Source of the DNA: Candidatus Zhuqueibacterota bacterium
GTDB taxonomy: Bacteria; Zhuqueibacterota; Zhuqueibacteria; Oceanimicrobiales; Oceanimicrobiaceae
Direction of reading: 5' to 3'
DNA length: 33,038 bases
NCBI GenBank assembly: GCA_029262005.1
Contig: JAJDAG010000055.1
Span: 1-33,038 of the forward strand
Numbering within the stretch: position 1 is the stretch's first letter; each line of letters opens with the position of its first letter. Of the stretch, positions 1 to 33,038 are shown in pieces. The translations under genes were made by a program, and so were the position numbers. Under the pieces are notes generated by a model, which was not told the DNA's origin, made no database searches, and saw only the letters and a list, made by a program, of their open reading frames with translations.

Positions 1-46
1 GGTTAACGGCAAAAAGATATATCATATTTGACGAATAACTTGAAAA

Positions 47-102
47 ATTATTTTTTCAATCAAACTCTTCTTAGCTTTTGAGAGCCTGATTGAAAAAATA
101 AT
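47..102 (-). terminator. AT-rich hairpin downstream of the carboxylase operon
   Basis: A perfect 16-bp inverted repeat (47-62 with 87-102) encloses a 24-nt loop that can pair further through CTCT and AGAG. It lies about 120 nt beyond the stop of the biotin carboxylase gene. On the minus strand the second arm runs into a short T-run, so it fits an intrinsic terminator and could also act on transcripts arriving from the other side. Positions 1-222 show no gene. Confidence 0.5.
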
Positions 103-222
103 TCTTAGGATGGAATTTACACATAAATCTGGACTTGACTCTTAACCTGGTCGCTCCACCGCAAGTACGAGATAGTATATAATCAATACAGAAATCAAAA
201 AGAAGCTTGGATTACCAATTCT

Positions 223-1743
223 CTACCGTTTACGTCCCGCGAGTTTCCATGGGCTGATAGACTTGCCATCTTGTTTGCTATTGGTGCTGATTGTAGGCTG
301 TCTTTGTAATTCATGATGGTAAAGCGCTGCTGCTATCCTTGCCGTTTCTTCAGCGAGGCTATCACCCTGTAGGCTTAGGTCGGGTGAACCGTTGTCCGTT
401 GTCAGGAATTCTTTTTCAATAAAATGGGTGTCAAAATCGCCGGAAACAAATTTATCGTGATTCATGACCATTTGACAAAATGGAATTGAGGTTTCGATAC
501 CTATAACGCGATATTCACCGAGCGCACGTTTCATGCGGGCGATGGCCTCTTCCCTATTCTGTCCCCAGACGACCAGTTTTGCCAGAAGCGGATCATAATA
601 AATTGAAACTTCACTGCCGGAGAAATAGCCTCCATCATCCCTTACTCCCGGTCCCGCCGGTGGTACCAGATGACTTATCTTTCCGGTTGAGGGTAGGAAG
701 TTGTTGGCCGGGTCTTCGGCATAGATGCGGCATTCGATGGCATGGCCACGAAGAGAGACGTCGTTTTGATTGAAACTTAACGGAGCACCAGCGGCAATGC
801 GAATCTGTTCTTTTACCAAATCGAGACCGAATACCATTTCGGTCACAGGGTGTTCAACCTGAAGCCGCGTGTTCATTTCCAGGAAGTAGAACTGCCTGTT
901 CTGATCAAAAATAAATTCGATGGTACCGGCACTCGAATAATTGCAGGCAGTAGCGGCCTTAATTGCTGTTTCGCCCATCGCTTTTCGCAGCATCTCATCA
1001 AGAACACAGGAGGGTGCTTCTTCAATTATTTTTTGGTGCCGGCGCTGAATGGAACATTCCCGCTCGCCTAGATGAATGACGTTCCCGTGATTGTCTGCCA
1101 GTATTTGAAACTCGATGTGGCGTGGCGCTTCAATGTATTTTTCGATATAAATACGACCATCGCCAAATGCGGATTCTGCCTCGGATTGTGCGGCTCGAAA
1201 CGATGATGTGATTTCACTTTTTTCATGCACAATTCGCATGCCTTTACCACCACCGCCGGCTGCGGCCTTAAGCAGAACAGGATATCCGAGTTGTTCTGCT
1301 ATGGCAGCGATTTTATTTTCACTTAGCTCCTTGTCCGAGCCGGGCACGGTTGGAACCCCGGCTGCAGTCATACATTGGCGGGCGGCGGTTTTATCGCCCA
1401 TCAGTCGCATGGCAGCAGGTGAAGGACCAATGAAGGTCAGACCGGCTTTGGCTACGCGCTCAGCAAATTCCGCATTCTCAGATAGAAAACCATATCCCGG
1501 GTGGATGGCATCTGCATTTGCTGCTTTCGCAGCCGCAAGTATATTCTCTTGAACGAGGTAGCTCTCCCGGGAAGGGGCCGGTCCAATTGGGTATGCCTCG
1601 TCGGCGAGGCGGACATGCAAAGCGGTTCGGTCTGCTTCAGAAAAAACTGCTACGGTGGCGATCTCCATTTCTGTGCAGGCACGTATGACCCGCACAGCGA
1701 TTTCGCCACGATTTGCAATTAGGATTTTGCTGAAAGCTGCCAT
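223..1743 (-). CDS. accC: Biotin carboxylase subunit of an acyl-CoA carboxylase
   Basis: This 506-residue ATP-grasp enzyme carboxylates biotin on a separate carrier protein, using ATP and bicarbonate. Visible landmarks are the N-terminal ILIANRGEIAVRVIRA (7-22), HPGYGFLSEN (81-90), the glycine-rich ATP loop GGGGKG (163-168), EAPS (242-245) and MNTRLQVEHPVTE (290-302). A C-terminal tail ending in SPWKLAGR is typical of stand-alone subunits. No biotinyl (MKM) domain is present and no carrier gene lies in the window, so the carrier must be encoded elsewhere. The gene is last in a four-gene operon and starts 6 nt after the STAS gene. With a propionyl-type carboxyltransferase in the same operon, the substrate is more likely propionyl-CoA or several acyl-CoAs than acetyl-CoA alone; that is inference. 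Confidence 0.95.
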   Translation of the reverse strand: MAAFSKILIANRGEIAVRVIRACTEMEIATVAVFSEADRTALHVRLADEAYPIGPAPSRESYLVQENILAAAKAANADAIHPGYGFLSENAEFAERVAKAGLTFIGPSPAAMRLMGDKTAARQCMTAAGVPTVPGSDKELSENKIAAIAEQLGYPVLLKAAAGGGGKGMRIVHEKSEITSSFRAAQSEAESAFGDGRIYIEKYIEAPRHIEFQILADNHGNVIHLGERECSIQRRHQKIIEEAPSCVLDEMLRKAMGETAIKAATACNYSSAGTIEFIFDQNRQFYFLEMNTRLQVEHPVTEMVFGLDLVKEQIRIAAGAPLSFNQNDVSLRGHAIECRIYAEDPANNFLPSTGKISHLVPPAGPGVRDDGGYFSGSEVSIYYDPLLAKLVVWGQNREEAIARMKRALGEYRVIGIETSIPFCQMVMNHDKFVSGDFDTHFIEKEFLTTDNGSPDLSLQGDSLAEETARIAAALYHHELQRQPTISTNSKQDGKSISPWKLAGRKR

Positions 1744-1749
1744 AGTCGC

Positions 1750-2088
1750 TCAGAAACTTTCAATCGCATGCTGTTCATCTTCAAAATTTGGAAAAATGCT
1801 TTCCAGATTTGCGATTCTGATCAGGGTTTTTACTTTCTGATTAAGGTTAACTAATTTTAGTGATCCGGCGTTCGCATTTACGTGGCGGTGGCCGAATAGG
1901 AGCGCTCCCAAGCCAGAGCTATCAACATACTCAACCAATTTTAAATCTATCAGAAGGTTCACAGCGCCTTCATTTTCAACCAAACGCAACAACTCAGTTT
2001 TTAATTCAGAGGAAACGTTTGTATCCAGTCTGGATTCCTCAATTCTTACCACTCGAACGCCGTCAATTGTGTCTTCGCGAAGCTTCAT
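1750..2088 (-). CDS. STAS-domain protein (anti-sigma factor antagonist type)
   Basis: This 112-residue single-domain protein has the STAS fold signature of SpoIIAA/RsbV-like regulators. The block VDSSGLGALL carries the Ser57/Ser58 pair, of which the second corresponds to the serine phosphorylated by anti-sigma kinases in the family. Such proteins usually release a sigma factor or another partner from a kinase-type anti-sigma factor. No RsbW-like kinase is encoded nearby. The start codon lies 3 nt after the dodecin stop and there is only a weak ribosome site, so translation is probably coupled. Finding it between two subunits of a carboxylase is unusual. Whether it regulates that enzyme or simply shares its transcript cannot be told from sequence. 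Confidence 0.88.
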   Translation of the reverse strand: MKLREDTIDGVRVVRIEESRLDTNVSSELKTELLRLVENEGAVNLLIDLKLVEYVDSSGLGALLFGHRHVNANAGSLKLVNLNQKVKTLIRIANLESIFPNFEDEQHAIESF

Positions 2089-2091
2089 TAG

Positions 2092-2292
2092 TTATTCCAG
2101 GATAAATGTGATTTTTATTGTAACTCGGTACTCTGAGATTTTGCCGCTTTCAATTTTTGCTTTTTGTGAAATGATTTCCGCGCCGGTAATATTTCTCAAT
2201 GTCGCACTCGCTCTGTCGATTCCGTCTTGGAATGCGCCTTGAAATCCCTGCGTCGATGATGCTGTGATTTCGGTAACCCTTGCTACTGCCAT
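2092..2292 (-). CDS. Dodecin (flavin-binding dodecamer subunit)
   Basis: The 66-residue protein matches dodecin along its whole length: an MAVARVTEIT start, a GFQGAFQDGIDRA helix, and a terminal strand pair (EYRVTIKITFILE). Dodecins form hollow dodecamers that bind flavins and, in some bacteria, CoA, acting as cofactor stores or buffers. A strong ribosome site (GGAGGT, 6 nt spacer) precedes the ATG. It is the second gene of the carboxylase operon, 53 nt after the carboxyltransferase stop. Co-transcription with a CoA-ester enzyme is consistent with a flavin or CoA buffering role, but no direct functional link is shown. Confidence 0.93.
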   Translation of the reverse strand: MAVARVTEITASSTQGFQGAFQDGIDRASATLRNITGAEIISQKAKIESGKISEYRVTIKITFILE

Positions 2293-2345
2293 AATTATAC
2301 CTCCATGAAAAGGTTGATTAACTGTATGAGTGAAATGTGGTTGCT

Positions 2346-3896
2346 CTATAGTGGAATGTTACCATGCTTCTTTTTTGGGTTTGAGTCGACTTTGTTCTCC
2401 AGCATCTGCAATGCGGCGATTAGTTTTGCCCGGGTATGCTGGGGTTCGATGACTTCGTCAACATAACCGCGTTCGGCAGCAGTGTAGGGGTTGGCAAATC
2501 GTTCCCGGTACTCAGAAATTTTATCTTCTGTGGCCTGCTCCTTGTCTTCAGCCAATGAAATTTGTTTCTTGAAAATAATCTCAACAGCGCCTTTTGGCCC
2601 CATAACAGCTATCTCTGCGGAAGGCCAGGCATAATTCACATCGCCGCGAATATGCTTTGAACTCATGACGTCGTAGGCACCGCCATAGGCTTTTCGCGTA
2701 ATCACTGTGATTTTTGGTACCGTTGCTTCGCAGAAAGCGTAAAGCAGCTTGGCGCCGTTCGAAATAATGGCATGCCATTCCTGATCTGTACCCGGCAAAA
2801 AACCTGGCACATCGACAAAGGTAACCAGGGGTATGTTGAACGCATCGCAAAAACGGACAAAGCGCCCGGCTTTTTTTGAAGAATCAATATCGAGTACGCC
2901 TGCCAGAACTGCCGGCTGGTTGGCGACAATGCCGATGGATTTACCATTTAGATGACCGAAACCGACAATAATATTCTGCGCATAATTTGCATGCACTTCC
3001 ATGAACGCATGGTTGTCCACGACGCGGGTAATGATGTCCTTCATGTCATAAGGTCGGTTTGCATTGACTGGCACAATTTTGCCTAGCTCGTCATCCATTC
3101 GGTTTGGATCATCCGAACATTTCAGAGTCGGTGGATCCTCCATATTGTTCTGTGGCATGAATTGCAGTATGTTGCGGATTGATTGCAGGCATTCCGCTTC
3201 GTTTTCTGAAGCAAAATGGGAAACACCACTTTTGCCGGCATGTGTTTCAGCGCCACCCAGTTCTTCAGCGGTGACTTGTTCGAGCGTCACTGTCTTTACC
3301 ACATCCGGGCCGGTCACAAACATGAAGCTTGTGTGCTTGACCATGAAAACAAAATCTGTAATCGCCGGAGAATAAACGGCACCACCTGCGCATGGCCCCA
3401 TAATGGCCGAAATCTGAGGTACAACGCCCGAGGCGAGTGTGTTGCGCAAAAATATTTCCGCGTAAGCACCGAGGCTGACGACGCCTTCCTGAATACGTGC
3501 CCCGCCGGAATCATTTAGGCCAATAATAGGGGCGCCGACTTTCATGGCCTGATCCATGATTTTACAGATTTTGGCCCCGTAGGCTTCGGAAAGAGAGCCG
3601 CCCAGTACAGTGAAGTCCTGGGAAAAGACAAAAACCAATCGTCCATTAATTTTGCCGTAGCCAGTAACCACACCATCGCCATAATACTTTTGCTTTTCCA
3701 GACCAAAATCGTTGCAGCGATGCTGCACCAGCATATCGATTTCCTGGAAGGTACCTTCATCGAGTAGCATGTCGATACGTTCTCGAGCTGTGAGCTTTCC
3801 TTTGGTGTGTTGTGAGTCGATGCGTTGCTGGCCGCCGCCGAGGAGCGCTTGCGACTTTTTGTCGCGTAAATGTTGAACTTTGTCGCTTGCCGCCAT
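2346..3896 (-). CDS. Acyl-CoA carboxylase carboxyltransferase (beta) subunit, propionyl-CoA carboxylase type
   Basis: The 516-residue protein transfers the carboxyl group from carboxybiotin to an acyl-CoA. It has the fused two-crotonase layout of PccB/MmdA proteins. [12 protein letters not shown] (127-138) and [12 protein letters not shown] (167-178) hold the glycines that form the N-terminal oxyanion hole, and the C-terminal half carries [10 protein letters not shown] and [11 protein letters not shown]. The ATG at 3896 was chosen because AAGGAA lies 4 nt upstream and the family begins here; an ATG at 3935 would add 13 unlikely residues. It opens the operon with dodecin, STAS and biotin carboxylase. 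A sodium-pump decarboxylase role (MmdA) is less likely, because a biotin carboxylase is encoded alongside and no membrane subunit is seen. Confidence 0.92.
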
Positions 3897-4213
3897 GTCA
3901 TTCCTTAATCTTGGGAAGTCGAATCTTGACCACACGATAATAATAAATTAAATAAGAAAAAGCAAAATTAATCGCATAATAACGGGTAAGTTTCTGACTG
4001 AAGATTGTGCTCATTGTGCCGTGATGTCAGGCAACCGACTCAAACGCTGAAGCTAACCGTGCCAGGAATATTTTGAACTTAGTCCCGGCAATATTGTGGC
4101 TCTGTCTGGATGAAATTCCAACAGCAGGCGAAACGGGAAAAGGAAGGGGAAGCCCTGAACGGCTTCCCCTGAATACAGCTCCTACTCAATTGAATATGTG
4201 GGTGAAGAAAAAA
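3897..4213. other. Intergenic region upstream of the carboxylase operon
   Basis: This 317-nt gap separates the carboxylase operon from the end of the copper operon; both are on the minus strand. It holds the hairpin at 4145-4170 and AT-rich sequence at 3930-3985 that should contain the carboxylase promoter, although no clear -35/-10 pair could be assigned. No gene is seen. Confidence 0.5.
4145..4170 (-). terminator. Hairpin terminator of the copper-efflux operon
   Basis: A perfect 10-bp stem (AGGGGAAGCC with GGCTTCCCCT) closes a 6-nt loop 43 nt beyond the stop of the YHS-like lipoprotein gene. Read on the minus strand it is followed by a pyrimidine-rich, T-containing stretch, as expected of an intrinsic terminator. 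Confidence 0.7.
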
Positions 4214-4558
4214 TTACCCGCCGAGAAATTCGCTGCCGTCTTCGCTCAGATTTTTGACGAATTTGTCGGGGTCTTTCATAAAGTTTTCGTCACAACCCGG
4301 GCAGCAGAAACCAATGACTTTACCTTTGTATTCAACCGTTGGCGCCTCTGCAGAAACTTTGCCACCACGGATTGGGCAGAATTTGTTCCACGTGGCTACT
4401 TGGACCCCGGCTGCATCACCTGGGTCTGCTGCCACGGCTTCTTCTGTTGGCGTAGCTTCCTCTTGTGACTGTTTGCTGCCATCATTTTGCGAACAAGCCA
4501 GTAGGCCCATAAGCAAGAGTGAAAGCAATACTGTTACACCGCGAAATGGATTAAACAT
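4214..4558 (-). CDS. Lipoprotein with a YHS/TRASH-like metal-binding domain
   Basis: The 114-residue protein has a lipoprotein signal (hydrophobic 8-20, lipobox LLAC, Cys22). An acidic linker follows, then a small cysteine domain at about 57-103: FCPIRGGKV (Cys61), then GFCCPGCDENF (Cys85, Cys86, Cys89) and DPDKF. This is the pattern of YHS/TRASH domains that bind Cu or other soft metals. A strong ribosome site (AAAGGAGGT) precedes the ATG. It lies 112 nt after the CusB-like adaptor gene and ends the operon at a hairpin. The likely role is a membrane-anchored periplasmic metal-binding partner of the efflux pump, inferred from domain and position. Confidence 0.85.
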   Translation of the reverse strand: MFNPFRGVTVLLSLLLMGLLACSQNDGSKQSQEEATPTEEAVAADPGDAAGVQVATWNKFCPIRGGKVSAEAPTVEYKGKVIGFCCPGCDENFMKDPDKFVKNLSEDGSEFLGG

Positions 4559-4670
4559 GTTAACCTCCTTTAGGGGTTGGTGTTTGATAACTTGGATTTA
4601 ATTTATAAGTGTGTCAAAGTTATTTTCTGACAATTCTTCAGGTACGCACCAATCGGATGAACCGAATATG

Positions 4671-6458
4671 TTAGTTAATTGCTTGTTTAACTTCCCCGCA
4701 GGACAACATGGATTCGCCGAAATAAGGGTTGCGAATCTCCTTTTCCCGGCTTAACCAGTCTGCCCCTTTGTCGTCATTTGCCATTGGACAAAATAGAACA
4801 AAAACCGGTTTGTCGAAGGGGCCGAAGGATTTTGCCAACATGACAATTTGGTTTGAGAGCGCAATAAAATGGTGGCGTGCCGCTTTAATATCCGCTGCTT
4901 TTGTAATGGCTCGTGCTGCATTTTCAGAGGGGCTGCTGTGTTGCATCCACACATTATGCGCTTCGCCTTTGAATAGCGACATGTTGATTTTCCCCAAATA
5001 GTTCTGCAAGTTAATCGCAGCTTTTTTTGATTCATCCAGGTCGTCTTCCGTCAAGGCGTCTTTTAACTTGATATATTTATCGAAAAACGTGCTCAGCGTT
5101 TGCTTTGCTTTTTTGTCGATTTTGAGACTTTCTGAATGCGGCGCGGGTTGTGCCGGTTTTTTCATCGACGAGCCACCATGCTCATGCCCGACCGCTGCTG
5201 CGCCACCCTGGGGATTCATCATGCTTGGTTTGCCGGCCAGTTGTGCTGCGGCATCAATGGAAAACGTACCGTTTGTCGCGATTTCTTCACCCTCTTCCAG
5301 GCCTTCATTGATGATGTAGCTGTCACCCAGGGCCGGACCGAGCGTCACTTCTCTAAGCGTAAAGCCAATCCCGGAAGCAGAGGCATTTTTCACATAAACC
5401 ACCGAGCGCTCACCTGTCCACATCACCGCTGATTTGGGGACAATCAAGGTTTCTTCTGTGTTATTGAGCGGGCTTTTCACCAAACCTTTTGCAAACATTT
5501 CCGGTTTCAACCGCTGCCCGGGATTATTCAGCTCTATCCGGGCTTTTGCCACACGAGTTTTTGGATTGATGACCGGATCGATGAAACTGATTTTGCCCCT
5601 GAAGGACTCCCCCGGTAAGGACTGGATGGTAAGCTCAACCTCGTCTCCGGTTTTTACCCAGTGGATATCGCTTTCATAGACATCAAATAAAATCCAGACC
5701 TTTGATAAATCAGCCACTTCAAAAAGGGATGAACCCATCTTTATGTGGTCTCCGAGCTTAACTCTTTTGGCCAGAACCACCCCAGTCATATCAGACATAA
5801 TCGGGAAATCTTCCTGCGGCCGCCCGAACTCAATTACGCTGTCAATTTGTTTGTCGGAGAGTTTCCAGTTTTTTAGTTTGTCTCGCGCAGCCTGATAGAG
5901 TGCAGGCTGGTTTTCCCGGGTCTTATACGCTTCAAACACTTCTTCCTGAGCAGTTATCAACTGAGGAGAGTAAACATAGGCTAAAATTTGCCCCCTGTTA
6001 ATATATTCGCCGGTATAGTTTACCAGCAATTTTTCAATGCGCCCGGAAATGTGAGAGGTTTGCGAATTAACGCGCCTCTCGTCTGCCTGCACTTTGCCGT
6101 TCATACGCACGGTTTTTACGGGTTTCTGGCTTGTGATTATGGAACTCTGCACACTGGCGAGCTGCATAGCCGTTGGTGACATCTTAATTTCCATCGGGTC
6201 TTCTTGCGAAGTGCCTACGCTTACTGGAATCAATTCCATGCCGCAGATCGGGCATTTACCCGGTTCTTTTTGACGAATTTGCGGGTGCATTGAGCAGGTC
6301 CAGATACTGTTCTTTGTTTCACTTGCGTGATCAATATGTGTTGTCTCAGCAGGAGGATTGCCGCCGAAAAATAACCAGCCGAGCACGAGTCCCAGCAGCA
6401 ATGCCCCGAGCGCCATTCTGGTGGATTTGTCATTCAACAAACCTTTTATTGGTTTCAT
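4671..6458 (-). CDS. cusB: CusB-like RND periplasmic adaptor with heavy-metal-binding and DUF3347 domains
   Basis: This 595-residue membrane-fusion protein links the inner-membrane pump to the outer-membrane channel. An N-terminal membrane anchor (about 15-32) is followed by a heavy-metal-binding domain, WTCSMHP...GKCPICGMELIP (53-78), with Cys55, Met57, His58, Cys69, Cys72 and Met74. The HlyD/CusB barrel and lipoyl core spans roughly 110-410. After a His/Gly-rich linker, a DUF3347 domain ends the protein (about 440-590) with the typical CPMA, GADWLS, NPYFG and LSCG motifs. The ATG has a GAGG site 8 nt upstream and lies 10 nt after the channel gene stop. The domain set points to copper or silver rather than Zn/Co/Cd. 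Confidence 0.93.
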   Translation of the reverse strand: MKPIKGLLNDKSTRMALGALLLGLVLGWLFFGGNPPAETTHIDHASETKNSIWTCSMHPQIRQKEPGKCPICGMELIPVSVGTSQEDPMEIKMSPTAMQLASVQSSIITSQKPVKTVRMNGKVQADERRVNSQTSHISGRIEKLLVNYTGEYINRGQILAYVYSPQLITAQEEVFEAYKTRENQPALYQAARDKLKNWKLSDKQIDSVIEFGRPQEDFPIMSDMTGVVLAKRVKLGDHIKMGSSLFEVADLSKVWILFDVYESDIHWVKTGDEVELTIQSLPGESFRGKISFIDPVINPKTRVAKARIELNNPGQRLKPEMFAKGLVKSPLNNTEETLIVPKSAVMWTGERSVVYVKNASASGIGFTLREVTLGPALGDSYIINEGLEEGEEIATNGTFSIDAAAQLAGKPSMMNPQGGAAAVGHEHGGSSMKKPAQPAPHSESLKIDKKAKQTLSTFFDKYIKLKDALTEDDLDESKKAAINLQNYLGKINMSLFKGEAHNVWMQHSSPSENAARAITKAADIKAARHHFIALSNQIVMLAKSFGPFDKPVFVLFCPMANDDKGADWLSREKEIRNPYFGESMLSCGEVKQAIN

Positions 6459-6468
6459 TCTATTTGCC

Positions 6469-7725
6469 TCACTTTCCGGTTATGTAATTATGTTTGGCAA
6501 AAGCAGTGTAATAATCTTTAACTGCTGTCGCTTTCGCCATTTCATATTTAAGCAGTTGCTGTTGCATGCGCAGCACTTCTTCAAAGTCTTTACCTGAGTT
6601 GCTATATGCCGTATGCAGTAAGTTAATTGCCAGGTGTGTTTTGGCTATTTGTGCGCCATACAACACATGGAGCCGGCGTGCGCTTTCCATTTTGTAAATG
6701 GATAAATCATAAGCCGAAAGAAGCTCGTTCGCCATATTTTGTTTTTGCAAGGTGAAACTCGATTGATGCAACCGGGCTTCTCTTACAGCGGCTCGATATT
6801 TTTTTCTATAAAGCGGTATGGTCATTGAAAGCATGGGCATCCAAGCGTCTTTGCCATTGCCAGCAACATTCATATCAGTTCGCTCATCCACAAGCACATA
6901 CGTAAGCCCAATACCAAATTTAGGTAATCCGTGTCTGAAAGCCGCTTTTTCCTGTGCCTCAGCCGCTTTTATTTGCAGATCAAAGGCCGTGAGCAAAGGG
7001 TTTTTAGCGAAAGAGTTGTCTTTACTGACCACCGTGCCATCAGAATCCATATCAAGTGAATCTGGTATATTGATTGCGATTGATTCCGAGCGGTTAAGAA
7101 GATTGTTAAATGCTGTCTGCAGCGGTTTTATTTTGTCTTTCAACAGGGCAATGTCCGTTGCTGTGTTGTCGATCATAATATCAACACGAATAACATCAAC
7201 CATGCTGCCCTTTGCGTTTGAGAAAGCAGTGAGTGCAAGTTGCTTGTAAGTTGTGAGAATTTCATAGTTTTCATTTTGCAAACGCAGCATTTCTTTAACC
7301 TCGTACAACGGGTAATAAGCTGATTTTACTATGAAGAAGAGTTCGTTTTTAGCATCGACAAAAGCCTGGTATTTTGCCCGTGCCATATTGGTCGCGACAT
7401 CCTTTTGTGCGGCCAAAGTGCCAAACCAGGGAAACATTTGGGTGAGAGCAAAACGCGCCTTTTGCGGTCCGATCCGGGTTTCAACCGGATCGCTAAAATA
7501 GCCGAAGGAAAAGCTCGGGTCCGGCAAAGAACTGACTTGCGGAACTCGCTGTAGCGCTGCTTCAAAGTCCGCATATTGTGCTTTCAACCCCGGATTGTTT
7601 TCCGCGGCTTCACTTAGATAGGCTTCGAGTGTCTGGGCTGTGATTGTCGCGGATTTCAGGAGGGAAAAGACCACAACACAGGGGACAATTAAACTGGCAG
7701 TAGATATTCGAATTCGATTTTTCAT
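6469..7725 (-). CDS. TolC-family outer-membrane efflux channel (CusC-like)
   Basis: This 418-residue outer-membrane efflux protein has a signal peptide (about 1-30). Two helical OEP repeats follow; each contains the long coiled-coil helices that build the periplasmic tunnel. An opening such as LEAYLSEAAENNPGLKAQYADF is typical of metal-efflux TolC homologues. Its ATG overlaps the stop of the pump gene by one base (TAATG), with GGAGG upstream, so translation is coupled. With the pump and adaptor it should form a tripartite Cu/Ag exporter. Confidence 0.9.
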   Translation of the reverse strand: MKNRIRISTASLIVPCVVVFSLLKSATITAQTLEAYLSEAAENNPGLKAQYADFEAALQRVPQVSSLPDPSFSFGYFSDPVETRIGPQKARFALTQMFPWFGTLAAQKDVATNMARAKYQAFVDAKNELFFIVKSAYYPLYEVKEMLRLQNENYEILTTYKQLALTAFSNAKGSMVDVIRVDIMIDNTATDIALLKDKIKPLQTAFNNLLNRSESIAINIPDSLDMDSDGTVVSKDNSFAKNPLLTAFDLQIKAAEAQEKAAFRHGLPKFGIGLTYVLVDERTDMNVAGNGKDAWMPMLSMTIPLYRKKYRAAVREARLHQSSFTLQKQNMANELLSAYDLSIYKMESARRLHVLYGAQIAKTHLAINLLHTAYSNSGKDFEEVLRMQQQLLKYEMAKATAVKDYYTAFAKHNYITGK

Positions 7726-10700
7726 TATTTGTTTCCTCCACCTGGTAGTTTTCTGTCGTCTGCTTCCAGTTTTCTCTCTTCCCGCATACCGTACAGAACC
7801 GGAACCAGAAAATAGCTGACAGACGCGATGATCATGCCTCCAAAAGACGGGATAGCCATCGGGATCATGATATCAGCGCCCCTGCCTGTGGAGGTGAGAA
7901 CAGGCAATAAGGCAATAATCGTTGTCGCTGTGGTCATAAGTGCGGGTTTGATTCGGCGGTTGCCTGCTTCAACGACTGCTTGACGTATGGCGTCGATTGT
8001 ATGCGGTTTATTTCTCGCAAAGCTCTGATCAAGATAGGTTCCGATCAGGACACCATTATCTGTTGCAATGCCAAATAAGGCAATGAATCCAACCCAGACA
8101 GCCACGCTCAAGTTAATTGGGTGCATCTGAAAAAGCAGCCTCATGTTGCTGCCAAACACTGAAAAATTTGCAAACCAATCCTGCCCATAAAGCCACAACA
8201 TGAGGAATCCACCACAAAAGGCCAGGGCAATCCCGGAAAAAATCATCAGGGACGTGGTCACGGAGCGGAATTGAAAGTACAGGATAATAAAAATGATGAA
8301 CAAGACCAGCGGCACCACGATGGCAAGACGCTTTTCAGCCCGAATCTGGTTCTCGTAACTGCCGGAAAATTTATAGCTTATTCCGGCAGGCACGACTAAA
8401 TCACCACTATCGATTTTATTCCGGATAAAGCGCTGAGCTTCTTCTACGACATCGACTTCTGCATAACCTGGCTTCTTATCCAACAGCACATAACCCACTA
8501 AAAAAGTGTCTTCGCTCTTGATCATTTGTGGGCCGCGCACATACTCAAATTTAACCAATTCACCTAATGGAACCTGGGCGCCGGTTGGTGTAGGCATGTA
8601 GATTTTTTTGAGTTCATCGGGATCGGTTCTCAATTCCCGCGGGTAGCGCACGCGCACGGGAAATCGTTCCCGGCCTTCTACCGTAGACGTGATGTTCATG
8701 CCGCCAATCGCTGTTTCAATGATCTGCTGAACGTCTTCGACACTGAGTCCATAGCGTGAAATTGCGTCGCGGTCAATGTTGAGATGCAGGTAGGGTTTGC
8801 CCACAATTCTGTCTGCAAAAACAGCCTCTGTTTTCACCGATGGCACTTGCTTCAGAATGGATTCCAGTTGCATGCCGAAATCTTCGATTGTTTTGAGATC
8901 CGGGCCGTAAACCTTAATGCCCATGGGAGCCCGCATGCCTGTTTGCAGCATCACCAGGCGGGTTTCGATGGGCTGTAATTTCGGCGCGGACGTGACACCG
9001 GGAATTCTGGTGATGCGCACGATTTCATTCCAGATATCATCCGGTGATTTTATTTTTTGCCGCCAGTTGCGGAAATAGTGACCGGAAGCATCAGCAACTA
9101 AATCCGCCGCTTGTATTCCCTGCAACAGGGCGGCTTCATTGGACATCGTGTCACCTGAAATGAGCACAAACTGTCCCGTTTTATCCACGTGAAAGCGTTG
9201 CCGGCGTCCTTTTTCATTGACCCGATATTCCGGTTTGTAATTAATGATGTTTTCGTACATTGAGATAGGGGCAGGGTCGAGCGCCGATTCCGCCCGGCCC
9301 ATTTTGCCAACGGCCAACGCAACTTCAGGAATGTTAGCTAAAAGCATATCCAGTTGCTGTACAACCCGCTTGTTTTGTTGAATGCCGGCATGCGGCATGG
9401 AGGTCGGCATCAGCAGGAAGCTGCCTTCATCCAGGGCTGGCATAAACTCCTTGCCGATACCCGGGAAAGTGTGTGCAAGTCCTGACCACAGGCTGGTTGT
9501 GCGGATGTTCAGTCCGACAAGATCAATCCCTCTGGCGACAAAACCAAATAGACTATTGAAGCCAATCCAGATAACCACGCCCCATAACAGAACAAATGTG
9601 GGGATGATGAGAAATTTTGTCTTGTTCGCCAGGCACCAGCGCAGCATTTGCGCATAATGTCGCTCCAGGAAATAAAAAGCCGTCAGGATGAATGCGATGA
9701 GTAAACTCACAAAAACAAAATTGGTGCCGAAGGATTTTCCCGCACCGAGCGGCACCCAATATTTGGCCAGGAGCCAGATAACTGAGAAAATTGCAACGAG
9801 CAGGGTCAAATTTTTGGTAATAAAAGTCTCCTTCCTGCTGTATTCTCGAACAAACCACGCGGCGCCAAACGCCATCAGGGTCAAACCACCCCAGACTGTG
9901 TAAGCGATTGCGATAACAAGTCCAAGACCAATCAATGCACCATTCAGAATTTGATTTCTGCGTTTCTTATCACTTTTCACGCCGAAAAACCAGTGTGCGA
10001 TGCTTGGCAAGACGAAAAGAGCAACTAGCAGCGCTGCTAGCAAGGCAAAGGTTTTTGTGAATGCCAGGGGCCTGAACAATTTACCTTCTGCTGCTTCCAT
10101 GGTGAAAACCGGAACAAAGCTGATGATCGTTGTTGAAACGGCGGTGAGGATAGCTGAACTGACTTCTGCTGCTGCGGTGTAAATCGTGTTGAGCAACTTT
10201 TGGGTTTTGGGCGCTTCTGCCATGTGTTTGAGGACATTTTCGGAAAGCACAATTCCGAGATCAACCATGGTGCCAATGGCGATGGCGATTCCGGAGAGAG
10301 CGACGATGTTCGCATCGACACCGAAGTAGCGCATGGCAATAAAAACCATGAGAACGGCGAGCGGCAGTAAACTGGAAATCAAGATTGCGGCGCGCAGATT
10401 CATCACCATGACAATGACCACCAGAATCGTGATCAGGATTTCCAGTAGCAGCGCTTCTTCCAGCGTACCCAGCGTTTCGTAAATCAATTGTGTGCGGTCG
10501 TAAAACGGCACAATGGTCAATTGGCTTTCTATCCCATTTGCCAGTGTCTTTTTAGGTAGCCCAGGCGCAATGGCTACAATTTTTTCTTTAACCTTATTGA
10601 TGACCTGGAGCGGGTTTGAGCCAAAGCGGGCGACGACGACGCCACCAACAACTTCGGCCCCATCCTTATCCAGCAAACCACGACGCGTGGCCGGCCCCAG

Positions 10701-11549
10701 CGAAACAATGCCAATGTCCTTTACTCGAATGGGTACATTGTCGTGTACGGCAACCACGGCCTTTTCGAGATCGCTGATGGATTTCACGTATCCGAGACCG
10801 CGTACCAGGTACTCAGCCTGATTAATTTCAATGGTTTTGGCGCCGACATCACGATTTGATTTTTTGACCGCCAGCATAACTTTGTGCAGCGGAATATTGT
10901 ATACCCGCAGGATGTCAGGGTTGACATCAATTTGATATTCCTGTACGTAGCCGCCGATTGAGGCAACTTCAGAGACGCCTTCGACGGCATTCAGACCATA
11001 TTTAACATAAAAATCCTGCACGGTCCGAATCTCGTGCAGGTCCCAGCCGCCGGTCGGGTTGCCATCTTGGTCGCGGCCTTCAATGGTGTACCAAAACACC
11101 TGTCCCAAAGCCGTTGCATCCGGTCCAAGGGTCGGCTGCACACCTGTTGGCAGAATTCCGGCCGGCAAAGAGTTGAGCTTTTCCAAAATTCTTGATCGGG
11201 ACCAGTAGAATTCAATTTCTTCCTTGAAAATAATATAAATACTTGAAAAGCCGAAAACGGACGAGCTGCGAATTGACTTCACCCCCGGAATGCCCAGCAG
11301 GGATGTTGTCAAAGGATAGGTGATTTGATCTTCAATATCTTGCGGTGAACGGCCCATCCATTGGGTGAAGACAATTTGCTGGTTTTCGCCGATGTCCGGG
11401 ATGGCATCCACCGCCACCGGGTCGGAAGGCAGAAAGTCTGTTTTCCAGCCAAAGGGCGCGGTCACCAGGCCCCAGCCGACAAACAGTAGAATGAGTAACG
11501 ACGTTACCAACCTGTTTTCAAGAAAATAACGAATGGTTTTGTTTAGCAT
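7725..11549 (-). CDS. cusA: CusA-like heavy-metal efflux RND transporter (Cu/Ag)
   Basis: The protein is 1274 residues from the ATG at 11549 (MLNKTIRYFLENR), the usual RND beginning. An in-frame ATG at 11630 would add 27 atypical residues. TM4 carries GTMVDLGIVLSEN, with the Asp and Glu of the proton relay of CusA-type pumps. Three methionines at about 714 (FLLMPTS), 764 (PAPISMYEN) and 867 (LVMLQTG) appear equivalent to the copper-binding Met triad of E. coli CusA, aligned from memory. The protein is about 230 residues longer than E. coli CusA; much of the excess is a hydrophobic insertion (about 525-660) between TM6 and TM7. It precedes the channel and adaptor genes and belongs to one operon with them. 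Confidence 0.95.
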   Translation of the reverse strand: MLNKTIRYFLENRLVTSLLILLFVGWGLVTAPFGWKTDFLPSDPVAVDAIPDIGENQQIVFTQWMGRSPQDIEDQITYPLTTSLLGIPGVKSIRSSSVFGFSSIYIIFKEEIEFYWSRSRILEKLNSLPAGILPTGVQPTLGPDATALGQVFWYTIEGRDQDGNPTGGWDLHEIRTVQDFYVKYGLNAVEGVSEVASIGGYVQEYQIDVNPDILRVYNIPLHKVMLAVKKSNRDVGAKTIEINQAEYLVRGLGYVKSISDLEKAVVAVHDNVPIRVKDIGIVSLGPATRRGLLDKDGAEVVGGVVVARFGSNPLQVINKVKEKIVAIAPGLPKKTLANGIESQLTIVPFYDRTQLIYETLGTLEEALLLEILITILVVIVMVMNLRAAILISSLLPLAVLMVFIAMRYFGVDANIVALSGIAIAIGTMVDLGIVLSENVLKHMAEAPKTQKLLNTIYTAAAEVSSAILTAVSTTIISFVPVFTMEAAEGKLFRPLAFTKTFALLAALLVALFVLPSIAHWFFGVKSDKKRRNQILNGALIGLGLVIAIAYTVWGGLTLMAFGAAWFVREYSRKETFITKNLTLLVAIFSVIWLLAKYWVPLGAGKSFGTNFVFVSLLIAFILTAFYFLERHYAQMLRWCLANKTKFLIIPTFVLLWGVVIWIGFNSLFGFVARGIDLVGLNIRTTSLWSGLAHTFPGIGKEFMPALDEGSFLLMPTSMPHAGIQQNKRVVQQLDMLLANIPEVALAVGKMGRAESALDPAPISMYENIINYKPEYRVNEKGRRQRFHVDKTGQFVLISGDTMSNEAALLQGIQAADLVADASGHYFRNWRQKIKSPDDIWNEIVRITRIPGVTSAPKLQPIETRLVMLQTGMRAPMGIKVYGPDLKTIEDFGMQLESILKQVPSVKTEAVFADRIVGKPYLHLNIDRDAISRYGLSVEDVQQIIETAIGGMNITSTVEGRERFPVRVRYPRELRTDPDELKKIYMPTPTGAQVPLGELVKFEYVRGPQMIKSEDTFLVGYVLLDKKPGYAEVDVVEEAQRFIRNKIDSGDLVVPAGISYKFSGSYENQIRAEKRLAIVVPLVLFIIFIILYFQFRSVTTSLMIFSGIALAFCGGFLMLWLYGQDWFANFSVFGSNMRLLFQMHPINLSVAVWVGFIALFGIATDNGVLIGTYLDQSFARNKPHTIDAIRQAVVEAGNRRIKPALMTTATTIIALLPVLTSTGRGADIMIPMAIPSFGGMIIASVSYFLVPVLYGMREERKLEADDRKLPGGGNK

Positions 11550-11776
11550 GATAACCTGATTATTTAAAATCGTAAAACTAAATGAGTACAGTCGTCGAAA
11601 AAGACCTTCAACGTACCTCTTCAATTTCAAACACTAAAACACAGTAGCAGTCGAAAGAGAAATAGTCGTTCATTTCGGACTTTTTACGAATGCGTCACGT
11701 CTGGATTATGAATAATTGATAGAAGTTACGCCTGGATGATCCGTACGTTACAGAACGGACTTAATGTGATGCGATT

Positions 11777-12208
11777 TTAAATGAGGAAAGACTGGATCAG
11801 GATGGGGATATCCTGTTTTGAGGCAGGAGGAGTATAATTAAAGCACGGTTTATTACTTTGGGAATTAACTGTCTGCTGGTCAAGCAGGGTATACGTCAAA
11901 ATGAGATTTAAATTGAGTTCATTTATTGATTGGACAATTGTGGGCGCATGTTCACTAAAAACCGCAAGGTCTTGATAAAGGTCTTCACAACATTTATCTT
12001 TCGCGAACGCTTGCGAATCATGCGGACTCGACTCACATTCGTTTTCCGACTCCATCATGTCACAACCCATTGTCTCTTGGCCAAGCATAACCGTAGAAGA
12101 CGTTGCGTGACCACCACAATAATGGACTGCCAAAGTCAATCCCATATTGCCGGTCAGCAAGATGAGTGATAAAAATGTAGTAATAATAGGTTTCATAATT
12201 TCAAACAT
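11777..12208 (-). CDS. HYC/CC/PP-type small exported metal-associated protein
   Basis: The 143-residue protein has a signal peptide (about 5-27), then HYCGGH (29-34), a Cys/Met/Glu/His-rich stretch, KCCED (Cys73, Cys74) and a late YTPPAS (126-130). HYC, CC and PP in this order define a small family found with copper and heavy-metal efflux genes; its biochemistry is, to my knowledge, unknown. The ATG at 12208 was chosen because AAGGAG lies 7 nt upstream; a reading from 12253 lacks such a site. It is 227 nt upstream of cusA and co-directional, so it probably heads the operon. A role in periplasmic metal sensing or sequestration is inference. Confidence 0.8.
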   Translation of the reverse strand: MFEIMKPIITTFLSLILLTGNMGLTLAVHYCGGHATSSTVMLGQETMGCDMMESENECESSPHDSQAFAKDKCCEDLYQDLAVFSEHAPTIVQSINELNLNLILTYTLLDQQTVNSQSNKPCFNYTPPASKQDIPILIQSFLI

Positions 12209-12224
12209 ATAACGACTCCTTGTA

Positions 12225-12253
12225 ATAATAGTTCCGGAGAGCTTGAAAGTCAA
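12225..12253 (-). promoter_or_regulatory. Candidate sigma70 promoter for the copper operon
   Basis: On the minus strand TTGACT (12248-12253) and TATTAT (12225-12230) are separated by exactly 17 nt. The predicted start near 12218 falls almost on the ribosome site of the HYC gene, leaving a very short leader; this lowers confidence. A further 8-bp dyad (12259-12266 with 74-81) lies just upstream of the -35 and could be an operator. The 17-nt spacer does not fit a MerR/CueR-type promoter, which usually has 19-20 nt. Confidence 0.35.
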
Positions 12254-12593
12254 GGTCTTTTTCGCTTGTTCAGAGCGAAAAGCAGAGAGGCGTTAGAAGA
12301 AGTGCCGCTGGATTGTTTGTGAATTCAAAGTTTCGTGAATTGATCGAGCTTGTTATTTTATTTCGGAAAGGCCGGTGTGGGTGGCACTTCAGCAAAAAAC
12401 GGGTGGCATATTTTATGATTTTTGACTACTTTCCCGCCGGGAATTTCAAGGCGCCATGTTGCTTCTGGTTGAAATTGCCCTGTTGTTTTAACGTTTTGTC
12501 TGGAATTGCTGAAACCTTAATAGAGTTTTTTGTGATGTAAACATCCGAGTTTAAACATAGGCAAAACAGAACACTCGTAGAAAGGAGCTGCAG
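12254..12593. other. Divergent intergenic region, copper operon / EamA
   Basis: The region between the divergent HYC and EamA genes holds the 8-bp dyad TTTTCGCT...AGCGAAAA (12259-12281). Otherwise it shows AT-rich sequence without a coding signal. A ribosome site AAAGGAG at 12581 serves the EamA gene. No clear EamA promoter could be assigned. Confidence 0.5.
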
Positions 12594-13562
12594 TTGCAAA
12601 GTGAAAAAGTGAAAGCATATCTCGCCTTTGGCGCGGTCAGTTTTTTCTGGGGGACGACCTATCTGGCAATACGAATCGGCGTTGAAGTGTTGCCGCCTGC
12701 CCTTTTTGCCGGCGTTCGATTTTTGCTAGCAGGGCTTATTTTATTTACCGCTTTGCTGGCACGAGGGTATAAAGCGCCGAATGCCAGTGAATGGAAGCAT
12801 CAGGCCATTATCGGTATTGCGTTGTTGGTACTAGGTAATGGTGTGGTGGTTTGGGCGGAACAATTTGTGCCCAGCAGCTTGGCTGCTCTGATCGTTGCGA
12901 CCTTGCCTTTTTCCATCGTTACGATAGAGGCGGCACTGGGCAAAGGTGACCGTCTCACCGGCAAAAAAATGTTGGGCCTGATGATTGGGTTTGCTGGTCT
13001 TGTACTGTTGTTATGGCCGGATTTGCAAGGTGCGATACAAGGGACCTATTTGCTCGGAATCATAGGACTGCTGCTGGCGCCGGTTTTCTGGTCTGCCGGG
13101 TCGATATATTCAAAGTATCGCCAATCAACCACACGGCCGTTCATGGCTGCAGCCATCCAAATGATCATAGCCGGACTACTGCTTTCTCTCATCGGAATAC
13201 TCAGTGGTGAATTGGCCCGGTTTCATTTTTCCGTACAGGGCTTCGCCGCCATCTCTTACTTGATCGTTTTCGGCTCAATACTGGGTTACGGCTCTTATAT
13301 TTATGCTTTGGACAAACTGCCACCAAGCGTGGTCTCGATGTACGCTTACATCAACCCGGTGGTGGCGGTCTTTTTGGGGTGGCTGATCCTTGACGAACGT
13401 TTAGATCTTCTGATGATAATTGCTACAGTGGTAATCTTGTCCGGGGTTGTCCTGGTTAAGTCCGCTCAGACAAAAACAAAATCGGATAAATCTCATAATC
13501 TTGCGGTGAAGCCAGATAAAGACAAATCTTTAAGTTCGCCGGTCGCTCCCTGCATTGACTAG
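12594..13562 (+). CDS. EamA/DMT-family transporter
   Basis: This 322-residue inner-membrane protein has ten predicted helices arranged as two EamA repeats of five (about 8-140 and 150-292). Landmarks are GAVSFFWGTTYLAIRIG at the start, GNGVVVWAEQ near 81-90, and YAYINPVVAVFLGWLILDE late in repeat two. The family exports or imports small metabolites such as amino acids or nucleosides; the substrate cannot be read from sequence. Translation starts at TTG (12594), supported by AAAGGAG 6 nt upstream and by the absence of a better in-frame ATG. The C-terminal tail is hydrophilic and Lys-rich. It is divergent from the copper operon and not obviously related to it. Confidence 0.92.
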   Translation: MQSEKVKAYLAFGAVSFFWGTTYLAIRIGVEVLPPALFAGVRFLLAGLILFTALLARGYKAPNASEWKHQAIIGIALLVLGNGVVVWAEQFVPSSLAALIVATLPFSIVTIEAALGKGDRLTGKKMLGLMIGFAGLVLLLWPDLQGAIQGTYLLGIIGLLLAPVFWSAGSIYSKYRQSTTRPFMAAAIQMIIAGLLLSLIGILSGELARFHFSVQGFAAISYLIVFGSILGYGSYIYALDKLPPSVVSMYAYINPVVAVFLGWLILDERLDLLMIIATVVILSGVVLVKSAQTKTKSDKSHNLAVKPDKDKSLSSPVAPCID

Positions 13563-13655
13563 TATGTGTATAAAATGATTTTTTCTATTGATCGTAGATA
13601 GCATTTGCTTTTTATGTTATTTTCTGTATTTTGTTTTATTGAGTTCTATAAAACT

Positions 13656-14084
13656 ATGATGATTTTGTCTAAGAAATTTCTATCGATACTGGTTATTGTT
13701 ATGACCGTATCTCCGAATGCTTGTTTTGTTGAGCAGGTTGTTGCTGCAGTTGCGGATACTTTTTTGCACGAACATCAGCAAGATGAAGCACATGGAGACG
13801 ATAGACCTGCACCGTCACATCACCACGATGACGAAGGACACGAAAGCGAATTTTGCTGTGATAATGAGAAAAATTTCTATATTGGCAGCATTTTTGATCA
13901 AAACCTCGATTTAGTACAAAACCCAGTTTTATACCTTCCAATCATCTACAATTTAGAAGAAACCGAAAATCCGTTTCAACGTGATTTTTACTTTTTTCAT
14001 CGTCTTCGAGAGCCTCAAATATCACGCACAAGGGATAAGTACGCCTTGTCCTGTCTTCTGAACGCCCCTCCTCGCTCCAATTAA
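13656..14084 (+). CDS. His-rich exported protein with CC and PP motifs, unknown function
   Basis: The protein is 142 residues if it begins at the ATG pair at 13656; earlier TTG (13605) or ATG (13614) starts would extend the hydrophobic leader. It has a signal-like segment (5-32) and then a His/Asp/Glu-rich stretch (38-66) that includes HEHQQDEAH and SHHHDDEGH. CCDN (Cys67, Cys68) follows, and LLNAPP sits near the end. The CC and PP positions recall the HYC-type protein across the intergenic region, although the HYC motif is absent. Metal binding in the periplasm is a reasonable guess from composition. No strong ribosome site is visible. It follows the EamA gene by 93 nt and is probably closed by a weak terminator. 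Confidence 0.6.
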   Translation: MMILSKKFLSILVIVMTVSPNACFVEQVVAAVADTFLHEHQQDEAHGDDRPAPSHHHDDEGHESEFCCDNEKNFYIGSIFDQNLDLVQNPVLYLPIIYNLEETENPFQRDFYFFHRLREPQISRTRDKYALSCLLNAPPRSN

Positions 14085-14095
14085 TTTTTCACCCT

Positions 14096-14118
14096 GGCTT
14101 GACCAAAGCCTATTTTTT
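14096..14118 (+). terminator. Short hairpin with T-run
   Basis: GGCTT (14096-14100) pairs with AAGCC (14106-14110) around a 5-nt loop and is followed at once by TATTTTTT. It lies 11 nt after the stop of the His-rich gene. The stem is only 5 bp, so termination may be weak. Confidence 0.4.
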
Positions 14119-14240
14119 ATGCATTTATCGACTAATATCCCAGTAGATGATTGCATCCTGGTCAATAGCTGAAGCTTAACATCGCGGGTTACCTCGTATG
14201 GCTCTGGCTATACTCGGAAAGATTAATATTGGAGCAAGAC

Positions 14241-14813
14241 ATGCAGTTTAATCCTAAGGTTCTCAATAAAACAAATGCTCAATATGGGCAAAAACTCTAC
14301 GCAGGTAAATGGAAAGATACGGTTAGAAGCATTTTGGGGACGGATTGGGTGGATGAGGTACAACCGTCTATTAAAAGTCTTTGTGAAGAAGGGGATTATT
14401 TAGGTGTCATAAAGAAGAGTTCAGCACGCCTCAAACGGTTTGAGAAGATAGGCCACTTAGAAAACATGACCGAAGCAGACCTGGCAAACTTTTATTATTT
14501 AGGTAGGGCGTATATCGGGCTGGCTGAAATAGACAAGGCAATTTCATGTTTGCATATTGTTGCAAGCCAAAATCTGTTTACTCATACTATGATGATTGGG
14601 TTTGATAATTTTGTTGAAATGGCCTGGCGAGATATAAGGGAGCTGAGTGCACAGCACGGTGAAGAATATGTTATGAACAACGAACCCGGCCTGTTTCTTG
14701 AAGAGACTATCGGGCGTCCGCAAACGGTATTCAACCTTAATAACTCGAAACAAAATATGAGTAAGTGGCTAATATTGGGCACAATTGCCTTTCCGGTACT
14801 TATCGCTGCCTGA
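14241..14813 (+). CDS. Unknown TPR-like protein with a hydrophobic C-terminus
   Basis: The protein is 190 residues from the ATG at 14241, supported by GGAG 6 nt upstream; a TTG at 14229 is in frame but overlaps that site. I do not recognise a named family. It is mostly helical, and a FYYLGRAYIGLAEIDKAI block near 83-100 resembles a TPR helix pair. The last residues (WLILGTIAFPVLIAA) form a membrane-like segment cut short by UGA. The frame stays open for 37 more codons after that UGA (14814-14924, TAA at 14925), with a basic, soluble-looking sequence. This may be a nonsense mutation of a once longer protein, or chance. Confidence 0.6.
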   Translation: MQFNPKVLNKTNAQYGQKLYAGKWKDTVRSILGTDWVDEVQPSIKSLCEEGDYLGVIKKSSARLKRFEKIGHLENMTEADLANFYYLGRAYIGLAEIDKAISCLHIVASQNLFTHTMMIGFDNFVEMAWRDIRELSAQHGEEYVMNNEPGLFLEETIGRPQTVFNLNNSKQNMSKWLILGTIAFPVLIAA

Positions 14814-14955
14814 AGCAAAGTCAATGAAGTTAAGTGGGCTGTTATCCATGAACTCAAGGCGGTTGGGCAAACTGACCAGCAATCAGTTACAACGCCGGGA
14901 TCGTGCCTTTTGGATGAATGCGGGTAAGAAGGGGTGTCGCCCGGAAAATAGCAGA

Positions 14956-14978
14956 CCCCGGTCCAAATTGGTCCGGGG
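14956..14978 (-). terminator. GC-rich hairpin between convergent genes
   Basis: CCCCGG-T-CCAA pairs with TTGG-T-CCGGGG (one T-T mismatch) around a minimal loop. It lies about 44 nt beyond the stop of the outer-membrane barrel gene on the minus strand and after the convergent plus-strand gene. It can serve both directions, although the T-run is poor. Confidence 0.5.
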
Positions 14979-15021
14979 CTTAAGTTGAGGAAAGTGAGGA
15001 GAGAGGATAAAGGAATAGAAA

Positions 15022-15624
15022 TTATTGAATAGTCAAACTTAGCGAGAAGGCCACGGCGTCGCCATTAAGGTTGGGGGATAGATCCCTAACAATCTCGCCG
15101 TTGGCGCTGCTGATAATTTGCTGCACGTAGTCCAGCTTTTTGTAGGTCGTTTCTGCTCCAATGCCGAAGTGTCTCGAAAAAAAATAGTCCACGCCAATAC
15201 CAATGTTGACGCCGCCCCCAACCAATTGAATTCCCGAGTCTTTTTCGCCCAGTCCATACAGGCCAACGCCGACTTTGCCATAAGGCTGCAACCGAGAATT
15301 ACTTTGAAATTTATGCTGGATGTTAAGCTCAATGCCACCGAATTCAGTGTTCTTTTCTTCATTATTGAGCTGTGGGTGTTGCGATCCAAGTACGGACAGC
15401 CACAAAGAAAAGCGGTCTGAAAATCCGTAACCAAGGCTCAAAACGCCCCCCTCTCCCTCTTGTATTTTCCGTTCGTCAATCATGCTAAGTGAAGTTGTTC
15501 CTATGCTGACTTTCAAGCCTGTGTTCGAAAATCGAGGTGTTTGTTTGGTGGCTTCCTGTGCTGTCGCGCTGGCAATCAGGGCGAACAGGCTGACGAATAA
15601 AAATGCGTGCCTTATTGTGTTCAT
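15022..15624 (-). CDS. Outer-membrane beta-barrel protein
   Basis: The 200-residue protein has a signal peptide (about 1-22, ending ASATAQ). Alternating amphipathic strands of the small eight-stranded OmpA/OmpW-like barrel type follow, including GGIELNIQHKF, PYGKVGVGLYG and GVDYFFSRHFGIGAE. It ends with a strand closing in an aromatic/aliphatic pattern (AFSLSLTIQ). A strong AGGAGG ribosome site precedes the ATG, and a 10-bp palindrome ATTACGTAAT lies at 15651-15660, 26 nt upstream of the start. The gene stands alone, convergent with its left neighbour. Its function is unknown; small barrels of this type are often structural or adhesion-related. Confidence 0.8.
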   Translation of the reverse strand: MNTIRHAFLFVSLFALIASATAQEATKQTPRFSNTGLKVSIGTTSLSMIDERKIQEGEGGVLSLGYGFSDRFSLWLSVLGSQHPQLNNEEKNTEFGGIELNIQHKFQSNSRLQPYGKVGVGLYGLGEKDSGIQLVGGGVNIGIGVDYFFSRHFGIGAETTYKKLDYVQQIISSANGEIVRDLSPNLNGDAVAFSLSLTIQ

Positions 15625-15966
15625 GTTGTCCTCCTGCGGTGATATTTTAGATTACGTAATAGTAAGTCAGATTAATCGATGCCAATTTCAATAAGGTAAT
15701 TGGTATGTCTGCAGGATGACATCTCAAACAGTGTGCCAGAACGACACGTTATATTTAAGTTATTGATATTTAGGTGCTTGGTGCTCTGGAGGGGCCGAGG
15801 TATCTGTGAATTAAAACCACAGTGTGGCTAAATTTCTGCTGGCACGACATTTGTAAAACAAAACATTGAATTTTTATTCTCATCATCTTAAAGCAACTGT
15901 TTTGTTTCATATTTGCGATTTTTCTTTGATATAATTGAGAGATGATGTAACTTAAAGGTGTCTTGT
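15625..15966. other. Divergent intergenic region, barrel gene / small protein
   Basis: This region holds the palindrome ATTACGTAAT (15651-15660), a sigma54-like site at 15840-15855 and a TATAAT at 15930-15935, the last two facing the plus-strand gene. No open frame of note is present. Confidence 0.5.
15840..15855 (+). promoter_or_regulatory. Candidate sigma54 promoter (-24/-12)
   Basis: TGGCACG, four bases, then TTGTA matches the sigma54 consensus (TGGCACG-N4-TTGCW) at every defined position except the -12 C, which is T. The GG and the -12 G are separated by the required 10 bases. It lies about 110 nt before the 101-residue gene and faces it. A sigma70-like TATAAT at 15930 is an alternative. 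Confidence 0.4.
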
Positions 15967-16272
15967 ATGATAGTAACTAAACCCAAAAAATCGAAAACGG
16001 AGGAGATTTCGGAGTTGAACAATTGTGTAGATGTCCGCGTAGTGAATGTCGATCCAGGAGAGATCGATAATTTGAATGCGCTCCTTGACGCAATGGGGAG
16101 CGCTGATGAATATGCAGAAAACGTAACAGATGCAGGGCCGGGACAGAATTACGTGGTGACTGTCAAAACCGGAGAGCTGCGCGAATTAAAAGATGCATTG
16201 CGCCTTGTTCTGCAGGTCGTGCAGCCGGACAGAGTTGAAATTGAGCCGTGGGACGGGTTCATGCATTCATAG
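15967..16272 (+). CDS. Small acidic protein of unknown function
   Basis: The protein is 101 residues from the ATG at 15967, which has AAAGG 8 nt upstream; a GTG at 15958 is in frame but overlaps that site. I do not recognise a family. The N-terminal 14 residues are Lys-rich. The rest is acidic and looks like an alpha/beta domain, with strands such as VDVRVVNVD and NYVVTVKTG and a helix ELRELKDALRLVLQVV. It has no signal peptide or membrane segment, so it is probably cytoplasmic. It is a single-gene unit with its own candidate sigma54 promoter and a clear terminator. Confidence 0.65.
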   Translation: MIVTKPKKSKTEEISELNNCVDVRVVNVDPGEIDNLNALLDAMGSADEYAENVTDAGPGQNYVVTVKTGELRELKDALRLVLQVVQPDRVEIEPWDGFMHS

Positions 16273-16336
16273 CCTGAAGCGTGGATGTTGAGGCAAGGCC
16301 GCGGGTAAAGCGCGGAACTTAACAACTGTAAAATCG

Positions 16337-16394
16337 AAAATCCCAACCGGATAAAATCCAATTATTTTTGGAATTGTCCAGTTGGGATTTTTTT
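16337..16394 (+). terminator. Intrinsic terminator of the 101-residue gene
   Basis: AAAATCCCAAC (16337-16347) pairs with GTTGGGATTTT (16381-16391), extended inward by GGA/TCC after one mismatch. A second small stem sits in the loop, and the structure ends in seven T. It lies 65 nt past the stop codon. Confidence 0.75.
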
Positions 16395-16483
16395 ATTCCA
16401 GTCCGAATTGCCTGCAAGTTTAGTCCGGCCTGAGTGTTGCAAACGATTGTCAAACCCGGCAAGCTCTACACAAGCGCAATGGA

Positions 16484-17386
16484 TTACAGACTGACTATCA
16501 ATAATTCACTGAAGCCGCCACGTTCCTGGTTTTCAGGCCCATGAAAATTCAAACGCAGCGACCTTCCGGAAGCCAGTGGTGCGACCTTTACAAACGGTAA
16601 AGCCGAGTTTTTCGGATAATCAACTGTTTCCTCGAAAATCAATTGTCCGGTTGCATTCGGTCCGCTGTAAAGTTGAAATGTCACGGTGCCGAAACCGTAG
16701 CCTGTGCGTAAACCGGCATCTGCATGATGTGTGTTGTTTACGATGCCGCACACCGAGATAAACGTGTTGCTCGGCGCATTCCAGGTATAAGTTGATTCCT
16801 GCCCATCGGCGACAGTGCCCCCGGAGAACCAGGAAGTCCCAAACTCAAAGTCGATGCCCAGCGATGCTGGAAAACTGTTCTGATAAACCGATGAAGCAGA
16901 TACAGTTCCGGTATGCGCGACAAGATTTGGCGCCCTTAATGCAATAATAATGGGTACTTGTCTGATTTCGCCCGACGCTAGCGTCGTGGGATTTGACTTG
17001 CCCGAGAGGAACAAGTTGTTGCTTACATCCGTGGCAAAAACAATAATCTCGATGGTCTGAAAGTCTCCCGTGAGCGGAATATTCAATTCACCTTGTGCGA
17101 CATTCGTGTCAAATTGTTCGCTAAACACGATCTCGAGTTGTTGCAAATTAATCAGCACTTCGCGTGTGACGGCATCCAGGACGGAAATGGTTACATCGTC
17201 GATGGCTTGTGTTCCCAACTGTTTACCCAGAACACTTTCTGAAGGGCCAGCAGGGAAGTCAAGCGCAATTTGGATTTGTGCTGAGCCATTTGGACTGATA
17301 AGTTTATTTTCATTCTGACAACTGCTTGCCATCATAAAAACAACGAGAAATGGAGCTAAGGTCAACAGGGCTCTATATTTGTGCAT
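16484..17386 (-). CDS. Lipoprotein with a beta-sandwich C-terminal domain
   Basis: The 300-residue protein has a lipoprotein signal (hydrophobic 6-20, Cys23 in ASSC). The first half looks like an immunoglobulin-like or carboxypeptidase-regulatory-like beta domain (strands around DVTISVLD and QTIEIIVFATDVS). The second half (about 155-300) resembles a galactose-binding/discoidin-like fold, with SFPASLGIDFEFGTSWFSGG and a repeated aromatic pattern, but I cannot name the family with certainty. It is the last gene of the minus-strand kinase/CsgG cluster, 23 nt after the outer-membrane protein gene. A cell-surface or periplasmic binding role is inferred. Confidence 0.7.
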   Translation of the reverse strand: MHKYRALLTLAPFLVVFMMASSCQNENKLISPNGSAQIQIALDFPAGPSESVLGKQLGTQAIDDVTISVLDAVTREVLINLQQLEIVFSEQFDTNVAQGELNIPLTGDFQTIEIIVFATDVSNNLFLSGKSNPTTLASGEIRQVPIIIALRAPNLVAHTGTVSASSVYQNSFPASLGIDFEFGTSWFSGGTVADGQESTYTWNAPSNTFISVCGIVNNTHHADAGLRTGYGFGTVTFQLYSGPNATGQLIFEETVDYPKNSALPFVKVAPLASGRSLRLNFHGPENQERGGFSELLIVSL

Positions 17387-17409
17387 TTGATTGCCTCTTA
17401 CAATTTAGA

Positions 17410-18531
17410 TTAGAACCGGAAAGCAAATCCACCCGTAGCCTCAAGGCCTGTGATGTCGATTTCAGTGTCCGGGCCTGTGTTCAGGGTTCCCTTCAGGTAA
17501 ATGAATGTTGGGTCAAACGAGAAGTGACGTGCTAAGTTCAGCACGAAACCACCACCAAAGCCGTAGATTGTCGCCCCCTCCGCATCATTTAAAGTGTTGC
17601 TGTAAATTTGTGCCTTAACGACGGATTTTAGACTGAAGGTCTTGCCGGCCGGCAGGAAAATAGTTGCTCTCAAATCGAGTTCATTACCATTTGAGATTAA
17701 GGCGCTGTTGGTTGCAGTGTTATCCAGTCGCCATCGCTGTGTCGCCGAAAGAATGATCGGATTCAGGATGCCGAGAGGTAAGCGAATCTGCCCGCGTGCG
17801 AGAATTTTGTCTCCCGCTTCAAAAGGCTGCCCGTTCAGATCATCTTCCGTGTAGTTGGTGTAAATTAAATCAGCAAGCACTTTCCCTTTGCCGTTTGAAA
17901 TGTCAAATTCGCGCTCAACTCCAACGGTCAGATTCAGTTCGTTACCTGGCTTGATTTTGAAAATGCTGTTGTTGAAATCGGCCTCGTATTTGTTGCGTTT
18001 GGTGTAGCCTGCGCCAAGCCCGACCACCCAGGAATTGACTTCCTGAGCAACCGCTAAACCAACGCTGATACTGCTGCCTGAGCCAAAACTGGCAACAGGA
18101 TTGTTCAATGGTCGATTTGCAGCCAGACCCGCCATCGCCAGTTCTTTTGTTTCCAGGCTTGTTTCTCCGGTGGGTACGCCAACGCCAACCGTTAGCAGCG
18201 CCAGATTGTTGCCGAGCATGAGGGAGCCGCGTACAAAAGTGTCGCTCAAGTTGTAGTAATAGACATTTTCTTTGTCGGTTTGTTCGATTACGCTCACGAA
18301 CGGCGATGTGATGACATCCACGCCGAACCGTGAACCAAGCGCCATTGAATAGGTGACCGGCGCTGCGACTTGTGCATATTTTTTAAGACCTGCACCATCC
18401 CCGAAAGTCCATAATTTGGCATGAACACTCGGCTTGAAATATTGAAACCGGATAAACTCCAACTGATTGATTTGAGCGCTTACAGTTGCTGCTGAGAGCA
18501 GCGCAGTTAGCAGACAAATTATTTTTTTCAT
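17410..18531 (-). CDS. Outer-membrane barrel protein of unknown family
   Basis: The protein is 373 residues from MKKIICLLTALLSA (ATG at 18531; an ATG at 18540 would add three residues). The signal peptide ends near AATVSAQ. The rest is built of alternating hydrophobic/polar strands typical of 12-16-stranded barrels, and it ends TGGFAFRF with the C-terminal aromatic residue expected for BAM recognition. It lies 77 nt after the TPR/CsgG lipoprotein gene and 23 nt before the lipoprotein gene, so it is probably co-transcribed. A transport or structural role in the kinase-CsgG module is possible. Confidence 0.75.
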   Translation of the reverse strand: MKKIICLLTALLSAATVSAQINQLEFIRFQYFKPSVHAKLWTFGDGAGLKKYAQVAAPVTYSMALGSRFGVDVITSPFVSVIEQTDKENVYYYNLSDTFVRGSLMLGNNLALLTVGVGVPTGETSLETKELAMAGLAANRPLNNPVASFGSGSSISVGLAVAQEVNSWVVGLGAGYTKRNKYEADFNNSIFKIKPGNELNLTVGVEREFDISNGKGKVLADLIYTNYTEDDLNGQPFEAGDKILARGQIRLPLGILNPIILSATQRWRLDNTATNSALISNGNELDLRATIFLPAGKTFSLKSVVKAQIYSNTLNDAEGATIYGFGGGFVLNLARHFSFDPTFIYLKGTLNTGPDTEIDITGLEATGGFAFRF

Positions 18532-18608
18532 AATTCTCACTCCGACTATTCGTCGTTTGTGGAGCCTTTATTTTTATGTTTCAGATTTAGGCTCGCAGTT
18601 TCAGTCGC

Positions 18609-19967
18609 TTAATTGTTGCGGGGCAAAGGAATAACAATTGGAACCACTGCATTGTTCAAAGTTGCATTGTCTGAACCGGTTCCTTCCTGCAGCGCTTCCC
18701 TGGTGTCATTGTCGCCATGTGAAATTTGGCCGTTTTGGGCTGCAAAACTTGTATTCAACAACCTTGAAGTTCTGTTGGCTCCAAGCGCTTCATCGAAGTG
18801 AGACTCAAAGTCCGACTCAAGCTCTGCTGTTTCCATCTTGGGTGTTTCGGCAGCCTTTTTGGCCATGTCTACTTCCTCGAGGTTTTGCTTTGCCAGTCCA
18901 AAAGCTGGGTCGAGCTCAAGGGCTTTTTCATATTCAGCATGTGCCTCTGTAAACATTTTGCGATCTTCGAAATCCAGGCCGCGGGAATATGCGATAAAAG
19001 CCAACAACGATTCGGTCTGGACTTTTTTAATTGCTTCGCGCTCTTCTTGCGTAAGCTCAACGCCCAACTCATCGATAATTTCAAACGCCAGATTTTTCTC
19101 CATTTTGAAAATAGCGTTCAATTCTCCTGTGATTTCATCAATATTCGAGACCTCGGTTGAGGCGGTTTCAGCAAGTGAGGCGTCGATTCTCAGATTCTCA
19201 TCCGTCAAAGATGTGAAGCCGCCTTGAACGAGTTTACTGGCGCCAATGAGCTTGCCAACGCGGGGTGAGGAGTCTTTTTCAACCATGCCGGTGGTTCCGA
19301 GTTTTAGCTCCTCAAGAAGCCTTTGCAGTCGCAGCCGTTCAACCACGCGCAGTTGTTTTGCTTTGGCCAGATCTGTAATCAGCATCTGGGTTAGTCCCTT
19401 TTGCAGAGGATTTAGCTCGGCCTTGTCGCTAAAATTTTGGAAATAAAGGACCGCTACGGAATTGGCTGGAATGGATTCTACCTCAATGGCTTTTTCCTGC
19501 GCAAACGATTGCGCCACAGCCCTGGTGATCTGTTCGCTGTTCAACTGTTTGATTCTGATGGCAATATTTTGCTTGAAATATTTTGAGCGACTTAACTCAA
19601 CATAATTCTTGTACTCGCCAATGGCTTTGTCCAGCAGGCCCTGCTTTTCGTAGGACAAACCCAGGTAGAAAATGGTCTTGCCATCTGTCGGTTGAATCGT
19701 TTTGGCCTGGGATAGCTTTTCAATGGCCTCATCAATTCGCTTGGTCTTGTAATAACCAACCCCGAGATCGCGCTTGATGCGGTCATCTTCAGGGTTATCG
19801 ACCTCTGCCTGCTCCAACAGTTCAATTGCGGGTGTGTACTCATTCTTGTTTAGATGATTGAGCCCCTTTTGATAGGTGCTCACCGCGCAATTTGATGATA
19901 AAAAGAAACAGGTGAAGAGAGATAAAAAGGCAGCGGATCGAACATGACTCTGCAGTAGTTTTAGCAT
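18609..19967 (-). CDS. TPR protein with CsgG-like domain, probable lipoprotein
   Basis: The 452-residue protein starts with a hydrophobic signal and Cys27 (SSNC; the Asn before Cys is atypical for a lipobox). Three TPR-like repeats follow (about 28-128), then a CsgG/FlgO-like domain (about 168-310). Family marks include VAVLYFQNFSD, RVVERLRLQRLLEEL and a KLIGASKLVQGGF strand. Another TPR (about 320-365) and an Asp/Glu- and Asn-rich tail end the protein. CsgG-like proteins assemble at the outer membrane, either as secretion channels or as periplasmic scaffolds. A good ribosome site (AGGATAGGT) precedes the ATG. It lies 226 nt after the second CsgG gene, separated from it by a palindrome. Confidence 0.82.
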   Translation of the reverse strand: MLKLLQSHVRSAAFLSLFTCFFLSSNCAVSTYQKGLNHLNKNEYTPAIELLEQAEVDNPEDDRIKRDLGVGYYKTKRIDEAIEKLSQAKTIQPTDGKTIFYLGLSYEKQGLLDKAIGEYKNYVELSRSKYFKQNIAIRIKQLNSEQITRAVAQSFAQEKAIEVESIPANSVAVLYFQNFSDKAELNPLQKGLTQMLITDLAKAKQLRVVERLRLQRLLEELKLGTTGMVEKDSSPRVGKLIGASKLVQGGFTSLTDENLRIDASLAETASTEVSNIDEITGELNAIFKMEKNLAFEIIDELGVELTQEEREAIKKVQTESLLAFIAYSRGLDFEDRKMFTEAHAEYEKALELDPAFGLAKQNLEEVDMAKKAAETPKMETAELESDFESHFDEALGANRTSRLLNTSFAAQNGQISHGDNDTREALQEGTGSDNATLNNAVVPIVIPLPRNN

Positions 19968-20027
19968 ACCTATCCTCCGTTTTTTATGACTGGTTGAGCC
20001 GTTTTAGAGTAACTATCCAGACTCTGG

Positions 20028-20064
20028 TGAACTCTGACAGGGTTTTAAACCCTGTCAGAGTTCA
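20028..20064. repeat. Perfect 18-bp palindrome between the two CsgG-like genes
   Basis: TGAACTCTGACAGGGTTT is followed after one base by its exact reverse complement. It sits in the 226-nt gap between the two CsgG-like genes and is far longer than a usual terminator stem. It has no T-run. It is likely a dispersed extragenic palindromic repeat; it may also attenuate or stabilise the transcript crossing this gap. Confidence 0.8.
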
Positions 20065-20193
20065 ATTTGCAAGAAGGTCTGAACAAATTACATTAAAATT
20101 AAAGTAAATTGCTGTGAATCAAAAAGAGTCCTGCTAAAAGAACCCGGACTAATCGACTTAAATTCTGCTTATTACAAGTCCGGCATCGGCCGG

Positions 20194-21231
20194 TCAACTT
20201 TTATCCAATGCCAGCGGCTTCAGCACATTGACCATTTCCTGGGCTTTGGTAAAGTCCGGTGCTTGCTTCAGCGCCAGTTGCAGGCTGTTGAGCGCATCCT
20301 GATATTGTTCCTGATTGGCTTTTGACATGGCGTCTCCAAACAAAGCAACTGCTTCAATCGGAATTTCTTCGCGTCCGAGTTTATCTAATTGTTTTGCATC
20401 AGCTTTGCCTATGGCGATATCCAGGTCGCTTGTGATTTTCAATGTCAGTTCCCTGGCCAGGTCAAACAGATTGTCAGGCTTGCCATCCACGGAAAATGTT
20501 TTGAGAATTTCGCCTGTTTCAGTCTGCACCAGGCGTGCGTCGATGCGAAATGTTTTGCCGACTTGAATGAAACTGCCAAACACAAATGAGTGTGCGCCCA
20601 GCAGTTTGCCCAGCCGTGGGGCGGAGGCGGCATCAACCACCTTTTGCTCGCCGACTTTTTTGGCTGAAAGCTCAAGTTCATCCAAAATGAACCGCAGGCG
20701 CTCACGCTCAACCACTTTCAAGTTACTGATGACCGAGAAATCGTTGATGATAATCTTGGAAAGGGCATTGCCCAGGTTTTCATATTTCTCTGCATTATCA
20801 ATAGAGTTGTTTTCGAAATCCATGATGGCGATGGTCTTGAGCTCGGACCCTTCCGACGAAACCTTCAGGCTCTGACCAACTGCTTTAAGCGTTTTGAAAT
20901 ACTCGCTCATCAGACGCTGGTGCGGCCACCACTGGTCGTTGGGGCGATAGTCAGGTGATTTTTGCAACATTCTGGTAAACACTGCGCGCACTTTTTCTGT
21001 GTTGTCTTTGGAAAGATAGGCGACTGCCAGATACTCATTTGCTGTCAGGTAATCTTCTTTGCCAAGAACTTCTGTGACAAGCAGGGTTTCCAACTGGTCA
21101 ATGGCCTTTTGGAATCTGCCATTATTAAAGTGGGAGACGGCTTCATCCAAACCGATGTCACCGGAAAAGCACGGCACAACAGTCATGAGGCAAAGCAAGG
21201 TTGTCGCAAGCAAAAATTTTATCTTTTTCAT
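20194..21231 (-). CDS. Exported TPR protein with CsgG/FlgO-like domain
   Basis: The protein is 345 residues from MKKIKFLL (21231), with a signal peptide ending near VVPCFSG (17-24). TPR-like repeats cover about 28-120, including the DQWWPHQRL block. A CsgG/FlgO-like domain follows (about 132-270): KTIAIMDFENNS, LKVVERERLRFILDELELS, LGKLLGAHSFVFGSF and FRIDARLVQTETGEIL. A last TPR lies at about 285-335. It starts 21 nt after the stop of the PEGA kinase, which supports one operon. It is a paralogue of the next gene downstream, sharing the RVVER-type block and domain order. Confidence 0.85.
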   Translation of the reverse strand: MKKIKFLLATTLLCLMTVVPCFSGDIGLDEAVSHFNNGRFQKAIDQLETLLVTEVLGKEDYLTANEYLAVAYLSKDNTEKVRAVFTRMLQKSPDYRPNDQWWPHQRLMSEYFKTLKAVGQSLKVSSEGSELKTIAIMDFENNSIDNAEKYENLGNALSKIIINDFSVISNLKVVERERLRFILDELELSAKKVGEQKVVDAASAPRLGKLLGAHSFVFGSFIQVGKTFRIDARLVQTETGEILKTFSVDGKPDNLFDLARELTLKITSDLDIAIGKADAKQLDKLGREEIPIEAVALFGDAMSKANQEQYQDALNSLQLALKQAPDFTKAQEMVNVLKPLALDKS

Positions 21232-21252
21232 TTTGAACTCCAAAGCTTGTTT

Positions 21253-23073
21253 CTATTTTTTGGTAAACACGAACTTCAAGGTTTGATTGCCGCCACTTTC
21301 AAGAACAATCGTCTTTTTAGAATCTTTGGCATTATAACCAAATAGTTTTGCTTCGATTGTGTACTCTCCGCGTTCGAGGGGGAGCGATTTTGGTGTCTGC
21401 CCGGAACGTCTTCCATCTACGAAAATTTCCGCAAATGCCATGGATTCTGTATCGCCTGTCTGAATAACAGCAGAAACCGACAGTGTTGCCGGAGATTCCT
21501 CTACAAGCTTGCGATTAACCGACTGCTTGCCGTTTTCAGTTAGTTTGACGTTTGCGGAGTCGGGAAAATATCCTGCAAGTGCCAGGCGAATTTTGTAGTT
21601 ACCCGGGTTAATTTTTGTGAAGGAAAAGGGTGTTTTGCGGCTGGTGAGTGAATCGTTCAGGTCGATATTGGCGCCCGGTGGTTCCGAGGTCACAATGAGC
21701 TGGCCAAACTTTTGCAATTCAACCAGGGGCTGCTTTTCAGAAGTTTTCGAGTTTGCCAGGGGGCGCTTGGTTGGTGCCTTTCGGTTTGAGTTATCAGAGT
21801 CGAGTTCGGCTTTGAAAGTTTTTTTCTTTTCAATGCCGGCAGCCAACGATGCTTCCGGTTCATTGGTGACGTTTTCATTTTCTGGTGCAGCGTCACCGGT
21901 CTTTTGTTGGCTTGAGACCGCAATTATTCCAGGTTTGGCCTGGGTTCCGGTTTCGTCTGTTGCTCTGGAAAAAGATTGGGTTGATATTTTGTTTGAATCT
22001 GATTTTACAAAATTACTTGCTTCCTGAGCGGTTGAGTCGATCTGCGTAAACGCCGGCCGGGTCGGTTCGCGGGGTTCTTTGCCAAAGTAGTTGATGGCGG
22101 CAAAAGCCGAAACCGCCACTGCCACCAGGGCAAAAGCGATTTTTGCATTACCAGCTCTCTTTTTTGGGGTAGCCGTTTGTTGCCGTAAAGTTTGTTTTGC
22201 CGGCGGCATGATGACGGTGTTGATTGCATCGGTGTTCACGGGTTGCAGAATCGGAATGGCGTCAATATCAGTCAGCAAATCCTGAGTGGATGCGTGCCGC
22301 TGTTCAATGTCTTTGTGAAAAGCTTTGGCGAAAATGGCTTGCAATTCTTCCGGTAAATCTTGATTGTATTCGACCACCGGCGTGGGGGATTCGTTGACGA
22401 TGTTGTAAAGCATGGACATCTTGTCATCGCCTTTAAACGGCAGGCTGCCCGTGAGCATTTCATAAAGAATAACACTGACGGCCCAGACATCGCAGCGGTG
22501 ATCAACCTCGTTGCCCTTTACCTGTTCCGGCGACATGTAGCCGGGCGTTCCCATTGAAGTGCCGGGTTGCGTGATGCGCGTTAGGCCACCCAACTTGGCC
22601 AGCCCGAAATCTACCACCTTGACAAAGCCTTTCTCCGTCAACATGATGTTGGCGGGCTTGACATCGCGGTGAACAACGCCGTGCGCATGGGCTTCCTGCA
22701 GGCCATGTGCAATCTGTCGGGCAATGTCAATGGATTCATCAATTGGCAGGCAGCCTTTGTCGATTTTGTCCTGGAGGGTTTCGCCGGCGTAATAGGCCAT
22801 GGCGATAAACATTTCGCCATCTTCTGTTTCGTTGATTTCGTGAATCGTGCCAACCCGTGGGTGATCGAGCTGTGCTGCTGAGCGGGCTTCCTGCCAGAAA
22901 CGTGCTTTGCTTTCCTCATCCAGAGCCAAATTGACGGGCATCAATTTTAATGCTACAATGCGTTTGAGTTTGGTGTCTTCCGCTTTGTACACGACTCCCA
23001 TACCACCGCCGCCAAGCCGCGCGAGGATTTTATAATGGGAAATCGTTCTACCTATTCTGGGATCTGAGTTCAT
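21253..23073 (-). CDS. Membrane Ser/Thr protein kinase with C-terminal PEGA domains
   Basis: The 606-residue Hanks-type kinase has a catalytic domain at about 14-272. The Gly loop is LGGGGMGVVYK (20-30), Lys43 sits in VALK, the HRDVKPAN catalytic loop has Asp137, DFG is at 155-157, and GTPGYMSPEQ at 175-184. A single membrane segment follows (311-330). A long Ser/Thr/Glu-rich linker leads to two PEGA-type domains (about 455-525 and 530-606), which are extracytoplasmic if the helix spans the membrane. PEGA domains are thought to sense or bind envelope components. It is the first gene of the minus-strand cluster, with the CsgG-like gene 21 nt downstream, suggesting that kinase signalling and these envelope proteins act together. 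Confidence 0.95.
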   Translation of the reverse strand: MNSDPRIGRTISHYKILARLGGGGMGVVYKAEDTKLKRIVALKLMPVNLALDEESKARFWQEARSAAQLDHPRVGTIHEINETEDGEMFIAMAYYAGETLQDKIDKGCLPIDESIDIARQIAHGLQEAHAHGVVHRDVKPANIMLTEKGFVKVVDFGLAKLGGLTRITQPGTSMGTPGYMSPEQVKGNEVDHRCDVWAVSVILYEMLTGSLPFKGDDKMSMLYNIVNESPTPVVEYNQDLPEELQAIFAKAFHKDIEQRHASTQDLLTDIDAIPILQPVNTDAINTVIMPPAKQTLRQQTATPKKRAGNAKIAFALVAVAVSAFAAINYFGKEPREPTRPAFTQIDSTAQEASNFVKSDSNKISTQSFSRATDETGTQAKPGIIAVSSQQKTGDAAPENENVTNEPEASLAAGIEKKKTFKAELDSDNSNRKAPTKRPLANSKTSEKQPLVELQKFGQLIVTSEPPGANIDLNDSLTSRKTPFSFTKINPGNYKIRLALAGYFPDSANVKLTENGKQSVNRKLVEESPATLSVSAVIQTGDTESMAFAEIFVDGRRSGQTPKSLPLERGEYTIEAKLFGYNAKDSKKTIVLESGGNQTLKFVFTKK

Positions 23074-23455
23074 TGAAGATTTTACGTTTACTCAGGTTTG
23101 TTTGAGCCTAAACCACACCGGGTGACTGAGCAGTTATGTTCAATCTATTAATTTGAATCTAATAACTTGTGCCAAAGATGCAAGTTCTTTGTTCTCTGCA
23201 AACAGCTCGAAAGTAGGGTACATTGTTGAGTTAATACCACCTTCCAAAAAGGCGTCTAATTTAACCGGCATTTGTCAGGACGATTTCTTGCTGGCTCCGG
23301 CAAGTGCAAAAAAATGAATATATTTTGGTCAATGCCAACATAATGATTAATGTTTCAATAAATGCTTGCCACATATAATACACTTGAAAGTTGTTTTTGC
23401 GTTTCTATCTTCTATAAGTGTAAAGAAAGCCTAACCCAAAAAGCGAAGGCGGAAA
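23074..23455. other. Divergent intergenic region, kinase / lytic transglycosylase
   Basis: This 382-nt AT-rich gap lies between divergent genes. A TATAAT at 23374-23379 faces the transglycosylase gene but lacks a convincing -35. No dyad long enough to call an operator and no RNA gene was seen. Confidence 0.45.
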
Positions 23456-24970
23456 ATGGAATTTGAATTGAAAAACTGGTTGGTCAGGTTTAAACTTTTC
23501 GCAACCAATAGATTTGCACTCTTTATTTTTGGTACATTGATTGGTTCGCTGCTCACGATTGGTTTAACTCGTTACCCTTTGGATCTGGCCAGTTTTTTGC
23601 CGGCAGCGGGTGAGGAGAGGCAGAAAGTCGAGCTGGACTTTAAATTTTCGCCCATTGAATTGCCGGAAAATGCACGCATTCAGGCGCGCAGAAAGTCTTT
23701 TCTTAAACCAGGCGCACGTGTTGACTTGCTAAAAAGTTATGAGCGTTCCGGGCAGTATTTATCGATGATTTCTGCCATTCTTGAGGAATATAGTTTGCCG
23801 AATCATCTGGTTTGCCTGCCAATTCTTGAAAGCAGATACTTGACGCAAAGTAGGTCCAGTGCCGGAGCAGTGGGGCTGTGGCAACTTATGCCGGGTACGG
23901 CTTCCGAGTTTGGCTTGAAATATAATCGCTGGGTTGACGAACGCCGCGATCCTGAAAAATCCACGATTGTAGCTGCTGAGTATCTCCGGTATCTTTATGA
24001 TCGGTTCGGGAATTGGGATCTTGCTTTGGCGGCATATAATTGCGGGCCTGCGCAACTTAAACGCGTTATGCGCCGTGAGAAAACCAATGATTTTTGGCAG
24101 TTGCGACGGCTCCCGCGTGAGACTCGAAATTTTGTGCCTAACTTTTACGCCATATTGGATATTCTCATTAATCACGAGAAATATGGTATTCGTTTGCCCG
24201 ACCTGAATAAGCCTGTGGATTATGAGACCATTGACATTAAGGCAACCTTTTCGGTTGACCAAATTGCACGACTTGCGAACGTGTCACCGGCAATCATTAA
24301 AAAATTTAATCCAGCGCTGTTAGGCAACCTGGCGCCCAGTGGTACTTACCCGATTCGTGTGCCGATGGGTGTAAAAGATCAGTTTTTGGAACAGTATGAA
24401 AAGAATCCACTGGACAGAGTGGAGATTACTTACGCGAGCCACAAGGTTCGCCGGGGGGATACGCTGGTGAAGATCGCCAACCGCTACGGCACCACAGTGC
24501 ATGCAATTATGGCGGATAATAATCTCAGGAGCGCCCGTTGGATTAAGGCCGGCATGAAATTGCGCATTGCGCAAGTAACCGTCACCAAAGCATCGGTGCC
24601 GGATAGTGCGCTGGTGGCTATTGCGGCGCAAGACAATGCTTCTGAAAAGGACAAATTGAAATTTGTTTATCGTGTGGAAAGAGATGGTTTGTCGCTCAAG
24701 ACTTTGCAGCGCTATTACGCGGTATCGAGCGAAGAAATTATCGCCTGGAATCCGGGACTGCAGCCGGATAATCTGCAACAAGGAGATGAGCTGCGCATTT
24801 TTAAGTCGCTGAAAAATGTTGGTCTTCACCGGACTCGGCGTGGCGATTCGCTCTGGAAACTTGCGCGAAGATACAGTACCACTGTTGGCAGCTTAAAGCG
24901 CTGGAATCAACTTCGTGGCTCGCGAATATACCCCGGGAGAAACTTGATTGTGAGTTTAACCCGGCCCTAG
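23456..24970 (+). CDS. Membrane-bound lytic transglycosylase with three LysM domains (MltD-like)
   Basis: The 504-residue protein has an N-terminal membrane segment (about 20-38) and an SLT catalytic domain (about 100-235). LPILESRY contains the probable catalytic Glu125, and SSAGAVGLWQLMPGTA (134-149) and LAAYNCGP (191-198) follow. Three LysM peptidoglycan-binding repeats lie at roughly 322-369, 400-447 and 456-501; the first and third begin with the HKVRRGDTL or HRTRRGDSL type motif, and the middle one is more diverged. It cleaves the glycan strands of peptidoglycan in the periplasm. This domain order matches MltD/DNLP-type enzymes. It is divergent from the kinase and has its own promoter region. 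Confidence 0.95.
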   Translation: MEFELKNWLVRFKLFATNRFALFIFGTLIGSLLTIGLTRYPLDLASFLPAAGEERQKVELDFKFSPIELPENARIQARRKSFLKPGARVDLLKSYERSGQYLSMISAILEEYSLPNHLVCLPILESRYLTQSRSSAGAVGLWQLMPGTASEFGLKYNRWVDERRDPEKSTIVAAEYLRYLYDRFGNWDLALAAYNCGPAQLKRVMRREKTNDFWQLRRLPRETRNFVPNFYAILDILINHEKYGIRLPDLNKPVDYETIDIKATFSVDQIARLANVSPAIIKKFNPALLGNLAPSGTYPIRVPMGVKDQFLEQYEKNPLDRVEITYASHKVRRGDTLVKIANRYGTTVHAIMADNNLRSARWIKAGMKLRIAQVTVTKASVPDSALVAIAAQDNASEKDKLKFVYRVERDGLSLKTLQRYYAVSSEEIIAWNPGLQPDNLQQGDELRIFKSLKNVGLHRTRRGDSLWKLARRYSTTVGSLKRWNQLRGSRIYPGRNLIVSLTRP

Positions 24971-25100
24971 TGGCTTTATGGCGTTTTGCTGTGGGAGATG
25001 ATTCTTTTGCCGGGATTAACCCGGATAGACAGGATAATAATCCTGAGACGGATTTTAGTAAAGCAGAGTTCGAATTGGCGAAACAATGGAGAGCAGTTCT

Positions 25101-25514
25101 ATGAAAGAGTCAAGTGCCGCGAAATCTTTGACAATCATTGCCGCAGTTAATTTATTGATTGCTTTGGTCCCACTGTTTGCTGTGATTTATTTCAAACAGT
25201 CGGCTGCTTATTTTGCTTACGCGGCAATCTTTATTGGCTTTTTTACATTTTTTAGTTTTCTCTGGTACGGGTGCAAAAACTCAGGCAAAACCATTATCAC
25301 GGCGGATATATTGCGAACCGCCATTACCGTTTCTTTTGTGCTTGTCTACATTTATGTTGTCGGATTGACTGTCTTTTTCAGGTCGTGGTCTGAAAAAACG
25401 CAACCTTTGACGCAAACGATGGTCACGAATTTCACCACTATTGTCGGCGTGGTTATCGCGTTTTATTTCACAGCCTCAGCAATCGTTGAGAAAGGCAAAG
25501 ATGCGGAGAAATAA
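25101..25514 (+). CDS. Small four-helix inner-membrane protein, unknown
   Basis: The protein is 137 residues from the ATG at 25101, which has GGAGAG 7 nt upstream; an ATG at 25086 overlaps that site. Four hydrophobic helices are seen at about 9-28, 35-56, 66-92 and 108-128, and the tail is charged. No family is recognised and no catalytic motif is visible. It follows the transglycosylase by 130 nt in the same orientation and may be co-transcribed. Confidence 0.7.
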   Translation: MKESSAAKSLTIIAAVNLLIALVPLFAVIYFKQSAAYFAYAAIFIGFFTFFSFLWYGCKNSGKTIITADILRTAITVSFVLVYIYVVGLTVFFRSWSEKTQPLTQTMVTNFTTIVGVVIAFYFTASAIVEKGKDAEK

Positions 25515-25597
25515 CCAGGCAGCGTTTAAGTCAGCGGTGCGGCTTTTGCGTTCAATGGATTTATTGACCTTCTGCACCGGACGGTATTTCATTAGCG

Positions 25598-25743
25598 TGT
25601 CATTCCCCCCATGCTTTTACCGGGAATCCGGAAAAGACAACCGGTTCGGCAAACTTGATATTTGGTTTATTGAATGCACAGTTGTTTAACGGCAAATTTT
25701 GTACTATGAAGTGGATGCCCGATTGAAGATTTCGGGCATGACA
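25598..25743. repeat. Imperfect palindromic element with GTCATTCCC ends
   Basis: GTCATTCCC at 25599-25607 faces GGGCATGAC at 25734-25742 (one mismatch). Further in, GGGAATCC (25622-25629) faces GGATGCCC (25713-25720), again with one mismatch. The outer base pair (25598/25743) extends the repeat. The ~145-bp size and nested arm structure resemble the element at 28996-29137 and the widely dispersed GTCATTCC-type extragenic repeats of many bacteria. It encodes no transposase, so it would be a non-autonomous element if mobile. Confidence 0.55.
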
Positions 25744-25841
25744 AACAAGTGAAATTACCAAACGCCAACACTGAGCGCCACACCCCGCGTGCAAAAGAAG
25801 CTGCAGGAATGAGATATCAGAAACAACTCTGCTTTTTTCCT

Positions 25842-25870
25842 TTGACATTGTTATGTAGTTGATTTATATT
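25842..25870 (+). promoter_or_regulatory. Strong sigma70-type promoter upstream of the ABC-F gene
   Basis: A perfect TTGACA (25842-25847), a 17-nt spacer and TATATT (25865-25870) form a near-consensus promoter. The start would fall near 25877, about 395 nt before the ABC-F start codon, with no other full-size gene between. The transcript therefore has a long leader or is a separate small RNA. Confidence 0.65.
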
Positions 25871-26270
25871 AGCCCCACAATCTTCCCAGACCCCCAATTC
25901 CGAGTATCCGCGATGCTACCCTGATGGTGGGAAAAGCAAATTGTCGATGAATCAATCTGGAATTGACAATACATCGCCTGACGAAATCCAGACTGCTTGA
26001 GCATGTAAAGCAATGTATGCGCATGAAACATTGTTGAAACCGCTTGAGTTTCAAGACAGTCGCGGCAACTATTCGCTTACTTGGGAGGCTATGGGGAGTT
26101 GGGAATGGTCCCTTCAGAAATGGGGCGTTATTTAGGGAGCGGCAATTTTAAAGATGCCGGCCGGAGGTGTGATGGTTACAAGTTGGGCGGATTCGTTCAT
26201 TAACCAAACGCCGTCGCCGGAATATGTTTGCATATATTTTTTAAATTCAGAATAAATAGAAAGAGCAACT

Positions 26271-27908
26271 ATGATTACAACAATGAACATGTCAATTCTC
26301 TTTGGCCAACAGGTTTTATTTAAAGATGTCTCTATTAAATTTGTTGAAGAAAACTGCTATGGACTGATTGGGGCAAATGGTTCCGGGAAGTCCAGCTTTC
26401 TGAACGCTCTTTCGGGTGAAATAGATATCAGTTCCGGCCATATTCACCTGCCAGGGGGAAAACGAATTGCGACGCTCCGTCAGGATCATTTCGCATTCGA
26501 TAAATATACGGTTATGCAGACAGCCCTTATGGGGCACAAGGAATTGTACGAACTTCTTGAGGAAAAAGATCTCCTTGAAGCGAAAGCTGATATTACGGAT
26601 GACGAAGGCATGCGCATGTCTGAGATTTATAGTGAAATAGCTGAACTCGATGGCTACGAAGCTGAGTCGGATGCCGGGAAGCTTTTGGACGGGCTTGGTA
26701 TAACGGCCGATATGCATGATATCCCAATGAAAGCTCTTGATGGGGGTGTCAAGGTGCGTGTGTTATTGGTTCAGGCGCTGTTTGGGAATCCGGATATCCT
26801 TCTTCTGGATGAGCCTACCAACCACCTTGATCTTGAATCTATCACCTGGCTGGAAGAGTTTCTTTATAATTTTCAAAATACGGTTATTGTGGTGAGCCAT
26901 GATAGACACTTTCTCAATAAAGTGTGTACCCACATTGCAGATATCGATTTCAATACCATTAAAATTTATGCCGGTAACTATGATTTCTGGTATCATGCGA
27001 GTCAGCTTGCCGTGCAACGGTTTAAAGATGATAAGCGTAAGCGGGATGCAAAAATCAAAGATTTACAGGAGTTCATTTCGCGATTTTCCGCCAATGCCTC
27101 AAAAGCCCGCCAGGCGACCTCTAGAAAGAAATTGGTGGACAAAATGACCATTGAGGATATGCCGTCATCATCCAGAAAACGCCCCTGGGTAGAATTTAAA
27201 TCAGAGCGTAAGTGTGGCAATAACATTCTTCAGGTAACCGGCTTGAATAAAACGGTTGCAGGTGAACAGCTTTTAAAGGATGTTACTTTTACCGTCAATG
27301 GTGGGGACAAGATTGTTTTTATCGGATTCAACAACAATAGCAAGACCATTCTTTTTGATATTATTTCAGGCAATCTCGAACCGGATAGCGGCACCTATGA
27401 GTGGGGGGTCACCATAACACCCAGTTATATGCCGCGAAATAATTCTGAATTCTTTAATAGTAATAAAAATCTAATAGAATGGCTCCGCCAATATTCCAGG
27501 GAGGATACGGATGAATCCTTTCTTCGCGGATTTTTGGGAAGGATGCTTTTCTCCGGTGATGATGCGCTGAAAAGGGTAAACGTCCTTTCCGGTGGCGAAA
27601 AAGTGCGATGTATGCTTTCCCGTACAATGCTTGCCGGCGCCAATGTACTCATCTTTGATGAGGCGACAAACCATCTTGACCTTGAGGCGATCACCGCGGT
27701 GAATGATGGTATGAAAAAGTATTCTGATGTTATTCTTTTCGGTTCGCATGACCATGAATTGATTAGCTCTGTTGCTAATCGGGTTATTGAATTTACTCCC
27801 AAAGGTATTATTAATAGTGAAATGACATTTGATGAGTACTTTTCAGATCCAAGGATTAAAGAGAGACGAGATGAAATGTATGATGGTCACCAGCGACCGG
27901 TTCTTTAA
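26271..27908 (+). CDS. ABC-F family ATPase (YbiT-like, ribosome-associated)
   Basis: This 545-residue soluble protein has two ABC ATPase domains and no membrane segment, the ABC-F layout of translation factors that bind the ribosomal E site. Domain one has Walker A GANGSGKSS (34-42), a deviant signature LDGGVKVRV and Walker B ILLLDEPTNHLDLE. A charged linker follows (about 245-300). Domain two has a variant Walker A, GFNNNSKT, signature VLSGGEKVR and Walker B FDEATNHLDLE, where the usual Pro of DEP is Ala. The altered second nucleotide loop with its Lys retained is, from memory, usual for the YbiT branch. ABC-F members relieve ribosome stalling, and some give antibiotic protection; this branch is not clearly a resistance type. 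Confidence 0.92.
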   Translation: MITTMNMSILFGQQVLFKDVSIKFVEENCYGLIGANGSGKSSFLNALSGEIDISSGHIHLPGGKRIATLRQDHFAFDKYTVMQTALMGHKELYELLEEKDLLEAKADITDDEGMRMSEIYSEIAELDGYEAESDAGKLLDGLGITADMHDIPMKALDGGVKVRVLLVQALFGNPDILLLDEPTNHLDLESITWLEEFLYNFQNTVIVVSHDRHFLNKVCTHIADIDFNTIKIYAGNYDFWYHASQLAVQRFKDDKRKRDAKIKDLQEFISRFSANASKARQATSRKKLVDKMTIEDMPSSSRKRPWVEFKSERKCGNNILQVTGLNKTVAGEQLLKDVTFTVNGGDKIVFIGFNNNSKTILFDIISGNLEPDSGTYEWGVTITPSYMPRNNSEFFNSNKNLIEWLRQYSREDTDESFLRGFLGRMLFSGDDALKRVNVLSGGEKVRCMLSRTMLAGANVLIFDEATNHLDLEAITAVNDGMKKYSDVILFGSHDHELISSVANRVIEFTPKGIINSEMTFDEYFSDPRIKERRDEMYDGHQRPVL

Positions 27909-27923
27909 TGGTGGCCGTTTTTT
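27885..27923 (+). terminator. Probable terminator overlapping the ABC-F stop
   Basis: GGTCACC (27885-27891) can pair with GGTGGCC (27910-27916) with one G-U pair, followed by G and six T. The left arm lies within the last codons of the ABC-F gene. Confidence 0.5.
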
Positions 27924-28078
27924 ATACGTGTTAGATGGCTCTAATAAAAACAATTTGTTGACGTAAAGGTGGCGCTGTGCTTACAGCCTGCTCCCATCCA
28001 CCGTGCACGCGGGTCAGCGCCGCGATTCGGTGTAAATCACCCCAGGTTGGTCATTCGCCTGTTTTTCCCAGGTCTAGC

Positions 28079-28279
28079 TCAAGGCGTAACTTCATCTTGA
28101 AAAATATCTTCTATGGACAATTCAAATAGCCGGGCAGCTTTAAATGCCAGCGGCAGACTGGGATCGAACTTTCCTTTTTCAATGGCATTGATCGTCTGCC
28201 GTGAAACCTTTAATGCAGCGGCCAGTTCGGCCTGGGTCCAATCCCGTTCTGCCCGAAGTACTTTTAAGCGATTTTTCAT
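28079..28279 (-). CDS. XRE/Cro-CI-type helix-turn-helix regulator
   Basis: This 66-residue single-domain DNA-binding protein contains a full HTH: MKNRLKVLRAERDWTQAELA, then ALKVSRQTINAIEKGK as the recognition part, and FELSIEDIFQ at the end. It matches the short regulators of the YozG-like type. Its ATG overlaps the stop of the membrane protein gene (ATGA, 28276-28279), so the two are translationally coupled and expressed together. A perfect 15-bp inverted repeat flanking the shared promoter is the obvious candidate operator, giving autorepression. It has no ligand-binding domain, so the signal may come through its membrane partner. Confidence 0.93.
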   Translation of the reverse strand: MKNRLKVLRAERDWTQAELAAALKVSRQTINAIEKGKFDPSLPLAFKAARLFELSIEDIFQDEVTP

Positions 28280-28695
28280 CTGTATCGTACCTGCCCGACG
28301 ATAACTCCAACCACGTATGTAAGGGTCATGAGCAAAATGATGTCTGTGACTTCTGCATCAATTACAAATTTTGCGGTTACCAGGAGTGAATAAGTGAAGC
28401 TACCGACTAAGCCAACACCCATTGATAATGCCAGCGCATCAAGTTGAATTTTTCGCTGCAGTTCATCCAGCCCTTTCAGGTGCCGCATGAACACCACAAT
28501 CACGCCAAGGCCTATTGCCGCATTAATCACGATTGCAGCAATCGATATAAAAGCAGAAGAATGCCATTCGTATAACTCAGCTTTGTCAGCCAACACCAGT
28601 GTCACAACCCATGCGAATACCCAACTCAGTAGTCGAACATTGTTTTTTACATTACAGGCAGTGAAATCGCCCGCTTCGGTTGTTCGTTCCTTCAT
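28276..28695 (-). CDS. Four-helix membrane protein coupled to the XRE regulator
   Basis: The 139-residue protein has four predicted membrane helices (about 20-36, 48-70, 88-108 and 115-134). A conserved-looking cytoplasmic block between helices two and three reads HLKGLDELQRKIQLDALAL. Proteins with this LDELQR/IQL block are often found beside small XRE regulators; their function is, to my knowledge, unknown. The ATG has AAGGAGAG 7 nt upstream. It is the first gene of the two-gene operon driven by the promoter at 28737-28765. It may control the regulator or respond to a membrane signal; both are guesses. Confidence 0.8.
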   Translation of the reverse strand: MKERTTEAGDFTACNVKNNVRLLSWVFAWVVTLVLADKAELYEWHSSAFISIAAIVINAAIGLGVIVVFMRHLKGLDELQRKIQLDALALSMGVGLVGSFTYSLLVTAKFVIDAEVTDIILLMTLTYVVGVIVGQVRYR

Positions 28696-28708
28696 AAGTC
28701 TACTCTCC

Positions 28709-28723
28709 TTATCAAAATGTAAA
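28709..28723 (-). promoter_or_regulatory. Downstream half of a 15-bp inverted-repeat operator
   Basis: TTATCAAAATGTAAA here is the exact reverse complement of 28772-28786. It lies between the predicted transcription start (about 28730) and the ribosome site of the membrane protein gene, a position suited to repression. Confidence 0.6.
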
Positions 28724-28736
28724 GTTTGATTGACTT

Positions 28737-28765
28737 AATGTATGTGATTTTATAAAAAATGTCAA
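28737..28765 (-). promoter_or_regulatory. Promoter of the membrane protein/XRE operon
   Basis: On the minus strand a perfect TTGACA (28760-28765), a 17-nt spacer and TACATT (28737-28742) lie between the two arms of the inverted repeat. The predicted leader is about 35 nt and contains the downstream operator arm. Confidence 0.7.
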
Positions 28766-28771
28766 GCTATA

Positions 28772-28786
28772 TTTACATTTTGATAA
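28772..28786 (-). promoter_or_regulatory. Upstream half of the inverted-repeat operator
   Basis: TTTACATTTTGATAA pairs exactly with 28709-28723. It sits 6 nt upstream of the -35 box. The centres of the two arms are 63 bp apart, six helical turns, which would let bound regulators face the same side and bridge the promoter. Confidence 0.6.
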
Positions 28787-29398
28787 ACAAACACGACATT
28801 TCGCCTGCAAGCGATTGCCATCTATGGTACTCAAGCGCCGCAAGTTCGCTGTTGTTGAGAACGAGCAATGAGAGAATTGAACTTTGAGCATAAACCGGGG
28901 TAACGGATTGACTGTGAATTTTGGATTTCCAGGTTAGCTGTTTAACGTGAGTTCGATGTAACGGGATACCTCTGTGTGAACATAAAAAGGGACTTGTCAT
29001 TTCGAACCACGACGTCTTGTTGTCGTGTGTGAGAAATCTGTGCGGCAAGATGAGAATCGACGCCAAACATTTGTTTATGCGGTAATAAAATTGCCACTCC
29101 GGATTTCTCCGCCGAAAGAACCGGCGTTCGAAATGACGCCTTCTTTTGGATTTTGGGAACGGTGCCGACAGAATCCTGAGGGCTTGTACAGTCACGCGTT
29201 ATGTCGAACGCACGTCTTTTTAGGTTTTTCTCTGCGAACTCAGCGTTAAATTTTTCAATGTAGCATCCGGATTCGGTTATTTACGGCTGTCAATAGTTTT
29301 TTTTTCGTCATAATGCACTTTTTTTGCAAGGAAAGCGGCTATTGAAGCTGTCTATTAGTAGTAAGCAACTATTCCATACAAATTACAGGAGGTAATAC
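28787..29398. other. Intergenic region before the 250-residue gene
   Basis: The region contains the palindromic element at 28996-29137. An outer imperfect inverted repeat flanks it (28945-28962 with 29198-29215, three mismatches in 18). A strong ribosome site AGGAGGT (29387-29393) serves the next gene. Open frames here on either strand run across repeat sequence and have no coding character. Confidence 0.55.
28996..29137. repeat. MITE-like palindromic element with GTCATTTCGAAC ends
   Basis: A perfect 12-bp terminal inverted repeat (GTCATTTCGAAC 28996-29007, GTTCGAAATGAC 29126-29137) encloses an inner perfect 8-bp repeat (GAGAAATC 29031-29038, GATTTCTC 29102-29109). Each arm also has its own small hairpin: CACGAC with GTCGTG on the left, CGCCG with CGGCG on the right. 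This GTCATTTCGA...GAGAAATC pattern is a known style of abundant dispersed repeat in Bacteroidetes-related genomes. There is no transposase and no clear target duplication. Confidence 0.75.
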
Positions 29399-30151
29399 AT
29401 GTCAAATCAAGATGACTACCAGGCCAAGCTCGCGACGATTACGGCAATCGTGGCCGAGGACACCAAATCGCCGGCCATCCCGATAGATGTTTATTTGCAG
29501 GAAGCGGAGAATCTCTATCACTGGAGCCAGGATGATCAGGCACAACTCACCGGCGCCGGGCTGGATTGGGCTCTGGTGCAAGATATCCCCGTTCGTGCCG
29601 GCGCCTTGCGCGAAGCACAATCCCTTTGGTTTAAAGAACGCTTTACGCGGGAAGAGGCGGAGAAACAGTGGAACGAGCAATCCCCCGAAGGCTATGATTT
29701 AAGAACCCGGCTCTTGCATAGTTTCCGCTATGCCTATCGTGATGCAGAGGATTTACTAAGCCGTGTCTCGGCGATTGCCGATGGCAACACCCATGCCGAC
29801 ATGATTCAAGACCTGAATGATATTGCCGTTCTGGGCAAAGAAAATATCGTCCCCCTGCAAGCCATCAATTTCGATGTTGCGCTATTGGATGAAGCCGCCA
29901 CCACCGCAGATGTATTATCCGACCTGCTGGCACAGGCTACCACGGATCGTGAAGAAAACAGCAGCGCCAGGGTTATCCGCGATCAGGCTTATAGCCACCT
30001 CAAAGAAGCCGTAGATGCCGTGCGCGCTTGTGGCCAGTATGTCTTCTGGCGCAATGACGAACGTTTGAAAGGCTATGGCAGCCGCTACTTCAGAAGAGCG
30101 CGTGCTGCCGCAAAAAATACTGCTGCCAACAACCCAAATGGCAGTGAATAG
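29399..30151 (+). CDS. Unrecognised 250-residue helical protein beside a tandem-repeat array
   Basis: The start is firm: AGGAGGT lies 5 nt before the ATG. The protein is soluble, without signal peptide or membrane segment, almost entirely helical, and acidic in the first 190 residues. Noticeable blocks are LRTRLLHSFRYAYRDAEDLL (101-120), LNDIAVLGKEN (139-149), ALLDEAATTADVLSDLLAQA (161-180) and YSHLKEAVDAVRACGQYVFW (198-217). A basic RRARAAAK tail follows. The helices suggest a bundle of the four-helix type. I recognise no named domain. It has no gene partner on its strand nearby. A perfect hairpin follows 21 nt after the stop, then a 12-copy tandem array sharing the CCGCAGG of that hairpin. 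A DNA- or RNA-binding role is possible but unproven. Confidence 0.85.
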   Translation: MSNQDDYQAKLATITAIVAEDTKSPAIPIDVYLQEAENLYHWSQDDQAQLTGAGLDWALVQDIPVRAGALREAQSLWFKERFTREEAEKQWNEQSPEGYDLRTRLLHSFRYAYRDAEDLLSRVSAIADGNTHADMIQDLNDIAVLGKENIVPLQAINFDVALLDEAATTADVLSDLLAQATTDREENSSARVIRDQAYSHLKEAVDAVRACGQYVFWRNDERLKGYGSRYFRRARAAAKNTAANNPNGSE

Positions 30152-30171
30152 ACCTGTTTTAGCACCCCCGT

Positions 30172-30201
30172 TCCGCAGGGCCTTTAAAATGGCCCTGCGG
30201 A
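30172..30201 (+). terminator. Perfect GC-rich hairpin after the 250-residue gene
   Basis: An 11-bp perfect stem (TCCGCAGGGCC with GGCCCTGCGGA) encloses an 8-nt AT loop, 21 nt past the stop codon. It lacks a T-run, so it may work as a transcript-stabilising or factor-dependent end. Its CCGCAGG arm is shared with the tandem array that begins 27 nt later. Confidence 0.65.
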
Positions 30202-30227
30202 CAAGTTAAAATCCCCATACAATAAAG

Positions 30228-30478
30228 CACTACCCCCGCAGGAAGGGTCACTACCCCCGCAGGAAGGGTCACTAGCCCGCAGGAAGGGTCACTACCCCCG
30301 CAGGAAGGGTCATTACCCCGCAGGAAGGGTCAAATACTCCGCAGGAAGGGTCACTACCCCCGCAGGAAGGGTCAATTACTCCGCAGGAAGAGTCAAATAC
30401 CCCGCAGGAAGGGTTCATTGCCCCGCAGGAAGGGGTCATTACCCCGCAGGGAAGGTCAAATGCCCCGCAGGAATGGAT
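30228..30478. repeat. Tandem array of twelve ~21-bp units (CCGCAGGAAGGGTCA core)
   Basis: Twelve units of 20, 21 or 22 bp (251 bp in all) share the core CCGCAGGAAGGGTCA with variable 4-6-bp joins (CTAC, TTAC, AATAC, ATTAC). Copies 1, 2, 4 and 7 are identical. Copies 8-12 diverge step by step, and a thirteenth remnant follows. Unit lengths break the reading frame, and no start codon opens the array, so it is not coding. The ~21-bp period equals two helical turns, which places each core on one face of the DNA. Joins are too short for CRISPR spacers. It is not a known iteron or terminator repeat that I recognise. Confidence 0.9.
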
Positions 30479-31115
30479 AAATTACCGCACATGGAGAAGC
30501 GCCGGGGTTTGATTAACGACATTTATATATCCCTGCTGACGACAATTAAAATTCCTTACTAATCAACGGAGTTTTTTGTACAATCCAGGAAGGGCAAAGA
30601 CATAAAGGAGGGCAATCCCGGGGAGTTATTCAGATGAGTCGAATAGGATACTGCTTTGGGAGCATATATAGAAAGCGGTCTGATTTAATACAAAAAATCA
30701 ACTCTTTTTTCCGATTCTGTTGACATTGTGTCGTTTTTTCATTTTTTTTAGGGTGATGCGGTGGATGCATGATGCTGAAAATGTTCCCCGGAGAGATACC
30801 CACATTCGAAAAGTATGATTTTATAAATCAGGTTTTTTCCGAAATATCTGAAAATAGAATGGATCATGATATGTTTAGAATACTGTGTTAGATTTTAAAA
30901 CCGACAGGGGTGCGATTTTTGGAATTTAGAGATTCAAACGCACTGAGCATTTTCGTCGGTAAGTTTTAGAAAAGGTGCAGGTGAAAATCTTGTTATATCG
31001 ACAGAGACCGTAAGTGTTCGTAGAAACAACAAGGTGCAAATGTGCAGTTTCCTGTCTACAAAATCTAATCGGAGTCTATTCATAAACATATCCCAGCACT
31101 GACAAGGGCCATTAT
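30479..31115. other. AT-rich region between the repeat array and hsdM
   Basis: No gene of usual size is seen in these 637 nt. A single degenerate repeat copy (CAGGAAGGGCAAA) lies at 30586-30598. A 29-codon frame with a GGAG-type site starts at 30634 (stop at 30721) but has no recognisable sequence. A TTGACA at 30720 lacks a -10. Hand count for 30841-30900 gives 14 G+C of 60. Confidence 0.5.
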
Positions 31116-33038
31116 ATGACAACCAGCTTTTCCCAAACCGCCGCTTACATCTGGTCACTTGCCGATCTGCTGCGTGGTGACTTCAAACAATCCCAGTACG
31201 GCCGCATCATCCTGCCGTTTACCATTTTGCGCCGGCTCGAATGTGTGCTGCAGGCCCGCAAATCCAAAGTCCTCGCAGAGGTCGGGAAGCTCAGGACGAT
31301 GAAAAAACTGGAGGAGGAAGCTCGCGAGAAATTTCTTCTCAAAGCAGCGGGGCAGTCCTTCTACAACACCTCGCCCATGGACCTGTCCAGGCTGGGCAGC
31401 GCCGACATCAAGAGCAACCTGATCACATATGTGGACAGCTTCTCGAAGGACGCTCGCGAGATCTTCGAGCATTTCCGGTTCGATGAATTTATCGGCCAGC
31501 TTGATGAGGCCAATCTCCTTTACAAAGTTGTGCAAAAGGTCGCCAATACGGATCTAAATCCCAAAGCCATTAGCAATCACGACATGGGGCTGGTCTTTGA
31601 GGAATTGATCCGGCGCTTCGCGGAAAGCTCCAACGAAACCGCTGGTGAGCATTTCACGCCACGCGACATTGTGCGCCTGACGACTTCCCTGGTTTTCATG
31701 GAGGACAACGACGCACTGACTGTACCCGGCATCGTCCGCACCATCTACGACCCGACGGCGGGAACCGGCGGCTTTCTCTCCAGCGGCATGGAGTACGTGT
31801 ACGAAATAAATCCCAATGCTGTTATGCGCGCCTTTGGCCAGGAACTCAATCCTGAGAGCTATGCCATCTGCAAGGGCGACATGCTCATCAAGGCGCAGGA
31901 CGTCAGCCGCATTAAGCTTGGCAACACCCTCAGCGATGACCAGCTCTACGCAGATAAATTCGACTACATGCTCTCCAATCCACCTTTTGGCGTGGACTGG
32001 AAGAAGGTTGAAGGCGACATCAAAGGCGAGCACAAGCTCAAGGGCTTCGATGGCCGCTTTGGTCCGGGGCTGCCGCGGGTGAGCGATGGCTCGTTGCTTT
32101 TCCTGATGCACCTGCTCAGCAAGATGCGCGACTACGATGCCAACGACAAGGACAAGAACGGCGGCCGCATCGGCATTATCCTCAACGGCTCGCCCCTGTT
32201 CACGGGTGGCGCTGGCAGCGGTGAGAGCGAAATCCGTCGCCACATACTTGAGAGCGACCTGCTGGAGGCCATCGTCGCCCTGCCGACGGATATGTTCTAC
32301 AACACCGGCATCGCGACCTACGTCTGGGTGCTGTCCAACAAAAAGGACGCCGAGCGCAAGGGCAAGGTGCAGCTCATCAACGGCGTGCATCTCTACCAGA
32401 AGATGCGCAAGAGCCTGGGCTCCAAGAGGCAAAAACTCGGCGAAGGTGACATCGCACTGATCACCCGCACCTTCGGGAGGTTCGAGGCGATTGAGCCCTA
32501 CAGCCTCGACACGCAAGCCCGCGAGAATGGCGGCAACGGCAAGCGCGGTCGCCCGGCATCTACGAAGAAGAAGGCCGAGAAGAAGACCTTCGGCAGCAAG
32601 ATCTTCGAGAGCCATGAGTTCGGGTACCGGCGCATCACCGTGGAGCGCCCGCTACGGCTCTCCGCGCAGTTCACCGAGGACCGGCTTGCGGAGCTGCGCT
32701 TCGCGAGCGGCCCGCTGAATGCCGTGATGCGGAAGGTCTACGAGCTGCACGGCCAGGAATGGACGGACGAGATCTACGGCGAGCTCGCGGAGGTCGAAGC
32801 CGAGGTGCGCGCCCTCGTCAAGGCCGACTTCAAGGACCTGAAGGAGAAGCAGGTGAAGGACCTGCTGGCCCCGAAAACATGGAAGGCGCAGAAGGAGCTG
32901 CTCGCCAAGGCGGTGCAGCTTCAGGCCGTGGTCGGGACCGGGCAGTGCGACGACTTCAACGAATTCGAGGGGACGCTCAAGGAGGCGCTCAAGAAGACCG
33001 GAATCAAGCTGGAGACGAAGGAGAGGAAGCAGCTTCTC
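31116..33038 (+). CDS. hsdM: Type I restriction-modification DNA methyltransferase subunit HsdM (runs off the window)
   Basis: The frame is open from the ATG at 31116 (AAGGG about 7 nt upstream) to the last base, 641 codons without a stop, so the gene is partial at its 3' end. The N-terminal helical domain begins [20 protein letters not shown] and has [19 protein letters not shown]. The AdoMet domain shows [10 protein letters not shown] (177-186), motif [10 protein letters not shown] (212-220) and catalytic NPPFG (288-292). These identify an N6-adenine methyltransferase subunit that works with HsdS and, for cleavage, HsdR; both are expected beyond the window. It is already longer than classical HsdM (about 500-530), so it belongs to the long C-terminal-extension type. 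GC climbs from about half near the start to over two thirds near the end. Confidence 0.95.

Follow-up and report, generated by a model that had tools for sequence, protein, structure and literature searches.

A helical-protein gene and its two-turn repeat array as a probable self-contained protein–DNA module in several bacterial phyla

Gene, inverted repeat and array at the locus

In this study, we analysed a window of 33,038 nucleotides, the whole stretch being contig C156 of a 5.8-Mb genome (G000); among the relatives found, the nearest are from candidate division KSB1. Near its 3' end, a gene for a helical protein is followed by an inverted repeat, a phased array of twelve units, two repeats that recur elsewhere in the genome and hsdM:

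29387..29393, + strand: Shine-Dalgarno sequence AGGAGGT of the helical-protein gene (direct reading of the sequence)
29399..30151, + strand: gene for an all-helical 250-aa protein of an unnamed family (ORF, 120 distinct relatives, AF2)
30083..30130, + strand: codons of the predicted C-terminal helix, residues 229–244, the putative recognition helix (AF2, partial correlation, residue 235 concordance)
30089–30091 and 30101–30103, + strand: codons of residues 231 and 235
30172..30201, no strand assigned: inverted repeat with one forward and one reversed core (CCGCAGG...CCTGCGG), the gene-proximal dyad (repeat search, dyads of relatives)
30228..30473, + strand: array of 12 units, period 20–21 bp, core CCGCAGGAAGGGTCA, putative sites of the protein (TRF, unit list)
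30507..30617, no strand assigned: degraded end of a dispersed repeat, insertion-sequence-like, outside the module (about 88% identical copies on C144, C19, C145 and C146)
30654..30890, no strand assigned: 237-bp repeat outside the module (93% identical to C151:21188-21424)
31116..33038, + strand, running off the window: hsdM, type I DNA methyltransferase, probably an incidental neighbour (Pfam HsdM_N and N6_Mtase)

The initial annotation had described a 250-residue helical protein with a strong ribosome site, and both could be verified from the open reading frame, the AGGAGGT motif and an AF2 model computed with 45 homologues, which is all-helical with 11 helices at a pLDDT of 92.3. One helix of the model spans 56 residues (57–112), the last one residues 229–244, and the net charge amounts to +2.7 for the tail and −11.2 for the body. 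The protein gave no match in Pfam, PHROGs or PADLOC and none in a sequence search of the PDB, and a fold search against PDB and BFVD returned nothing with E below 0.1. An acidic helix motif, DMIQDLND (residues 134–141, window 29798–29821), is almost invariant in the family, W77, W91 and R194 being invariant too, and the motif could constitute a partner surface, an oligomer surface or an active site.

Tandem Repeats Finder reports the interval 30228–30473 both at period 21 (11.8 copies, score 297) and at period 63 (score 365). Twelve CGCAGG cores start at 30237, 30258, 30278, 30299, 30319, 30340, 30361, 30382, 30403, 30424, 30445 and 30466 and are spaced 20–21 bp, so that the twelve units proposed earlier at about 21 bp are confirmed by both TRF and the unit list. 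Since 20- and 21-bp steps are mixed, the period is not that of a coding sequence. The periodicity score 3' of the gene is 0.82–0.83, while shuffles reach at most 0.46 and only 0.3% of 648 control segments taken elsewhere in the same loci attain 0.5; the periodicity of the window array is not due to chance.

The arms of the inverted repeat (30172–30185 and 30188–30201) measure 14 bp with one mismatch, and only their 10-bp core, CCGCAGGGCC/GGCCCTGCGG, is perfect. The hairpin is therefore real, but its earlier description as perfect was slightly overstated. Comparison with relatives shows that the inverted repeat nearest the gene belongs to the array itself, as a dyad or an inverted arm, and the window hairpin corresponds to such a dyad. 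This interpretation replaces the idea of growth from a hairpin arm.

Downstream, hsdM was correctly recognised; it starts about 640 bp past the array, and the gap holds two genome repeats. The first of them (30507–30617, TGATTAACGACATTTAT...) was considered as the end of the module and rejected, the conserved 3' flank being an independent dispersed repeat. Its copies lie mostly at contig ends, with the copy on C11 abutting a second array of the same core, and it is probably an insertion sequence whose inside was left unassembled. The 237-bp repeat 5' of hsdM includes a promoter motif resembling TTGACA, and a short ORF begins within it. Because no neighbour gene recurs across 57 loci and the neighbours are mixed, hsdM is probably incidental and the relation to R-M raised at the outset is not borne out; R-M-like neighbours number six or so among 92, a count without baseline.

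Gene–array linkage, phasing and core confinement

A first genome scan yielded 57 relatives, nearly all flanked by an array of 20–22 bp period and distributed over KSB1, Bacteroidota, Aminicenantes, Gammaproteobacteria, Deltaproteobacteria, Neomarinimicrobiota and others, and the enlarged set comprises 120 distinct proteins, 116 of them with enough flanking sequence. Calling an array at a period of 20–22 or 41–43 bp, we observed a periodic array at the gene in 102 of these 116 relatives (98 downstream, 4 upstream only), leaving 14 without an array at the threshold used, while at eight control periods between 25 and 39 bp none of the 116 passed. The best single period was 20–22 bp or its double in all passing loci but one. 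In three Aminicenantes loci (L039, L065 and L126), an array with a period of 22 or 42–44 bp precedes the gene. Several copies per genome are common, with up to 22 matches (about 20 copies).

These counts agree with the earlier proposal that protein and array are one unit, and similar arrays were indeed present when the homologues were checked, although with differing core sequences. It had also been argued that array-less homologues together with protein-less arrays would break the link; each was seen, but as a minority, and several of the gene-less arrays in the window's genome resemble decayed modules. Judged from these comparisons, the original observation is right and wider than the window locus.

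Most arrays of the window family, across phyla, have a core resembling [G/A]CAGGA. Many Bacteroidota arrays are two-armed, with 3–5 reversed units, a tight dyad (e.g. CCTGTT-A-AACAGG) and 4–8 forward units. Same-strand spacing is 20 or 21 bp in 273 of 298 steps, which, along with the residue–base co-variation described below, fits the suggestion of a protein lining up along one DNA face. The mean of the locus means is 20.64 bp and not exactly 21, and a long array would therefore slowly rotate around the helix.

In the window's genome, exact copies of the core are restricted to this array and the second one on C11. Sites with one mismatch fall in these two or in two degraded arrays, and sites with two mismatches outside arrays are about as numerous as for a reversed-pattern control. 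The core is thus confined to arrays, a pattern that does not suggest a regulator with scattered targets. Paralogues within a single genome can differ in core, as in G063 with GCAGG at L047 and ACAGG at L075.

Co-variation between the C-terminal tail and the core

For 40 loci with CAGG-type cores, we compared protein and core distances by sliding partial correlation. The correlation is highest at residues 226–240 (0.32), with 0 of 2000 permutations matching the observed value from residue 226 onward, and smaller peaks appear at residues 61–85 and 136–150. An unbiased scan of column pairs ranks residue 235 and core position 6 among the leading pairs (z 8.5) and also couples residue 231 to core positions 7 and 8.

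Residue 235 predicts the base at core position 6 in 39 of the 40 loci, a concordance displayed by the same data from which the pair was chosen. With Asn or Ser at 235, position 6 is A in 12 of 12 loci; of the 28 loci with Arg, His, Lys, Tyr or a gap there, 27 lack an A majority and the remaining one has an evenly split array. The sense of the code is consequently Asn/Ser235 with A and Arg/His/Lys235 with G, and asparagine–adenine as well as arginine-, histidine- or lysine–guanine are familiar major-groove contacts. Each trait, residue and base, changes about 9 times by parsimony on a tree built without the protein tail, and of about 17,000 accepted simulations of the traits on this tree none reached 39/40, the best attaining 33. 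CCCGGG-type cores accompany His231 in KSB1 and also, separately, at one Bacteroidota locus. Arrays of sister Draconibacterium loci can still be aligned position by position, yet most of the aligned units disagree in the base at position 6, which is not what amplification of one unit would yield. Among the sister Draconibacterium proteins, L034 has His235 and a GCAGG array, L041 Asn235 and an ACAGG array.

A pre-stated test on a later set of 24 relatives was largely uninformative because most carried other cores; the single clean informative case in it, L290, has Arg together with G, the latter in 6 of 9 units. Other cores in this set also followed the tail, for example GGTAACC in L299 and L300. 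Part of the correlation could come from recombination, since the codons of the tail border on the array and the two may be inherited together. Two observations nevertheless speak against such linkage as the source of the whole signal: co-switches are separate and deep, in a gammaproteobacterium and in several clades of Bacteroidota whose tails otherwise differ, and the smaller peaks lie at residues 61–85 and 136–150. The co-variation indicates that the basic C-terminal tail may read the array repeats base by base.

Proposed module, alternatives and related systems

Taking linkage, phasing and residue–base co-variation together, of the three roles suggested initially, a binding platform, a decoy or an RNA-based system, the platform is therefore favoured. 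We consider it likely that gene and array form one self-contained protein–DNA module in which the protein binds its own array. In the model that we propose from sequence and predicted structure, an acidic helical bundle would carry a basic C-terminal helix, and this helix would read a short core (CGCAGG here) in the major groove of each ~21-bp unit. With one unit per two helical turns, neighbouring molecules or dimers would be placed on one DNA face, probably touching each other, and would build a multi-protein complex limited to the array that belongs to the module. As to function, we lean weakly towards a platform that acts in cis only, like a centromere or as a nucleoid anchor, with regulation of neighbours or a selfish element about as possible.

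The module could instead be a selfish or mobile element that is moved or protected by its protein through repeats at one of its ends, in the way that TnsB or MuA bind multi-site transposon ends, and this we regard as unlikely. Such an origin would account for the several copies per genome with accompanying fragments and array remnants, for the at least four copies with common long flanks in one KSB1 genome, for a different module standing behind the same 260-bp leader at one Draconibacterium locus, and for the integron-type integrases or remnants beside several KSB1 arrays. However, the protein contains no transposase or recombinase domain and has no recurrent partner gene, so that, unlike in transposons of the Tn7/Mu type, a catalytic transposase is found neither in the protein nor as a recurrent neighbour. 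Moreover, some Bacteroidota copies occupy the same genomic position in different species, and plasmids (72,556 records), phages and IMG/VR yielded no relatives.

Integron-type integrase genes or fragments (TIGR02249) adjoin many ~21-bp arrays of KSB1 in varied orientation, at G003:C31:1-900 (L020), C26 (L026), C51, C15, C22 and C49 (L211), further at G003 C10 (L209) and C12 and at G000:C92 (L329) and C28 (L322). An integrase query found none in the flanks of the remaining loci.

Local transcription control, with the array serving as a multi-site operator for its own gene or a neighbour, appears similarly doubtful. It would suit the PQLLE, g152 and g211 families, where the array lies upstream in 17 of 21 distinct loci (9/11, 5/7 and 3/3, respectively), and one KSB1 genome, where an array precedes an integrase promoter and leader at several copies. 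In the window family and in a family of 118-aa proteins, however, the array lies downstream and often past a terminator, the neighbours are unrelated, and twelve or more phased sites would be many for an operator.

An RNA system, in which transcribed units act as protein-binding repeats, as a sponge or as TIGR/CRISPR-like guides, is improbable. The array does adjoin a single gene, small stem-loops around GGA are possible in some units and folding z-scores are slightly negative, but this bias is alike on both strands (mean −1.4 and −1.3). Of 117 loci, 53 have an intrinsic terminator behind the gene, compared with 16 when the sequence is shuffled. Gene and array are thus often divided by a terminator, and many arrays lie outside the mRNA. 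The array may also stand before or after the gene, in both orientations or as two inverted arms, the units are free of unrelated spacers, Rfam gives only sub-threshold matches for the array, and the residue code suits base reading in DNA. Terminators, strand-equal folding and the Rfam result likewise disfavour a decoy. Finally, an ordinary minisatellite beside an unrelated gene would explain the window array alone, bacterial minisatellites being real, yet such coincidence is practically negligible given that the architecture recurs in over a hundred relatives from several phyla with different unit sequences and that the cores track the protein, and it is refuted by the linkage and code tests.

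Gene and array, taken as a protein–DNA module, share single traits with several known systems, of which ParR–parC and iteron replicons come closest in how they work. Iteron replicons have direct repeats near two-helical-turn spacing beside the gene of the binding protein. The window family differs from them in having no Rep domain in Pfam and no match among the plasmid records, its module-sized units being scattered in chromosomes. In ParR–parC, a small protein binds tandem direct repeats beside its own gene, parC can be split into two blocks and the oligomer is superhelical (PMC5016525). A tandem array is present in the window family and co-varies with the protein, its putative binding partner. 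ParR, however, is a ribbon-helix-helix protein, while the all-helical AF2 model represents an unrelated fold without a PDB match at E below 0.1; ParR has the actin-like motor ParM as partner, while no motor gene lies near the window-family genes and no neighbour gene recurs in 57 loci; and parC stands upstream of its operon, while the window-family array is usually downstream and the unit chromosomal.

TIGR-Tas likewise combines a single protein gene with a repeat array upstream or downstream of it, but there the array contains variable spacers from which 36-nt guide RNAs derive, and the Tas protein carries a Nop domain (PMC12045711), whereas the units in the window are near-identical without foreign spacers and the protein has no Nop-like structure match. 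TAACTGA heptamers are dispersed short tandem repeats of marine bacteria including some Bacteroidetes (MacGregor 2015, PMC4679880). They have fixed 7-bp units, mostly just upstream of start codons in the genome studied, and, unlike the present arrays, no linked protein gene (PMC4679880).

A weak NCBIfam match leads to PQLLE (NF052641), a family name that implies no function. Its model is matched weakly by 34 of 45 window-family members (best E 1.9e-7). All of these matches fall short of the cut-off of 80 bits, the window protein itself scoring 16.9 bits. PQLLE proteins of the same genomes have ~21-bp arrays as well, but upstream and with a different core. The term PQLLE is absent from the open-licence literature searched, and nothing like this gene–array pair was found there, in line with the earlier statement that no described system of this layout was known, although a description outside it is possible. 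We are thus apparently dealing with a widespread and undescribed two-part genetic module. Should binding be confirmed, this would mean a new fold of sequence-specific DNA-binding protein with its target within the same kilobase, in several phyla. The over one hundred natural protein–site pairs would then form a data set for the protein–DNA recognition code and could be used to build mutually non-interfering DNA platforms, and the role of self-contained chromosomal complexes without a linked partner gene would be raised.

Such arrays are not limited to the window family, since four further protein families, at most distantly related, carry them upstream or downstream. In the 118-aa family, 24 of 31 distinct loci have arrays; its fold search was empty but carries no weight, the AF2 model being poor (7 sequences, pLDDT 64). 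Weak sequence similarity links the window family to PQLLE and the g152 group, and the comparisons made with the other families revealed none. At the Draconibacterium locus mentioned above, what stands behind the 260-bp leader depends on the species: either a gene of the window type plus its CAGG array, or a gene for a helical 118-aa protein whose array has a different core, e.g. TGCCCCTTGGGG. We find it reasonably likely that all of this represents a large undescribed class of stand-alone chromosomal modules, comprising at least five helical families, at most distantly related, with their own two-turn arrays, which swap at loci and, in the window family, have a C-terminal residue–base code that drifted into distinct specificities within genomes.

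The leader (L034:4744-5003; L362, L363, L365–L368) contains two inverted repeats, and whole modules are swapped behind it. Repeats upstream of it were considered as attC sites and rejected, being dispersed intergenic repeats. A sixth candidate family is represented by a single sighting in a gammaproteobacterium (L215:4436-5229, G065:C8), where a 158-aa gene, itself preceded by an integron-type integrase, is followed by an array of 21-bp period.
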